Shown: in pieces, positions 1 through 59,588 of the stretch
Layout of the letters: each line of letters starts with the position of its first letter
Numbering within the stretch: position 1 is the first letter of the stretch
Origin: Desulfovibrionales bacterium
Lineage (GTDB): Bacteria; Desulfobacterota; QYQD01
DNA length: 59,588 bases
NCBI GenBank assembly: GCA_028715605.1
Contig: JAQURM010000006.1
Location: forward strand, 1 to 59,588
Reading direction: 5' to 3'
The notes under the pieces: generated by a model
What the model saw: the letters and a program-made list of their open reading frames with translations, nothing else
Told to the model about the DNA's origin: nothing
Databases searched by the model: none
Made by a program: the position numbers and the translations under genes

Positions 1-1
1 T

Positions 2-88
2 CAGGAGGCAGAAGAGCAGATCGAAAGCGAATGTATGGTTTTTGAAGAGGCCAAACCCTATCTGGTAAGACGCTGGAGTATTTTGTAG
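2..88 (+). CDS. C-terminal fragment of an unidentified protein (cut by window start)
   Basis: The second frame is open from the first bases to a TAG at 86-88 and encodes 28 residues ending in LVRRWSIL. The stretch is acidic at first and then basic. No family can be recognised from so little sequence. A short copy of the TCAGCTATCAGCG-type intergenic repeat follows at about 97-116, which supports a true gene end here. The rest of the gap to 298 is AT-rich and shows no other gene. Confidence 0.4.
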   Translation, partial: QEAEEQIESECMVFEEAKPYLVRRWSIL

Positions 89-298
89 AATAAGCTTTCA
101 GCTATCAGCGATCGGCAAGATGAGCAACATAACCTATGGACAGCGCTTCATCCGGTAATTATGCGCCGGTTCATTCCTGGTCAGGTTCAAGGCTCTATAA
201 AGGAGAAAGAACAGGGGGCCTTCTTTTTAAATAAGGTTTGTTTTTTAGATAAGTTAAAGTATATTACTTATGAAAATTATCCTGACAGGTCTTGACCA

Positions 299-559
299 AT
301 GCGAACCAGTACTAAAAAAGCCGCAATAAAACTTCCAACTAAAATAAGAATAGTATGTCCTACTTGTGGCAATGATACAGATTTCTATGAGGTTGCCGAA
401 GGAGTGATCCTTACCACACGCTACACACAAAATGAGGACGGTAGTTTTACGCCTATAAGTGATGATTCACAGGTATTTGGTGAGATTAAATTCTATTGTG
501 GCGAATGTGATGAGGATTTAACCCAATTTCATAAGCATTTTCTGGAAATGCTCTTTTAA
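299..559 (+). CDS. small zinc-ribbon-like hypothetical protein
   Basis: Encodes 86 residues. An N-terminal CPTCG knuckle (about residues 20-24) and a second CGEC pair (about 68-71) look like a four-cysteine zinc ribbon, with an acidic segment between them. No named family is recognised. The start ATG follows a weak purine-rich region and could be slightly different. It sits alone, with a dispersed palindromic repeat immediately downstream. A structural or nucleic-acid-binding role is possible, but only the cysteine pattern supports that. Confidence 0.6.
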   Translation: MRTSTKKAAIKLPTKIRIVCPTCGNDTDFYEVAEGVILTTRYTQNEDGSFTPISDDSQVFGEIKFYCGECDEDLTQFHKHFLEMLF

Positions 560-600
560 CCTTTATCCAAAAAGCGATGAATTCTTAAAAAGTCAAAATT

Positions 601-790
601 GTGACGGCACAGTAAAAAGCTCCAGTTGCAAGGCGTGCAAATCCTGACGAATGAGGCGTAGTTATAGCTACGCCTCAGTGACGAAGGATGCCGCGCAACG
701 CAGCAAATGGACTTCCAACGAACTCATGAAGTTCGTTGCTCATAGGATGCCGCTTGCGGCATAAGTCAGCTTCTTACGAAGCCGTCAAAA
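601..790 (+). repeat. dispersed palindromic repeat, 'GCGGCGT...TACGCC' family, copy 1
   Basis: Contains an internal hairpin, ggcgtagttatagctacgcc, and the arms cagtaaaaagctccagttgc and ttcttacgaagccgtc. The same segments occur in opposite orientation at 9063-9197, and a diverged copy lies at 36060-36185. Short end fragments (acggcttcgtaaaaaa) recur near 20053 and 58606. It is non-coding and fills the space between two genes. Confidence 0.75.
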
Positions 791-806
791 AGCGAGAAAG
801 ACAGGA

Positions 807-1574
807 ATGCATTCCCGAACGGTTATCACCGACATGAAAACCTTCTCCGAGAAATATTATACCTTAACCAGGGGCGATATAGTGGTTGGACTCCTCAACC
901 TTAAAAAAAATGAGGAGGCAAAATTTCTCCATCTGGTTGAAAATGGGGTCAAGTTGTTCCCGCCGGCCCTCGCTCAGGCTACCAGCCGTTCAAAGGCCGC
1001 ACAAGTCTATGTCCTGGGCAACGTTATGGTAGGGCATACCTTTGTAGCCAGGGATAAACGAGATTTAATTGAGCAGATTACCAACTATAATGCCCATAAC
1101 ATTAAGGAGGTGGTTACCAAACAAGATCGACTCAACTGCGGCCTGGGCATTAACTTCTGGCCGTCTATTGAGGCGGTTTACAATCATGCGTCATTAGGCC
1201 TGATGGAATTTCCCTTTGTTGTCCAGCCGTTTGTTAAAAATGTCAGAGACATCAGGGTAATAATTATCGGTGATTATGTGGAGGCCTATGAGAGGATCAA
1301 CCCATACAATTTCCGCCACAACCTCTACTTTGGAGGAGAAAGTCGCCCCTACACCTTAAGTAAAAAAGAACGGGCTTTTTGCCTCAGGGTAATGAGAAAG
1401 GCGCATTTTCCATATGCCCATATCGACCTTATGCTAATAAACGACAACGAGCTATACTTATCTGAGATAAACCTTCGGGGCGGGCTAAAGGGGTCTCGGA
1501 TTAGGCCTGATAAGTACATACCATTAATCAACAAAGTCCATCAGGATTTTATTAAAAGACACCTGAGTTCCTGA
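807..1574 (+). CDS. ATP-grasp family ligase-like protein (RimK/GshB-like fold)
   Basis: Encodes 255 residues. The C-terminal half carries ATP-grasp signatures: a VQPFVKNVRDIRVIIIGD strand-turn-strand at about residues 139-156, the segment FRHNLYFGGES, and the metal-binding end LYLSEINLRGG, where the E and N fit the Mg-ATP ligands of this fold. ATP-grasp enzymes join an acid to an amine or thiol through an acyl phosphate; the substrate here cannot be told. At about 255 residues it is shorter than RimK (about 300), with a reduced N-terminal domain. It is followed by a strong terminator and appears monocistronic. Confidence 0.7.
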   Translation: MHSRTVITDMKTFSEKYYTLTRGDIVVGLLNLKKNEEAKFLHLVENGVKLFPPALAQATSRSKAAQVYVLGNVMVGHTFVARDKRDLIEQITNYNAHNIKEVVTKQDRLNCGLGINFWPSIEAVYNHASLGLMEFPFVVQPFVKNVRDIRVIIIGDYVEAYERINPYNFRHNLYFGGESRPYTLSKKERAFCLRVMRKAHFPYAHIDLMLINDNELYLSEINLRGGLKGSRIRPDKYIPLINKVHQDFIKRHLSS

Positions 1575-1600
1575 TCTAAAAGCGTCTCCGCAACAAAAAA

Positions 1601-1645
1601 AAAGGCATAGGCCTGCTTTTTTCCGGCAGACCTATGCCTTTTTTG
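1601..1645. terminator. bidirectional rho-independent terminator
   Basis: A hairpin (ggcataggcctgc paired with ggcagacctatgcc) is flanked by an A-run on the left and a T-run on the right. It lies between the convergent ATP-grasp gene and dsrC, so it can end transcription from both sides. Confidence 0.85.
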
Positions 1646-1674
1646 TCTCTCTTTCCTACAGAAGATAACGCTGG

Positions 1675-1995
1675 TTATACGCAGCCGGTCGGCTTCGGAA
1701 GGCCAGCCATCTTACAGGCTCCCTTACCCGGTCCGGAGGGGAAAAGCTCATAGATCTTCTTAAGTGGATAGCCCGTTACCTTAGAAAATATCCTTACCAT
1801 TGGGGCAATGCCGTTTTTCTTGTAATAGTCCTGCAAGAAATTGACACACTTCCAATGTTCATCGCCTACCACAGGGATACCTTCTATGTCCTTTACATAA
1901 TCTACCCAGTTTTCATCCCATGCGCTGAGCCCCGCGGCCAAGAAACCGTCTTCATCTACCTCGTAGGTTTTTCCTTTGTGATCAATCGTTGCCAT
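1675..1995 (-). CDS. dsrC: DsrC-type sulfur carrier protein (TusE/DsrC family)
   Basis: Encodes 106 residues. The C-terminal arm CKMAGLPKPTGCV has both conserved cysteines, Cys105 (penultimate) and Cys94, eleven residues apart. This is the pattern of true DsrC and is absent from TusE, which has only the last one. In sulfate reducers DsrC takes sulfur from dissimilatory sulfite reductase as a trisulfide that the membrane DsrMKJOP complex reduces. The gene is alone here, with a strong AGGAGG ribosome site and a terminator, which matches the common finding that dsrC lies apart from dsrAB. A second paralogue is at 17264-17581. Confidence 0.92.
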   Translation of the reverse strand: MATIDHKGKTYEVDEDGFLAAGLSAWDENWVDYVKDIEGIPVVGDEHWKCVNFLQDYYKKNGIAPMVRIFSKVTGYPLKKIYELFPSGPGKGACKMAGLPKPTGCV

Positions 1996-2075
1996 TTATA
2001 CTCCTCCTTTTTATCTTTTAGCTTTTAGATGTTATCTCGAATAAAAAATGAACTGTACTTCATTTGCTGAAAGTC

Positions 2076-2104
2076 TCATTACTATAGCCGGAAAACTTTG
2101 TCAA
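2076..2104 (-). promoter_or_regulatory. candidate promoter of dsrC
   Basis: On the minus strand a perfect -35 box TTGACA (2099-2104) is followed after 17 bases by TAATGA (2076-2081), a weak -10 match. It lies about 80 bases upstream of the dsrC start. Confidence 0.35.
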
Positions 2105-2199
2105 GAGTTAAAAGAGAGAAAATTTACTTCCAGTTGGAACTTTATGTAATTACGTAATTTTTATGGGATATGAATTATCACCCCTATCTCCCTTTAAGT

Positions 2200-3534
2200 T
2201 TATGTTTTGCCACCTCCGGTACTGGGCTGAAATGAGGCCAGATATTCGCGCCACTTTTTTAAGCGCTCACCGATAATCTTCTCCATACCTCGCTTAGTCG
2301 GACGGTAATAAATACGCCCTCTTATTTCCGGCGGCAGGTGTTCTTGCGCTACCAGGGCCTCGGGAAAGTCATGGGCATACTTATAGCCGCGTCCGTACCC
2401 CAGATCCTTCATCAGTCCGGTCGGGGCATTACGGATATGTAGGGGGACAGGCAGGCTTCCGGTTCTGGACACGTCCTTTTGCCCTTCCAGAAAGGCTATA
2501 TATACGGCATTGCTCTTCGGAGCCGTGGCTAAATATAGAGCGGCCTGGGCCAGGGCCAGTTCTCCTTCCGGGCTGCCCAGGGCCTGGTAGGCCTGCAAGG
2601 CGGCCATGGCTACCTGCAGGGCCTGGGGATCGGCGTTACCCACATCTTCGGATGCAAATCTTATCATCCGGCGGGCTATGTACAGCGGCTCTTCTCCGGC
2701 GGCCAGCATCCTGACCAGCCAGTAGAGGGCGGCATCCGGGTCGCTCCCCCGGAGGCTTTTGTGGAAGGCGGAGATGATATTGTAATGCTCTTCCCCGTCC
2801 TTGTCATAGGCGAGCGCTTTCTTCTGTACCGCTTCTTCCGCCAGATTGAGATCGATATGGCGAACCCCTTTCTCATCCGGCGAGGCCAGCAAGACAGCTA
2901 CCTCCAGGCTGTTTAGGGCAAAGCGGGCATCGCCCTGGGCGGCGGAGATGATGAACTCAAGGGCCTCCCCGGATAAATTAACACGAATATCTCCCAGGCC
3001 TCTTTCTTTATCCGTAAGCGCCTGTTTGAGCACTTCTTTAAGATCGTCTTCAGTAAGTGGTTTTAAAACAATTAGCCGGGAACGGGACAAAAGCGGGGGG
3101 ATTATCTCAAAAGAGGGATTTTCCGTGGTGGCCCCGATGAGGGTGATTAATCCGCTTTCTACATGCGGCAGGAAGGCATCCTGTTGGGCCTTGTTGAACC
3201 GGTGAATCTCATCGACAAAGAGGATAGTCTTTCTCCCGCCGGCTTTTCTTTGGGCCTCGGCCTCGGCCACTACCGCCCTGATGTCCTTTACCCCGGACAG
3301 TACAGCCGAAAAGCTGACAAAATAGGCCTCGACGGCCCGGGCCAGGATATAGGCCAGGGTGGTCTTGCCGGATCCGGGCGGCCCCCAGAAAATAAGAGAA
3401 GGTATCTCTTTGGCCCTGAGCAGGCGGGGGATTAATTTCCCCTCTGCAAGCACATGCCTCTGCCCAATGACCTCGTCTATAATCCGGGGTCGCATGCGGT
3501 CAGCCAGAGGAGCTGATTTACCTGTGCTATACAT
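2200..3534 (-). CDS. rarA: replication-associated recombination protein A (AAA+ ATPase)
   Basis: Encodes 444 residues, full length for RarA/MgsA (the bacterial Mgs1/WRNIP1 homologue). The N-terminal AAA+ module shows Walker A GPPGSGKTT (about residues 51-59), Walker B LFVDEIHRFN and sensor GATTENPSFE. The C-terminal part has the RarA/clamp-loader collar features ASEDVGNADPQAL and YKYAHDFPEALVAQEHLP. The protein acts at stalled forks with SSB. It lies just downstream of the liv cluster on the same strand (24-base gap after livF), perhaps by readthrough. Confidence 0.95.
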   Translation of the reverse strand: MYSTGKSAPLADRMRPRIIDEVIGQRHVLAEGKLIPRLLRAKEIPSLIFWGPPGSGKTTLAYILARAVEAYFVSFSAVLSGVKDIRAVVAEAEAQRKAGGRKTILFVDEIHRFNKAQQDAFLPHVESGLITLIGATTENPSFEIIPPLLSRSRLIVLKPLTEDDLKEVLKQALTDKERGLGDIRVNLSGEALEFIISAAQGDARFALNSLEVAVLLASPDEKGVRHIDLNLAEEAVQKKALAYDKDGEEHYNIISAFHKSLRGSDPDAALYWLVRMLAAGEEPLYIARRMIRFASEDVGNADPQALQVAMAALQAYQALGSPEGELALAQAALYLATAPKSNAVYIAFLEGQKDVSRTGSLPVPLHIRNAPTGLMKDLGYGRGYKYAHDFPEALVAQEHLPPEIRGRIYYRPTKRGMEKIIGERLKKWREYLASFQPSTGGGKT

Positions 3535-3557
3535 AACTTAACGAATGGATAATCGGC

Positions 3558-4274
3558 CTACATTAATGTAATCTTACCCAGATATGCTTCTTGAACAACG
3601 GGATCAGCCCGAAGTTTCTCTCCGCTTCCCTCCAGTATTATCCGGCCGGTCTCCAGGACATAGGCTTGATGGGCCAGGCGTAGGGCGGCATTGGCATTTT
3701 GTTCCACCAGGAGGATGGTCGTCCCACGCGCATGAATTTGCCGCATAACCGTGAATACCTCGCTCACCAGTCGCGGAGAAAGCCCTAAAGACGGTTCATC
3801 CAGCATAAGAAGCCTTGGTCTGCCCATCAGGGCGCGACCCAGGGCCAGCATCTGTTGCTCGCCCCCGGAAAGCGTCCCGGCCTGTTGATACAGGCGTTCC
3901 TTCAACCGGGGAAAGGTGGAAAAGATCCACTCCATATCTTCTTCTACTCCCTCCCGGTCCCGGCGGAAATAGGCGCCCAGCTTGAGATTCTCCGAGATGC
4001 TGAGATTGGCAAAGACCCTCCGTCCCTCCGGCACCAGGGTGATACCACACCTCGCAACCCAGTGCGGGGCAAGGCCCTTAATCTCCCTTCCCTCAAACTG
4101 GATGGATCCTTTCTGAGTCTTAACCAGGCCACAGATAGTCTTTAAAATACTGCTCTTGCCTGCGCCGTTGGCCCCGATAAGGGTAACTATCTGGCCGGCC
4201 TTAACCCTGAAACTTATACCCTTGAGGGCCTGGATGCCGCCATAGCTTACATGAATATCACCGATCTCAAGCAA
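3558..4274 (-). CDS. livF: branched-chain amino acid ABC transporter ATPase LivF
   Basis: Encodes 238 residues. It has an ABC ATPase Walker A GANGAGKSS, signature LSGGEQQML and Walker B LLMLDEPSLGLSP, the usual LivF wording. It hydrolyses ATP to drive import through LivH-LivM. The start overlaps the end of livG by 8 bases, indicating translational coupling. It is the last gene of the livKHMGF run. Confidence 0.93.
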   Translation of the reverse strand: MLEIGDIHVSYGGIQALKGISFRVKAGQIVTLIGANGAGKSSILKTICGLVKTQKGSIQFEGREIKGLAPHWVARCGITLVPEGRRVFANLSISENLKLGAYFRRDREGVEEDMEWIFSTFPRLKERLYQQAGTLSGGEQQMLALGRALMGRPRLLMLDEPSLGLSPRLVSEVFTVMRQIHARGTTILLVEQNANAALRLAHQAYVLETGRIILEGSGEKLRADPVVQEAYLGKITLM

Positions 4275-5037
4275 CTTCCGGTTCTCCTAGGTAGGCCTCT
4301 ATGACCTGGGGATTATTTTGTATCTCTGCGGGAATCCCTGTGGCGATGGTCACTCCATGATCGAGGACGATGAGATGCTCACATAATCCCATCACAAAAC
4401 GCATATCGTGCTCGATAAGGATAATAGCCAGGCCGTAAGCCTCGCGGATGGAATTTATAAAATCCATCATATCACCTGTTTCCCGTGGGTTCATTCCGGC
4501 TACCGGCTCATCTAAAAGGAGCAGTCTGGGATTAGTAGCCAGGGCCCGGGCTATCTCCAGCTTGCGTTGCTGTCCATAGGCCAATGTCCCGGCCTTCTCG
4601 TCGGCCACATTATCGAGCCGGACCTCGACCAGGATTTCTCTAGCCATACTCCGCATCTTCTTTTCTTCAGACTTGTAGCGCGGCAGACGAAAAATCGCCT
4701 CCCATAGACTGGAACGAAGACGGCCATGGTAACCGATCATTGTATTTTCCAGGACGGTTAGGTCATTAAAGAGACGAATATTCTGGAAGGTGCGGGCAAT
4801 GCCTCTGGCGTTTATGATATGGCTTTGCGTGCCGGTGATGTCTTTACCCCTGAAATAAATTTTCCCTTCAGTGGGTAACAGGCGGCCCGTAATCATATTA
4901 AAAACCGTAGTTTTTCCAGCGCCGTTCGGACCGATAAGACCGATTAGATCCCCTTCTTTCACCGTTAGGGAAAGATCGCTAACGGCCATAAGTCCCCCAA
5001 ATTTCATGGTCAGATGTTCGGCCTTAAAGAAGGACAC
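4267..5037 (-). CDS. livG: branched-chain amino acid ABC transporter ATPase LivG
   Basis: Encodes 256 residues. It carries Walker A GPNGAGKTT, a LAYGQQRKLEIARAL signature (the G-Q-Q-R variant typical of LivG) and Walker B LLLLDEPVAGMNP. The C-terminal end EIQNNPQVIEAYLG is characteristic of the family. It pairs with LivF as the heterodimeric ATPase of the permease and is tightly packed between livM and livF. Confidence 0.94.
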   Translation of the reverse strand: MSFFKAEHLTMKFGGLMAVSDLSLTVKEGDLIGLIGPNGAGKTTVFNMITGRLLPTEGKIYFRGKDITGTQSHIINARGIARTFQNIRLFNDLTVLENTMIGYHGRLRSSLWEAIFRLPRYKSEEKKMRSMAREILVEVRLDNVADEKAGTLAYGQQRKLEIARALATNPRLLLLDEPVAGMNPRETGDMMDFINSIREAYGLAIILIEHDMRFVMGLCEHLIVLDHGVTIATGIPAEIQNNPQVIEAYLGEPEVA

Positions 5038-5043
5038 GCGCCC

Positions 5044-6102
5044 TTACCCTCTTCTTTTTCCTATTTTTAGAAATCCGCAGAACCATTCCCAGGAAAACTC
5101 GCGGCGGCCCATGAGCCCCTGCCGGGCAAAGATCATAACCAGGATAAGCATTATGGAGAAAACAACCATACGCATCCCCGGTATGCCCGGGATATTAAGG
5201 GGCCCGATAGCCATCGGTTCTTCTACGGCCCTGAGCCATTCCCCGGCATAGGTAATAATTACAGCCGCGATAATAGAACCGGTCATACTTCCCAGCCCGC
5301 CGATGACGATTATGACCAGGAGATTGAACGTCAGAAAAAAACTAAAAAGGGTAGGAGAAATAGTGGTAATCAGATGGGCCATAAGCCCACCGGCCATGCC
5401 GGCGAAAAAGGCATGAACTACAAAGGCCAGCATCTTGTGACGGAATACATTGATCCCCATAGCCGCGGCGGCTACTTCATCCTCCCGAATAGCCTGCATG
5501 GCCCGGCCAAAGCTGCTTTTGACCAAGCGGGTGACACAAAAAACAGTGAAGACAGCTACCCCACAGGACCACCACAAGTTCGTATATTCGGGCAGGCCCT
5601 TAAGTCCAAGGGGGCCGTTGGTTATACTCTGGGCATTATTGGCTACTACTCTGACCACCTCACCAAAGCCCAGAGTAACTATAGCCAGATAATCTCCGCG
5701 CACCCTGAACACCGGAAAGGCCATAACAAATCCCATGAGGGCAGCAAAAACGCCGCCTATCAAAAGGGAAGGCAGGAAGGGCAGATGCAGGACAGAAATC
5801 GGCCATATAATGGGTTCGATGATAAAAGACAGTTCCTTTTCAGCCGGGCTGATAGTCAAAAGGGCCGTAGTATAGGCGCCCACAGCCATAAAGGCATTCG
5901 GTCCTAAAGAAAACTGACCGGCCACCCCATTTATAAGATTGTAGCTGACTGCTAATGTTACAAAGATGGCAGAGACATTTAAAATGCGGATCTGATACTC
6001 ATCGGCCTGGTTTTGAACCTGAAGTAAAAAAGCAAACATGCCTGCCAGCACGCCATAGGTACACAGTTTGTATATCCATTCCCGCCGATGTTGGTCGGAC
6101 AT
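5044..6102 (-). CDS. livM: branched-chain amino acid ABC transporter permease LivM
   Basis: Encodes 352 residues, hydrophobic, with about eight to ten membrane spans. The LivM-family region GDYLAIVTLGFGE (about residue 134 on) and the following NGPLGLKG are present, as is the VIGGLGSMTGSIIGA-like inner loop (VIGGLGSMTGSIIAA). It forms the membrane channel with LivH. Five to six bases separate it from each neighbour. Confidence 0.93.
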   Translation of the reverse strand: MSDQHRREWIYKLCTYGVLAGMFAFLLQVQNQADEYQIRILNVSAIFVTLAVSYNLINGVAGQFSLGPNAFMAVGAYTTALLTISPAEKELSFIIEPIIWPISVLHLPFLPSLLIGGVFAALMGFVMAFPVFRVRGDYLAIVTLGFGEVVRVVANNAQSITNGPLGLKGLPEYTNLWWSCGVAVFTVFCVTRLVKSSFGRAMQAIREDEVAAAAMGINVFRHKMLAFVVHAFFAGMAGGLMAHLITTISPTLFSFFLTFNLLVIIVIGGLGSMTGSIIAAVIITYAGEWLRAVEEPMAIGPLNIPGIPGMRMVVFSIMLILVMIFARQGLMGRREFSWEWFCGFLKIGKRRG

Positions 6103-6107
6103 GACTT

Positions 6108-6995
6108 CTAACCTATCGTATCCTTTCCTGCCAGACCAGTAGGTTTAAAGAGTAAAATGAGTATCAAAAGGATAAAGGCAAACGCATCCCGATACCCGGC
6201 CAGAGACGGCAAAAAAGCCACCAGAAGGATCTCCGTTATCCCTAATAATAATCCGCCCAGGACCGCCCCGTGGATATTTCCTATACCACCGATAACTGCG
6301 GCCACAAAGGCCTTAAGCCCGGGAATAATGCCCATGAGCGGATTTATCTGGGGATATTTCATGGCCCACATGATCCCTCCTGCCGCAGCCAGGGCCGAAC
6401 CCACGGCAAAAGTCAGGCTGATAACGCGATTTACGTCAATGCCCATAAGCTGAACCATCTCCATGTCTTTGGCCACAGCACGCATGGCCGCCCCCACCCT
6501 GGTTCTATAGAGTAGTAAAAAAACCAGCGCCAGAAGGAGGGCGGTGACTACCGGCACCCATATACTGAGACTGAAGATATGCACTCCAAGCATCTCATAG
6601 GTCTTATTCAAAAAATCCGGGCGGTAAAAGGCTCTGGGCCGGCCGCCAAAGACCACGATCCCCAGATTTTCGAGAAGAAAGGAGACACCGATGGCAGTAA
6701 TTAAAGCCGAGATGCGTGGGGCATGGCGCACTGGCCGGTAGGCCCCAAGGTCAATAAGGATACCGAATAGCGCCGTAAGCAAGATAGCCATAATAACCGA
6801 AAGCCACCAGGGAAGGGCATAGACGGATATGCCGAAATAGGCAAAGTACGTGGATATCATGAGGATATCGCCATGGGCAAAATTAATAAGACGGATTATC
6901 CCATAAACCATAGTATAACCTATGGCTATAAGGGCGTATAGGCTCCCCAGGGAGATGCCATTCAATAGCTGCTGTAAAAATAAAGAGAGGTCCAC
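6108..6995 (-). CDS. livH: branched-chain amino acid ABC transporter permease LivH
   Basis: Encodes 295 residues with a hydrophobic profile. The N-terminal LLNGISLGSLYALIAIGYT and the INFAHGD motif are diagnostic for LivH, and the conserved cytoplasmic loop VIGGIGNIHGAVLGG is near the C terminus. It is the partner of LivM in the inner membrane. It sits directly after livK in the operon (17-base gap). Confidence 0.94.
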   Translation of the reverse strand: MDLSLFLQQLLNGISLGSLYALIAIGYTMVYGIIRLINFAHGDILMISTYFAYFGISVYALPWWLSVIMAILLTALFGILIDLGAYRPVRHAPRISALITAIGVSFLLENLGIVVFGGRPRAFYRPDFLNKTYEMLGVHIFSLSIWVPVVTALLLALVFLLLYRTRVGAAMRAVAKDMEMVQLMGIDVNRVISLTFAVGSALAAAGGIMWAMKYPQINPLMGIIPGLKAFVAAVIGGIGNIHGAVLGGLLLGITEILLVAFLPSLAGYRDAFAFILLILILLFKPTGLAGKDTIG

Positions 6996-7012
6996 GTGAG
7001 TAATTGATGCAC

Positions 7013-8155
7013 TTACCAGGGCTTAACTATCGTAAGATATCTGAATTGTCCGCCGCTTACCTGTAAGATAACCGCACTCTTTACTGCATTGCCGTCCGGT
7101 CCAATTTTTATTACCCCGGATACACCGCTAAACCCCATGGTTGAGGCCAGAGCGGTTCGGATGGCGTCGCCATCGGTGCGGCCGGCCCTTTTTATAGCAT
7201 CCAGAAGGACAAAGTAGGCATCGGCGCCCAAGGCGTGGAATCCGCTCGTCTCCTCGTGCCTGGTTTTTTTGAAGAACTTCATAAATTCTTTGGCCAGGGG
7301 TGTCGCGGCCCCTTCCGGTGCAAAATGGGCCAGGAGATAAAGCCCTTCTACGGCCGTACCGCCTATTTTTATCAACTCCGGGGCCTGTGCCCCATCTGCG
7401 GATAATATGGGTATGTTGAGGCCGAGTTCCTGCGCCTGGCGGGCAATAAGGGCGTCCTCAGCATAATAATTAGGTAAATAAAGGAGATCTGATTGTGATG
7501 CCGGGATACTTGTCAGTTGAGCCGAAAAATCCTGGTCTCCGGTCTGGCAATAAGCTATAGATACTACCTTGCCACCTAGACGAGTAAAGGCCTTTTTGAA
7601 ATAACTGGCCAGTCCAACGCAGTAATCCTGGGCCCGATCCACGATTACAGCCACCCTCCGGGCTTTAAGATTCCGGTAGGCAAATATGGCTGCCGCCTCA
7701 CCCTGAAAAGAGTCAATAAAGCAGACCCGAAACACATACTTCTTATTCTGAGTCACCAGCGGCAGTGTAGCCGTCGGGCTGACCATCGGAATCTTCGCCT
7801 TCTCGCTCAGGGCTACTCCGGCCATAGTATTTGAACTGGTGGCCGAGCCAATAATGGCCTTGACTTTTTCTTTCTTGAGAAGCCGGCTTACGGCATTGGC
7901 CGCCTCTATCCGGTCGCTTTTTTCATCCACTAAAACGAGTTCTACCGGGCGGCCCAGAACTGTAGGATGCATTTGATGGGCTGCCTGGATACCAGCCCAC
8001 TCCATTTGACCAAAGGCCGCCACCGGACCGGTCATGGGGAGATAGACACCGATACGAATCGGCTCACCGGCCAAGCTTAAGGATGGCAAAAATAATGGGA
8101 GACAAATACAAAAGAAAACAGAAACCGTGACTAAATAGATTGCCTTTTGTTGCAA
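7013..8155 (-). CDS. livK: branched-chain amino acid ABC transporter substrate-binding protein
   Basis: Encodes 380 residues. A Sec signal peptide ends near LSLAGEP (about residue 30). The mature protein starts with the family opening IRIGVYLPMTGPVAAFG, then VELVLVDEKSD, and ISSATSSNTMA-like binding-site wording (IGSATSSNTMA). It is a type I periplasmic binding fold (Leu/Ile/Val-binding protein family). Ligand specificity cannot be fixed from sequence; paralogues bind amides, urea or aromatic acids. It is the first gene of the liv operon. Confidence 0.88.
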   Translation of the reverse strand: MQQKAIYLVTVSVFFCICLPLFLPSLSLAGEPIRIGVYLPMTGPVAAFGQMEWAGIQAAHQMHPTVLGRPVELVLVDEKSDRIEAANAVSRLLKKEKVKAIIGSATSSNTMAGVALSEKAKIPMVSPTATLPLVTQNKKYVFRVCFIDSFQGEAAAIFAYRNLKARRVAVIVDRAQDYCVGLASYFKKAFTRLGGKVVSIAYCQTGDQDFSAQLTSIPASQSDLLYLPNYYAEDALIARQAQELGLNIPILSADGAQAPELIKIGGTAVEGLYLLAHFAPEGAATPLAKEFMKFFKKTRHEETSGFHALGADAYFVLLDAIKRAGRTDGDAIRTALASTMGFSGVSGVIKIGPDGNAVKSAVILQVSGGQFRYLTIVKPW

Positions 8156-8171
8156 TTTGTCACCCCTTTCA

Positions 8172-8282
8172 TAGCACTCAGCTATCAGCGTTCAGCCTAA
8201 CCTATTGTTTAGCTTGGTTTTAGCTGAGAGCCGGTGGCTGAGTGCTGACCGCACCATCCGGAAAGCTTGGCTTTCCGGATGG
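8172..8282. repeat. composite intergenic repeat ('CAGCTATCAGCGTTCAGC' family) with perfect hairpin
   Basis: Two TCAGC-rich segments (8175-8195, 8222-8249) precede a perfect 12-bp hairpin, ccatccggaaag/ctttccggatgg, at 8254-8282. The same pieces recur at 8598-8678, 13411-13590 and 39945-40130. It is located between livK and the lipoprotein gene and carries no open frame of note. Confidence 0.7.
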
Positions 8283-8289
8283 AAACTAA

Positions 8290-8562
8290 TTAAAACGGCA
8301 CATTCAGCTTAAGAAGAAAAGACCTTACCCTGTCTATAACCCCGGTAGATTGTTCCGATTCTTCTTCCATCTTTTTGTTGATATTAGATATATCCTCCAG
8401 GGATTGCTCCCCTTCACCTGCCCCAGATTTCTCTTGCCCGCTTTCCACTGAAACGGCAATCCCCGAAGAAATACTGTCTCTCCGTTCAGGGGTAGTTGTA
8501 CAGGCTGCGCCCCCGATAAGTAGAACCAGAGCTAAAACACATATACAGTGACGGCCGATCAT
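8290..8562 (-). CDS. small putative lipoprotein
   Basis: Encodes 90 residues. There is a hydrophobic N-terminal segment followed by a lipobox-like IGGAAC (Cys21), then a polar, Glu/Ser-rich tail with possible helix SNINKKMEEESEQS. The lipobox is imperfect and no clear ribosome site precedes the ATG. No family is recognised. Flanked on both sides by the same TCAGC-type repeat, it stands as an isolated unit between liv and the ihfA cluster. Confidence 0.45.
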   Translation of the reverse strand: MIGRHCICVLALVLLIGGAACTTTPERRDSISSGIAVSVESGQEKSGAGEGEQSLEDISNINKKMEEESEQSTGVIDRVRSFLLKLNVPF

Positions 8563-8597
8563 AGAAAATTATAAATGTACCAATCTCAACTAAAACC

Positions 8598-8678
8598 AAG
8601 ATAAACAATAGGTTAGGCTGAACGCTGATAGCTGAGTGCTGACAGCTCATTCGGAATTTTCGGATTTTCGGATGGACA
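8598..8678. repeat. composite intergenic repeat, TCAGC family
   Basis: Contains aataggttaggctgaacgct and gatagctgagtgctgacagc followed by cggatttcgga-type sequence. Much of it is the inverse complement of the copy at 8172-8210 (gttcagcctaacctatt), so the small lipoprotein gene is bracketed by inverted copies. Confidence 0.65.
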
Positions 8679-8697
8679 CAAGTTATATCTACCCTTG

Positions 8698-9054
8698 TTA
8701 CTTACAAAACATCCGCTGCAGATATGACAGCTCTTTTTTTAACTCTGTCAGCAAGGCTCTGATCTTACTATCTTCACTATCAAGGAAACCTATCTCCAGT
8801 TGGCCCCCCTTGCCCTGGGCCAGGGCCTTGCGCGCCCCGGCTATGGTAAAGCCTTCTTCATAGAGCAGCCTCTTTATCTCCATTACCAATTCTAAATCTG
8901 ACTTCCTGTAGAGTCTCTGGCCGGAGGGAGGGCGATATGGCTTGATTTCACTAAACTCTGACTCCCAGTAGCGAAGCACATGCGGTTCTACCCCCGCAAT
9001 CTGACTAACCTCGCCGATCTTAAAGTAACGTTTGTCCGGGATGGAGTTATTCAT
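8698..9054 (-). CDS. MerR-type transcriptional regulator of the ihfA-linked family
   Basis: Encodes 118 residues. The N-terminal winged helix-turn-helix reads YFKIGEVSQIAGVEPHVLRYWE and continues with RLYRKSDLELVMEIKRLLYEEGFTI, standard MerR wording. The C-terminal part is a short coiled helix without metal-binding cysteines, so a metal response is not supported. A MerR gene directly downstream of ihfA is a recurrent arrangement in deltaproteobacteria. Its target is unknown. Confidence 0.85.
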   Translation of the reverse strand: MNNSIPDKRYFKIGEVSQIAGVEPHVLRYWESEFSEIKPYRPPSGQRLYRKSDLELVMEIKRLLYEEGFTIAGARKALAQGKGGQLEIGFLDSEDSKIRALLTELKKELSYLQRMFCK

Positions 9055-9062
9055 GGATTAGT

Positions 9063-9197
9063 CAGTGCTGACGGCTTCGTAAAAAATCCATTTGCGGCGT
9101 TACGCGGCATCCTTCGTCACTGCGGCGTAGCTATAACTACGCCGCATTCCTCAGGATTTGCGCGCCTTGTAACTGGAGCTTTTTACTGTGCCGTCTA
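9063..9197 (-). repeat. dispersed palindromic repeat, 'GCGGCGT' family, copy 2
   Basis: Runs from tgctgacggcttcgtaaaaa to aactggagctttttactgtg and contains the hairpin gcggcgtagctataactacgccgc. It is the reverse complement of the element at 601-790, with the same arm order. It lies between ihfA and the MerR gene. Confidence 0.75.
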
Positions 9198-9221
9198 AGC
9201 TTTGAGTTCATCAGTGATGAT

Positions 9222-9509
9222 TCATAATTTTTTATTAAGGGCATCTCGCAGCTTTCTACTGGCCTTGAAGGTAACTACAGATCGGGGTGATATCTCTACT
9301 GTTTCTCCGGTACGCATGTTCCGTCCCGGCCTTGCCCTTTTCGCCCGAACCTTCAAGATGCCAAAATTCGCAATCTTGACACTATCTCCCTTTAACAGCT
9401 CCTCTTTAAAGGCATCAAATATTGATGTAACCAGCTCAGTAGTCGCCTGTCGGGGGAAGCCGATCTTGTTATGAATATGCTCTACAATGTCTTTTTTGGT
9501 CAGTGTCAT
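9222..9509 (-). CDS. ihfA: integration host factor alpha subunit (HU/IHF family)
   Basis: Encodes 95 residues. It starts TLTKKDIVEHIHNKIGFPRQ and has the IHF-alpha DNA-arm segment RARPGRNMRTGETVEI with the intercalating proline, followed by SRKLRDALN. IHF bends DNA for recombination, replication and sigma-54 promoters. The ATG overlaps the end of pheT (9506-9509), so it is translationally coupled, the classical pheST-ihfA arrangement. Confidence 0.92.
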   Translation of the reverse strand: MTLTKKDIVEHIHNKIGFPRQATTELVTSIFDAFKEELLKGDSVKIANFGILKVRAKRARPGRNMRTGETVEISPRSVVTFKASRKLRDALNKKL

Positions 9510-11950
9510 TTTAGCCCTTCCTGCAACTCCGTTATTTTTTGTTCCCTTAATCTTCCATTAAACCTGGATAATATATCACTTACTATTTGTTGGTGGACAG
9601 CATTTACTTCTTCATCCTCCAGTGTCTTCTCTGAAGAACGGTAAATCACCCGCAAGGCCAGGCTCTTATATCCTCGCTCAATTTGCCTGCCCTGATAGAC
9701 ATCAAATATAAAAACATTTTCCATTATATTCCCACCCTGCTCATTAATCACGCGCAAAATCCGGCCGGCAGGAACATCTTCGGGAACGATAATAGCCATA
9801 TCCCGCATCACAGCAGGATAGCGGGGGAGCGGCTTAAAGACCTTTAGGCCTTTATAGGCTTCGACTAAATCGTCAAATGATAACTCAAATATAAATACCT
9901 TTTCTTTTACGTCAAAGCCTTCACAGACAGAGGGATCCATCTCACCCACAAAACCCAGCGTCTTTGGGCCAAGTACGATACGGGCAGACGCCTCTCTCCT
10001 GAGATAAGGGGCAGATTCCACCGCCTGGTCCAGCCTATAACCGGAGATGCCCAGGGCCTGAAAAACGGCCTCCATACCGCCTTTTATATCAAAAAAATCG
10101 ACTCCATCCCCGGGAAAATGCACCCCCTCCGGATAGCGCAGACCGGTACACATACCGGCTAAATAGGTCTTTTCTACTGGCTGCCGGCCTTCCCCCTGGT
10201 CAATAAAAATTTTGCCTATCTCAAAGAGGCGCAGGTTGCTATTCCACTTGTTAAGGTTACTGCATACGGTAGAAAGGAGATTGGGGATAAGAGAAGTCCT
10301 CAGCACCGACTGTTCTTCGGTCAACGGGTTTAAAAGGTTTACGTGTCTATTTCGCTCGTCTGTCCCGGAGATTTTCAAGAGCCTTGTCGCCCGCTCATCC
10401 ATAAAGCTGTAGTTAATCACCTCGTAAAATCCGAGGCCGTTGAGGACAGAATGGCAGGTATTGGCAACGGTATGACTCTTTATCCGGGCCGGGGTCGTCA
10501 ACGAAACAACGGGGAGTTTTACCGGTATTTTTTCGTAACCATTAAGGCGCGCCACTTCCTCTATGAAATCGACTTCCCGGCTGAGGTCACCACGGAAAGA
10601 CGGGGATGTCGCCAGAAGGGTGTCTTTTCCTGCCTCGCGTACTTTGATGCCGATGCTCTCCAGTAACCGGCGTATCTCGCTTTTTTTCAGGTCGCTCCCC
10701 AAAAGGCGGTTAACCTGACCTACACGTATGGGGATAGGTTTTCTTTCCTCCGGTCTGGAATAGACATCGATACGGCCTTTTAAAATTTTTTCCCCGCCCG
10801 CTTTTGCCATGAGAGAGACAGCGCGATCCAGAGCTGCCCCCACTCCATCCATATCTATGCCCCGTTCGAAGCGGTATGAAGATTCGGTGCTCAAATTTAG
10901 CCGGCGGCTGGTGCGGCGGACAGAAATAGGGTCAAAATAGGCGCTCTCAATAAAAACCGACCGGGTTTCCGGGGTTATTTCAGAATTTATACCTCCCATA
11001 ATTCCGGCCAGGGCGACGTTTTTCTCCCCATCCGCAATCATGAGCATATTTTCGGAAAGAGTTCTTACCACCCCATCCAGGGTGGTGAATGTCTCATCAT
11101 TTCGGGCTTGATCGACTATAATACGCCTTCCGGCCAGGCGTTCCAGATCAAAGGCATGTAAGGGCTGGCCATATTCCATGAGAACGTAATTGGTAACATC
11201 GACTATGTTATTGACCGGGCGGATACCTACCGCCAGGAGGCGTTTACGGAGCCAGAGAGGCGATCCGGCTACCGTCACACCCCTTATGATCCGGCCGGCA
11301 TAGCGGGGGCATAGATCAACGGCCCTAACCTCCACTGATACTGCCTGGTGGATGTCTTCGCCCTTTTCTGAAATATTTATTCTGGGATAACGCACCTTCT
11401 TATGTAAGATGGCCGCCGCCTCACGCGCAACTCCCAAAACGCTCAGACAATCAGCGCGGTTAGGGGTCAGCCCTATTTCCAGCACATAGTCTTCCAGCTC
11501 CAGGGCCCGGGCCAGGGGAAGCCCGGATTCCATGTCACCGGGTAAGATATAGACTCCGCTCTTATTCTCACCCAGACCAAGTTCGGCTGCCGAGCAGAGC
11601 ATGCCCTCAGAATACTCGCCCTTTATAGTGGTCCCGGAGATTCTTAATGGCCCGGGCAGGACGGCTCCCTCTAAAGCCAGCGGCGCCTTATCTCCGATGC
11701 GGATATTTTTCGCCCCGCAGACCACACGGTATGTATTTTTGCCGGACACAACCCGGCACAGAGAAAGGTCTTCAGCATGGGGATGCGGGAGAATATCTGT
11801 AATGTGGCTGACCACTACCTGACCCAGGCCTGCATCATAGCGCGTCAGGTTTTCCACCTCCAACCCGACCATGGTCAGGCGTTCGGCCATGTCTTCCACG
11901 GGGATGTCAATGTCCACAAATTCTTTAAGCCAGTTCAGCGTAACCCGCAT
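9506..11950 (-). CDS. pheT: phenylalanyl-tRNA synthetase beta subunit
   Basis: Encodes 814 residues, the bacterial PheT length. Domains in order are an N-terminal EMAP/tRNA-binding OB fold (about 40-150, VVSHITDILPHP), B3/B4 editing domains (about 210-390, with NIVDVTNYVLMEYGQPLHAFD), B5 (about 400-475), the synthetase-like core, and a C-terminal anticodon-binding FDX domain (about 720-810, PRYPAVMRDMAI). It forms an (alphabeta)2 enzyme with PheS, encoded 23 bases upstream. Confidence 0.95.
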   Translation of the reverse strand: MRVTLNWLKEFVDIDIPVEDMAERLTMVGLEVENLTRYDAGLGQVVVSHITDILPHPHAEDLSLCRVVSGKNTYRVVCGAKNIRIGDKAPLALEGAVLPGPLRISGTTIKGEYSEGMLCSAAELGLGENKSGVYILPGDMESGLPLARALELEDYVLEIGLTPNRADCLSVLGVAREAAAILHKKVRYPRINISEKGEDIHQAVSVEVRAVDLCPRYAGRIIRGVTVAGSPLWLRKRLLAVGIRPVNNIVDVTNYVLMEYGQPLHAFDLERLAGRRIIVDQARNDETFTTLDGVVRTLSENMLMIADGEKNVALAGIMGGINSEITPETRSVFIESAYFDPISVRRTSRRLNLSTESSYRFERGIDMDGVGAALDRAVSLMAKAGGEKILKGRIDVYSRPEERKPIPIRVGQVNRLLGSDLKKSEIRRLLESIGIKVREAGKDTLLATSPSFRGDLSREVDFIEEVARLNGYEKIPVKLPVVSLTTPARIKSHTVANTCHSVLNGLGFYEVINYSFMDERATRLLKISGTDERNRHVNLLNPLTEEQSVLRTSLIPNLLSTVCSNLNKWNSNLRLFEIGKIFIDQGEGRQPVEKTYLAGMCTGLRYPEGVHFPGDGVDFFDIKGGMEAVFQALGISGYRLDQAVESAPYLRREASARIVLGPKTLGFVGEMDPSVCEGFDVKEKVFIFELSFDDLVEAYKGLKVFKPLPRYPAVMRDMAIIVPEDVPAGRILRVINEQGGNIMENVFIFDVYQGRQIERGYKSLALRVIYRSSEKTLEDEEVNAVHQQIVSDILSRFNGRLREQKITELQEGLK

Positions 11951-11973
11951 AGTATTACAGCCTGATTTTAAGT

Positions 11974-12978
11974 CTAAAATTGATTGAGAAAACGGAGATT
12001 ATTCTCGTAGAAAAGACGGATATCGTCAATGCCGTACTTCAGCATGGCTATGCGCTCTATGCCCATGCCAAAGGCCAAGCCGGTAATTTCCTCGGGGTCG
12101 TAACCGACCATACGAAAGACTTCGGGGTCAACCATGCCGGCGCCCATGACCTCTAACCAGCCGGTTTGAGAACAAACCCGGCAACCTGAACCACGACAGA
12201 TCACACAAAGGATATCTATTTCCGCGCTGGGTTCGGTAAAAGGAAAAAAGCTGGGACGAAAGCGGAGGGAGGTCTGTTCATCGAAAATCTGATGGATAAA
12301 TATGGTCAATATCCCTTTAAGGTCAGCAAATGAGACACCTTTATCGACCATAAACCCTTCCACCTGATGAAACATAGGGGTATGGGTGATATCCGAGTCA
12401 CAGCGATAAACCTTGCCCGGCGCAATAATTCGCACCGGCGGCCGTTGCCTTTCCATGGTGCGCACCTGTATCGGAGAGGTATGAGTGCGCAAAAGGACGT
12501 TTTCAGAGATATAAAAAGTATCCTGCATGTCCCGCGCCGGGTGATCGCGCGGGATGTTCAACGCCTCAAAATTATAATAATCAAGTTCCACATCCGGCCC
12601 TTCGGCCATAGCAAAACCCAGTCTTTCAAATATATCGCATACCTCGCCGGTGATCTGGGTTATAGGATGGAGCTTGCCCGGGGGTATAAACCGGCCGGGT
12701 AACGTAATGTCTGTCTTTGGACCTGCCTGCCCCTCAGAGGAAACCCTTGTCTGCCAGGTATTAAGGGCGGTCTCTATCTCCTTTTTAACGGCATTGGCCA
12801 ACTGCCCGATACGCGGCCTGAGTTCTGCCGACAGGCCGCCCATCTGCTTTAACAGCTCAGGCAGGATTCCTTTACGGCCCAGGTACTTAATGCGAAGCGC
12901 TTCCCATTCCTCCCGGCTCTTGACCTCCGGGATGGCCTTAAGCGCCTCGTCTCTTATTTTTTGCAGCCTTTCTTCCAT
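11974..12978 (-). CDS. pheS: phenylalanyl-tRNA synthetase alpha subunit
   Basis: Encodes 334 residues from the chosen ATG at 12976-12978 (MEERLQKIRDEALKAI), which fits the family; an in-frame ATG at 13053 would run back through rplT and a palindromic repeat. Class II synthetase motifs are visible: FHQVEGFMVDKG, the ATP/Phe-binding region RFRPSFFPFTEPSAEID, and GMGIERIAMLKYGIDDIR at the end. It charges tRNA-Phe together with PheT. Confidence 0.94.
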   Translation of the reverse strand: MEERLQKIRDEALKAIPEVKSREEWEALRIKYLGRKGILPELLKQMGGLSAELRPRIGQLANAVKKEIETALNTWQTRVSSEGQAGPKTDITLPGRFIPPGKLHPITQITGEVCDIFERLGFAMAEGPDVELDYYNFEALNIPRDHPARDMQDTFYISENVLLRTHTSPIQVRTMERQRPPVRIIAPGKVYRCDSDITHTPMFHQVEGFMVDKGVSFADLKGILTIFIHQIFDEQTSLRFRPSFFPFTEPSAEIDILCVICRGSGCRVCSQTGWLEVMGAGMVDPEVFRMVGYDPEEITGLAFGMGIERIAMLKYGIDDIRLFYENNLRFLNQF

Positions 12979-12989
12979 CAGATAAGGAT

Positions 12990-13023
12990 CAATCTCAGAT
13001 TTCAAATTTGAAATCTGAGATTG
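12990..13023. repeat. perfect 34-bp palindrome between rplT and pheS
   Basis: Two 17-base arms, caatctcagatttcaaa and tttgaaatctgagattg, meet with no spacer. It begins one base after the rplT stop and ends just before the pheS start region. It has no T-run on the transcribed strand, so it is not a classic terminator. It resembles the ATTTCAAATCTGA-type mini-repeats common between genes in this lineage. It could form a stable mRNA stem limiting rplT-to-pheS coupling. Confidence 0.85.
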
Positions 13024-13024
13024 A

Positions 13025-13369
13025 TTATCGCGCCGTCCTGGCAATTTTTGCAAAGCAGGCCGGATCGCTTATAGCCAGATCAGAAAGGATCTTACGATCC
13101 AATTCTATCCCCGTCTTCTTTAATCCACCCATCAGCCTGCTGTAAGAGAGACCGTTTAGCCTGGCCGCCGCATTGATTCGTGCAATCCAGAGGGCCCTGA
13201 ATTCCCGCTTCCGCACCCTGCGATCACGATAAGCATAGGTCATAGCGCGCTCTACCGCCTCTTTGGCCGTGCGGAAGATTTTGCTCCTTCGTCCCCAATA
13301 TCCTTTGGCCAAAGCCAGTACCTTATTTCTCCGTCTCCTGGCCTTAAAACCCCTTTTCGCTCTTGGCAT
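13025..13369 (-). CDS. rplT: 50S ribosomal protein L20
   Basis: Encodes 114 residues, very basic. It starts [25 protein letters not shown]-type (shown in part here) and has the conserved [21 protein letters not shown]20 binds 23S rRNA early in assembly and in many bacteria represses its own operon. It is separated from rpmI by an unusual insertion of about 320 bases containing a composite repeat. Confidence 0.96.
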
Positions 13370-13410
13370 AACAGTACCCTTTCTTTAAACTCGTTTTGTT
13401 AAATAAATAG

Positions 13411-13590
13411 TTTCCATCCGGAAACCCAAAGATTCCGGATGCAGCAGTCAGCATGAAGCCGGTTCACCGTTCACTGTTGACCGTTTACCGAAAGAAAATG
13501 TCGGACAACGGTTGACGGTTAACGGATAACAAACATGCTGATCGCTGAAAGCGTGAAGCCGGAAACCGAAGTTTCCGGGTGAACACTTAA
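13411..13590. repeat. composite repeat (about 180 bp) between rpmI and rplT
   Basis: It opens with a ccatccggaa...ttccggatg hairpin. There follow gaagccggttcaccgttcac, the quasi-palindrome tgaccgtttaccgaaagaaaatgtcggacaacggttga, then catgctgatcgctgaaagcg, and a closing ggaaaccgaagtttcc hairpin. A copy of nearly the same sequence and order is at 39945-40130. It occupies most of the 322-base space between rpmI and rplT, where no gene is seen. Confidence 0.85.
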
Positions 13591-13691
13591 CCACACAAAT
13601 AAAGTGCGGCATAGCCGCAGCTTCAAAGCTTATTGTCCGTTGCCTCCAGGATACCACTCTTCAGACCAGACTTCCAGAACCCATCCAGATA

Positions 13692-13889
13692 TCAAAGATA
13701 GGGTATTATCTGTCGGATATTTTGGGCATTGGACTCATCAAGCACGCTCGAACCGCGCAGGCCTCTCTTTCGTTTGCGTGTCTTCGAGGTCAATATATGG
13801 CTGCCATAGGCCTTAAACCCTAAGATTTTGCCTGTACCGGTTACCTTAAAGCGCTTGGCAGCACCCCGATTGGTTTTAATCTTTGGCAT
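13692..13889 (-). CDS. rpmI: 50S ribosomal protein L35
   Basis: Encodes 65 residues. It starts [20 protein letters not shown] and contains the [17 protein letters not shown] core, both diagnostic for bL35. It lies between infC (38-base gap) and rplT, the standard infC-rpmI-rplT order, and is probably under IF3/L20 control. Confidence 0.95.
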
Positions 13890-13927
13890 CTCTCCCCCTA
13901 ATCTAATAATCTAAAATTTCAAATGCA

Positions 13928-14437
13928 CTACGTCTTCGGGGCAACTATCATCACCATGTCCCGGCCTTCCATCTTTGGTTCGTATTCTATTTTCCCGACG
14001 TCCTCTATCTCGGCGCGAATACGATTTAGTATTTTTACGGCCTGGTCGGAAAAGGCGATCTCACGCCCCCGGAAACGAATGGATACCTTAACCTTGTCTT
14101 TATCTTCCAAAAATCGGCGAATATGACGCAACTTAAACTGGTAATCATGCTCATCGGTCTTGGGCCGGAACTTGACCTCTTTTACCTGTATAACTACCTG
14201 CTTTTTCTTGGCCAACTGGATTTTTTTGCTCTGCTCGTACTTGAATTTGCCGTAGTCCATAACCCGGCAGACCGGCGGTTGAGCTGTAGGAGCTATTTCC
14301 ACCAGATCAAGCCCTTCTGCCTCCGCCAATTTCAAGGCTTCGTCAAGGGGCTTAATCCCCAGTTGCGTCCCGTCTGCGCCGATTAACCTTACTTCCTTAG
14401 CGCGTATCTGCCAATTAATTCTAACCTTTTTCTCTAT
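13928..14437 (-). CDS. infC: translation initiation factor IF-3, probable AUA start
   Basis: About 169 residues. The IF3 N-terminal domain ([24 protein letters not shown]), the linker with [14 protein letters not shown], and the C-terminal IRFRGREI core are clear. The strong site AAGGGGAGG (14453-14446, minus strand) overlaps the only nearby GTG (14446-14444), which therefore cannot serve as start. Eight bases after it comes ATA (14437-14435) in frame, an apt start. The next in-frame ATG is far inside the protein. IF3 discriminates against AUU/AUA/AUC starts, and infC of E. coli uses AUU for autoregulation; the same logic is inferred here. Confidence 0.93.
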
Positions 14438-14490
14438 ACTATCCACCTCCCCTTATGATGCAAATAAAAGTTCTCGGAAACATATCTATG

Positions 14491-16275
14491 CTACTGATAA
14501 TTTCTGCATTTATCCTGAACCATGGCCACAAACTGATTTACCGGCATGGCCGAAAGATTTTCCCCGTTCCTGAGGCGAACCGTCACACTGTGCGAGGCGA
14601 CCTCCTTGTCCCCGATAACAAGCATATATGGAATCTTCTGCATCTGCGCTTCCCTGATCTTTAGGCTCAGTTTTTCGTTGCGGAAATCTCCTTCCGCCCT
14701 GAGGCCTGCATCCATAAGCTCCGCCAGGACGCCCCGGGCATAATCAATCTGTCTGTCCGTAACCGTCATGATTACAGCCTGTACCGGCGCTAGCCAGGCG
14801 GGAAAAGCGCCGCCGTAGTGCTCTATCAAAACGCCGATAAACCGCTCCAGCGCCCCCAATATTACCCTGTGGAGCATCACCGGCCTATGCCTTTCACCAT
14901 CTGCCCCTACGTAAACCAGGTCAAACCGTTCCGGCAGGGTAAAGTCGCACTGGATAGTGGCGCACTGCCAGCGCCGATCCAGGGCATCCTTAAGCTTTAT
15001 GTCGATTTTGGGTCCATAAAACGCGCCTTCGCCCTCATGGACGGCAAACGGAATATCCTTGTCACGCAGGGCGCCCGTGAGGGCTGCGGTGGCCCGCTCC
15101 CAGTCTTCATCGCTACCGATGGACTTTTCCGGCCTGGTGCTGATTTCTACCTCATAATCAAAACCGAAGATGCCCATGACATAGGTGACGAAATCGATTA
15201 CGCCTTTTATCTCATCATTCAACTGCTCCGGCATACAAATAATATGCGCGTCATCCTGGGTAAACTGGCGAACCCTTAAAAGGCCGTGCAAGACGCCCGA
15301 TTTCTCATGCCGGTGCACCGTGCCCAGTTCAAAGAATCGCAGCGGCAGGTCCCGGTAGCTCCTTACCCTGGATTTGTAAATGAGCATGTGGGCCAGGCAG
15401 TTCATGGGCTTGATACCGTACTGCTGACCGTCTATCTCCGTAAAGTACATATTCTCGCGATAGTTGTCAAAATGACCGGAACGCTTCCAGAGATCAAGTT
15501 TCAATATCTGCGGCCCCATCACCAACTGGTATCCGCGCTTCAGATGTTCCCGCTTTTCAAAATCCTCAATAATATGTCTCAGCATGGCCCCGCGCGGATG
15601 ATAAATTATCAGCCCCGCCCCTGCCTCATCGCTTACGCTGAACAGGTCCAGCTCCTTGCCCAGGCGGCGGTGGTCGCGCCTCTTGGCCTCTTCAAGCTTC
15701 TCAAGATAGTCCTTGAGGACCTTACGATCAAAGAAGGCCGTTCCGTAGATGCGTTGCAGCATCTTGTTGCGCTCATCTCCCCGCCAATAAGCGCCGGCCA
15801 CGCCGGTCAACTTAAAGGCCTGGACCAATCCGGTAGAGGCAATATGCGGTCCACGGCAGAGGTCAATAAAGCCCCCCTGCCGGTAAATAGAAACGATTTC
15901 TTCGGGTATATCCCGAAGAAGCTCGACCTTATATGGTTCATCCAGCCGCGTAAACAATTCAATAGCGGCTTCCTTAACCAACTCTTCCCGCTGGAATTGC
16001 CTGTTTTCAGCGATAATCTCCCGCATTCGCCCCTCAATGCGCTCCAGATCCGCGGGCGTGAAGGTCCCTTCATAATCAAAATCATAATAGAACCCGTGTT
16101 CTATAGCCGGGCCGATGGCCATCTTAACCGACGGGAATAAGTCTTTTACCGCCTCGGCCATGATATGCGCGGTGCTGTGCCTAAAGATAGCCAGTTCCTC
16201 TCCCGTGGTCGTATCTCGAGGAATAGCCATCTCTCTGCCATCGGAGCTGGTTATGGAAATAAGATTTTTTCCCAT
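14491..16275 (-). CDS. thrS: threonyl-tRNA synthetase lacking the TGS domain
   Basis: Encodes 594 residues against about 640 in E. coli. It begins directly with the editing (N2) domain: [17 protein letters not shown] is at about residues 32-48, with the Zn/His editing motif continuing in the SAD region. Class II core motifs are present ([21 protein letters not shown]) and the C-terminal anticodon domain starts near [10 protein letters not shown]. The roughly 60-residue TGS domain is missing, and an in-frame TAA 22 bases upstream of the ATG rules out a missed longer start. It heads the infC-rpmI-rplT-pheST-ihfA block. Confidence 0.95.
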
Positions 16276-16288
16276 TTTTTCAGTTAAA

Positions 16289-16325
16289 AGGGCATCTTAC
16301 TGTCTGATGACAACAAAGATGCCCT
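16289..16325 (-). terminator. hairpin in the thrS leader / terminator after tRNA-Val
   Basis: The arms agggcatcttt and aagatgccct form a stem of at least 10 bp around a loop, followed on the minus strand by TTTT. It ends 13 bases before thrS. It can end the tRNA-Val transcript or attenuate thrS readthrough. No T-box elements are visible. Confidence 0.6.
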
Positions 16326-16402
16326 CTAATCCGCCCGTAAATTTAAAACATATAATTGCTTAGAGGTTGCTCCCGGCTATCGCTTGCGGATGTTTATTCA
16401 AA

Positions 16403-16477
16403 TGGTAGGCACGGGCGGTTTCGAACCGCCGACCTCTACCGTGTCAGGGTAGCGCTCTCCCCCTGAGCTACGTGCCT
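16403..16477 (-). tRNA. tRNA-Val (GAC)
   Basis: 75 bases with encoded CCA. The acceptor AGGCACG pairs with CGTGCCT, the anticodon arm is CTACC-CTGACAC-GGTAG giving anticodon GAC, and the T arm contains GGTTCGAAACC. Two TTGACA hexamers about 60-75 bases upstream (16537-16542, 16549-16554, minus strand) may be its promoter. Confidence 0.95.
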
Positions 16478-16671
16478 GCATCAAAAACAAAACCAGGATA
16501 TAAAAACCATCATTTGGTAACAATATTTATGCGGTATGTCAAGGAAAATGTCAAATAATGTTAATGCAATATCCTATATAGTTATAGCCATGGCCGGCAA
16601 TCAGGCGGCAGGGTGGAGGGGGCGAAGGGAAGGGGGGCTGTTGTAATTTAAATTTTTGGTCCAGGTATCAA

Positions 16672-16712
16672 AATTAGAAACGGCTATAAGCCAGTTGCTT
16701 ATAGCCGTTTGA
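16672..16712 (-). terminator. rho-independent terminator of the tRNA-Arg/tRNA-Lys unit
   Basis: A 13-bp perfect stem (aaacggctataag / cttatagccgttt, 16678-16710) is followed on the minus strand by a T-rich tract. It begins 9 bases after the CCA end of tRNA-Lys. Confidence 0.85.
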
Positions 16713-16718
16713 TCTTAC

Positions 16719-16794
<76 letters not shown>

Positions 16795-16836
16795 GGGTTG
16801 AACCGCGAAATTTAATAAAAGTAGCAGACTAAGATT

Positions 16837-16913
16837 TGGCACGCCCGGCCCGACTCGAACGGGCGACCTACGGATTCGAAGTCCGGCGCTCTGTCCAACT
16901 GAGCTACGGGCGC
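16837..16913 (-). tRNA. tRNA-Arg (TCG)
   Basis: 77 bases with CCA. The acceptor GCGCCCG pairs with CGGGCGT (one G-U), the D arm is GCTCAGTTGGACAGAGC, the anticodon loop CTTCGAA gives TCG, and the T arm is CCCGTTCGAGTCGGG. The outermost anticodon-stem pair is mismatched (C-T), which is odd but does not affect the call. Confidence 0.93.
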
Positions 16914-16941
16914 CAAGCATAACATTGCCAAGGTGGTGGTT

Positions 16942-16970
16942 TTTTTAACATCTTTGTCTTGATAAGTCAA
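16942..16970 (-). promoter_or_regulatory. promoter of the tRNA-Arg/tRNA-Lys unit
   Basis: The -35 box TTGACT (16965-16970) and -10 box TAAAAA (16942-16947) are separated by 17 bases on the minus strand. The predicted start lies about 20 bases before tRNA-Arg. Confidence 0.6.
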
Positions 16971-17043
16971 CCCTTAGTGCTTCTGATCTGGGTTTGGTTG
17001 CAAGAAAATATGTGACTGTAGAGGCTCTTGCACAACTCCAAGA

Positions 17044-17129
17044 TTGTCATTCCCGCAACGCTTTTGAGCGGGAATCTGGTTTTATTCATGTAAAGACCAT
17101 ATCCCCGATTAAACCCTCGGGGATGACAG
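17044..17129. repeat. imperfect palindromic mini-repeat ('TGTCATTCCCGC...GGGGATGACA')
   Basis: The terminal arms ttgtcattcccg and cggggatgaca face each other, with an inner stem cccgcaacgcttttgagcggg. The rest of the 350-base space between tRNA-Arg and the second dsrC holds the tRNA promoter and AT-rich sequence with no convincing gene. Confidence 0.65.
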
Positions 17130-17263
17130 AAAAAAGCGCCTGGAAATGTTTGGATTACCCACTTGAAATGAGAAAGAACTAAAATTTTACTGGAAAACTT
17201 AGCACGATATATGCTAAAAATAGTTGCAACAATATCATAAATCTCATCGGAGAGGGATTACTT

Positions 17264-17581
17264 ATGCCGAGCGTATCTTATAAAGACAAGCGATTCGAGG
17301 TTAACATAGAAGGCTATTTGAAGACTTTCGATAGCTGGACTGCGGAATTCTCCCAGGCCATCGCCAAACAAGAAGGGATAGAAGATTTAACCGATGAACA
17401 CTGGCTAATAATTGAATACGTGCGTAACTACTATGCCAAACGTGGCATTGCTCCTATGATTTTAAAGTTGCAACGAGATCTCAAAATTTCCATTTGGCGA
17501 ATACATGAACTTTTTCCTACCACGTCTGAGAGGGTTATATGCAAGATTGCCGGCCTGCCCAAGCCAACCGGTTGTATCTGA
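17264..17581 (+). CDS. second DsrC-family sulfur carrier (paralogue)
   Basis: Encodes 105 residues. It retains both cysteines of the C-terminal arm, Cys93 and Cys104 in CKIAGLPKPTGCI, eleven apart as in DsrC. The body is clearly diverged from the copy at 1675-1995; shared features are DEHW, YYAKRGIAPM and IHELFP. The ATG follows GGAGAGGG. The gene converges on the radical SAM-FKBP gene (80-base gap), which lies beside a YcaO gene. That context suggests sulfur delivery to a specific modification reaction rather than to sulfite reduction, but this is inference. Confidence 0.88.
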   Translation: MPSVSYKDKRFEVNIEGYLKTFDSWTAEFSQAIAKQEGIEDLTDEHWLIIEYVRNYYAKRGIAPMILKLQRDLKISIWRIHELFPTTSERVICKIAGLPKPTGCI

Positions 17582-17661
17582 GCATTAATCGCTGGACTGC
17601 CCGGCCCCAAAAAATGTCAAACCGTCCTGCCTGTGCGGTGCCTGACTGTGAGCGTTCTCGC

Positions 17662-20037
17662 TCAGGCAGGCACGCAGACAGGGCTGGCCATTTTAATTCT
17701 CTGCTCTTCCCTTAAGAGAGAATACCTGATCTGGCCGTCCAGAAATTTTTCTTTTAATTCTTCCACTACTTCCATGGCTTCGCCTTTCTTCTGGTAGATA
17801 TCCAGAAGGCAATAAAGGACTCGCAGGTCTCGCTCATTATATATTTTTTTTAAGATCTCCAGCGCCCGATCATAGTCTTTAAGACTCAAATAACAACGAA
17901 TCTGCTGAATCAGGCCCTCGTGGTCCTGCCGCCCGGTCTTATTTATAAGCTCCAGGGCAAATTCAAATAGTCCGCCATCCATAAGGACGCGGATAACTTT
18001 CGGCCCCAGGCCGTCCATCGTAAAAATTTTCTCCGCGACCGTCATGGCCTCGGTAAACCTTCCCAGACAGAGATATTTACTAATAAGGTCCAGACCCCGC
18101 TGCGGGCTTTGCATCAATTCTTCGGGGTTAAGCGATCGTAACCAGATGTAGTATAAGGCCTCCTGGGTCTTTCTGAGAGAATCGAGATCATCCGGTTGGT
18201 ACGTGTTGCAGATGCCGAGAGAAGGGATGTCTTCAATCCCCTGGACAAACACAGGTTCCATTACTTTATGCACCCTTATCATGAAGGTGGCATCTTGTCC
18301 GGCCAGCTCCCGGTCAGGATATTCATGAGGAAATCTGACCTGAAATCGCCTCTCTTCTCCGGCCTTAAGTCCCGCCATCTTGCTCTCGAATTCAGGCAGA
18401 AAGCGGCCTTCACCGATCACGAGCGGCCAGAACCGCCCGCTTGTACTGGGAATGGGTCTTTCTCCGAGGTACCCGGCAATATCTAAAATTACCTTCATCC
18501 CGGATCCGGCTGCAGAGCTTGAGTCCCGGTAAAAAGGCACGCGCCTGATCCATTCCTTAAGCCACGACTGGCCGGCGGCCCTGGCCGTGCTCAGATACCG
18601 GTAGAGTAACTCAAACTCCTCAACCTCACATAATAACTTTGTAAGATAGAGATAGAATTCCGGCTCCTCGTCCAGATAATGGGCTTGGTGAACAAGATAC
18701 GAGAGGAGAGGAAAAATATCGGTCTTTGCCTCGACCTTCTCCTGGAAGAAGGCGTTGTTAATAAACCAGAGGGCCTTCAGCCGCTTTATCTCCTTCGACG
18801 TAAGGTTCTCAGTTTCAAAATCATCTCCGATAGATAGGTATCGGGGCTTGTATTGCGGCTGGGGTATGATCCCGAATTTCCTATAATCCCTCTGGATCTC
18901 CGTGCCGAAATAGACCTGAAGCTGCTGCGAACAGGAATTTCCCTCGATGCGAACCCCGTGGTTCTTCACAAAACGCACGGTTTCATAGGCATCGGCAAAG
19001 GTCTCACCCGGCAGCCCGTAAAGGGTAAATAACTCCACGTTGACACCAAAGGACTGGGCCAATTTGATGGCCTTAGACAGTCTGTCCAGATCCAATTTTT
19101 TTCTGATGGTATCGAGAACCCTGGGGCTGCCTGATTCCATGCCATAGGCAATGGTAGCGGCGCCGGCCCGTTTTAGCTTCATAAGAAGAGAGGCATCGAC
19201 CAGGTCGTAACGCGTTTGACACCAGAACCGGATATCAAGGCCCTGTTCTATGATCTTGTCTAAAAGGCATTCCAGCCGCTCGCGGGAGAAACTGAAGTTC
19301 GGATCGGCAAACCAGAACTGTCTAATGCCCCTTTTTACACAATGCCTGATTTCTTCCAGCACCCGCTCGATGGAGTGAATTTTTACCTTATGATGGAACG
19401 CCCTGGGCGTATAGCAGAATACGCAGGGATAGACACAGCCTCTGGAGGTAAGTAGAATGGCCGTATCCTTGTGTGATAGATCCAGGACGTTTGTCAGATA
19501 CGGTGACGGATAAGTATCCAGATCATCCCCGGTTTCTTCGGCCATGGGATTATCATACAGGCGATTTTCTACCTTATAAGATATTCCACGTACAAAGGAC
19601 AGAGGCAGGCCCTTCTGCAGAGAGCAGGCGAGATCCCGCGCCACTATTTCTCCGTCACCCCGGGAAATGACATCCATATGGCGAAGGTCAAGGAGGGCCT
19701 CAGTAGGCATAAACGTCGCCTGCGGCCCGCCGATAACAATGGGTATCCGGGGGTCCAGTTCCTTTATGAATTTAGCCAGAAGGCGGATATTTTCCATGTT
19801 TTCCATGTAAGCAGAAAAAGCTACGTACAAAGGACGCCGGTCAAGGATGAACTCCCTGATTTTTAACAGCGACAACGGCCTGTCTTTGAGATCATCCCAC
19901 AGGACGATTTCAAAACCATTGTCCCTGAGAAAGGCGCCGATATATCCTAGAGAGATCGGGATGGTATCTGATGAAGAGACCGGAGAGGTTCGATTACTGT
20001 TGATGAGTAAGACAGGGGGATCGCTTGTTGGATGCAT
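17662..20037 (-). CDS. cobalamin-type radical SAM protein fused to FKBP-like and TPR-like domains
   Basis: Encodes 791 residues. Residues about 5-150 are a B12-binding-like Rossmann domain (VIGGPQATFM, SRGDGE). Residues about 190-400 are a radical SAM barrel with the [4Fe-4S] cysteines Cys201, Cys205 and Cys208 in GCVYPCVFCYTPRAFH, followed by YGMESGSPRVLDTIRKK and LYGLPGETF. Residues about 514-597 match FKBP/trigger-factor PPIase domains (FLPEFESKMAGLKAGEERRF, FPHEYPDRELAG, FMIRVHKVMEPV). Residues about 640-780 are helical, TPR-like. A PPIase fused to a B12-radical SAM enzyme suggests a polypeptide substrate. The YcaO gene lies 264 bases upstream on the same strand. The reaction is unknown; methylation of an unreactive carbon is typical of this class. 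Confidence 0.85.
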   Translation of the reverse strand: MHPTSDPPVLLINSNRTSPVSSSDTIPISLGYIGAFLRDNGFEIVLWDDLKDRPLSLLKIREFILDRRPLYVAFSAYMENMENIRLLAKFIKELDPRIPIVIGGPQATFMPTEALLDLRHMDVISRGDGEIVARDLACSLQKGLPLSFVRGISYKVENRLYDNPMAEETGDDLDTYPSPYLTNVLDLSHKDTAILLTSRGCVYPCVFCYTPRAFHHKVKIHSIERVLEEIRHCVKRGIRQFWFADPNFSFSRERLECLLDKIIEQGLDIRFWCQTRYDLVDASLLMKLKRAGAATIAYGMESGSPRVLDTIRKKLDLDRLSKAIKLAQSFGVNVELFTLYGLPGETFADAYETVRFVKNHGVRIEGNSCSQQLQVYFGTEIQRDYRKFGIIPQPQYKPRYLSIGDDFETENLTSKEIKRLKALWFINNAFFQEKVEAKTDIFPLLSYLVHQAHYLDEEPEFYLYLTKLLCEVEEFELLYRYLSTARAAGQSWLKEWIRRVPFYRDSSSAAGSGMKVILDIAGYLGERPIPSTSGRFWPLVIGEGRFLPEFESKMAGLKAGEERRFQVRFPHEYPDRELAGQDATFMIRVHKVMEPVFVQGIEDIPSLGICNTYQPDDLDSLRKTQEALYYIWLRSLNPEELMQSPQRGLDLISKYLCLGRFTEAMTVAEKIFTMDGLGPKVIRVLMDGGLFEFALELINKTGRQDHEGLIQQIRCYLSLKDYDRALEILKKIYNERDLRVLYCLLDIYQKKGEAMEVVEELKEKFLDGQIRYSLLREEQRIKMASPVCVPA

Positions 20038-20049
20038 TCATTGTTTCCT

Positions 20050-20145
20050 TATGTTGACGGCTTCGTAAAAAAGCCTTTTCACCGCTGAGTACGCAGAGCC
20101 CGCAGAGAAAAATTTTTGCCACCAAGGCACCAAGACACAAAAGAA
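20050..20145. repeat. intergenic repeat fragments between the radical SAM and YcaO genes
   Basis: A short arm of the GCGGCGT-family element (tgacggcttcgtaaaaaa) is followed by cgctgagtacgcagagcccg and caccaaggcaccaagacaca. The latter resembles the GCAAAGCCGCCAAGGACGC element at 58017-58050. The rest of the 264-base gap shows no small gene that I could support as a precursor peptide. Confidence 0.5.
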
Positions 20146-20301
20146 TAATCTTAGTCTTAGTGGCTGAATAGTTACAAATTCCTTTAATATGTTATCTCGG
20201 CGTCCTGCGGTAAAATTTTACTTTTTACGGGTTCATCAACTTTGAGTTTTTTCATTGGTCATTGCCTTCATCTATGAGCTACGAGCCATGTAAGCCTATC
20301 A

Positions 20302-22038
20302 CTAAGACAATGCCTGCCTGCTTAGCTTCTCGATGTTTTCACGGGCAAAATCTATAGAGGGGTCGATATCCAGGGCAAACTGATAGTATCGAATGGCCTC
20401 GGCTATATGGCCCATTTCCCGCAGGTTGGAGCCGATGTTGGCATAATCTATGGCCGAAGACGGGTCCAGATCTATGGCCTTTTCAAAGCAGGCTATGGAT
20501 TGCACATGATCTTTGAGCTTAAAATGACAAAAGCCCATCAGGTTATGTATTTCCTTGAGTTCCGCATTACACTCCCGTGCCTTTTCAAGCTCCGCCAGGG
20601 CCTGCCTTATATCCCCCAACTCCTTGTAGCACACCCCCCGCTGGCAATAAAGACTGGCCCTCTCCTTGCCCGTCGTATCAAGGGCTAATGCGCGTTCATA
20701 GCAGGCCAGGGCCTCATCGTAGCGGCCTTCCCGCTCATAGGTGTAGCCCAGGAAGAAATGGACCTCGTAATGGTCGGGATAGATCATCTTCATCCGCTCA
20801 AGCTCATGGACAGCCCTTTGGCTGTCGGGAAACTGTGAGACCAGTTTGGCGGCGTGCAGGCAGAAACTGTTGTCTCTGGTGCGTTCGCGGAAATGGGCCC
20901 CCGGCACGATCATATATACGGCCGGAATACGGAGGACAGGATGGGTAATATCCACGGCATAAACGGTAAGCCCCTTTTCAGCTAGGGCACGGGCACACTG
21001 TTCCAGTTCCACCCGCTGATTGGAATGCGAGACATCGGGCATATCTCCGATGCAAGCGTTATTCCCGGCTTCCGTCACATAACGGGCGTCTTCCAGTCCG
21101 GAAAATTTGGGCAGGCCGCTTTCAGCATATCTGCCCTCGGTGTCAAAGTCCCCGGCAAGCTGAGCTATTTCCGTCAAGGCCCGGATAAGGGCCTTTTCCG
21201 GGTGTGTAGCCGTCCCCGCGGTATAGACGATTTCACTCTTCTCCGGGAAAGTGGCGGGGTCCATAGCCAGAGCCGCCACCGTGGGTATCCCCATCTTAAG
21301 GGTAATATCTTTTACGTAAAGGTTGATCCTTTTTGAGTCATATTTCGTGATCAATTCTCTCGCCATGGGATCTTTTACCGAGGAAAGATCAATGGCCGGG
21401 GTAGGAAGATTTTCGTTTGTGACGACCGAGGATACGTGCCTTTCCACCACCTCACATAATCCCTGGAGGGCGGCCTCGGTCAGGGTATTTCCGGCTGAGG
21501 AGCCATTATACTCATTTAACATATAAAACCACTGAAAGGGGAGCCAGACCTCTTTATTATGCGTGAGATCATGGGCCTTGGTCCAGAAAAAGGGGAGGGT
21601 GGACCAGAGACCCCTGGCTTTTTCCAATTCATGGGCATTACCCGGGTCATCATGCACGGACTGCATAAGCGCCTCAGGTGGCACCACGTCTCCTTGAAGC
21701 GCCCCGGCCTCGGAACAGACAAAAGAGCCATTCATAAAACTAAAAAGAGAGTACCGTTCCATGAGTTCCATAAGGGCGCTCGCTTCTGCCTGTTCAGGCG
21801 TCCCTCCCTTACCCATCTGTTTGATGGTGCCGACGATCTCTCTGGCCTCTGCGCCACAGATGCTCATATAAACCGGGATTCCCAGCCTGCCCTTGTCTAT
21901 TCGGACCACGTCCCTTAGAATCTCGCCCTTGACCTGTTTTAAACGGTCCCTGACCCTGGCCACGGTCTCTCTTGGCGAAACGGCCTTATCCTGATCAATC
22001 GTATAGGTCTTAATTGAGTCGGCAAAAACAAGTGACAT
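20302..22038 (-). CDS. YcaO-domain protein with C-terminal TPR repeats
   Basis: Encodes 578 residues, near the length of E. coli YcaO. The ATP-binding signatures are intact: Ser87-x3-Glu91-x2-Glu94-Arg95 (SALMELMER), Gln192-x3-Glu196-x2-Glu199-Arg200 (QGLCEVVER), and His279...Arg286...Glu290...Gln293. The last ~155 residues are three to four TPR units. No proline-rich C-terminal PxPxP end of azoline cyclodehydratases is present, so thioamidation or another backbone activation is more likely than azoline formation. The ATG follows GGGAGA. Partners in the neighbourhood are a B12-radical SAM/FKBP protein and a DsrC paralogue. Confidence 0.9.
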   Translation of the reverse strand: MSLVFADSIKTYTIDQDKAVSPRETVARVRDRLKQVKGEILRDVVRIDKGRLGIPVYMSICGAEAREIVGTIKQMGKGGTPEQAEASALMELMERYSLFSFMNGSFVCSEAGALQGDVVPPEALMQSVHDDPGNAHELEKARGLWSTLPFFWTKAHDLTHNKEVWLPFQWFYMLNEYNGSSAGNTLTEAALQGLCEVVERHVSSVVTNENLPTPAIDLSSVKDPMARELITKYDSKRINLYVKDITLKMGIPTVAALAMDPATFPEKSEIVYTAGTATHPEKALIRALTEIAQLAGDFDTEGRYAESGLPKFSGLEDARYVTEAGNNACIGDMPDVSHSNQRVELEQCARALAEKGLTVYAVDITHPVLRIPAVYMIVPGAHFRERTRDNSFCLHAAKLVSQFPDSQRAVHELERMKMIYPDHYEVHFFLGYTYEREGRYDEALACYERALALDTTGKERASLYCQRGVCYKELGDIRQALAELEKARECNAELKEIHNLMGFCHFKLKDHVQSIACFEKAIDLDPSSAIDYANIGSNLREMGHIAEAIRYYQFALDIDPSIDFARENIEKLSRQALS

Positions 22039-22301
22039 AGACGGTCTCCCATAATTTTTTGATAGGCGTGTGCGGAGATAGCTTATTGCCTCCGCATATT
22101 ACCGGAAGTTTTTTATATATCAAGGATTTCTTATGAAATCAATAAGGGGAGTTCTGAGAGGCAGTCGAGAAGACGGATTATATTGGCATTTTTGGAAAAT
22201 AGTCACGAAGTAAAGAGTTTTTGTGGTAAGGTAATAATCAGAGATTATTTGCCAAAGGCGAGTCTGCCTGTGCGGAAAAGAGGGAATATACGAGGAGAGT
22301 A

Positions 22302-22787
22302 ATGTCCACAGAGTTGAAAAGCCACAATAGCCGTCTTGTTGGCGTCATTTCCGATACCCATGGCCTTCTTCGGCCTGAGGCGCTCAAGGCTTTTGAAGGT
22401 ATTGATCTGATCGTTCATGCCGGAGATATTGGCCCGGAGGGAGTACTTAAGGCGCTTCAGGAAGTTGCCCCGGTTGTTGCCGTGCGCGGCAACATGGACA
22501 GGTTCGGCTGGGCAGGAAAACTTTCGAAAACAGAAGTAGTTAAAGTCGGAGAGGCTTTATTATATGTGATCCACGATGTGGATGAACTCGATCTGGACCC
22601 GGCTGCGGCCGGTTTCAGCGCGGTGATAAGCGGTCATTCTCACCGGCCATGGATAGAAAAGCAGAATGGCGTACTCTTTTTAAATCCAGGCAGTGCGGGA
22701 CCGTATCGATCCGCCTTACCAGCTTCGGTGGCCTTGCTTCGTGTAGAGGGGAAATTATTGGGTGCGCAGTTGATTGCATTGAGATGA
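22302..22787 (+). CDS. YfcE/MJ0936-family metallophosphoesterase
   Basis: Encodes 161 residues. It has the calcineurin-like metal motifs in order: DTHG (D-x-H), HAGDIG (GD-x2), GNMD (GNxD), a central H in IHDVD, and GHSHRP (GHxH). Members are Mn-dependent phosphodiesterases of unknown cellular substrate. The ATG follows GAGGAGAG. It is divergent from the YcaO gene and not obviously linked to it. Confidence 0.88.
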   Translation: MSTELKSHNSRLVGVISDTHGLLRPEALKAFEGIDLIVHAGDIGPEGVLKALQEVAPVVAVRGNMDRFGWAGKLSKTEVVKVGEALLYVIHDVDELDLDPAAAGFSAVISGHSHRPWIEKQNGVLFLNPGSAGPYRSALPASVALLRVEGKLLGAQLIALR

Positions 22788-22806
22788 GATTTCCTTCAGG
22801 CTATAA

Positions 22807-23064
22807 CCTGTAACCAGTTATCTGAAATTCTGGGATTTTCAAGAAATACCCGGTGGATTCTCCAGGGAGAGCGGCTGGCATAAGATGGCGGTAAGGGTTA
22901 AGGATGGGATGGTGACCGCGTACTGGGACGGGAAGGAGCTTAAAGGAGGGCCGTTTCAGGCTGATAAGATCCCCAGAGGATTTGCCGGTGTCTATGCGAA
23001 TTATGTCGGCGGGCTAGGGGAGGCGGTAACCAAGGTGGATGGTTTTACATTGAGAGAAGAGTAA
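22807..23064 (+). pseudogene. remnant of a concanavalin/LamG-like C-terminal domain
   Basis: The frame is open from just after a TAA at 22804 to a TAA at 23062. It encodes a domain end with SGWHKMAVRVKDG, YWDGKEL, GFAGVYANYVG and VDGFTLREE, typical of the last beta strands of LamG/DUF1080-like jelly-roll domains. The first usable ATG (22885) gives only 59 residues with no start signal, and no upstream part exists. I read it as a decayed gene fragment at the edge of the accessory region. The following ~220 bases to 23284 hold nothing I can support. Confidence 0.5.
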
Positions 23065-23284
23065 GGGAATACTTTGTCTGGAAGTCGAACACTCCGGCCG
23101 GGTGTTCCCGATATGGCCGATAAAGCATGATAACCCTGCCGCATTCGAGCAAGTGCCCGTGTAGGTAGGATAGCCAGTTGGAAAAGGACGTCATCGGACT
23201 TGAAGGAGGGACTAGAGGGATTATTGTAATTTTTCTTTTTCTGCAGAAGAAGCTTGACTTTTATCAACTAAACGTAAGTTGCTG

Positions 23285-23992
23285 TTAGAGGTTTTCACTA
23301 AATAGTGAAATAAGTGCTTTTTGAATAATGGGCTTAGCCAAGGCGAAACCACGAACAATTTGATCTAACTCGGACAACACGATAAAAGTTTCTGGGTCAT
23401 TAAAACTTTTCAGGTTTTGCTTCATAATAATAAGATCATATTTGCCAGAGCCCTTCGAGATGTCTATTGCGATATATGGCGAGCCTTCGTGAATGAAGAA
23501 ATTTCGATGAGCATCAAGATTCTGAAACCAATCAGCTTTTTGGCCAGCGTTTTCAATGACCTTCCTAATTTCAAAACCCACTCTGTTCTTTTTGATATAT
23601 TTACCTGCATGAGAGTACAGTTTTTCAAATAGGGTAGACATCAACTCGCAAACGGAGTTTAACTCAAAAAGTATAGAATCAATATCAGCCAATAGATTGT
23701 ATTTTAAATTGTCATCAATCGTAAAAACATAACCCTGTTTTCCAACAGCTGATTCGTATTTAGTTTCGTGGTGTTCGGAAGCAAGAAATAATTCCTTTCC
23801 TTCTGTATTTAGACGGGAAACTATGCGAGGCAGAATATTTAATCGGGTTGATATATACAGTCCCAATTCACTTATCTCTTTTGGGACTGGATCAATTTTA
23901 CCAGCTTTTGTTGCTTCAATGACGGCGTTCCAAATAGGAAGGACCCAAGGATCCCCTCCCATTTCATTTATATGTAGCCACTTATTAATCAT
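23285..23992 (-). CDS. HEPN-like hypothetical protein (cassette gene)
   Basis: Encodes 235 residues, mostly helical. The segment Arg163-N-F-F-I-His168 (AHRNFFIHEGSPYI) fits the R-x4-6-H active-site motif of HEPN RNases/toxins, preceded by a long helix with RKVIENAGQKADWF. The overall family is not recognised and RNase activity is not shown. It starts 24 bases after the R' box of an attC-like site (24017-24091), as in integron cassettes. AT content is higher than in the core genes around it. No partner nucleotidyltransferase is directly adjacent. Confidence 0.65.
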   Translation of the reverse strand: MINKWLHINEMGGDPWVLPIWNAVIEATKAGKIDPVPKEISELGLYISTRLNILPRIVSRLNTEGKELFLASEHHETKYESAVGKQGYVFTIDDNLKYNLLADIDSILFELNSVCELMSTLFEKLYSHAGKYIKKNRVGFEIRKVIENAGQKADWFQNLDAHRNFFIHEGSPYIAIDISKGSGKYDLIIMKQNLKSFNDPETFIVLSELDQIVRGFALAKPIIQKALISLFSENL

Positions 23993-24016
23993 TTCTACTC
24001 GAGTTATTATTGTTAC

Positions 24017-24091
24017 CCATAACGCTTCGCATAACCAGCTGGCAATGAAGCGGAACGGAATTGCCAGTCCGAGTTGATGCGGTTGTTATGC
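24017..24091 (-). other. attC-like recombination site A (after the lipoprotein cassette)
   Basis: Read on the minus strand it has an outer pair GCATAAC / GTTATGG and an inner pair around CGCATcAAC / GGTTATGCG with unmatched spacers. A central 8-bp stem CTGGCAAT/ATTGCCAG completes the imperfect hairpin with protruding bases expected of integron attC. It begins 5 bases after the lipoprotein stop, and the next gene starts 24 bases beyond it. The core boxes deviate from RYYYAAC/GTTRRRY at one or two positions. Confidence 0.55.
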
Positions 24092-24095
24092 ATTA

Positions 24096-24506
24096 TTAAT
24101 ATACGATAGCTGTATTTTGATTGCTGATATACGTATCTGATCTTGCTTGACCTTGAGTTTTAGGCCCACCAAGCATTTGCCAACCGATACCAACAAGCTT
24201 CCCATCGTTGAAAAGATAAGGAACAAACTCATCGTCTGTTGTGAGTCCGTCTGGCTGACGCACTGACCTCATATAATAGATTTCGACTTTTACACCTTCT
24301 TTTATGTATTTTTCTGGATTCTTGCGACAGGATTTCGGCAAACCCTCTTGTGTGGGCTGAAGTATAGCTAACACTTTCTCTTTACTATCACCTAATTCTA
24401 CCTGGTCAGCTACTGTTTCATATTTCGAAATAGCAGAGTCAATCTGCATGCTAATGCAGCCTGTAAGAGCAACCGCTGCCAATAGTACCGCAAATTTTTT
24501 GTGCAT
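24096..24506 (-). CDS. small lipoprotein (cassette gene)
   Basis: Encodes 136 residues from ATG 24504-24506, chosen because AAAGGAGGTAACC precedes it ideally. The signal peptide MHKKFAVLLAAVALTGC has a clear lipobox LTGC (Cys17). The mature part (SKEKVLAIL, YYMRS, VPYLFNDGKLVGIGWQ) resembles SmpA/BamE-like or DUF3192-type small lipoproteins with a 'GDSKEKVLAIL' opening; the exact family is uncertain. It lies between attC-like sites B and A, as a single-gene cassette. Confidence 0.7.
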   Translation of the reverse strand: MHKKFAVLLAAVALTGCISMQIDSAISKYETVADQVELGDSKEKVLAILQPTQEGLPKSCRKNPEKYIKEGVKVEIYYMRSVRQPDGLTTDDEFVPYLFNDGKLVGIGWQMLGGPKTQGQARSDTYISNQNTAIVY

Positions 24507-24522
24507 GGTTACCTCCTTTGAT

Positions 24523-24578
24523 GCATAACGAATAAGAGTTTTTACGGCGCGGAGCCGACCGTAAAAGTACAGTTGAAC
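24523..24578 (-). other. attC-like recombination site B (before the lipoprotein cassette)
   Basis: On the minus strand R''=GTTCAAC (fits RYYYAAC) and R'=GTTATGC bound a hairpin tttttacggc.../...gccgtaaaa. R' ends 16 bases before the lipoprotein ATG. The stem and flank are nearly identical to site D at 32838-32894. Confidence 0.6.
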
Positions 24579-24604
24579 TGAACCGCGCAATCCGAGCTGT
24601 TGCC

Positions 24605-24795
24605 TGGAAATTTATCGGCTCAGCATAGTTATATGGTTTGATTTTATATCAGGAATTGATCGATATTCCAAGATGAAACCGTATGGGCAGGGAAGATTTC
24701 GAAACGGGTTGGCCAAAGTAACTGTCGGGATGGGCATCGTTGTTGGCAGCAGGCCGGGTCTGGTTCGGTACATAACGCAGACCGGCATGACCAAC
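24605..24795 (-). repeat. cassette-edge promoter repeat, copy 1
   Basis: About 190 bases, highly similar to 32925-33095 and partly to 25553-25680, all in one orientation. On the minus strand it carries TTGGAA (24666-24671), 17 bases, then TATAAA (24643-24648), a good sigma-70-type promoter directed at site B and the lipoprotein gene. The three copies keep this promoter. It lies between the nucleotidyltransferase gene and attC-like site B. Confidence 0.75.
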
Positions 24796-24809
24796 CAATT
24801 TCGGCGGCG

Positions 24810-25373
24810 TTACTGATCGCCGGCGTCGTCTTTATGGCTGGCTCTTCCTGATCCCTGCTCGGTGCCGTACTTCTCCTCCACTTGTCGAAGTGTTTCTTCC
24901 AGCACCGGAAGACGCTGCCTGTCTTTGAGATCTCTGGAGGTTCTCTTCAGTTCAACCAGCGTTTTAAGATCGAGGACACGAACAGTGTGGCCCCTAAACT
25001 CGATTTCCACTGTGTGTTTAAGAAGATCTTCGTAGTCTCTTCCCTCCTCAATAACAGCCAAGACATCGAGAGGGCCGAGCCGAGTCGTGAAGAGAGCATG
25101 GCCCATCCCCGAAATGTCCCCCTTCTTTGGCCTGATAATCTTGTTGTCCGGGCGACGATGAAATGCGTCAATCGACTTGAGAAAGGCAAGCAGCCTGGCG
25201 ATGTTTTCGGGAGATCGCTTGTGAACGATGTCCAAGTCCATTGTTGTGACGGGCGCTCCCTGCACAACGGCGGCAAGACCGCCGACCAGAATAAACTCGA
25301 CGCCTGCCTCTATAAGCCCCTCAAGCACTGCGCTTAGGTCTGCGCCCCCTGGTTTTCCGCTGCCGGTAGGCAT
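24810..25373 (-). CDS. minimal nucleotidyltransferase-type protein (MNT/AbiEii-like)
   Basis: Encodes 187 residues. The Pol-beta-type nucleotidyltransferase core is visible: FILVGGLAAVVQGAP (helix-turn with Gly31-Gly32) and TMDLDIV with Asp46 and Asp48 as metal ligands, then VLDLKTLVELKR near the end of the core. Such proteins act in toxin-antitoxin or defence pairs by transferring nucleotides to a partner or tRNA. Its start overlaps the end of the small upstream gene by 53 bases, so the two are coupled. The hydrophilic tail after residue 170 is probably disordered. Confidence 0.78.
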   Translation of the reverse strand: MPTGSGKPGGADLSAVLEGLIEAGVEFILVGGLAAVVQGAPVTTMDLDIVHKRSPENIARLLAFLKSIDAFHRRPDNKIIRPKKGDISGMGHALFTTRLGPLDVLAVIEEGRDYEDLLKHTVEIEFRGHTVRVLDLKTLVELKRTSRDLKDRQRLPVLEETLRQVEEKYGTEQGSGRASHKDDAGDQ

Positions 25374-25506
25374 TCCTCAGCTCCAGAATAGTGCATACTG
25401 CGTTATCATTGGCCTGCAGGCGCTCCTCGGGCGACATCCTGAGGAACATCGCGACCAATCCCTTATCAACACCTGTTTGGTCCTTGGTTTTTGTTTCTTT
25501 TACCAT
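25321..25506 (-). CDS. small partner protein of the nucleotidyltransferase
   Basis: Encodes 61 residues from ATG 25504-25506. The core SPEERLQANDNAVCTILELRN is a helical motif I have seen repeatedly before this type of nucleotidyltransferase gene, followed by a very basic tail. The upstream in-frame extension to 25677 is only the repeat read as protein, so it was excluded. It overlaps the downstream gene. Likely function: regulator or antitoxin-like partner, unproven. Confidence 0.6.
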   Translation of the reverse strand: MVKETKTKDQTGVDKGLVAMFLRMSPEERLQANDNAVCTILELRNAYRQRKTRGRRPKRSA

Positions 25507-25552
25507 CTGACGGCTTCTTTCATAGTAAGTTATAGTCCTGTCAGCCGCACGA

Positions 25553-25680
25553 ATATAGTTGCATCGTTTTATATCAGGAATTAATCGATATTCCAAGACG
25601 AAACAATATGGGTAGGGTAGGTTAGATTTCGAGACGGGTTGGTCCAAGAAGACGAAATAAGCTACTCGGGTAAACATTGA
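25553..25680 (-). repeat. cassette-edge promoter repeat, copy 2 (shorter)
   Basis: Shares ttttatatcaggaatt, cgatattccaagacga and gggttgg with copies 1 and 3. The promoter TTGGAA (25591-25596)-17-TATAAA (25568-25573) is conserved on the minus strand, about 60 bases before the small partner gene. It diverges from the other copies just downstream of the -10 box and has no attC attached. Confidence 0.7.
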
Positions 25681-25753
25681 TTATTCCGCCGCAGGCGTAT
25701 AGGCGAGAGTTACAACTCTAAGATCATTGTAAAGAGGTGTTAGAGACACTACA

Positions 25754-26764
25754 CTAGATAGGTGATACGTCGGGCTTGCCCTTGGCGGCCTGGATAGTTG
25801 GTCGCACGTCCGTAAATGCCTTGCGTACCAGGTAACGTACATCACTCCAGAGATTTTCACTGCCCAGGAAGGCGATAACAACGGTGCGATTATTTCTCTT
25901 GAACATGCCTACATAAGTTTTCTTGGCGGCGCGGGTAAAGCCCGTCTTACCGCCCTCCGCCCCTTCGATCTGCCAGAGGGCTTTATTGTGATTGACAACC
26001 CGTTTGCCGCCATGAATCTCAAACTTCCGGGTTTTGAGAATATCGGAAAATTTTTCATTCCGCATGGCCTTTTTAAAGATAACGGCCAGATCATATGCGG
26101 TTGTATGTTGACCGGGTGCGGTCAGGCCGCTGGCCGTACGGCAACTTGTGTTTTTAGCGCCGAGCTCACGCGCGGTCCGGGTCATTATTTGAGCAAATTC
26201 TTCCTCTGATCCGGCCATCTTTTCCGCCAGCGCCCTGCTGGCATCGTTAGCGGAGTGAAGCAGGGTGGCATAGATAAGGTCTATAGCCGGATATGTTTTT
26301 CCGCAACGAAGGTATGCTTTTTGGCAGGGAGCTTTTGCAGCATAGCGACTAACGGTAACGGGATCACTTGCTTCCAGATTTTTTAATGCCAGGAAACCGG
26401 TGACTATTTTGATGGTGCTGGCCGGCTGTAAGGGAAGACCCTGATTCTGGGCAAAGTAAATATAATTGGTATCGGCGTCCAGGACTATAGCTGAACGGGC
26501 GGTAAGGGCGGAACAATATTGACGACGATATTTTCTGGATGCCCTGTGCGTTCTCTTCTTATTGTACTTCTTAGCCCTCTTGTGATATTTTTTTACAGAG
26601 GCGGTTCGCTTCGCTTTCTTCTTGTGCTTTTGAACCTTCTCGCTGGCGGTGTAGCAAACTTTCTTTTTGGTATTATGACATTTTTTAGTTTCTGCAAAAG
26701 AGGAGGCTGATGGCAGGATAAGAATTAGTGCAAGTATAAAAATGAGAATGGCTCTACACCGCAT
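25754..26764 (-). CDS. dacA: D-alanyl-D-alanine carboxypeptidase (PBP5/6-type, S11 family)
   Basis: Encodes 336 residues. A signal peptide ends near SFAETK. A Lys/His-rich linker of about 60 residues with several Cys follows (28-85). The penicillin-binding catalytic triad motifs are complete: S115-T-I-K118, S171-A-N173 and K273-T-G275. It trims the terminal D-Ala of peptidoglycan stem peptides in the periplasm. The family's C-terminal domain is missing or very short, so this is the short form. The basic linker may bind the cell wall. Confidence 0.9.
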   Translation of the reverse strand: MRCRAILIFILALILILPSASSFAETKKCHNTKKKVCYTASEKVQKHKKKAKRTASVKKYHKRAKKYNKKRTHRASRKYRRQYCSALTARSAIVLDADTNYIYFAQNQGLPLQPASTIKIVTGFLALKNLEASDPVTVSRYAAKAPCQKAYLRCGKTYPAIDLIYATLLHSANDASRALAEKMAGSEEEFAQIMTRTARELGAKNTSCRTASGLTAPGQHTTAYDLAVIFKKAMRNEKFSDILKTRKFEIHGGKRVVNHNKALWQIEGAEGGKTGFTRAAKKTYVGMFKRNNRTVVIAFLGSENLWSDVRYLVRKAFTDVRPTIQAAKGKPDVSPI

Positions 26765-26952
26765 GAATTAACTCCTTTTCTCACTTAATCTTCTTGCTGA
26801 TTAGATATATACTATATTTTAAAAGCACAAAGCAAGTTTTTTTCAGCGCCTATGCTATTTTTATGGGTCATACTATATCCATCTTTTTTATTTATCGGCA
26901 TTCTTTTGTGGAACTTAATAGTTTTTCCCGTTATTCTTAATTTTTTAAGATT

Positions 26953-27876
26953 ATGGAAATGACCGAATATACTGTACCCATCGAGTTTTTCAATGAGGAT
27001 AAGGTCCCGGACTGGCTGGAAGTGACCATTATTGCCCCCGCCCGCCTTTTTCCGTTATTGGAAAAGTTTTTTCATCTGACTACTCCGTATGGAGTCGTCC
27101 GCTATTCTGAGCAAGGACTCATCTCAGACTGTGCGCAAACATTCGTTGCCCGTATCCCATATAGTACGGATCCGGACGACGTCCTGAAAAATTTGGATGC
27201 ATACCTGGGACTTCTGGAGGATAAGTATTGCTTAGATACGCCCATATATTTGGAAACGAGATACATTCATGACGGCAGAGATGTGTTCACTGCTTTCCAG
27301 GTTTCTCCGCGCTTTACCGTGATCCCGAAATGGGAAGATACATCGCTGCCGGACGACACAGTTATTCGACTGAATCCGGGCAGGGTTTTTGGCACGGGTC
27401 AGCATCCCAGTACCTTGTTGTGCCTGCGTGTCTTAGAGGAAATAGGGGACAAAGGCTTTTTTGCTGATAACCCGACTGTTCTGGATGTGGGCACGGGAAC
27501 AGGCATACTTTCTATTGTCGCGGCCAAACTCGGAAGCGGGGCGGTCCTGGCGCTGGAAGTCGATGAGGAGGCAGCCGGGATAGCCGGAGAAAACGTCTCT
27601 CTGAACCGCCTCGAACACCGGATAGAGGTATCTCTGACTCCTCTTTCTAAGATTGAAGGCAGTTTTAGGCTTATCACGGCCAATCTCACCGCCTCTGTAG
27701 CGCTGTATCTGGCAGATGATATCTGTCGCCGATTAATGCCAAATGGATTTTTGATCCTTTCCGGGATAAGACACGCACAGAGTGAGGCTATGGTTGCCCC
27801 TTATACAGGCCGGAATTTAAAGCTGGTAAAATTATATAGAGATGGATCGTGGGCAGGCTGTTTATTTACACGGTGA
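26953..27876 (+). CDS. prmA: ribosomal protein L11 methyltransferase
   Basis: Encodes 307 residues. The N-terminal substrate-recognition half is variable. The class I SAM fold follows with RVFGTGQHPSTLLCLRVLE, motif I LDVGTGTGILSI, the acidic residue in LALEVDEEA, and TANLTASV (the N-x-x at the PrmA motif IV). It trimethylates L11. The ATG (or one two codons later) lacks a good ribosome site. It is divergent from dacA. Confidence 0.88.
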   Translation: MEMTEYTVPIEFFNEDKVPDWLEVTIIAPARLFPLLEKFFHLTTPYGVVRYSEQGLISDCAQTFVARIPYSTDPDDVLKNLDAYLGLLEDKYCLDTPIYLETRYIHDGRDVFTAFQVSPRFTVIPKWEDTSLPDDTVIRLNPGRVFGTGQHPSTLLCLRVLEEIGDKGFFADNPTVLDVGTGTGILSIVAAKLGSGAVLALEVDEEAAGIAGENVSLNRLEHRIEVSLTPLSKIEGSFRLITANLTASVALYLADDICRRLMPNGFLILSGIRHAQSEAMVAPYTGRNLKLVKLYRDGSWAGCLFTR

Positions 27877-27894
27877 ACATGCATAGCGAGCGCA

Positions 27895-27985
27895 TTCCCC
27901 GCTGCTTGCAGCGGGGTTAGCGAGCGAATACGATGCATTTTACCTTGCATACGGAGATTCCCCGCAGCTTGCTGCGGGGAGCTTC
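27895..27985. repeat. two tandem CCCCGC(A/T)GCTTGC hairpins
   Basis: The perfect hairpins ccccgctgcttgcagcgggg (27897-27916) and ccccgcagcttgctgcgggg (27960-27979) are 63 bases apart, each preceded by att(c). Similar hairpins are widespread intergenic repeats in Desulfobacterota. They could also end prmA transcription, but no T-run follows. Confidence 0.7.
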
Positions 27986-28064
27986 AATACTACGGGAAGC
28001 ATATTCATTATCCGACTACGGCCCGATAGGCTTTGCGAACCGCCCCGTGCGGACCCGCATGCTA

Positions 28065-29270
28065 GTGTAGTGTCTCATAAACGACTGGAGTTATTTCTTT
28101 TTGATTTACCGGAACGTGGTAATGTAGAACCCGGCTTAATTTTTTCTAAAGTTTGTCGGCAGCGAGAGAGTTTTTCCACGATTGATTCTATTGTTGCCAT
28201 CCAAACGAAGGGCCTGGGGTTTGTATTCCAAGCGGCCAAATATTCTTCAATCGCAGCAATAAGATCAGCGACACTGACAAAAGTGCCACGGCGTATGCGT
28301 TTTCCCGTCAATTCTCCAAACCAGCGTTCTACTAAATTCAACCAGCTTGAGCTGGTCGGAATGAAGTGAGCCACAAAACGCGGATGGCGTTTTAACCAAG
28401 CCTGCACTTTGGGATGTTTGTGAGTTCCATAGTTGTCTATTACCAAGTGTAGTTTTATTTTCACAGGAAACTCTGCATCCAGGCGTTTCAAAAATTTGAG
28501 AAACTCTTGATGACGATGCCGGGCATAACACTGCCCAATCACCTTGCCTTGTGCTATTTCCAGCGCTGCAAAGAGAGTCGTAGTGCCGTTACGCTTGTAG
28601 TCATGTGTCATAGTTCCACATCGGCCTTTTTTCAAAGGTAGCCCCGGCTGTGTGCGATCCAACGCCTGAATCTGACTTTTCTCGTCCACACAAAGGACTA
28701 CTGCTTTTTCCGGGGGATTGAGATAGAGACCTACCACATCGGTGAGTTTCTCTAAAAACATGGGATCACGTGATAACTTGAATCCCTTAACCCGGTGCGG
28801 CTGTATTCCATGACTCTGCCAAATCCGGTTGACCGTTGCCCTGCTTATACCTTGCTTTTCAGCCATCGTACGGCAGCTCCAATGAGTAGCTCCCGTAGGC
28901 CGACTTTGCAGAGTAGCCTTGATAATCTCTTCTATCTTGTCTGCCGTGTACTGGGGTTTACGCCCCCGGCCTCCAGCTACTTCCCAAAGACAGTCCGGCC
29001 CCTGACTACAAAAGCGCTGCCGCCATAAAGCCACCGTTTTAAAATTGATCCGCATACTCGCAGCGATATCCTTGTCCTGTTGCCCTTGCGCTGCCGCCAA
29101 TATTATCCGGCAGCGTTGCGCAACCTGTTGCGGCGTGCGATGGGCGCTCACCCAATGCTCCAATTCTTGCCGATCTGTTTTACTCAATGTAACTTGCATG
29201 GCTTGTCGTGACATGCGGATAGTCTATCATACATGGCAATATAAATCCACTTATTTATAAGACAGTACAC
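28065..29270 (-). mobile_element. IS630-family insertion sequence, intact
   Basis: 1206 bases bounded by imperfect inverted repeats of about 18 bp (gtgtagtgtctcataaa and its counterpart tttataagacagtacac) with TA on each side (28063-28064, 29271-29272), the usual IS630 target duplication. It holds one uninterrupted transposase gene. It lies between prmA and the restriction-modification locus. Confidence 0.9.
28075..29214 (-). CDS. IS630-family DDE transposase
   Basis: Encodes 379 residues. The N-terminal helix-turn-helix domains (QRCRIILAAAQGQQDKDIAA, then a Homeodomain-like RTMAEKQGISRATVNRIW) are followed by an IS630/Tc1-type DDE core: CVDEKSQIQALDR (first Asp), HLVIDNYGTHKH (second Asp) and SSWLNLVERWFGELT (Glu). 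There is no frameshift, so it should be active. The stop lies just inside the left terminal repeat. Confidence 0.94.
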   Translation of the reverse strand: MSRQAMQVTLSKTDRQELEHWVSAHRTPQQVAQRCRIILAAAQGQQDKDIAASMRINFKTVALWRQRFCSQGPDCLWEVAGGRGRKPQYTADKIEEIIKATLQSRPTGATHWSCRTMAEKQGISRATVNRIWQSHGIQPHRVKGFKLSRDPMFLEKLTDVVGLYLNPPEKAVVLCVDEKSQIQALDRTQPGLPLKKGRCGTMTHDYKRNGTTTLFAALEIAQGKVIGQCYARHRHQEFLKFLKRLDAEFPVKIKLHLVIDNYGTHKHPKVQAWLKRHPRFVAHFIPTSSSWLNLVERWFGELTGKRIRRGTFVSVADLIAAIEEYLAAWNTNPRPFVWMATIESIVEKLSRCRQTLEKIKPGSTLPRSGKSKRNNSSRL

Positions 29271-29316
29271 TAGGGGGAGGGGGGTTAGAAGCTCCCTTTT
29301 ACCCGAGTCGGTACTC

Positions 29317-30165
29317 TTATCTTCCTTTCAAAACTTCAAGCCATTTATCAACGAGTTCGGGGAGCCTTTTGACGACCTCCCTGCCAAAAAGAACTTCATC
29401 AACATACCCCATATGAAGCATGTCTATCACCCTACAGAGATAAGACCGCCCACATTCCCACCATGTATAATGTGAATCGAGAATGAGATAGTGCTTCACA
29501 TCAATGGATTCATTCTCCCGGAGTTCTTCAAGTTCCATTCCGTCGAGCAGCGTCTCATAAACACCATCAGCAACGCGACTACCGAATGTTGTCGTGTAAT
29601 AGTATTCCTTGATCTCCCACACTGCAACGGGATTGAGAGTAGAGGGGAATGCACCGTCGACCCGTCTCGCAAGAGCCCGAAGGGGTAGATCATCTCGTGT
29701 TATTCGTGTCAGGGCGCGGGGATCGAAATCGCAGTCGTGTCCTTTGCAGCGGTTGTGAATAATCATGTTGACCATTCCGGTAAGATAGGCGGGTTGTTTC
29801 TTCTTGCCTTTTTGCTTATTCATAGGAATGTCAAGTGTTGATTTGAGAGAACGACGGACTGTTGTGAAAAGGGCTTTTGCAGCCTGATAGTCCATAAGCA
29901 AAGGCTCAACTGTGCTGTTAAGCACATTGGCCCTAAAAACGAAGTAGCCACCAAGTCGTTGACCAAAATCCGAAGGTCTCCCTAATTCATCCGCGATTTT
30001 CCTGTTGGACATGCCGAGAGCCTCAAGCGCCCGAATTTGATCCTCAAATGAGGGAATCTTTATCTGGTGGGTTCCCCGGGCGGTATAGCCGATGTGCTCG
30101 CTGATTAGACGGACGTGAGCCCAGAAGTCTTTGGGCAGGCCGAGAAAGCGTTTATCAGGTTTCAC
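29317..30165 (-). CDS. putative type II restriction endonuclease
   Basis: Encodes 282 residues from a GTG start. An N-terminal region resembling a DNA-binding domain (IRALEALGMSNRKIADELGRPSDFG) is followed by a candidate PD-(D/E)xK core at about residues 168-190: Asp in RRVDGAFPS and Glu-Ile-Lys in VAVWEIKEYYY. The call rests mainly on position: it is co-oriented with an XRE controller (1-base stop/start overlap) and divergent from a DNA adenine methylase. Specificity is not readable. Confidence 0.7.
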   Translation of the reverse strand: MKPDKRFLGLPKDFWAHVRLISEHIGYTARGTHQIKIPSFEDQIRALEALGMSNRKIADELGRPSDFGQRLGGYFVFRANVLNSTVEPLLMDYQAAKALFTTVRRSLKSTLDIPMNKQKGKKKQPAYLTGMVNMIIHNRCKGHDCDFDPRALTRITRDDLPLRALARRVDGAFPSTLNPVAVWEIKEYYYTTTFGSRVADGVYETLLDGMELEELRENESIDVKHYLILDSHYTWWECGRSYLCRVIDMLHMGYVDEVLFGREVVKRLPELVDKWLEVLKGR

Positions 30166-30404
30166 TATGTTGACTCGTCGAATCGTTTCACAAAGGATAG
30201 CAGGGGGATTCCTAACGCCTTACAGATGTTGCGAAGTTCGATCAGATCAAGCCTGCGCTCCCCTGATTCGTATTTACTGACAAATGATTGATTGACGCCG
30301 AGGTGTTGGGCCAACTCCGCTTGCGTCAGACCGGCTTCCACCCGTGCTGTTTTTAATAGCTTCTGCAGACGGCTTTGATCTTGACTGTATATAGCTTTTT
30401 GCAC
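30165..30404 (-). CDS. XRE-family helix-turn-helix regulator, R-M controller (C protein-like)
   Basis: Encodes 79 residues. The HTH reads AGLTQAELAQHLGVNQSFVSKYESGERRL, then LDLIELRNICKALGI, the standard XRE fold and the size of C proteins. Its stop shares a base with the endonuclease start. Such proteins delay endonuclease expression until methylation is complete. The divergent methylase promoter region beside it is the expected target. Confidence 0.85.
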   Translation of the reverse strand: MQKAIYSQDQSRLQKLLKTARVEAGLTQAELAQHLGVNQSFVSKYESGERRLDLIELRNICKALGIPLLSFVKRFDEST

Positions 30405-30490
30405 GGCTGCATATTACACGAAACGCCCATAATATCCCAAAATGGAATATTCATCTTGCATCGATTGCGCGATTGGTGTAGTCTGCCATC
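30405..30490. promoter_or_regulatory. divergent promoter region with candidate controller operator
   Basis: The 86 bases between the controller and methylase genes include an imperfect palindrome aatatcccaaaatggaatatt (30431-30451) and a repeat cgattgcgcgattgg (30461-30475). No ribosome site precedes the methylase ATG, so a leaderless or near-leaderless mRNA is possible. Confidence 0.45.
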
Positions 30491-31369
30491 ATGCAACTTG
30501 GATTGTTCAAGGCTTACGACAAGACGGCTGTTGAGGCCCCAAGCGGGCAATTGCTGAAGTGGATCGGCAACAAACAACGGTTTGCCGCAGAAATCGTCTC
30601 CTGCTTCCCTCGGAGGTTCGGACGGTATTTTGAACCATTCCTCGGGAGCGGGGCGGTTTTGGCGACTTTGGCCCCTTCTGACGGGCTTGGTTCTGACGTC
30701 TTTAGTCCGCTTGTCGAAATCTGGCAGGCACTTGTTCACAACCCGGAGTCTGTGAAAGCATGGTATGAGGAAAGGTGGAATCGCCTTCAACACTTGGACA
30801 AGGTAAGCGTTTACGAGCAAATCAAGGCCAGCTACAACAGCCGTCCTAACGGAGCCGACCTATTATTTCTCTGCCGTGCATGCTACGGCGGTGTGGTACG
30901 ATTCCGTAAATCGGACGGGTACATGTCCACGCCGTGCGGAGTTCATCGGCCAATTTCTCCGAAGGCTTTCAAAGCCCGCGTTGATGAGTGGTATCGGCGC
31001 GTAAGGGATTGTTCCTTTGATGTTCTTGGTTACCGGGAAGCAATGAATATGGCGAAAGAAGGGGATCTTATTTATTGTGATCCGCCATATCGCCACAGCC
31101 AGTCTATTCTGTACGGCGCTCAAGCATTTGACCTCCTGGAGCTACTTAGCGCAATATCAGACTGTAAACAGCGCGGTGTCTTCGTTGCGCTCAGCATTGA
31201 CGGAACCAAGAAATCCGGCGGTCTGTTCTGCGACCTTCCTATTCCGGCTGGTTTGTTTGAACGCGAGGTGTATGTAAATTGCGGTAGATCGATGTTGCGC
31301 CGATTTCAAATGAACGGCAAGACGTTGGAATCAGAGCAGGTATCAGATCGGCTTCTGCTCACCTTTTGA
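30491..31369 (+). CDS. D12-class DNA adenine N6-methyltransferase
   Basis: Encodes 292 residues. It has the Dam/D12 architecture: N-terminal LLKWIGNKQRFAAEI, SAM motif FEPFLGSGAV (about residues 47-56), a target-recognition middle, catalytic DPPY (from about residue 197) and C-terminal RRFQMNGK. It protects the sites cut by the divergent endonuclease. It is complete and probably functional. Confidence 0.88.
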   Translation: MQLGLFKAYDKTAVEAPSGQLLKWIGNKQRFAAEIVSCFPRRFGRYFEPFLGSGAVLATLAPSDGLGSDVFSPLVEIWQALVHNPESVKAWYEERWNRLQHLDKVSVYEQIKASYNSRPNGADLLFLCRACYGGVVRFRKSDGYMSTPCGVHRPISPKAFKARVDEWYRRVRDCSFDVLGYREAMNMAKEGDLIYCDPPYRHSQSILYGAQAFDLLELLSAISDCKQRGVFVALSIDGTKKSGGLFCDLPIPAGLFEREVYVNCGRSMLRRFQMNGKTLESEQVSDRLLLTF

Positions 31370-31389
31370 GTCCCATATTTCCTCGTAAC

Positions 31390-31447
31390 ACCGAACGCAG
31401 AGTTAATCGGCCGAGGTCCCGCGCTAGCGGAACCACTCCGGTTGAAC
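31390..31447 (-). other. candidate attC-like site after the OB-like cassette
   Basis: On the minus strand R''=GTTCAAC (fits RYYYAAC) and the far end is GTTCGGT (one mismatch to GTTRRRY). Between them an imperfect stem GGTtCCGC-tagc-GCGGgACC forms. It is placed where the OB-like cassette's own attC should be, but the outer pairing is poor. Confidence 0.4.
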
Positions 31448-31510
31448 GACCTGAAATCAAGCAGAACTCAATCAGCATCAATATGCACCGCAAACAAGGG
31501 TCAATATATA

Positions 31511-31635
31511 ACGTTGTTTCTTACATTGCTTTTCTTTTGATTTGAAAAAGAGTGTAAAAGGAGTAAGCTTCGTTAGTATTGTACAAGCGTTTGGATAGAA
31601 GACGGATAGGTGTTATGCAACGTAAGAAACAACGT
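31511..31635. mobile_element. MITE-like element in the end of the OB-like cassette gene
   Basis: 125 bases bounded by 19-bp inverted repeats, acgttgtttcttacattgc and gcaacgtaagaaacaacgt (18 of 19 matching). It has no coding capacity of its own. It supplies the last ~38 codons of the reading frame 31521-31898. No target duplication is evident beyond a base or two. Confidence 0.6.
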
Positions 31636-31898
31636 CCCCATCGGTTTCTCCCCATCGGTTTCCATTTCAGTTGTTGCTTAGGAACCCAGTGGTTCTGAAA
31701 GTAGACCTCGATTTTCTGTGCTTTAGTCATGTTGGTGAGAATGGTTGATCCAAGTGAAGTATCATCCTTCCAATATACCTCGTCTCCAACATCAACGTTA
31801 TCACTGGCCAATAGTTCAAATACCGAGAAATCACCATTTTCTGTCTGGACAGCAACCGTGCCCCGCCGGTTATTTATCGCGTAAATCGTACCTCTCAT
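31521..31898 (-). CDS. OB/cold-shock-like integron-cassette protein, C terminus replaced by MITE
   Basis: Encodes 125 residues. Residues 1-75 (MRGTIYAINNRRGTVAVQTE, FSVFELL, VEVGD-like NVDVGDEVYW, VYFQNHWVPKQQL) belong to a small beta-barrel family often seen as integron cassette cargo. From about residue 88 on the sequence is encoded by the inserted element and is not family-like. A tandem repeat of ccgatgggga just before the junction duplicates a few codons. The start lies 23 bases after the R' box of attC-like site C. Function unknown. Confidence 0.7.
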   Translation of the reverse strand: MRGTIYAINNRRGTVAVQTENGDFSVFELLASDNVDVGDEVYWKDDTSLGSTILTNMTKAQKIEVYFQNHWVPKQQLKWKPMGRNRWGRCFLRCITPIRLLSKRLYNTNEAYSFYTLFQIKRKAM

Positions 31899-31920
31899 AA
31901 TTCCTCTCTATTCATTGTGT

Positions 31921-31980
31921 GCCCAACGTGAAATTAACCTGCCGGGTGCTTCGGACAGTCAGGTTGAATTTCAGTTGAAT
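31921..31980 (-). other. attC recombination site C
   Basis: Best attC of the window. The core boxes are R'=GTTGGGC (31921-31927) and R''=ATTCAAC (31974-31980), both exact consensus on the minus strand. Between them tgaaattaacctg (31929-31941) pairs with caggttgaatttca (31960-31973) over 13 bp with a single unpaired G at 31966 on the plus strand, the strand expected to recombine; an extrahelical G there is the attC hallmark. The stop codon of the upstream cassette gene lies inside the site. Confidence 0.8.
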
Positions 31981-32503
31981 TTGTTGTTGGGGCCTCTTTT
32001 AATCTGGCTGCGAATCCTTCCGATGGCCCCGCGATGAGAAAACGAACAAAGTCGTCTTGCGACAAGGTGTAATAACCGTTTCCCACGAGTTTGCTCCGAC
32101 GCTTGTCGGGTTTCAGTATCTCGAAGGTTACCGAACCCGGTGACCGGCCGTTACCTTCCGAGGCAGCACCTGCCGCGAGGGCCTGTCTGACCTGCACACC
32201 CAACGAAATGCTCTTGAGTGCCTCCGACCACACCTTGTAGGCATTGCGGGTATCGTAGAGAATGTCTCCTTCACTGAACGAGAACGCCGATCCCTGTGTC
32301 CAGACCAGGGCCAAATGGCCATCAACGATACGTTCCGTGAGACGAATGTCGAGGGAATCGTTGAAGCACTTTGGCACACACATAAACCACCCTTCAGCGT
32401 ATTCAGCTTCGGCTGGTTTGAGCAACTGGGTCAGTCGCTTCTGGCGGCGGATTGAAGCATCCTCGGTGAGACGTTGCAGGATATCAAGTGCTTCTTGGTT
32501 CAT
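31934..32503 (-). CDS. hypothetical protein, second gene of a two-gene cassette
   Basis: Encodes 189 residues from ATG 32501-32503 (GGAGAGG before it). N-terminal helix (LDILQRLTEDASIRRQKRLTQ), then mixed alpha/beta with YNEGWF-like EYAEGWFMCVPKCF and GNGYYTLSQDDFVRFL. No family recognised. Its ATG overlaps the stop of the SWIM gene by 4 bases (ATGA), so they are translated together. It ends inside attC-like site C. Confidence 0.65.
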   Translation of the reverse strand: MNQEALDILQRLTEDASIRRQKRLTQLLKPAEAEYAEGWFMCVPKCFNDSLDIRLTERIVDGHLALVWTQGSAFSFSEGDILYDTRNAYKVWSEALKSISLGVQVRQALAAGAASEGNGRSPGSVTFEILKPDKRRSKLVGNGYYTLSQDDFVRFLIAGPSEGFAARLKEAPTTNSTEIQPDCPKHPAG

Positions 32504-32826
32504 GTGATCCTCTCCAGAAGAACCCTTTTCAGTTTTTTGACTTTCTCTTGGGCGCGGGCCACTTCGCTCTGAGCCTCCGCAATCTCTTTGCACGCCTGAT
32601 GTATTCCGGCCTGTTTAGCCCATTCGGCAACGCGCTGCATATCTGTAACTTGCTCTGGGTTTGCGAGCATCTTGGCGTCGCCTGCAAGCAAGGCAATTCG
32701 GTGCTTGCAGAGGTTCCCCATTATCCCCGCTTTGCACGTACAACGCGCGGAAAATCTTTCTCCTTCCATTGCAAAGGTGACCTGGTAGGTGCCCCCACTA
32801 CTACTCTTTGCCGTCAGTGTTACCAT
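32500..32826 (-). CDS. SWIM-type zinc-finger protein (cassette gene)
   Basis: Encodes 108 residues. The CxCx(n)CxH SWIM pattern is Cys29-T-Cys31 ... Cys40-K-His42 in ARCTCKAGIMGNLCKH. A basic coiled helix follows (QSEVARAQEKVKKLKRVL). SWIM domains bind DNA or proteins. It starts 12 bases after the R' box of attC-like site D. The downstream gene is coupled. Confidence 0.72.
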   Translation of the reverse strand: MVTLTAKSSSGGTYQVTFAMEGERFSARCTCKAGIMGNLCKHRIALLAGDAKMLANPEQVTDMQRVAEWAKQAGIHQACKEIAEAQSEVARAQEKVKKLKRVLLERIT

Positions 32827-32837
32827 CGTTTTGCGTC

Positions 32838-32894
32838 CCCCAACGAATAAGAGTTTTTACGGCGCGAAGTCGACCGTAAAAAGTATAGTTGAAA
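32838..32894 (-). other. attC-like recombination site D
   Basis: On the minus strand R''=TTTCAAC and R'=GTTGGGG bound an imperfect hairpin with a perfect 9-bp inner stem tttttacgg/ccgtaaaaa and outer caac/gttg. Each box is one base off consensus. Site and flank duplicate site B (24523-24578). Confidence 0.6.
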
Positions 32895-32924
32895 TGAACC
32901 GCGCACGCTGCGTTGTTATTTGGA

Positions 32925-33095
32925 AATTTATCGGCTCAGTATAGTTGTATGGTTTGATTTTATATCATGAATTGATGGATATTCCAAGACGAAATGGTAT
33001 AGGTAGGGAAGATTTCGAAACGGGTTGGCCCAAGAAACTGTCGGGATGGGCATCGTTATAAGCAGGAGGCCATGTCTGGTTCGGTACATTGAGCG
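32925..33095 (-). repeat. cassette-edge promoter repeat, copy 3
   Basis: About 170 bases, roughly 85% like copy 1 by eye. The promoter TTGGAA (32982-32987)-17-TATAAA (32959-32964) points at site D and the SWIM gene. It ends within 10-15 bases of the tldE stop, so it marks the junction of the cassette array with the chromosome. Confidence 0.75.
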
Positions 33096-33103
33096 ACCGG
33101 ACT

Positions 33104-34396
33104 CTATCGACCAGCTACATTCAGATTGCAGACCTTAACAGCCAAAGGGCCACTGTAGGATTCCCGCTTGGTTGTTTCCTTAGAAAAATAAATCTCTTTC
33201 AGGGCCTGAGACATGGTGCCGGAGATTGATCCTCCTTTGATCGGCACGCGTTTATCCCCATCAATCAGATACCCCACGCGAATCTCTCCGGAAAAGGCCC
33301 CGGTGACCGGATTGGGTTCAAAGGTAGAAAACTTAAGAAGGTAAAGCACCGGGGAAGGGGACATGAGGTCTTTCAGAGAATAATCCCCGGGTGAGACCAC
33401 AACATTCGCAAAATCTCCGGTAGGTTCTATTCCCAGGTAATCGGCGTATCGTTTATTGGCAGTACGATTTCTGAAGATGTTATTCTCGATCACCAAAACC
33501 CTTTCAGAGGCCAGCCCATTTTCGTCAAAGGATTTGCTCTTCATGCTGCCCGGCAAAAAGGGGTCGCTTATGAGCGTGAGCCTCTCGCCTTTGGGGTTAC
33601 TCATTATAGGCTCGTTTTCTTTAAACTGAGACCATCCCTGATAGGCGGCCAGGCCGCCGGCCTGGGCGATGAAATAATTAAAAAAGGTATCCAGGGCCTC
33701 TTCCGCAAATATCACATCATACAACCCCGTAGGCGGCGGCTCAGCCGTCAACAAATCCCGGGCATAGGCGGCATATTGATTCAGGGTGGGAGCCAACTTG
33801 AGGTCGGCATAAAGGCGGCAGCGCTTCAGGCCGTCGATCTCACCCTCTTTATCCTTATTCCCGGCCAGGAGGACAAAATCGAGCATGATTTTTGTCTCTT
33901 CACGCTTGGCTCGGAGGCCGGTAGAGTTGAGAAGTGTATATGTGCTTTCCGCCACGAATATCTCAGAAGAACTTAATTCGATTCCCGGATAGCTGAAAGT
34001 GATCAACTCCCCGTGAATCTGCTCAAGATAATATGCCGGATCAGATGCAACCTTTGCGTCAAAGGCCTTTACGGCGGAGTAGGCCTGTCCGGATTCGGGC
34101 AGGGAGAAGGGCCGGTTGGCAATCAGCCGGGCCATCTCCAGGGCGGATTCAATCTTCGGGCGCGGGAGATCGTCTCCGGTCAGCACAAAAGATGACTCTC
34201 CCAGAAAACTCTGACCATCTCTTTCGTACGTAAGATATACTTTTATCTGAAACTCTTCGCTCGTTACTTCCCGGATGTTTTCTACGTCCTGAAAGATAGT
34301 ATAAAGCTGGGACTCACGGCGCTTCAGTTGGGTTACTTCCCACGCGGTCAGTTCTTTTACAGATGATAGGTAGTCGGCAATATCAGAAAGATACAT
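33104..34396 (-). CDS. tldE: TldE/PmbA-family protein (TldD partner)
   Basis: Encodes 430 residues. The family fold is visible (LYDVIFAEEALDTFF, GERLTLISDPFLPG, GEIRVGYLIDGDKRVPIKGG), but the HExxxH metal site of TldD is absent, which assigns it as the non-catalytic TldE-type subunit. TldD/TldE heterodimers degrade unfolded peptides and remove leaders from modified peptides such as microcin B17. tldD is 235 bases upstream on the same strand. Confidence 0.85.
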   Translation of the reverse strand: MYLSDIADYLSSVKELTAWEVTQLKRRESQLYTIFQDVENIREVTSEEFQIKVYLTYERDGQSFLGESSFVLTGDDLPRPKIESALEMARLIANRPFSLPESGQAYSAVKAFDAKVASDPAYYLEQIHGELITFSYPGIELSSSEIFVAESTYTLLNSTGLRAKREETKIMLDFVLLAGNKDKEGEIDGLKRCRLYADLKLAPTLNQYAAYARDLLTAEPPPTGLYDVIFAEEALDTFFNYFIAQAGGLAAYQGWSQFKENEPIMSNPKGERLTLISDPFLPGSMKSKSFDENGLASERVLVIENNIFRNRTANKRYADYLGIEPTGDFANVVVSPGDYSLKDLMSPSPVLYLLKFSTFEPNPVTGAFSGEIRVGYLIDGDKRVPIKGGSISGTMSQALKEIYFSKETTKRESYSGPLAVKVCNLNVAGR

Positions 34397-34464
34397 TTTT
34401 ATCCTTTCTCAAACCTTATACGTATCTTCATTAATTAGACTTATTTATTGAACTCTTTCGTCTC

Positions 34465-34615
34465 TGAGCGAAATTTGCTGAAGCAATGGGGTATCCATTC
34501 GAGAGCGAGCAGGAAGGGGAAAGTCCGCCTCAGGTGGAAAGGGGCAAAACATTCCCTACCTGCGAGCTCCGAAAGGGTCATTGCGAAAGTTATGGAGCGA
34601 AGAGATAAAAGAGTT
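34465..34615 (+). repeat. dispersed ~150-bp repeat ('CTGAGCGAAATTT' family), copy 1
   Basis: Starts ctgagcgaaatttgctgaag and ends agggtcattgcgaaag...gagcgaagagat. The reverse complement of 37334-37490 shows the same ordered blocks. It fills the tldD-tldE space, which otherwise has no gene. Confidence 0.65.
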
Positions 34616-34631
34616 CATCAGAAAAGTTCAA

Positions 34632-36014
34632 TTATCCTAATCTCGCCTTCAGTCTCAAGTACGGCCCGCCGTCTGTTACTTTAACCCACTCCTTATGCCC
34701 CTTGCCGCACATACCCAGGCCCCCGATCTCTATTTTATCGCCAACCATGGTAATGGACTTGAGAAGTTCCGGGACATAGCCGGTTACGATGACCGGGCTG
34801 TAAACCTTGCCGGTCAGTCGGCCGTCGCGTATTTCCTCGGTATAGTATCCTTCGAGCTGAATGCCCCATCCCTTGGGATCTTCCATGCCGTTTGAGGGGT
34901 GGTCAAGAAAATAGCCGTAGGGGATATCTCGTACCATCTCCTCAAAGGAATTTCTTCCTGGGCCAAAATACGTATTGGTCATACGCGCATAGACCTTGTT
35001 CGTAAATGACTCACGCCTCCCGTTGGCCGTGCGGCGCAAGTTTAGCCGAAGGGCAGAGTTAAGGTCAGTCAGGCCGGATTTTAATATGCCGTTTTCAATT
35101 ATCTGCGTTTCGCTCGCCGGTTGCCCCTCGTGGTCGAAGAAAAAAGAGGCGGCCTGGCCGGGGAGGGCAGGGGAATCGAACATGTTCACCAGAGGGGAGG
35201 CCACCTGTTTATTAATGTACTCGGCGCCTTTGGCCCTGCGTTTAAGAAACATATCTGTCTCCATGCCGTGGCCGAAGGCCTCGTGGGCAAACATGCCGGC
35301 AAACGCCGGAGAAAAAATACAGTCATAGTGGCCGGGATTAAGACGCTCCGCATAAAGGATGCGGGCACAATCCGTAATGAGCTTGTCGAGCTTTTCTTCA
35401 GGCAATGCCGCATGTTCGTAGCCGCCCTGATAGGCGTGTCCGGTATGGAGTTGGGAGGCCCTTTCACCATTACACATCACAACAAAGGCTACCGCCTGGG
35501 TTCTTTTCAGGTCCTGATAGAGCTTTTTGTGACGGTTCACGAAAAGTTCCCGTGTCCTCACAAAAAGGTATTGGCAAAGGGCGCTGGTTATCCGTTTATC
35601 GGCCCGTTCCACCCGGTCTTTGCAGGACCGGCAGAGGTCTATTTTCCGGGCAAGAGGAATATCTTCGTTTTTTATCTGACGCTGGACGTAAAATTCCTGG
35701 TCCGTCATTTCTCCAGGGTCGATTACAGGGCCATCGTAGCGAATCAGGTCTTCTGCTTTTTTGACGAGATCCTGCGCCGTCTTTTTCAGTATCTCCGGCC
35801 TAAGGTCGTTTGTCGCCGCTTCCATGAAATGACGTCCGGTGAAGACCGTGAACACTACCCCCCGCTGGGGAGGCAACGGCTCAGCCTTCTGTTCATGGGT
35901 CTCTACGGTGACCTTTTCTCCTTCCGTCTCCATAGCCAGGGCGGAGGCGTAAGGGACCTTTTTCTCCATGTCAAAGACGAGATCGGCCAATAGAAATTTA
36001 AGCGTCTTAATCAT
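34632..36014 (-). CDS. tldD: TldD-family metallopeptidase
   Basis: About 460 residues from ATG 36012-36014 (MIKTLKFLLADLVFDM); ATG 36021-36023 or an upstream TTG is possible, since none has a strong ribosome site. The zinc-binding motif HEAFGH (about residue 245) is followed by ETDMFLKRRAKGAEYINKQV, and the C terminus GGLGMCGKGHKEWVKVTDGG is typical. It should form the catalytic half of TldD/E with the downstream gene. The substrate is unknown; a link with the YcaO locus 12 kb away is possible but unproven. Confidence 0.9.
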   Translation of the reverse strand: MIKTLKFLLADLVFDMEKKVPYASALAMETEGEKVTVETHEQKAEPLPPQRGVVFTVFTGRHFMEAATNDLRPEILKKTAQDLVKKAEDLIRYDGPVIDPGEMTDQEFYVQRQIKNEDIPLARKIDLCRSCKDRVERADKRITSALCQYLFVRTRELFVNRHKKLYQDLKRTQAVAFVVMCNGERASQLHTGHAYQGGYEHAALPEEKLDKLITDCARILYAERLNPGHYDCIFSPAFAGMFAHEAFGHGMETDMFLKRRAKGAEYINKQVASPLVNMFDSPALPGQAASFFFDHEGQPASETQIIENGILKSGLTDLNSALRLNLRRTANGRRESFTNKVYARMTNTYFGPGRNSFEEMVRDIPYGYFLDHPSNGMEDPKGWGIQLEGYYTEEIRDGRLTGKVYSPVIVTGYVPELLKSITMVGDKIEIGGLGMCGKGHKEWVKVTDGGPYLRLKARLG

Positions 36015-36059
36015 AATTACCATAATACTCAAAGGGCGGGCTGTTGCCAAGAGCAAAAA

Positions 36060-36185
36060 GCTTGTCCCTGATCTGCCATCAAGACATCATCTGCGGCGTT
36101 GCCTTCGATCGCTCCTCCTTGCGGCGTATTGCTCCATACGCCTCAGTCGTCGCTCCTCGGCGCCTTGCATCTAATATCTTGCCGG
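36060..36185. repeat. dispersed palindromic repeat, 'GCGGCGT' family, diverged copy 3
   Basis: Contains tctgcggcgttgccttcgat, cttgcggcgtattgctccat-acgcc and ctcggcgccttgcat, matching the order of blocks at 601-790 and 9063-9197. It lies directly upstream of tldD. Confidence 0.6.
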
Positions 36186-36337
36186 TGATCAGGAATACTC
36201 CATAACCGGATGATGTTAATCTTGATAGCTAAGCTAGACGGTGGATTTGGGTTGTAACGACTATTGTGCACATGCTATTATGGATCATCGTGAAAGAGTG
36301 TGGGTAACTTTCTCTTAAAATAAGACAGGCTTTTTAT

Positions 36338-36440
36338 TATCCCCCCTTTAGCAAAGGGGGGCGAGGGGGGGGATTTGAAGGGCAATCAATTATAAAATCT
36401 CCACTAACCCCTCTTTTCCAAAGAGGGGAATAGAGAAGGG
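36338..36440. repeat. 'CCCCCTTTAGCAAAGGGGG' palindromic intergenic repeat
   Basis: The hairpin cccccctttagcaaaggggg is followed by gcgaggggggggatttg and the opposed arm aacccctcttttccaaagagggg. This is a widespread non-coding repeat type. Together with the element above it accounts for most of the ~430 bases between tldD and ammB; no gene is seen there. Confidence 0.65.
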
Positions 36441-36501
36441 TAAAAAATTACCCGCTCGATTACGCGAAGCCCCGCTATTACAAATGCAAGAGGTAATAAA
36501 T

Positions 36502-37302
36502 ATGGTAAGAAAACCAGCCGTAGCCGGTCAATTTTATCCGGGGTCGGCGGCAGCCTTAGAAAGGGAAGTGCGGTCGTATCTGGTTCCGGGGGAGAAGAAG
36601 GAAGTCCTGGGGGTTATTTCCCCTCACGCCGGGTATATATACTCCGGCCACGTAGCCGGGGCGGTCTTTTCCCGTATAGCCGTTCCCGATGATGTGATTA
36701 TATTAGGTCCCAACCACCGGGGCATGGGCGATTCTTATGCCGTGATGGCCGAGGGTACATGGCAGATGCCTAACGGCGAGGTCTCTATCAATAAGGAACT
36801 CGCTTCCCTGATACTTGGGCATTCACGCCATATTACAGTTGATTACCGCGCCCATGCTTATGAGCATTCACTGGAGGTGCAGGTTCCTTTTCTGCAGGCG
36901 TTAAATAAGGATTTCAGGCTGGTGCCAGTCGTCCTCGCCCATGCGGGCTGGGAGGTCTGCCGGGAGATCGGCGAATCTATAGCCAAGGCCATCAAGGATT
37001 ACAGCCGGAAGGTGCTTATCGTGGCCAGTTCAGATATGACCCACTACGAGTCTGACAAGTCCGCCAGGCAGAAAGATAAGTTGGCGATTGACCGCATCCT
37101 GGCCCTTGATCCGCAGGGCCTTTTAGCCACAGTCCTTAAACACGATATCTCTATGTGCGGGGTTGTCCCGGCAACGATTACCCTGACAGCCTGCAAAGAG
37201 CTAGGGGCTACTCATGCTGAACTGGTTAAGTATGCCACCTCAGGTGATGTCAGTGGTGATTACCTGCAGGTGGTCGGGTACGCCGGACTTCACATAGAGT
37301 AA
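36502..37302 (+). CDS. amrB: AmmeMemoRadiSam system protein B (MEMO1 family)
   Basis: 266 residues from ATG 36502, which has AGAGGT eight bases before it; an in-frame ATG at 36484 lies upstream of that site. The MEMO signature RKPAVAGQFYPGS opens the protein, with SPHAGYIYSG (His49-type metal ligand), GPNHRGMG, HSLEVQVPFLQ and SSDMTHYE. MEMO1 proteins belong to the extradiol dioxygenase fold and typically pair with an AMMECR1 and a radical SAM protein, neither of which is adjacent here. Confidence 0.88.
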   Translation: MVRKPAVAGQFYPGSAAALEREVRSYLVPGEKKEVLGVISPHAGYIYSGHVAGAVFSRIAVPDDVIILGPNHRGMGDSYAVMAEGTWQMPNGEVSINKELASLILGHSRHITVDYRAHAYEHSLEVQVPFLQALNKDFRLVPVVLAHAGWEVCREIGESIAKAIKDYSRKVLIVASSDMTHYESDKSARQKDKLAIDRILALDPQGLLATVLKHDISMCGVVPATITLTACKELGATHAELVKYATSGDVSGDYLQVVGYAGLHIE

Positions 37303-37333
37303 CCCGGCGTTCAGCTCTCAGCCTAGGAGCAAA

Positions 37334-37490
37334 ACCTTGGCAGAAATGGAATCCTTCGTTCCTTCGCTTCATGGCTTCCGCAGTGACCCTGTCGGGGTTC
37401 GCAGACGGAGAACACCTGAATCCTTCTCGCTCATCCTCGATGGGTTCCCTCCTGCTCCAGTAAATTTCGCTCAGGAACATCGGATTCCAT
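37334..37490 (-). repeat. dispersed ~150-bp repeat ('CTGAGCGAAATTT' family), copy 2
   Basis: On the minus strand it reads cctgagcgaaatttactgga...gagcgagaaggattcaggtg...cgacagggtcactgcggaag...gaagcgaaggaacgaaggat. It is the better-preserved copy of the element at 34465-34615. It opens a spurious reading frame. The ~314-base ammB-gltX space contains this, a TCAGC-type fragment (37311) and a terminator. Confidence 0.7.
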
Positions 37491-37551
37491 AAAAGTGGGG
37501 AAAGTTCGGATGTAGTTACGCTTGCTAAAAACAAGAATGTTTATTACATTG

Positions 37552-37582
37552 GCGGGGTCTGCGGCCCCGTTTTATTTTTTAA
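37552..37582 (+). terminator. rho-independent terminator before gltX
   Basis: The stem gcggggtc-tgc-ggccccg is followed by ttttattttttt-like sequence (ttttatttttt). It lies 35-60 bases upstream of gltX. It could end amrB transcription or act in the gltX leader. Confidence 0.8.
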
Positions 37583-37616
37583 GGCGGTTAATTAAGCAGG
37601 GAAGGAATCTATAATT

Positions 37617-39020
37617 ATGTCTGAGGTACGCACGCGTTTTTCGCCCAGTCCAACTGGTTATCTCCACATTGGCGGGGCGCGCACCGCCCTGTTTAACTGG
37701 CTTTTCGCCCGGAGGCATGGCGGGACGTTTGTCCTGCGGATTGAAGACACAGATGTAGCCCGCTCTACAGAAGAGGCGACCCGGGCTATTCTGGACGGCC
37801 TTAAATGGCTGGGTATTGATTGGGACGAAGGCCCGTATTTCCAATCTCAGCGTCTGGATATCTATCAGTCTTACATTGACCGCCTTGTGTCGGAAGGAAA
37901 GGCATATTATTGTTCATGTTCGCCGGAGGAATTGGATGCCAGAAGGAAGGCCGCTATGGCCGAAGGGAGAAAGCCAAAATATGACGGCACCTGCCGTAAT
38001 CGGCGTCTTGAGAAAGGACCGAATACCGTCGTCCGTTTTCGCGCCCCGGAGCACGGAACAACTGTAGTACATGATCTGGTAAAAGGGGCAACGGTTTTTG
38101 ACAATGCAGAACTGGACGACCTGATTATACAGCGCAGCGACGGCATGCCCACTTACAACTTCGCCGTGGTGATAGACGACATCAGCATGGAGATTACCCA
38201 TGTTATCCGGGGCGACGATCACCTGAATAATACCCCTCGTCAGATATTGCTCTATGAGGCCTTGGGCTGGCCGGCGCCGGAGTTTGCCCATGTGCCTATG
38301 ATTCTGGGCGCAGATAAAAGCAGGCTCAGTAAACGCCACGGAGCCACCTCCGTACTGGCTTATAAAGAGATGGGCTACTTACCCCAGGCCATGCTTAACT
38401 ATCTGACCCGGCTCGGCTGGTCTCATGGAGACCAGGAGATATTCTCGCGGGAAGAATTGATTGAAAAGTTTTCTTTAGAGAATGTGGGTAAGTCTGCGGG
38501 CATCTTTAACCCGGATAAACTTCTCTGGCTGAACGCCCATTATATTAAGGAAGAAGACCCGAATAGATTGGCCCGGCTTGTTCTCCCATTTCTGGAACAG
38601 CACGGCATTAAGGTGGAAGATGTGTCTTATCTGGCCAAGGCTATTCCTGCCCTGCAGCCGCGCAGCAAGACGCTGGTAGAGATGGCCGGGGGCATGCCCT
38701 TTTATTTTAAAGATGAATTGGACTATGAAGAAAAAGCCGCCCGGAAGTTTCTTACCCCGGACATTAAAGGACTCATGCAGCAGATTTTGGAAGAATTAAA
38801 AGGGCTTCCTCTCTTTCGACAGGAGGATATGGAGGCTACATTTGAACGTTTCTGCGCCGAAAAAGATATTAAATTTAAACAAATAGCCCAGCCCCTCCGG
38901 CTCATACTTACCGGCAAAACAGTAAGCCCGGGCCTGTTTGAGTTGATGGAAGTCCTCGGCCCGGAAAGGGTAGTAAAGCGCTTGGAGCGAGGCATTAAGT
39001 ACCTCGCCTCTACGGTATGA
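37617..39020 (+). CDS. gltX: glutamyl-tRNA synthetase
   Basis: Encodes 467 residues. Class I motifs are present: [21 protein letters not shown] (HIGH equivalent) and [12 protein letters not shown] (KMSKS equivalent). The C-terminal anticodon-binding helical domain ends [15 protein letters not shown]. The zinc cysteines CSCSPEELD...C are visible at about residues 98-137. It may be discriminating or non-discriminating; this cannot be read. Confidence 0.96.
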
Positions 39021-39069
39021 GAGCGCCTGCCGCATTTTCTTGAAATCCGTATTAGGCCACCATTTAATC

Positions 39070-39126
39070 TTGACATGACCGGTTTTTTGTATATATTTGA
39101 CAAGCTATGCATTTTTTATGTGTAGT
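39070..39126 (+). promoter_or_regulatory. tandem promoters of the yceD-rpmF-plsX-fab run
   Basis: The first promoter is TTGACA (39070-39075), 16 bases, TATATT (39092-39097). A second, overlapping one is TTGACA (39097-39102), 18 bases, TGTAGT (39121-39126). They lie about 100-150 bases before yceD in an AT-rich gap. Confidence 0.65.
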
Positions 39127-39220
39127 TTTTAAGTCGCAGATATTACAGGATAAAAATTAGTAAATTATCTCTGATTCTTCCGGGACTCTGCGGCAATTTT
39201 AAGTTTTTAAAGGTCCGGCC

Positions 39221-39739
39221 TTGAAGATAAAGGTACATGACATCCCCCAGGAAGGGTTAAGCTGCCGTGTCGAATACGGGGGAGAGATTCTACAGGATAT
39301 AACTCAGGTACAGGAGCCGATCGCGGTTAACATAAAGATTGAACGGATGGGACGCGATATCCGGGTCAGGGGCGATATTAAGGCCAGGCTATTACTTAAC
39401 TGCAGTCGTTGCCTGGAGGATTTTGCATGGGCGCTGGCGGATGAATTCGATTTCCTGTTGATGTTACCCCCCGGAGAAAAGGGTTATCCCGAAATTGAGC
39501 TTTCACCTGAGGATATGGACGTCTCTTTTTTTGACGGGGAGACCGTGGATGTGGCGCAGATCGCGGCCGAGCAGATATTCTTGCAGATGCCTGTCAAACC
39601 TCTCTGTCATGAGGAGTGTAAGGGGCTGTGTCCGCATTGCGGCGTCAATCTGAATCTTATCTCATGTGACTGCCGGGCAGAGGCGACTTCCTCGGCATTT
39701 GAGACGTTGAGAGATATAACACTCAAGGATAGATCATAA
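39221..39739 (+). CDS. yceD: YceD/DUF177 family protein
   Basis: 172 residues from a TTG start (AAAGGT upstream). The family signature is clear: LLLNCSRCLEDFAWALADEFDFLLM, CHEECKGLCPHCGVNLN. YceD precedes rpmF in most bacteria and affects 23S rRNA accumulation; in plants the homologue helps 23S processing. It is 18 bases upstream of rpmF. Confidence 0.92.
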   Translation: MKIKVHDIPQEGLSCRVEYGGEILQDITQVQEPIAVNIKIERMGRDIRVRGDIKARLLLNCSRCLEDFAWALADEFDFLLMLPPGEKGYPEIELSPEDMDVSFFDGETVDVAQIAAEQIFLQMPVKPLCHEECKGLCPHCGVNLNLISCDCRAEATSSAFETLRDITLKDRS

Positions 39740-39757
39740 AAATAAGGAGAATTTAAT

Positions 39758-39937
39758 ATGGGATTACCAAAAAGAAGACATTCAAAGTCAAGGAGGGGAA
39801 AACGGCGGGCCCAGCAGGGCTTGGCGTTGTCCGGTCTTTCTCTTTGCCCGCAGTGCCAGGAAACCAAGTTGCCGCACCGTGTTTGTCCTCACTGCGGCAC
39901 TTATAAGGGCCGGACCTTAATCGAAGTAACCGAATAA
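39758..39937 (+). CDS. rpmF: 50S ribosomal protein L32
   Basis: 59 residues. It starts MGLPKRRHSKSRRGKRRAQ and has a zinc-ribbon pair CPQC...CPHC. It has an ideal AAGGAG site. It is followed by a composite repeat and plsX, the classical yceD-rpmF-plsX order. Confidence 0.96.
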   Translation: MGLPKRRHSKSRRGKRRAQQGLALSGLSLCPQCQETKLPHRVCPHCGTYKGRTLIEVTE

Positions 39938-39944
39938 TAACTAG

Positions 39945-40130
39945 CTTCCATCCGGAAACTCTAAAATTCCGTATGGAGCACTCAGCAATCAGCGTTCAGC
40001 ATGAAGTCGGTTCACCGTTCACTGTTGACCGTTTACCGAAAGAAAATTTCGGACAACGGTTAACGGATAACAAACAAGCTGATAGCTGAAAGCGTGAACC
40101 CGGAAACAGTGGTTTCCGGATGAACACTAA
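39945..40130. repeat. composite repeat (about 185 bp) between rpmF and plsX
   Basis: It is nearly the same as 13411-13590: a tccggaaac hairpin start, the segment aagtcggttcaccgttcac, the quasi-palindrome tgaccgtttaccgaaagaaaatttcggacaacggtt, then agctgatagctgaaagcg and a closing ggaaacagtggtttcc hairpin. Its last bases supply a spurious upstream ATG for plsX. Confidence 0.85.
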
Positions 40131-40149
40131 CCATATAACCAACTATGAT

Positions 40150-41187
40150 ATGATAAGAGTAGCTGTTGATGCCATGGGGGGCGACCATGCCCCCACCGTG
40201 GTCATAGAAGGGGCCGCTCAGGCTGTAAAGGAAAGGCCTCTTTCCATCATTCTGGTTGGCCGGGAAGATCTATTAACTCAAGAAATTGAGCGTCTCGGGG
40301 CCGGATCGGGTCATTTTATCATACAAAATGCCGCAGAAGTTGTGGGCATGGATGAATCTCCTTCTGAGGCCTTAAAAAAGAAGAAGGATTCTTCTATCCG
40401 GGTGGCGTTTGAGATAGTGGGCCAGGGCCGGGCCGACGCAGCCGTCAGCGCCGGAAATTCCGGCGCCACGCTGGCTACGGCCAGTTTTGTGCTGGGAAGG
40501 CTGGAAGGGGTGGAACGGCCGGCTATTGCCGGTGTCCTTCCTACTCTAAAGGGACCGACGGTGATGATTGATGCCGGGGCCAATGTGGACTGTAAGCCCC
40601 ATCATCTTCTCCAATTCGGTATAATGGGCACGGTGTTTTCTCAGGGTATTTTGGGGGTATCCAATCCGCGTGTAGGTCTGATGAGTATAGGCGAAGAGGG
40701 CGCCAAAGGAAATCTGGTGGTAAAAAAGGCGTATGGGCTTTTTTCCGCGAGTTCACTCAACTTTATAGGTAACGTGGAAGGAAGGGACGTCTTTAGAGGC
40801 GACGTAGATGTTATTGTCTGTGATGGTTTTGTCGGCAATGTCTCGTTGAAGTTAAGCGAAGGTCTGGCCGAGGCCATCAGTCTTATGCTCAGGGCCGAGA
40901 TAGAAAAGAGCCTTTTTGCCAGGGCAGGTTATTTGTTATGTAGTAGCGCCTTCCGAAGGTTTAAGAAAAAGGTGGATTATGCAGAGTACGGAGGAGCCCC
41001 TCTTCTGGGTATAAATGGCATCGGAATTATTGCCCATGGCCGATCTTGTCCCAGGGCCATCAAGAATGCCATTTTGATGGCTGCTGAGTTTGTATCACAG
41101 AAGCTGAACGAACACCTCCTTTCCAATTTAAGAAACAGCGGTGACTTGCAGGCCCTGGGCAGGCGGCGGGTCGTATCTGACAGGTAA
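40150..41187 (+). CDS. plsX: phosphate acyltransferase PlsX
   Basis: 345 residues from ATG 40150, chosen because IRVAVDAMGGDHAP is the universal PlsX N terminus; the upstream ATG 40120 is repeat sequence. It carries SAGNSGATLA, VVCDGFVGNVSLKL-like IVCDGFVGNVSLKLSE and LLGINGIGIIAHG. It makes acyl-phosphate from acyl-ACP for phospholipid synthesis. FabH follows at once. Confidence 0.94.
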   Translation: MIRVAVDAMGGDHAPTVVIEGAAQAVKERPLSIILVGREDLLTQEIERLGAGSGHFIIQNAAEVVGMDESPSEALKKKKDSSIRVAFEIVGQGRADAAVSAGNSGATLATASFVLGRLEGVERPAIAGVLPTLKGPTVMIDAGANVDCKPHHLLQFGIMGTVFSQGILGVSNPRVGLMSIGEEGAKGNLVVKKAYGLFSASSLNFIGNVEGRDVFRGDVDVIVCDGFVGNVSLKLSEGLAEAISLMLRAEIEKSLFARAGYLLCSSAFRRFKKKVDYAEYGGAPLLGINGIGIIAHGRSCPRAIKNAILMAAEFVSQKLNEHLLSNLRNSGDLQALGRRRVVSDR

Positions 41188-41221
41188 CACAGGAACAGGA
41201 AAATCTGAGGAGAATTTTATT

Positions 41222-42202
41222 TTGGTACGCACGGTTATTGTCGGCACAGGTTGTCACTTACCGGCGAGGGTATTGACCAACCAGGATCTGGAAAAGATGG
41301 TCGATACCTCTGACGAATGGATTACTACGCGTTCGGGAATAAAAGAGCGCCGCATCTCCTCTAAGGATGAACCCTGTTCCTTCCTGGCCACGCAGGCGGC
41401 TAAGAAGGCCCTGGATATGGCCGGGATTAAGGCCGCAGAACTGGATATGATCATTGTCTGTACCCTTACGCCGGATATGCTCATGCCCACGGCCGCCTGT
41501 CTGGTACAGAAAAATCTTGGGGCAGAAAGGGCAGCGGCCTTTGACCTGTCTGCGGCGTGTTCCGGTTTTCTCTATGGTCTGGCTACCGCCGACAATTTTA
41601 TCCGGAATAATATCAAGTTAAAAATACTGGTTATAGGGGCTGAGGTTCTCTCCTGTCGCGTCAATTGGAAGGATAGAAATACGAGTGTCCTTTTCGGGGA
41701 TGGGGCCGGAGCAGTGGTGGTAACCGGTCGTAACGGAAAACGAGGTATCCTCTCCAACCATCTGCACGCCGACGGCGCTCTCTGGAAACTTTTACATATC
41801 CCGGGAGGCGGTTGCGTGTCGCCACCCTCCCGCCAGATGCTGGACGACAATCTGCAGTACATTCACATGCAGGGCCGTGATGTGTTTAAGCTGGCCGTAA
41901 GGGCCATGGAAGAATCCGCCCGGGAGGCCCTGGAGGCCAATAACTTATCTCCGCAGGATATAGACCTTTACATTCCTCATCAAGCCAATATACGAATTAT
42001 TAACAGCATCGCTGAGCGCCTGCAACTGCCCAGGGAAAAGGTCTATGTTAATATCCATAAATATGGCAATACATCGGCCGCCACCGTTCCCATTGCCCTG
42101 GATGAGGCCAACCGTGAAGGGCGCATCAGGGAAGGAGATTTAATAATGCTCAATGCCTTCGGTGGAGGTTTTACCTGGGGGGCCTCGCTGATTAGATGGT
42201 GA
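41222..42202 (+). CDS. fabH: beta-ketoacyl-ACP synthase III
   Basis: 326 residues from TTG 41222 (GAGGAG upstream). The catalytic Cys is in DLSAACSGFLYGL (about residue 112), His in IPHQANIRI and Asn in YGNTSAATVP. It starts fatty acid elongation from acyl-CoA and malonyl-ACP. The longer in-frame start at 41141 overlaps plsX and was rejected. Confidence 0.94.
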   Translation: MVRTVIVGTGCHLPARVLTNQDLEKMVDTSDEWITTRSGIKERRISSKDEPCSFLATQAAKKALDMAGIKAAELDMIIVCTLTPDMLMPTAACLVQKNLGAERAAAFDLSAACSGFLYGLATADNFIRNNIKLKILVIGAEVLSCRVNWKDRNTSVLFGDGAGAVVVTGRNGKRGILSNHLHADGALWKLLHIPGGGCVSPPSRQMLDDNLQYIHMQGRDVFKLAVRAMEESAREALEANNLSPQDIDLYIPHQANIRIINSIAERLQLPREKVYVNIHKYGNTSAATVPIALDEANREGRIREGDLIMLNAFGGGFTWGASLIRW

Positions 42203-42229
42203 AAGATATTAATGAAAGGGTGATTTTCT

Positions 42230-43387
42230 ATGGATTATTTCCTGACTGATGAGCAGAAGATGATTGTGGATCTGGCGCGTAAGATAGCCGAAGAAAAGGT
42301 TGTGCCCGTGCGTGCGGAACTGGATGAAAAAGAGGAATTTCCCTGGAAGATAATGGAAGACCTAGCGAAGGCAGACCTCTTCGGAATCTATCTTCCGGAA
42401 AAATACGGTGGATTTGGCGGGGGATGCTTTGAAAACTGTCTGGCTGTGGAACAACTCGGGCGCGCCTGTATTGGCGTAGCCACAACCTTCGCCGCCAGCG
42501 CCCTGGGGGCCCTTCCCATCCTTTTCTTCGGCAGCGAAGAGCAAAAGCAGAAATATCTGCCGGAGATCGCCAGTGGCCGAAAATTGGCGGCCTTCGGCCT
42601 GACGGAGGCCGGGGCAGGAAGCGATGCCGGAGGTATCCGCACCACGGCGACGAAAGACGGCGACGCCTATATTCTAAATGGAACCAAGCAATGGATAACC
42701 AACGGCGGTGAGGCGGAAATCTATACGATAATCGCTCTAACGGATCGAGAAAAAGGGGCGCGGGGAGCAAGCGCCTTCATCGTAGAGAAAGGGGATGCCG
42801 GGTTTAGCTTCGGGAAAAAGGAAAAGAAGATGGGGCTTCGGGCCTCATCTACACGGGAACTTATATTTGACCATTGCCGCATCCCCAAAGGCCGGCTTAT
42901 CGGCCGTGAAGGCATGGGCTTTATAATAGCCATGAAAATCCTTGATCTGGCCAGGCCGGGCATCGGATCCCTGTCCGTCGGCCTGGCGCAAGGGGCTTTG
43001 GATGCCGCTGTGCAATATGCCAAAGAGCGGGTGCAATTCGGTCATCCCATAATCTCGTTCCAGGCCGTGCAGCACATGCTGGCGGATATGGCTACCCAGA
43101 CGGAGGCGGGCCGGGCCCTGGTCTATGCCGTAGCCAGATATATAGACAGTAACCCCAAAGATATAAGTAAGGTCTCGGCCATGGCCAAGCTCTTTCCCAG
43201 TGATGCGGCCATGCAGGTGACCACTGATGCGGTCCAGGTCTTTGGCGGCTATGGTTACATGAAGGACTATCCCGTGGAGAAGATGATGCGGGACGCCAAA
43301 ATACTTCAGATTTATGAAGGAACCAACCAGATCCAACGCAGTGTCATTGGCCAGGCACTGAATAAGGAATATAGCCGCACTAAGTAA
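42230..43387 (+). CDS. acyl-CoA dehydrogenase
   Basis: 385 residues, the short-chain acyl-CoA dehydrogenase fold. FAD and substrate motifs are FGLTEAGAGSDAGGIRTTA, YILNGTKQWITNGG, GYGYMKDYPVEKMMRDAK and the catalytic Glu in QIYEGTNQIQR. It oxidises acyl-CoA and passes electrons to ETF, encoded 225 bases downstream. Being inside a fatty-acid biosynthesis run, between fabH and fabG where fabD usually sits, is unusual. Confidence 0.93.
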   Translation: MDYFLTDEQKMIVDLARKIAEEKVVPVRAELDEKEEFPWKIMEDLAKADLFGIYLPEKYGGFGGGCFENCLAVEQLGRACIGVATTFAASALGALPILFFGSEEQKQKYLPEIASGRKLAAFGLTEAGAGSDAGGIRTTATKDGDAYILNGTKQWITNGGEAEIYTIIALTDREKGARGASAFIVEKGDAGFSFGKKEKKMGLRASSTRELIFDHCRIPKGRLIGREGMGFIIAMKILDLARPGIGSLSVGLAQGALDAAVQYAKERVQFGHPIISFQAVQHMLADMATQTEAGRALVYAVARYIDSNPKDISKVSAMAKLFPSDAAMQVTTDAVQVFGGYGYMKDYPVEKMMRDAKILQIYEGTNQIQRSVIGQALNKEYSRTK

Positions 43388-43552
43388 AGCTCAAAGCTGA
43401 AGGCTGAAAGCCAAAAAGAATGACAAAGTTCAAAGCTCGAAGTTCAAAACGTCACTGGTCATTGGTTAAGTTGGAGGATGGATCACTTTTACCAGTGACA
43501 AATGACTATTGACTAATGACTAGTTCCCGCCGCGCTGCGCGCGCCGGGAACG
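43388..43552. repeat. intergenic repeat block with strong GC hairpin
   Basis: AAAGCTGAAGGCTGAAAGCC-type and actggtcattggttaag/aatgactattgactaatgac segments are short quasi-repeats, followed by a GC-rich hairpin (cccgccgcgc.../...gcgccggg, 43523-43551). The block separates the dehydrogenase from etfB. Confidence 0.55.
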
Positions 43553-43612
43553 GTCTTCGGCGTATCCGGCTTAGGATTCAGAATTCGGGATTTACTTTAG
43601 GAGAAATATTAA

Positions 43613-44395
43613 ATGGACATCGTAGTCTGCATAAAACAGGTTCCAAATTCGGCCCATGTCCGTATTGATCCTGAGACCAAAGCCCTGGTACGGGAGGGGG
43701 TAGAAAGCATTGTCAATCCCTATGACATGCACGCCCTCGAGGCCGGATTGAGTCTTAAGGAACGTTATGGAGGAAAGGTAACGGTATTAACCATGGGCCC
43801 GCCCCAGGCTGAAACGGCGCTCAGGGAGGCCCTTTCCTGTGGCGCTGATGAGGCCGTGCTCCTTTCCGATCGGGCCTTTGCCGGTTCTGATACCTGGGCT
43901 ACTACCTATATCCTATCTCTGGGCATTGAAAAGATCGGCCATTTTGATTTGATTATTTGCGGAAAACAGGCTATAGATGGGGACACAGCTCAGGTCGGCC
44001 CCGGTCTCGCTGAGCGTTTAAATCTTCCTTATGTTACCTATGTGCGGCGGATAGAATTCGTGGAAAACGGCGCCATGCGTGTGCAAAGGCTGATGGACAG
44101 TGGATACGACGTGCTTGACCTGCCCCTGCCGGCCCTTTTAACCGTGGTCAAAGAGATCAACGAGCCTCGTCTTCCTACGCTTAAGGCCAAGATAAGGGCC
44201 AAGAATCAGCAGATTCCCGTTTATGGGGCCAAAGAGCTTGGCGCTGATGAAAAGAAGATCGGTCTGGCTGGATCATTTACCGAGGTAACCGAGATTTTTG
44301 CCCCGAAATGGGATAGAAAGCGCCTGATGATCGAAGGCCCGGTCGAGGAACAGGTAGAGATTTTGCTTAAAAATATTAAACAGATTAGGTATTAA
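43613..44395 (+). CDS. etfB: electron transfer flavoprotein beta subunit
   Basis: 260 residues. It starts MDIVVCIKQVPNSAHVRIDP and has the EtfB AMP/FAD-site region GKQAIDGDTAQVGPGLAE and LPALLTVVKEINEPRLPTLK, all diagnostic. It forms the heterodimer with EtfA. It is 10 bases upstream of etfA. Confidence 0.95.
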   Translation: MDIVVCIKQVPNSAHVRIDPETKALVREGVESIVNPYDMHALEAGLSLKERYGGKVTVLTMGPPQAETALREALSCGADEAVLLSDRAFAGSDTWATTYILSLGIEKIGHFDLIICGKQAIDGDTAQVGPGLAERLNLPYVTYVRRIEFVENGAMRVQRLMDSGYDVLDLPLPALLTVVKEINEPRLPTLKAKIRAKNQQIPVYGAKELGADEKKIGLAGSFTEVTEIFAPKWDRKRLMIEGPVEEQVEILLKNIKQIRY

Positions 44396-44405
44396 ATATC
44401 AATAT

Positions 44406-45602
44406 ATGAGCATAAGAATAGACCAGGATAAATGCACCGGTTGCGGAACTTGCGTTGAATCCTGCCCCTATGAGGCTATTACCCTGGAAAATGGCATAGC
44501 CAGAGTCGGCGATGCCTGTGTCCTTTGTGGAATCTGTGCGGATAACTGTGAGGCCGGAGCTATTGTTATTGAACGGGCCCGGGATATGGCCGGGGAAGAC
44601 CTTAAGTCCTACCGTGGCGTGTGCATTTTTGCCGAGCAGGGATATGGAAAGATGCACTCCGTCTCCTATGAACTTCTTGGTGTCGGTCGGCGCTTGGCTG
44701 ACGATTTGGGGGTAGAATTAGTCGCAGTCCTGTTGGGTCACAATGTCACGAATATGGCGGATGAACTGGCCGCCTATGGAGCTGATAAGATATATGTGAT
44801 CGATCATCCGGAGCTGGCCTGTTACAGCGACGATGCCTATGGCAATGTCCTGGTGGATGTCATCCGGCAGTGTCGGCCGGAGATCTTCCTGGGAGGGGCT
44901 ACAGCTATCGGCCGTTCGCTTATTCCCCGCGTGGCTACCATGCTCGGCGTCGGCCTTACTGCAGATTGCACAGAACTGTCTATACGTAAGGAAGACCGGT
45001 TATTGCTCCAGACCCGGCCAGCCTTTGGCGGGAATGTTATGGCTACCATTGTCTGCCCCAGATCGCGGCCCCAGATGGCCACGGTCCGGCCCAAGGTGAT
45101 GAAGAAGGGGGATTACACCCCCGGTCGGAGGGCCGAAGTCATTTCTGTTACTCCCGGTTCGGACCGGGTGCGTTCCCGTGTACGCCTGGTAAATTCGGTT
45201 AAGGAAGAGACCGATCTGGTCAATGTGGCGGAGGCTGATGTTATAGTCACCGGGGGAAGGGGCCTGAAAAACGCGGAAAATTTTGCCTTGCTGCACGAAC
45301 TGGCCAGACAACTGGCCGGCGCTGTTGGAGCCACACGGGCCGCAGTGGATGAGGGATGGATATCTTATGCCCATCAAATAGGACAGACAGGGAAGACCGT
45401 CAGTCCCAAGCTTTATATCGCCTGCGGGGTGTCGGGAGCGGTACAGCATTTGGTAGGTATGCAATCTTCAGATATCATCGTGGCTATTAACAGTGATCCT
45501 GGCGCCCCTATTTTTGATGTAGCTACCTATGGGATAGTCGGGGACCTCTTTGAGATTATTCCGGCGTTAACCAAGAGACTTAAGGAGTCATCAAGCTCAT
45601 GA
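44406..45602 (+). CDS. etfA: electron transfer flavoprotein alpha subunit with N-terminal ferredoxin domain
   Basis: 398 residues. Residues 1-60 hold two [4Fe-4S] motifs, CTGCGTCVESCP and CVLCGICADNC. The EtfA N-terminal alpha/beta domain follows (about 70-270), then the FAD domain with GGRGLKNAENF, AAVDEGWISYAHQIGQTGKTVSP, YIACGVSGAVQHL and INSDPGAPIFDVATYGIVGD. The ferredoxin extension, found in several anaerobes, suggests electron exchange with ferredoxin or a membrane oxidoreductase. The stop overlaps the fabG ATG by 4 bases. Confidence 0.94.
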   Translation: MSIRIDQDKCTGCGTCVESCPYEAITLENGIARVGDACVLCGICADNCEAGAIVIERARDMAGEDLKSYRGVCIFAEQGYGKMHSVSYELLGVGRRLADDLGVELVAVLLGHNVTNMADELAAYGADKIYVIDHPELACYSDDAYGNVLVDVIRQCRPEIFLGGATAIGRSLIPRVATMLGVGLTADCTELSIRKEDRLLLQTRPAFGGNVMATIVCPRSRPQMATVRPKVMKKGDYTPGRRAEVISVTPGSDRVRSRVRLVNSVKEETDLVNVAEADVIVTGGRGLKNAENFALLHELARQLAGAVGATRAAVDEGWISYAHQIGQTGKTVSPKLYIACGVSGAVQHLVGMQSSDIIVAINSDPGAPIFDVATYGIVGDLFEIIPALTKRLKESSSS

Positions 45603-46345
45603 GCTTCCAGGGGAAGGTGGCGATAGTCACGGGTGGATCAAGAGGTATCGGCCGGGCCATAGCCCTGCGTCTGGGAGGCCTCGGCGCAAGGGTGCTCATA
45701 AATTATACGGCCAATGAAAAGGCGGCCATCGAGGTTAAAGAGGCCATTGAAAAGGGTGGCGGCACAGCCAGCATTCATTGCTTTAATGTCTCTTCTTATC
45801 AAGCGGCGCAGGATTTCTTCGGCCAGGCGCTTGAGGAATTGGGACGTATCGATATACTGGTAAATAATGCCGGGATTACCTGCGATGGACTGTTGGTACG
45901 CATGAAGGAAGAAGACTGGGACCGTGTCCTGGACGTCAACCTGAAGGGCGCCTTTAATTGTATTCGTGCTGTGGCCAGGGCCATGATGAAACAACGGACC
46001 GGCCGCATAATTAATATTTCTTCCGTGATCGGGGCCATGGGTAATGCCGGACAGGCCAATTATGCCGCTTCCAAGGCCGGGTTGATGGGGCTCACCCGCT
46101 CCGTAGCCAGGGAGCTGGCCCCGCGCGGTATCTGCGTGAATGCCATAGCCCCGGGTTATATTGAAAGTGATATGACCGCAGCTATACCCGAGGAGATAAA
46201 AAAGTCTTTATCCGCCCAGATACCTTTGGGCAGGCTGGGCACACCCGAAGATATAGCCGATATAGTGGAATTTTTGTCCTTAGATAAGGCCGGCTACATA
46301 ACCGGACAGGTCATACATGTGAATGGCGGCATGTTTATGGGATAA
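45599..46345 (+). CDS. fabG: 3-oxoacyl-ACP reductase
   Basis: 248 residues, SDR fold. NAD(P) motif [30 protein letters not shown], catalytic Ser in [14 protein letters not shown] and YAASKAG (YxxxK), then the C-terminal INGGMFM-like VNGGMFMG. It reduces ketoacyl-ACP in chain elongation. It is translationally coupled to etfA. Confidence 0.94.
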
Positions 46346-46389
46346 ATTTATCCTTATTAATATTCGAAAATACAGGGAGGAAAAATAAT

Positions 46390-46623
46390 ATGTCTGTGCA
46401 GGATCAGGTAATAGAGATTATTGCTAATCAGTTGAGCGTAGCCAAAGAGGAGGTTACCCCTAAGGCCTCTTTTGTTGACGATCTCGGCGCTGATTCATTA
46501 GACTTGGTAGAGTTGGTAATGGCTATGGAGGAGAAATTTGGCGTCGACATCGCGGACGAAGATGCGGAGAAGATGAAGACTGTCCAGGATGCCGTCAATT
46601 ATATCCAGGCACAGCAGAAATAA
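46390..46623 (+). CDS. acpP: acyl carrier protein
   Basis: 77 residues, acidic. The phosphopantetheine Ser is in [16 protein letters not shown] (DSL motif). The preceding GGAGGA is an ideal ribosome site. It lies between fabG and fabF, its standard place. Confidence 0.97.
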
Positions 46624-46721
46624 TAAATTAGACGGCCCGGCAATCAGTGGTCTTTTGGGGCTTCTTTGCCTTGGCTGACCGTTGGGGACGATGGCCGAAT
46701 ACTTACAGGTGGAGTGGTGTC

Positions 46722-47963
46722 TTGAAGCGAAGAGTGGCGGTTACTGGTTTGGGGTTGATTACTCCCCTTGGCATCGGGGTAAAAGAATCCTGGCCGGCGG
46801 CATTGGCAGGAAAATCCGGAGTAGGGGAGATCACACGCTTTGATACCAGGGATTTTTCGACAAAGATCGCGGGGGAAGTCAAAGGCTTTAATCCTGAAGA
46901 CTTTATACCCAAGAAACTGATCAGGCGCATGGATCTGTTCATCCAATATGGCATTGCTGCGGCCAGTATGGCCGTTGAAGATGCCAATCTGGTCATCAGT
47001 GAAGGGAATGCAACCCGCGTGGGGGTGCTCACCGGCAGCGGACTCGGCGGATTAGGGACAATCGAAGAATATCACGGCGTCCTTTCAAATGAAGGCCCGC
47101 GGCGAGTCACACCGTTTTTTATTCCCATGGTTATCCCTAATATGGCCTGTGGCCACATATCAATACTCTATGGCGCCAAAGGGCCCAATATCTCTGTGAC
47201 TACGGCCTGCGCGGCCGGCTCGCACGCTATAGGCGAGGCGTTCAGGATAGTTCAGGGCGGTGCGGCAGATGTTATGATCTGCGGGGGTGTGGAGTCGGTA
47301 ATTACCCCGCTCACGGTGGCTGGTTTTAGTTCTATGAAGGCCCTCTCCGCTCGAAATAATGACCCTGCCGCAGCCTCCAGGCCTTTTGAAAAAGACCGGG
47401 ACGGATTTATTATCGGCGAGGGCAGCGGTATGATTATCTTGGAAGACCTCGATACTGCCTTAAATCGCGGGGCGAAAATATATGCGGAGATCGTCGGATA
47501 TGGCTTAAATAGCGATGCCTACCACATGACCGCGCCTGCGCCGAGCGGGGAAGGCGCAGCCAGATGTATGCAGCTCGCCCTGGATGATGCCGGCCTTTCT
47601 CACCAGGACATTGATTATATCAACGCCCATGGCACATCGACCTCCCTTAACGATTTCATGGAAACTTTAGCTATAAAGAGCGTGTTTAAGGAGCGAAGCC
47701 AAAGTGTCCCGGTCAGTTCGACTAAATCTATGACCGGCCATCTTTTAGGCGGGGCCGGTGGCGTTGAGGCGGTTTTCTGTGTCTTGTCTATTGTAGATGG
47801 CGTAGTGCCCCCGACTATAAACTATGTAACGCCGGATCCGGAGTGCGACCTGGACTACGTGCCCAACCAGGCACGCAAGGTAGAAGTCAAGACAGCCATG
47901 TCTAATTCCTTTGGGTTCGGAGGCACAAACGCCGTTATCATCTTTAAAAAATTCGAGGAATAA
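46722..47963 (+). CDS. fabF: 3-oxoacyl-ACP synthase II
   Basis: 413 residues from TTG 46722 (GGTGGAG 7 bases before); the in-frame ATG at 46647 adds 25 residues outside the family. It begins KRRVAVTGLGLITPLG. Catalytic Cys is in TTACAAGSHAIGEAF, His in NAHGTSTSLND and SMTGHLLGGAGGVEA, and the C-terminal FGFGGTNAVIIF is conserved. Confidence 0.94.
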   Translation: MKRRVAVTGLGLITPLGIGVKESWPAALAGKSGVGEITRFDTRDFSTKIAGEVKGFNPEDFIPKKLIRRMDLFIQYGIAAASMAVEDANLVISEGNATRVGVLTGSGLGGLGTIEEYHGVLSNEGPRRVTPFFIPMVIPNMACGHISILYGAKGPNISVTTACAAGSHAIGEAFRIVQGGAADVMICGGVESVITPLTVAGFSSMKALSARNNDPAAASRPFEKDRDGFIIGEGSGMIILEDLDTALNRGAKIYAEIVGYGLNSDAYHMTAPAPSGEGAARCMQLALDDAGLSHQDIDYINAHGTSTSLNDFMETLAIKSVFKERSQSVPVSSTKSMTGHLLGGAGGVEAVFCVLSIVDGVVPPTINYVTPDPECDLDYVPNQARKVEVKTAMSNSFGFGGTNAVIIFKKFEE

Positions 47964-47964
47964 A

Positions 47965-48420
47965 ATGGAAGTGGCACTGGGTTGTGACCATGGCGGCTAC
48001 GCCTTGAAAGGGCCGATAAGGCAATATTTGGCGTCAAATGGCATCTCTTGCTGTGATGTAGGCGCCGATAGCGAAGACTCGGTCGACTATCCTGTTTATG
48101 GGATGAAAGTTGCTAAACTGGTCTCCAGCGGCGAATGCCAGCGCGGAATTTTGCTCTGCGGCAGCGGAATAGGCATGTCTATTGTGGCCAATCGCCTGCC
48201 CGGGGTTCGGGCCGCCCTGTGCCATGACATTTACACGGCGCGCCTGAGCCGCCAGCATAACGATGCCAACGTATTGGTCCTGGGGGCCAGGATTATTGGA
48301 CCGGGGCTGGCCATGGAGATCGTTAAAACGTGGTTTGAAACGGAGTTTGAGGGTGGCCGGCATAAGAGACGCATTGATTTGATAGATAAGCTTGCCGGGG
48401 AAGAGAAGCTTAAAGCTTAA
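47965..48420 (+). CDS. rpiB: ribose 5-phosphate isomerase B
   Basis: 151 residues. CDHGGYALK opens the protein, with the anion hole [13 protein letters not shown] and catalytic Cys in [23 protein letters not shown] (cited in part: [16 protein letters not shown]). The start follows the fabF stop by one base. Interconverts ribose-5-P and ribulose-5-P; ribulose-5-P is also a riboflavin precursor, fitting the rib genes downstream. Confidence 0.93.
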
Positions 48421-48472
48421 GGCGAAAAGTTCGTCCGCTTACAGCGGACGATGGTTAGGGGTTATAACGAGC

Positions 48473-49744
48473 ATGTCGTATTTGAAGAATACCGATCCTG
48501 AGATATTCAACGTCCTCCAACTTGAACTTGAGAGGCAGACTCATAAGCTGGAGATGGTGGCCTCAGAAAATTTTGTCAGTGAAGCCGTCCTGGAGGCACA
48601 GGGAAGTATTTTAACGAACAAGTATGCCGAGGGTTATCCGGGCCGGCGGTATTACGGCGGTTGCGAGTACGTAGATGTGGCCGAGAATCTGGCCATATCG
48701 CGGGCCAAAGAGATATTCGGTGCTGAATACGTTAATGTCCAGGCCCACTCCGGCACTCAGGCCAACATGGCCATCTATTTCGGGTTTCTTGAACCCGGAG
48801 ACACCGTGTTAGGTATGGATCTGGCGCATGGCGGCCATTTATCCCATGGCAGCCCGGTGAATTTTTCCGGCCGATTTTATAACATAGTCTCATATGGGGT
48901 AAGCAGGGAAACCGAGACCATAGATTATGAAGAGGTAAGAAGACTGGCCCTGCAATACAAACCCAAAATGATTATTTCCGGGGCCAGCGCCTATTCGCGG
49001 GTAATTGATTTTGCCGCCTTTCGCTCGATTGCGGATACAATTGGGGCCTATCTGATGGTAGATATGGCCCATATCGCCGGCCTGGTCGCGGCCGGTGTGC
49101 ATCCTTCACCGGTACCCTATGCCGATTTTGTCACCTCGACTACCCATAAGACACTGCGGGGGCCGCGTGGAGGTCTTATTCTGGCCAGGGAAAAATATGG
49201 GAAAAAACTTAACAGCCAGATATTTCCGGGTATCCAGGGCGGGCCGCTTATGCACACTATTGCAGCCAAGGCGGTGGCCTTCAAGGAGGCGTTAAGTCCT
49301 TCCTTTAGATCCTATCAGGAACAGATTGTGAAAAATGCCCGGACCCTGGCTACGGTTCTTCAGCAGGATGGTTATCGTTTAGTCTCCGGAGGTACAGACA
49401 ACCACCTTATGCTGGTTGACCTGACTGTCCGGGGAATAACCGGTAAAGACGCAGAAATAGCCCTGGATGAAGCCGGTATTACGGTGAATAAAAATGCCAT
49501 ACCCTTTGATACAAAAGGGCCGCAGATAACCAGCGGCATACGCGTTGGGACGCCGGCCGTAACCAGCCGGGGCATGAGAGAAGAAGAGATGACTGCTATA
49601 GGTCGTCTTATGACGCGTGTCATGGGCAATCTGGCCAGTGAGAAGGTGCGCCGGGAGGTACGGCACGAAGTGCGCGGCCTTTGCGAGCGGTTTCCATTAT
49701 ATCCGGGCCTGTGGTCCGCATACGGCGGACAGAAAAAGGGCTGA
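48473..49744 (+). CDS. glyA: serine hydroxymethyltransferase
   Basis: 423 residues from ATG 48473. [32 protein letters not shown], the PLP lysine in [14 protein letters not shown], and [10 protein letters not shown] are all diagnostic. It transfers the one-carbon unit from serine to tetrahydrofolate. A perfect short hairpin, tcgtccgct-tac-agcggacga, lies in the rpiB-glyA gap (48431-48451). Confidence 0.95.
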
Positions 49745-49746
49745 AG

Positions 49747-50187
49747 ATGAGCAGGCCGTCATGGGAAGAATACTTTATGAACATTACCTATCTTGTGGCC
49801 GAACGATCCACCTGCCTGCGGCGCAAGGTAGGCGCAGTCCTGGTTAAAGACAAGCGCATCCTGGCCACGGGTTACAACGGAGCACCTTCCGGGCTTAAGC
49901 ATTGCCTGGATATAGGTTGTCTGCGCGAAAAAGAAGGCATCCCCTCCGGTGAACGGCACGAACTCTGTCGCGGACTGCATGCCGAACAGAATGTGATTAT
50001 ACAGGCCGCATATCACGGCATATCCATCGCTGACTCCGCCATCTTTTGTACGAATCTCCCCTGCGTTATCTGCACCAAAATGTTAATCAACGCCGGCGTA
50101 AAATGTATTTTTTACCGTGAAGGCTATGCGGATGCCCTTTCCCGTGATATGCTGGCGGAGGCCGGCATTGACTTGATTCAAATCTAA
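49747..50187 (+). CDS. dCMP deaminase / ComEB-like cytidine-deoxycytidylate deaminase
   Basis: 146 residues from ATG 49747, two bases after the glyA stop. The zinc site is HAEQNVI (His-Ala-Glu) and PCVIC (PCxxC); the [25 protein letters not shown] opening (cited in part: [14 protein letters not shown]) is typical of dCMP deaminases. It provides dUMP for thymidylate synthesis, next to GlyA one-carbon supply. Confidence 0.9.
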
Positions 50188-50210
50188 CAGATCACGGAGG
50201 CCTTTCCAAA

Positions 50211-50684
50211 ATGAAATGCCCCTTTTGTGGACACGCGGAAGACAAGGTAATCGACTCCCGGGTCAGCAAGGATAATCTGGTTATCAGACGCCGCAGGGAG
50301 TGTTTTCGCTGCCAGAGCCGGTTTACCACCTATGAGCGGGTTGAGGAATTCATGCCCCTTGTAGTAAAGAAAGACGGGCGGCGGGAGCCTTTTAATCGTA
50401 CGAAGGTTGTCGAAGGACTGAAAAAAGCCTGTGAGAAAAGGCCGATCAGCATTAATCTAATCGAAGAATTTGTGGATGGCCTGGAAAAAACCTTGCAGGA
50501 AATGGGGGAGAAAGAGATCCCATGCTCGGTTATTGGAGAAAAAGTCATGGCCAAATTGCGCGAATGGGATGAGGTGGCATACGTTCGATTTGCCTCGGTC
50601 TATAAGCAGTTTAAGGACTTGGACGAGTTTATGACCGAACTAAAGGGCTTGCTGGCTACCCGCGAGGAAAAAGAGGAAAAATAG
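50211..50684 (+). CDS. nrdR: ribonucleotide reductase regulator NrdR
   Basis: 157 residues. N-terminal zinc ribbon CPFC...C-x-x-C ([26 protein letters not shown]) is followed by an ATP-cone ([21 protein letters not shown]). It represses nrd operons according to ATP/dATP level. Its stop directly abuts the ribD TTG. Confidence 0.96.
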
Positions 50685-51791
50685 TTGGCAGAAAACGCTG
50701 ACGAAAAGTATATGCGGCTTGCCCTGACCCTTGCCTCAAAGGGGCGGGGACGCACTTCGCCTAATCCCCTGGTCGGAGCGGTTATTGTCAAGGATAACAG
50801 GATAGCCGGCCAGGGATACCACAAAAAGGCAGGGGAACCCCATGCGGAAATCAATGCCATTTCCGCTGCGGGCGAACTTACGCAGGGCAGCGCCCTGTAC
50901 GTAAATCTTGAGCCATGCAATCACCATGGCCGCACGCCTCCCTGTACGCAGGCGATCCTGACGGCAGGGATACGGCGCGTGGTCGTCGGCATGCCTGATC
51001 CCAATCCCGATGTAAAGGGGGGCGGAATCGGGTTTCTGCGGTCACACGGGGTGAAAGTAGAATGCGGCATCCTGGAAAAAGAGTGCCTTCGGCTGAATGA
51101 GGCCTTTATCAAGTATGTCACTGTGAAAAGGCCCTTTGTTATCATGAAGGCGGCGGCCAGTATGGACGGCAAGATTGCTACCCGAAGCGGGGATGCCAGA
51201 TGGATTACCGGTGAAAGGGCACGCCGTTTTGTGCACCGTCTGAGAAATGAGGTTGACGCCATCCTGGTAGGCGCTGGAACAGTTATAAAAGACAATCCCA
51301 TGTTGACTACACGGCTCGGACAAAAAAGAGGCAGGGATCCGTTGCGGGTAATACTGGACTCCGGGCTAAAAATTCCCCTCACTGCCAGGATATTTAACCT
51401 GGACTCATCTGCGCAAACTCTCGTAGCTACACTTGACAATGCCTCCGATAGCAAAAAGAGGCGTCTTATAGAAAAAGGCGTAGAGATAATGGCGGTTTCT
51501 ACCAATCAAAGCGGCCTGGACCTTGCAGAGTTGTTGAGTAAATTAGGCAGGAAAGGTATATTAAGCATACTCATTGAAGGCGGGGGGACCGTCTTTGCCT
51601 CAGCTATACAGTCCAGATTGGTGGATAAATTTTATCTCTTTTATGCGCCGATTATTATCGGAGGCACAAAAGCCGTGGACATGGTAGGCGGAGAAGGTGT
51701 AAATCATATAGCAGGGGCCTTTCGGCTTAAGGATATGAAGACAAGAAAGATAGGAGATGACCTTTTAGTTGAGGCCTATCCGGCTGGTTAG
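50685..51791 (+). CDS. ribD: bifunctional riboflavin deaminase/reductase RibD
   Basis: 368 residues from a TTG start abutting the nrdR stop. The deaminase half (1-145) has HAEINAI (zinc ligand) and EPCNHHGRTPPC; the reductase half has MKAAASMDGKIATRSGDA and GAGTVIKDNP. It performs the second and third steps of riboflavin synthesis. The AGAGGAAAAA stretch before TTG is the ribosome site. Confidence 0.94.
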   Translation: MAENADEKYMRLALTLASKGRGRTSPNPLVGAVIVKDNRIAGQGYHKKAGEPHAEINAISAAGELTQGSALYVNLEPCNHHGRTPPCTQAILTAGIRRVVVGMPDPNPDVKGGGIGFLRSHGVKVECGILEKECLRLNEAFIKYVTVKRPFVIMKAAASMDGKIATRSGDARWITGERARRFVHRLRNEVDAILVGAGTVIKDNPMLTTRLGQKRGRDPLRVILDSGLKIPLTARIFNLDSSAQTLVATLDNASDSKKRRLIEKGVEIMAVSTNQSGLDLAELLSKLGRKGILSILIEGGGTVFASAIQSRLVDKFYLFYAPIIIGGTKAVDMVGGEGVNHIAGAFRLKDMKTRKIGDDLLVEAYPAG

Positions 51792-51900
51792 CGCTCAACG
51801 ATCAGCGTTTAGCGATGGGAAGGCAAAATACAAATCCATCCAGAACCTTTTGCGTTAGGGATGAAAACCAATATAAAAGTAACGAATTATAGGTTGAGAA

Positions 51901-52563
51901 ATGTTCACTGGAATCGTAGAGACCCTGGGTACCGTAAGAAAAAAGGCCTCTTCCGGCGAGGGGTTGAGACTTACGATTGAGGTCGATATAAAGTGGTCTG
52001 ACCTGATGCCGGGAGAAAGTATCAGTGTGAACGGGACCTGTCTGACCGCAACAGATTTATCCGGTCCGGTATTTACCGTAGATGTCTCTCCGGAGAGCAT
52101 TCGCCGGACTACCATGGGCCGGATCAATATAGGCGATAAGGTAAACCTGGAAAGGGCATTAAGGCCCACAGATCGCCTGGGCGGTCATATCGTGACCGGA
52201 CATATAGATGCGACCGGAGTTATTCTGAGCCGGCAGGAGCAGGCCGCTTTTACCCTGTTTTCTATCCGGATTCCAAAGGAATTCGCCGGATACGTGATAG
52301 AAAAGGGCTCCATCGCCATAGATGGTATCAGCCTTACAGTAAACGATTGCCATGATTCTTCGTTCTCTGTATCCATCATCCCTTTTACTGCCCGGCACAC
52401 CACTATAGGCCGGCACAAAGTGGGCGATGCCGTTAATATCGAATTTGATATTATCGGTAAGTATGTGGAAAGATTGCTCTCAAGGGGCCGGAACGATAAG
52501 GCCGGGGATGTAGAGAAGGGCAGGATCAGCCGGGAGTTTCTGGCCGAACATGGGATTGTCTAA
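51901..52563 (+). CDS. ribE: riboflavin synthase (alpha chain)
   Basis: 220 residues. It starts [12 protein letters not shown], has two similar lumazine-binding barrels ([10 protein letters not shown] and AIDGISLTV motifs in each half) and ends in a helix used for trimerisation. It dismutates two lumazines to riboflavin. The 109-base gap from ribD contains a TCAGC-type repeat; no FMN riboswitch is seen. Confidence 0.95.
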
Positions 52564-52582
52564 GCAAGCTAAGGAGAATAAA

Positions 52583-53788
52583 ATGCCTGTAACTACCATT
52601 GAAGAGGCCCTGAAAGATATTAAGGCCGGAAAGATGGTCATCCTGATTGATGATGAGGACAGGGAAAACGAGGGCGACCTGACCATGGCAGCGGAAAAGA
52701 TTTCACCGGAGGCCATTAATTTCATGGCCCGTTATGGCCGGGGTCTGATATGCCTTTCTCTTACTCAAGAAAAGATTGAACAGTTGCAAATTCCTATGAT
52801 GATCGGCCATAACACATCTCCTTTTCGAACTGCCTTCACTGTATCCATAGAAGCAAAACGGGGGGTAACTACCGGAATTTCTGCGGCAGACCGCGCCACA
52901 ACCATACTTACCGCTATTGGCGACGATGCCGGCCCTGATGATCTGGTCATGCCCGGGCATATTTTCCCATTAAGGGCACGTAAGGGCGGTGTCTTGGTAC
53001 GCACCGGCCAGACCGAAGGCTCGGTTGATCTGGCCAGAATGGCCGGGTTGAAACCGGCCGGCGTCATCTGCGAGATCATGAAAGATGACGGCACGATGGC
53101 CCGTCTCCCCGATCTGGAGATATTTGCGGCGGAATATAACCTTAAGATCGTTGCCGTCCGTGATATAATAGAATACCGGCTCAGAAACGAGAGCTTTGTG
53201 CATCGGGCAGCAACGACGGTTCTTCCTACCCTCTACGGCGGGGAATTCACGGCCATAGCCTTCACTAATGACATAGACGATAGCGAGCATCTGGCCCTGG
53301 TTAAGGGCGAGATTAACCCTGAAGACGAAGTTCTGGTGCGCGTCCATTCCGAGTGTCTTACCGGAGACGTGTTAGGATCCCTGCGTTGCGATTGCGGCAA
53401 ACAATTGCAAGCCGCCATGAAAATGGTGGAACGGGAAGGGAAGGGGGTTATACTTTACATGGCCCAGGAGGGTCGGGGCATAGGCCTTGTCAATAAGATC
53501 AAGGCATATGCCCTGCAGGATCAGGGAAGGGATACGGTAGAAGCCAATTTAGAGCTGGGCTTTAAAGCCGACCTCAGGGACTACGGCATAGGCGCACAGA
53601 TACTGCACGATCTTGGTGTTCGCAAGATGAGACTTCTGACCAATAACCCCAAAAAAATTATTGGCCTGGAGGGATATGACCTTAAGGTTACAGAAAGGGT
53701 GCCCATCGAAGTCCCTCCTGGCAAAGAGAATATCCGTTACCTCAAGACCAAAGAAAAAAAGATGGGGCATATATTGAATCTTGATTAA
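52583..53788 (+). CDS. ribBA: bifunctional DHBP synthase / GTP cyclohydrolase II
   Basis: 401 residues from ATG 52583 (AAGGAGAAT before it). RibB half (1-200) has [18 protein letters not shown] and [18 protein letters not shown]-type loops (in part: [16 protein letters not shown]). RibA half has the zinc cysteines in [21 protein letters not shown] and AQEGRGIGL. It supplies both precursors of riboflavin. Confidence 0.95.
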
Positions 53789-53904
53789 AATGGTGAGCAT
53801 TCGGCAGTCAGCTCGCCACAATACCGGCGAATCTTCGACCGTCAGCGATCGGCAGTGAGATTGGTTGAAAAAAATCAATAAATTTTAAAAAAGAGGGAAG
53901 AAAC

Positions 53905-54393
53905 ATGGCCAGAGTATTCGAAGGCAAGATACGGGCCGAAGGGCTCAAGATAGCCATTATCATCAGTCGATTTAATGACTTTATCGGTGAACGGCTTATG
54001 GGCGGGGCCATGGATGCCTTGCTGCGTCACGGGGCAAGCGAAAAGGATATCGATATATACAAGGTTCCGGGGGCCTTTGAGATTCCACTGGTGGCCAAAA
54101 AGGCGGCTAACGCCGGTAAATATGATGCTGTAATTTGCCTGGGCGCGGTCATCAGAGGGGCAACGCCACATTTTGAATATGTCAGCGCCGAAGTCTCCAA
54201 GGGAATCGCCCATGTATCCCTGGATACCGGTGTTCCCCTAGCTTTTGGTATCCTTACCACGGACACTATCGAGCAGGCCATTGAACGTGCCGGAACTAAA
54301 GCAGGCAACAAGGGGTGGGACGCGGCCCTGGCCGCTATTGAAATGGTCAATCTTATTAAGGCTATTCACCGCAAAGACACAAAGGAAACCTAA
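53905..54393 (+). CDS. ribH: 6,7-dimethyl-8-ribityllumazine synthase
   Basis: 162 residues. The motifs [48 protein letters not shown] and [14 protein letters not shown] are diagnostic. It forms the icosahedral or pentameric enzyme before RibE. Strong GAGGGAAG site. Repeat fragments of the TCAGC type (53798-53860) separate it from ribBA. Confidence 0.96.
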
Positions 54394-54525
54394 GATAATA
54401 AAAATAGTTGATGTTCCTTAAGGCCTCGCGTTTTTTGCCTGCTCCGTAGGGAGGAACCGACCGTATCGGGGCGCCTTGGCAGCGGACTGTTAGGACTGCC
54501 GGAACCTCTTTGAAAGACTTATCGT

Positions 54526-54951
54526 ATGGGCATTCGCCGGAAGGCACGAGAAAGCGCTCTCCAAATATTGTACGAAATGGACCTGACCGGGTCGGGGGCA
54601 GAAAAGGCGACGTCCGCCTTCTGCGCTTCATTTAAAATTCCGGAGCAGGCACATGATTTCTGCTTACGACTGGTCAAGGGTGTCGAGACCCATCGGGGAC
54701 AAATAGATATTTTAGTTAATGGGCATTCTGAGCACTGGCGGCTGAATCGAATGTCGCGGGTGGATCGGAATATCTTGCGGCTGGCTGCATTTGAACTCTT
54801 GTATTGTGACGACATCCCTCCTAAGGTAACTATCAACGAGGCAGTAGAGCTGGGTAAAAAATTTGGGACCGACGATTCCGGTCCTTTTATAAATGGAATA
54901 CTGGACGCCATCAGCCATCAGCTATGTCGGGGCGGGAGTGATAAAACTTAG
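54526..54951 (+). CDS. nusB: transcription antitermination protein NusB
   Basis: 141 residues, all-helical. It opens with [19 protein letters not shown] and contains [34 protein letters not shown] and FINGILDAI, all NusB-typical. It binds boxA with NusE (S10) in rRNA antitermination. It follows ribH, the common ribH-nusB pairing. The 132-base gap shows no structure that I can assign. Confidence 0.94.
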
Positions 54952-54953
54952 CT

Positions 54954-57452
54954 ATGACGGAAGTACAAACGAATAACTACGCCTTTCAAGAAATAGAGAC
55001 GCGCTGGCAGGCGTATTGGAAAGCGAATAAGACTTTTAAGACCGCAGCAGACGGTACAAAGGATAAATTTTATCTCCTTGAAATGTTCCCTTATCCCTCA
55101 GGCAGGATTCATATGGGCCATGTCCGCAACTATACCATAGGGGATGTCTTTGCGCGCTACAAGCGGATGAGAGGCTATAACGTACTCCACCCCATGGGCT
55201 GGGATGCCTTTGGACTTCCGGCAGAAAATGCGGCCATAAAACATAAAATTCATCCTGCCCGGTGGACATACGAGAACATCAATTATATGCGTTCTCAGTT
55301 GCAAAAAATGGGATTTAGTTATGACTGGGATCGGGAGATTGCCACCTGCGATCCCGGCTACTATCGTTGGGAACAGCTATTTTTTATCCAGATGTACGAG
55401 AAGGGGCTGGCATATCGCAGGGAATCTCCGGTTAACTGGTGTGAAAAATGCGGCACGGTCCTGGCTAACGAACAGGTCGTGGGAAGTGGTGTCTGCTGGC
55501 GCTGCGATACGCCGGTTACTACCCGCCGGTTGAAGCAGTGGTTCTTTAGAATCACGGCTTACGCCGATGAGCTGCTGGCGGAATGTGACCGTCTTACCGG
55601 CTGGCCTGAAAAAGTGGTTACCATGCAAAAAAACTGGATCGGTAAGAGCGAAGGGTCCGAGATCCACTTTCCTATTGAGGGTTCTGATGAAAAGATAACG
55701 GTATTTACCACCCGGCCGGACACCGTATTTGGAGCCACTTTTATGAGTCTGGCGGTTGACCATCCATTAGTCCTTGAGCTTTCCCGTAGCGCTTTCCGGG
55801 AGGCCGCTGTGCTGGCCTTTGCAGAAAAAGAAAATCGTGAAAAAAGATCGCGTATCGGGGGCGAAGACTTTGAGAAGGAAGGCGTCTTTACGGGGGCCTA
55901 TTGTCTGAATCCCCTTACCGGCCGGCGTATGCCCATATTTGCGGCCAATTTTGTTTTAATGGAGTATGGGTCCGGCGCAGTCATGGCCGTACCGGCGCAC
56001 GATCAGCGTGATTTTGAATTTGCCCGCAAGTACGGTCTGGAAGTTGTGGTGGTTATTCAACCGCCGGGAGATAAACTCTCCCCTGGAAATATGACTGAGG
56101 CCTATGTCGAAGAAGGCGCAATGGTCAACTCCGGTCAATTTGACGGCATGAACAGCAACGAGGCTAAAAAGGCCATCATCCGCCATCTTGAAACAACCGG
56201 CCTGGGTAAAAAGGCGGTAAGTTATCGGCTGCGGGACTGGGGGATATCCAGACAGCGCTACTGGGGCGCGCCGATACCTATTATTTACTGTGATACATGT
56301 GGCGCTGTGCCCGTACCGGAAAAGGATCTGCCGGTTGTACTTCCTCTGGATGCCGAAATAGATGAGACCGGCCGCTCACCTCTTCCCCGGCTCAGTTCCT
56401 TTGTCAACACCACGTGCTCTTCCTGCGGCCGGGCCGCCCGCCGGGAAACAGACACCATGGATACTTTCGTTGAGTCTTCATGGTACTTTGCTCGCTATGC
56501 CTGCCCTGACTACACGGAAGCCCCACTTGACCGGGCCGGAGTCGATTACTGGCTGCCGGTTGACCAATATATAGGCGGGGTAGAGCATGCCATACTCCAC
56601 TTATTATATGCGCGCTTTTATACCAAGGTGCTGCGTGATCTGGGCTGGCTTAATATAAACGAACCGTTTAGAAATCTCCTTACCCAGGGGATGGTCATAA
56701 AAGACGGGGCAAAGATGTCGAAGTCCAAGGGCAATGTAGTCGATCCCGATGACCTCATAAATCGCTACGGCGCGGATACAGTACGCCTTTTTTGCCTGTT
56801 TGCCGCTCCTCCGGAACGCGACCTGGAGTGGAGTGACCAGGGCGTGGAAGGCGCCTATCGTTTCTTGAATCGGGTCTGGCGCCTTGTAACTGAAAACCGG
56901 GTTACAATAGCCCAATCTCCGGCTGTAATCAATGTATTCGAACTAAAGGGCGAAGCAAAGGCGCTGCATCGTAAAATCCACCAGACCATTAAAAAGGTCG
57001 GCGCAGATATTGAGGACAGATTCCATTTCAACACCGCTATAAGCGCCGTAATGGAACTGGTCAATGATGCTTATGGTGTCATCGGCTTAGGCGATAAAGA
57101 TCCGCAGACCCTGGCCGTCTTGAAACTGGCGATAGAGACCGTCATCATATCACTCTCACCATTCGCGCCCCATATTGCGGAAGAGCTGTGGCAAACCATG
57201 GGGCATAAGGAACTGCTCTCGTCAGTTTCCTGGCCTTCCTATGATGAAGAAGCAGCCCGCCAGGAAAAAGTAGAGCTTGTTGTCCAGGTCAACGGCAAAG
57301 TACGCAGCCGTGTCGAGGTGGATGCCGGGCAAGGAGAATCAGAGATCAAGGAAGCTGCCATTAGCGACCTGCGTATCAAAGAATGGATTAAGGAAAAAGA
57401 GATTAAAAAGGTCATCATAGTCGGGAATAAATTGGTAAACATCGTGGTTTAG
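54954..57452 (+). CDS. leuS: leucyl-tRNA synthetase
   Basis: 832 residues. HIGH motif in [17 protein letters not shown], zinc/editing CP1 domain in the middle (about 220-420, [16 protein letters not shown]), KMSKS in [17 protein letters not shown] and the C-terminal domain ending [10 protein letters not shown]...[13 protein letters not shown]. It starts 2 bases after the nusB stop, so the two are coupled. Confidence 0.96.
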
Positions 57453-57474
57453 GCTTAAAAAAGGTTACGTTAAA

Positions 57475-57990
57475 ATGAAGACATACGCTAAGGTTATCAA
57501 TTCGTTACTGCTATTTTTTTTCATTTCCGCCTGTGGTTATCACTTCAGCGGACAAGGCAATCCCTTTTCCGAAGATATAAAGACCATAGCTGTTCCGGTA
57601 TTCAGTAATCAGACGGGAGAGACAGGTTTCGAAAACTATTTAACAAACCAGTTGGTCTATGAATTTACAAGCCGAAAAAGGCTGAGGGTGGTCGATATCA
57701 AGGATGCGGATGTCGTTCTAAAAGGTAAAATACGGTCGATTAACCTGCCGGATATATCCTTTAGCGGCACTTATCTAGGGCTGGAAAGGAAGGCGGTAGT
57801 TACGATAGAAGCGGTATTAGAAAGGCGCGACGGCAGCGTACTCTGGCAGAACAAAGACATAATCAGAGAAGAGGTCTATAAGGTAGAAAGCAGCCCCCTT
57901 ACCACAGAAACCAATAAGCAGACGGCCCTTCATAAGATCGCCACTGACCTTGCCGAGATGATCCACATGCGGATATTTGAAGACTTCTAA
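57475..57990 (+). CDS. lptE: LPS assembly lipoprotein LptE
   Basis: 171 residues. A signal peptide with lipobox FISAC (Cys20) is followed by GYHFSGQ, the conserved LptE start (GYxLxG), and TIAVPVFSNQTGETGFE. LptE plugs the LptD outer-membrane channel during LPS export. It follows leuS, as in gammaproteobacteria. It supports a Gram-negative host. Confidence 0.88.
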   Translation: MKTYAKVINSLLLFFFISACGYHFSGQGNPFSEDIKTIAVPVFSNQTGETGFENYLTNQLVYEFTSRKRLRVVDIKDADVVLKGKIRSINLPDISFSGTYLGLERKAVVTIEAVLERRDGSVLWQNKDIIREEVYKVESSPLTTETNKQTALHKIATDLAEMIHMRIFEDF

Positions 57991-58009
57991 TCGATGAACT
58001 CATAAAAAG

Positions 58010-58196
58010 TCCAAAATATCACGCAAAGCCGCCAAGGACGCAAAAAGAATAAAATTTGGAACTCAGGAACTCATGAAAAAATCTTTTATTCCTGATTTCT
58101 TGATTTCCAGATTTTCTTTTTTCCTTCGCGGTCTTTGCGCCTTTGCGTGAGATATAGACATGGCCTGTACCCGTCTGGATACAGGCTATGTCTATA
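58010..58196. repeat. inverted 'GCAAAGCCGCCAAGGACGC' repeat plus a strong hairpin
   Basis: acgcaaagccgccaaggacg (58019-) and gcggtctttgcgcctttgcg (58128-) face each other around about 90 bases. Then a 17-bp stem tatagacatggcctgta/tacaggctatgtctata (58153-58196) sits between the convergent lptE and rpsT genes. The second hairpin may act as a shared transcription end, but there is no long T-run. Confidence 0.6.
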
Positions 58197-58220
58197 TTGG
58201 TATGCCGGAATATTTTCGTC

Positions 58221-58499
58221 TTAGCTTTGTGAGCCGGATTGAAGGGCGTTTACATGTTTGGTCAAACGCGAAATCTTGCGAGCAGCGTTTCTGTGATGGA
58301 GTGTCCCCTTGGAAGCAGCCTTGTCGATGACCGGAATGGCTTTAGCCAAAGACTCCTTGGCCTTATCCGGTGATTTTTCTGCCATAGCAGTCTGGACTGC
58401 TTTGATTACATTTTTAACCCGGGTCTTAATAGCTTTATTAATTTCCTGCTTTTTTTCAGCCTGTTTAGCCCTCTTAATCGCTGATTTATGATTAGCCAA
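58221..58499 (-). CDS. rpsT: 30S ribosomal protein S20
   Basis: 92 residues from UUG at 58497-58499 after GGAGGGCGGG; LANHKSAIKRAKQAEKKQ is the S20 start. The in-frame ATG at 58547 lies before the ribosome site and is not family-like. S20 mRNA of E. coli also starts at UUG and is autoregulated. Monocistronic, convergent with lptE. Confidence 0.93.
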   Translation of the reverse strand: MANHKSAIKRAKQAEKKQEINKAIKTRVKNVIKAVQTAMAEKSPDKAKESLAKAIPVIDKAASKGTLHHRNAARKISRLTKHVNALQSGSQS

Positions 58500-58552
58500 C
58501 TTCCCGCCCTCCTTAAAAAATCCTGAATTATCGTTGAAGTAAAACACCCGTA

Positions 58553-58581
58553 TAAATAATTGGTTAAAGGTATTATGTCAA
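58553..58581 (-). promoter_or_regulatory. candidate promoter of rpsT
   Basis: Perfect -35 TTGACA (58576-58581), 17 bases, then TATTTA (58553-58558), a moderate -10, on the minus strand. It is about 55 bases upstream of the UUG start. Confidence 0.5.
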
Positions 58582-58777
58582 GGTTTTTCCGACTCTTTGT
58601 CGGCGGCTTCGTAAAAAAGTCCCCCAATACCCCGTCCCCTTTTGTTAACATATATCATTTTGGTAGTGCGTATACAGAATCCTGTGCTAAAATAATTTGG
58701 AAGCAGAGATATATTTCCGCTGGCTATAGCCGTCTTGGAGATATACAAATTGAAGGCGCTGGAGCGCAGAACTTAAC

Positions 58778-59588
58778 ATGCCTGAACTTCCAGAAGTCGA
58801 GAATATAGTAAGAGACCTCCGGCCAAAGCTCTGTGGTAAGCTTATAAAAGCGGTTGAAGTTGCTCACCATAGCATAATAACAGGCCGGAAAAATAGTTTT
58901 TCAAGACTCATCAGGAATAAGAAAATCAAGGGCCTATCCCGGAAAGGCAAATGTATTGTCTTTGATCTGTCAAATGGCTATGAGCTTAGCATCCATCTGG
59001 GCATGACCGGTCAATTATTATACCGGCAGAAGGGTGGGGCGATAGACCGGCATACCCGCATGGTCTTTCATCTTAATGATAATCTACATGAGTTACGTTT
59101 TGCCGATATGCGTCGCTTTGGCTGGGTTTCCCTCCGGTCGAAGATGCGCCGGGGCGTGAGGCCGGGTGAAGACAAAAATGCCTATCTGGATAATCTGGGC
59201 CCTGATGCCCTGACCCTCGATCTGAAAGGGTTCAAAACCTGTCTCTCTAACCGAACCGGCACAGTAAAAGGTCTCTTGCTCAATCAGCATATTATAAGCG
59301 GTCTGGGGAATATTTATACGGATGAAAGTCTTTACCGGGCCGGCATCCATCCGCGAAGAAAGGTAAATACGCTCACTGAACATGAGATCAAAAGACTCCA
59401 TGAGGCCATCGGGCAGATACTCAAAGAGGCTATTGTCTGTGGTGGTTCTAGTGTCAGCACCTATAGGCTGCCGGATGGAAAAGAGGGGGAATTCCAGAGA
59501 CAGCATAAGGTATATAAGCGGCAAGGCAGGCCGTGCCCGCGGTGTAGGACGCCTATTGTCAGGATAAAGGTGGCCGGGCGGGGAACCT
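58778..59588 (+). CDS. mutM: formamidopyrimidine-DNA glycosylase (5' part; runs off the window)
   Basis: 270 codons visible. The catalytic N terminus PELPEVENIVRDL (Pro2, Glu3), the lysine region SRKGKCIVFDL, the HTH-side NQHIISGLGNIYTDE and the zinc-finger start VYKRQGRPCPRC are all present. The second zinc-finger CxxC and stop lie beyond the window. It excises 8-oxoguanine. Fragments of the GCGGCGT repeat lie upstream near 58606. Confidence 0.94.
   Translation, partial: MPELPEVENIVRDLRPKLCGKLIKAVEVAHHSIITGRKNSFSRLIRNKKIKGLSRKGKCIVFDLSNGYELSIHLGMTGQLLYRQKGGAIDRHTRMVFHLNDNLHELRFADMRRFGWVSLRSKMRRGVRPGEDKNAYLDNLGPDALTLDLKGFKTCLSNRTGTVKGLLLNQHIISGLGNIYTDESLYRAGIHPRRKVNTLTEHEIKRLHEAIGQILKEAIVCGGSSVSTYRLPDGKEGEFQRQHKVYKRQGRPCPRCRTPIVRIKVAGRGT

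Follow-up and report, generated by a model that had tools for sequence, protein, structure and literature searches.

YcaO–TPR and radical SAM–FKBP proteins linked to the Dsr system, and a candidate glycine in DsrC

Dissimilatory sulfite reduction, a key step in the global sulfur cycle, has DsrC as its central carrier of sulfur and electrons. Among cobalamin-type radical SAM enzymes, MgmA methylates a glutamine of MCR, and AprD4 is not a methylase. The YcaO enzymes of the TIGR03266 family thioamidate a glycine of McrA, a folded respiratory protein, which is the kind of target proposed here as well. The E. coli YcaO acts on a cellular target instead of a RiPP precursor; it thioamidates uL16 and possesses a TPR-like C-terminal domain of its own (PMC13063428). 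In the sulfate reducer D. vulgaris, the YcaO-like and TPR-containing protein DVU2210 is known solely from the molybdate resistance of a strain in which it was deleted together with sat; sulfate and sulfite respiration are retained in its absence (PMC7774982). Both DVU2210 and DsrC were recurrently mutated in syntrophic evolution lines (PMC8319347).

The locus and the proteins it encodes

The window analyzed here is a contig stretch of 59,588 nucleotides from a Desulfovibrionales bacterium (GenBank assembly GCA_028715605.1, contig JAQURM010000006.1). The three genes of the preliminary description are present in it and are listed below together with the canonical dsrC of the same genome.

17264–17581, plus strand: DsrC paralogue (DsrC2), both arm cysteines kept, TTSERVIC replacing SGPGKGAC; on a long branch and conserved in the genus
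17662–20037, minus strand: B12-type radical SAM protein fused to an FKBP domain of the trigger-factor type, with helical repeats at the C-terminus (rSAM–FKBP)
20302–22038, minus strand: YcaO–TPR, ATP-site motifs intact; predicted to modify a backbone amide (thioamide formation)
1675–1995, minus strand: canonical DsrC, proposed substrate; candidate Gly90 (Gly89 in D. vulgaris) at 1726–1728

Both minus strand genes had been described as converging on DsrC2; the rSAM–FKBP gene does so, with 80 bp between the gene ends, and the YcaO gene does not. The window genome possesses two DsrC genes, a single YcaO was found in it, and its dsrA is on another contig. Its class is represented by one genus in the genome collection. 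A transposase-like gene, judged by eye, lies downstream of the region (28075–29214).

The rSAM–FKBP, YcaO–TPR, and DsrC2 genes occur together in four of the five genus genomes (G000, G001, G003, G004), and the arrangement, kept in these four, is not a chance one. That the three genes are unrelated neighbors, accidentally arranged in this genus, is very improbable. Such a reading would suit the genus-specific adjacency of the rSAM and YcaO genes, the spacer of 194–344 bp between them, which does not make a tight operon, and the fifth genome, G002, in which a different YcaO lies beside rSAM–FKBP and DsrC2; against it, the DsrC2–rSAM pair is kept genus-wide, a YcaO lies beside that pair in G002 too, and both the linkage of YcaO to dsrC and a set of shared accessory genes recur in other genomes. 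G002 also has a YcaO–TPR elsewhere. The different YcaO beside the pair belongs to a second type with shorter TPRs, which is also found ~0.5 kb from the only dsrC of G101 (L073 3189–4739, L269 13731–14900), a second YcaO–DsrC linkage.

We searched the YcaO–rSAM spacer for a precursor peptide and found no short open reading frame with a conserved start in the genus. One short frame alone recurs (in the window, KKLKVDEPVKSKILPQDAEITY), and it was rejected; it begins with ATG in just one genome and with ACG in others, and is disrupted in G003. The earlier suggestion of a cellular protein as target, in place of a RiPP precursor, is supported as a reading, and it is likely that these enzymes act on a protein. 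Among the papers searched there was no earlier report of the combination, in line with the preliminary description, and none naming both YcaO and DsrC; for YcaO with sulfite reductase, the only match concerns alkane-oxidising archaea.

The YcaO domain was borne out by a PF02624 match of 260 bits (cut-off 25.7), accompanied by TPRs, and its ATP/Mg-binding motifs are conserved across 69 aligned sequences. The closest curated family is TIGR03266, for which YcaO–TPR scores 148.7 bits (cut-off 365) and is therefore a relative and not a member; the closest solved structure is the methanogen McrA-glycine thioamidation YcaO (MJ1094, PDB 6pe3). The protein differs from that enzyme in its fused TPRs, its bacterial origin, its link to dsr, and its position beside dsrC, in a setting that has no Mcr. 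Scores for the azoline-forming TOMM YcaO family (TIGR03604, 121 bits, cut-off 219) and the E. coli-type YcaO (NF040716, 59.7 bits, cut-off 700) fall below their cut-offs, the latter far below; the E. coli enzyme also differs in its uL16 target and in having no link to dsr. DVU2210 is probably of the same family as YcaO–TPR, to which it is likened via its description and the common ATP-motif region (SAGNT...ER).

The radical SAM gene matches the Pfam models Radical_SAM (8e-22), B12-binding (2e-17), and FKBP_C (1e-7), with weak repeat matches. Both the B12-binding and radical SAM models score over their cut-offs, and the CxxxCxxC cysteines are invariant in 24 sequences. In a confident AlphaFold2 model built from the 24 sequences (pLDDT 91), residues 1–440 match cobalamin-type radical SAM enzymes, with Z scores of 30.6 for CysS, 27.2 for AprD4, and 25.8 for MgmA; OxsB possesses the same fold (Z 25.8 to 30.6 for the four). 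The protein described here differs from these enzymes in that the fold is fused to a trigger-factor-type FKBP domain and helical repeats. We infer methyl transfer, and no more than infer it, because AprD4, a non-methylase, is as close as the methylases. The region first called FKBP-like does have an FKBP fold (FKBP_C 32.7 bits, cut-off 21.1), of a more specific type than described: residues ~490–624 match the trigger factor PPIase (Z 15.1, 27% identity over 116 residues), and helical repeats follow. Here, the PPIase is part of an enzyme, and the ribosome-binding domain of trigger factor was not recognised.

Outside the genus, the radical SAM protein occurs in two forms, one with an FKBP fusion and one short, the latter usually followed by a TPR protein. 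The N-terminal part of this TPR partner carries four conserved cysteines and may be a metal-cluster (SPASM-like) site. The model of the partner (L115 5433–6836 and homologues) is confident, and a fold search with it matched repeats only. The C-terminal TPRs of the partner and of YcaO–TPR have an extended TPR motif in common which, as a sequence resemblance, suggests a common docking partner.

DsrC2 is recognised by the Pfam DsrC model (103.5 bits) and by TIGR03342 (89.9 bits, cut-off 53.5), and has both C-terminal arm cysteines, as had been described. The SGP(G/A)KGAC motif that precedes the first arm cysteine is present in the product of the 1675–1995 gene, the canonical DsrC, and is replaced in DsrC2. 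On the best explanation, DsrC2 is a specialised form of DsrC that does not serve as substrate at the candidate glycine; with both cysteines, but without that glycine, it may be a carrier or regulator.

Association with the dsr genes

Among 297 genomes of one phylum, YcaO–TPR is encoded in 106, and 103 of these are dsrA positive, over the cut-off or nearly so; 40 genomes possess dsrA without YcaO–TPR and 151 possess neither, all counts ignoring phylogeny. Two of the three YcaO–TPR genomes without dsrA are 62 and 76% complete, and G303 is a YcaO–TPR-bearing chromosome with no dsrA match. The radical SAM family (E below 1e-80) is present in 28 of the 297 genomes, 25 of them dsrA positive. A strict confinement of this family to dsr genomes was rejected, as MAGs of Omnitrophota, Myxococcota, and Geobacter with no dsrA match also encode members. 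Where dsrA is present but both enzymes are missing, many genomes have no DsrD or a divergent one. That the modification enzymes are tied to the Dsr system is the claim we hold with the greatest confidence.

Clustering of all YcaO–TPR neighbors identified dsrC as the commonest recurrent one. In 22 genomes from 10 families it is encoded on the strand of YcaO–TPR, 0.1–1.1 kb away and in both orders (100–422 bp in 21 genomes, 1.1 kb in one). The triad is not a general unit: the rSAM and YcaO–TPR genes adjoin in the genus of the window alone, and no YcaO–TPR was seen beside the rSAM homologues outside it. The preliminary description had joined all three genes in one scheme, which homologues of the two enzymes regularly found apart and without a DsrC would contradict. 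For the YcaO–rSAM pair this is the situation outside the genus, where the homologues lie apart, and the scheme does not hold for that pair; the YcaO–DsrC link, recurring across these families, stands.

Directly upstream of YcaO–TPR in six loci (L103, L105, L107, L227, L239, L267) lies a gene for LarE. LarE represents a family of sulfur-insertion enzymes, or sacrificial sulfur transferases. We count this neighbor in favor of thioamidation by YcaO–TPR. A sulfur-handling protein occupies in these loci the neighbor place that dsrC has in others, and the preliminary description had DsrC donate sulfur, by which the persulfide or trisulfide of DsrC or DsrC2 would feed the thioamidation of some cellular protein by YcaO–TPR. 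The YcaO–dsrC linkage and a DsrC2 that keeps both cysteines without the glycine would agree with this, and it is not known from where the E. coli YcaO obtains its sulfur in vivo (PMC13063428). However, sulfide is already at hand in sulfate reducers, and a donor role leaves both the shared TPR motif and the association of the DsrC glycine with YcaO–TPR, described below, unexplained. We consider a donor role quite unlikely, and the evidence rather favors canonical DsrC in the part of substrate.

In the genus of the window and in G162, YcaO–TPR is found near infC-rpmI-rplT-pheST (window 9506–16275; L102). This may be old synteny, and it is the one hint of a ribosomal target. YcaO–TPR could, like the E. 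coli enzyme with its TPR-like domain and uL16 target (PMC13063428), modify a ribosomal or other housekeeping protein, with the tie to dsr reflecting sulfide supply or common ancestry. This is improbable, given that YcaO–TPR scores very weakly with the E. coli-type model (59.7 bits against 700), that dsrA-negative genomes of the phylum do not encode it, and that its linkage to dsrC spans 10 families.

Although apart outside the genus, the rSAM and YcaO–TPR genes have accessory genes in common. These encode a CxxCxxCC protein, a 116-residue protein, and a small TPR protein, in combinations that differ among loci; they accompany YcaO–TPR (L099, L101, L216, L217), rSAM–FKBP (L076, L114, L118), and dsrABD-dsrN-dsrC (L196–L209), and the window genome’s own dsr cluster (L210) includes CxxCxxCC and TPR genes. 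The 116-residue family has no Pfam or NCBIfam match and is found in 46 of the 297 genomes, its gene adjoining dsrAB, YcaO–TPR, or rSAM–FKBP (L196–L209, L099, L101, L216, L217, L114, L118). In G023, a short radical SAM gene and its TPR partner are located one gene upstream of dsrAB.

Glycine and alanine in the DsrC motif

In the loci read, canonical DsrC encoded beside YcaO–TPR reads SGPGKGACKMAG, and the DsrC of genomes with the radical SAM enzyme only reads SGPAKGAC. We searched the 297 genomes for the motif pattern, compared the matches with the positions of DsrC, and read back many of the sequences; the glycine (SGP-G-KGAC) is present in 102 of the 104 genomes that have both YcaO–TPR and DsrC; DsrC was not read in the remaining two (G114, G142), for which the matches are weak and maybe partial. 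Among the 49 DsrC-bearing genomes without YcaO–TPR, eight have the glycine and most have alanine (Fisher’s p 1e-26, ignoring phylogeny). A corresponding tie between the radical SAM enzyme and the glycine was rejected, as no positive association was found (nine of 110 glycine genomes, 15 of 43 others).

The DsrC tree comprises one large glycine clade plus alanine groups, and the distribution of the two residues mostly follows a single deep split. Nested in the glycine clade, G041 and G136 possess alanine, have cysteine replacing serine at position 70 (D. vulgaris numbering), and are without YcaO–TPR, while their relatives G076, G108, and G162 kept both the glycine and YcaO–TPR. On a short alignment, G041 and G136 represent one independent joint change. 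Several further DsrC columns also separate the groups, and the glycine is singled out because of this nested case and a D. vulgaris peptide, not from the statistics alone. Position 70 itself is serine, threonine, or alanine in YcaO–TPR genomes and mostly cysteine in alanine-type DsrC; the cysteine is perhaps a sulfur-for-sulfur replacement near Gly89.

The D. vulgaris peptide is the DsrC tryptic peptide LKEVYELFPSGPGK, for which trimethylation and oxidation were reported in three pull-downs (PMC3125180). It ends at the candidate Gly-Lys and has no methionine, tryptophan, or cysteine inside. The authors stated that the MS1 accuracy was too low to tell trimethylation from acetylation (PMC3125180); the mass difference between an added oxygen and a thioamide (+15.995 against +15.977), 0.018 Da or 11 ppm, is half of that gap. 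Ordinary oxidation, or a component of a different +58 shift, could also account for the published +16, which counts against the thioamide reading.

The same observations bear on whether YcaO–TPR might modify DsrA, DsrB, or AprAB near the active site, with the DsrC glycine a co-inherited marker of the dsr lineage. This target would yield the same co-occurrence with dsr and has a precedent in McrA, modified by its YcaO near the active site; accessory genes adjoin dsrAB, the G023 radical SAM gene and TPR partner lie close to it, and the glycine mostly tracks one deep split. Yet the direct neighbor of YcaO–TPR is dsrC and not dsrAB, the nested glycine-to-alanine change goes with the absence of YcaO–TPR, and the published peptide derives from DsrC, so that we regard this target as unlikely, if the strongest of the alternatives.

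Proposed reactions and their significance

Taken together, YcaO–TPR is best read as a protein modifier linked to Dsr, its probable reaction being the thioamidation of canonical DsrC. The genomic associations described above are observed; the enzymatic steps, the target, its site, and the role of DsrC2 we infer. YcaO–TPR would dock via its TPRs on DsrC, a DsrC complex, or another component of sulfite reduction, and would spend ATP to activate one backbone amide, the glycine carbonyl. Exchange of oxygen for sulfur would then generate a thioamide four residues before the first redox cysteine, the sulfur coming from sulfide, from DsrC-bound sulfur, or from a LarE-type step. The rSAM–FKBP protein is best read as another modifier linked to Dsr. 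Its PPIase, which resembles that of trigger factor, and its repeats would keep a flexible segment with proline in place while a radical reaction, probably methyl transfer, proceeds in the same Dsr system.

As a whole, this explanation, in which Dsr-linked modifiers operate and YcaO–TPR most likely thioamidates the DsrC glycine, is about evenly balanced in our judgment, and the case for DsrC as the YcaO–TPR substrate is equally poised. Placing the thioamide at the SGP-G-KGAC glycine (Gly89 in D. vulgaris, Gly90 in the window genome) is more tentative. Several findings speak against the explanation: i) the eight glycine genomes without YcaO–TPR and the adjacent DsrC2 without the glycine, ii) G303 without dsrA, respiration by D. 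vulgaris lacking DVU2210, and radical SAM homologues in dsr-negative genomes, and iii) the single deep DsrC split that mostly accounts for glycine and alanine, with other columns also separating the groups.

The thioamide reading is testable on existing proteomic data. If true, a thioamide beside the redox cysteine would change the understanding of DsrC trisulfide chemistry, DsrC produced in E. coli would probably be without it, and DVU2210, so far associated with molybdate resistance, would gain a function. DsrC would join MCR and uL16 as the third cellular protein to carry a thioamide. In its broadest form, a reading we hold as doubtful though by no means negligible, most sulfate reducers of the phylum would carry a DsrC with a YcaO-made thioglycine, plus a dedicated modifier set, YcaO–TPR or a B12-type radical SAM enzyme with FKBP or TPR parts, that docks on and tunes the sulfite-reduction machinery. 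The pattern known from MCR, in which a YcaO and a B12-dependent radical SAM enzyme act on a respiratory enzyme, would thereby extend to bacterial sulfite respiration.
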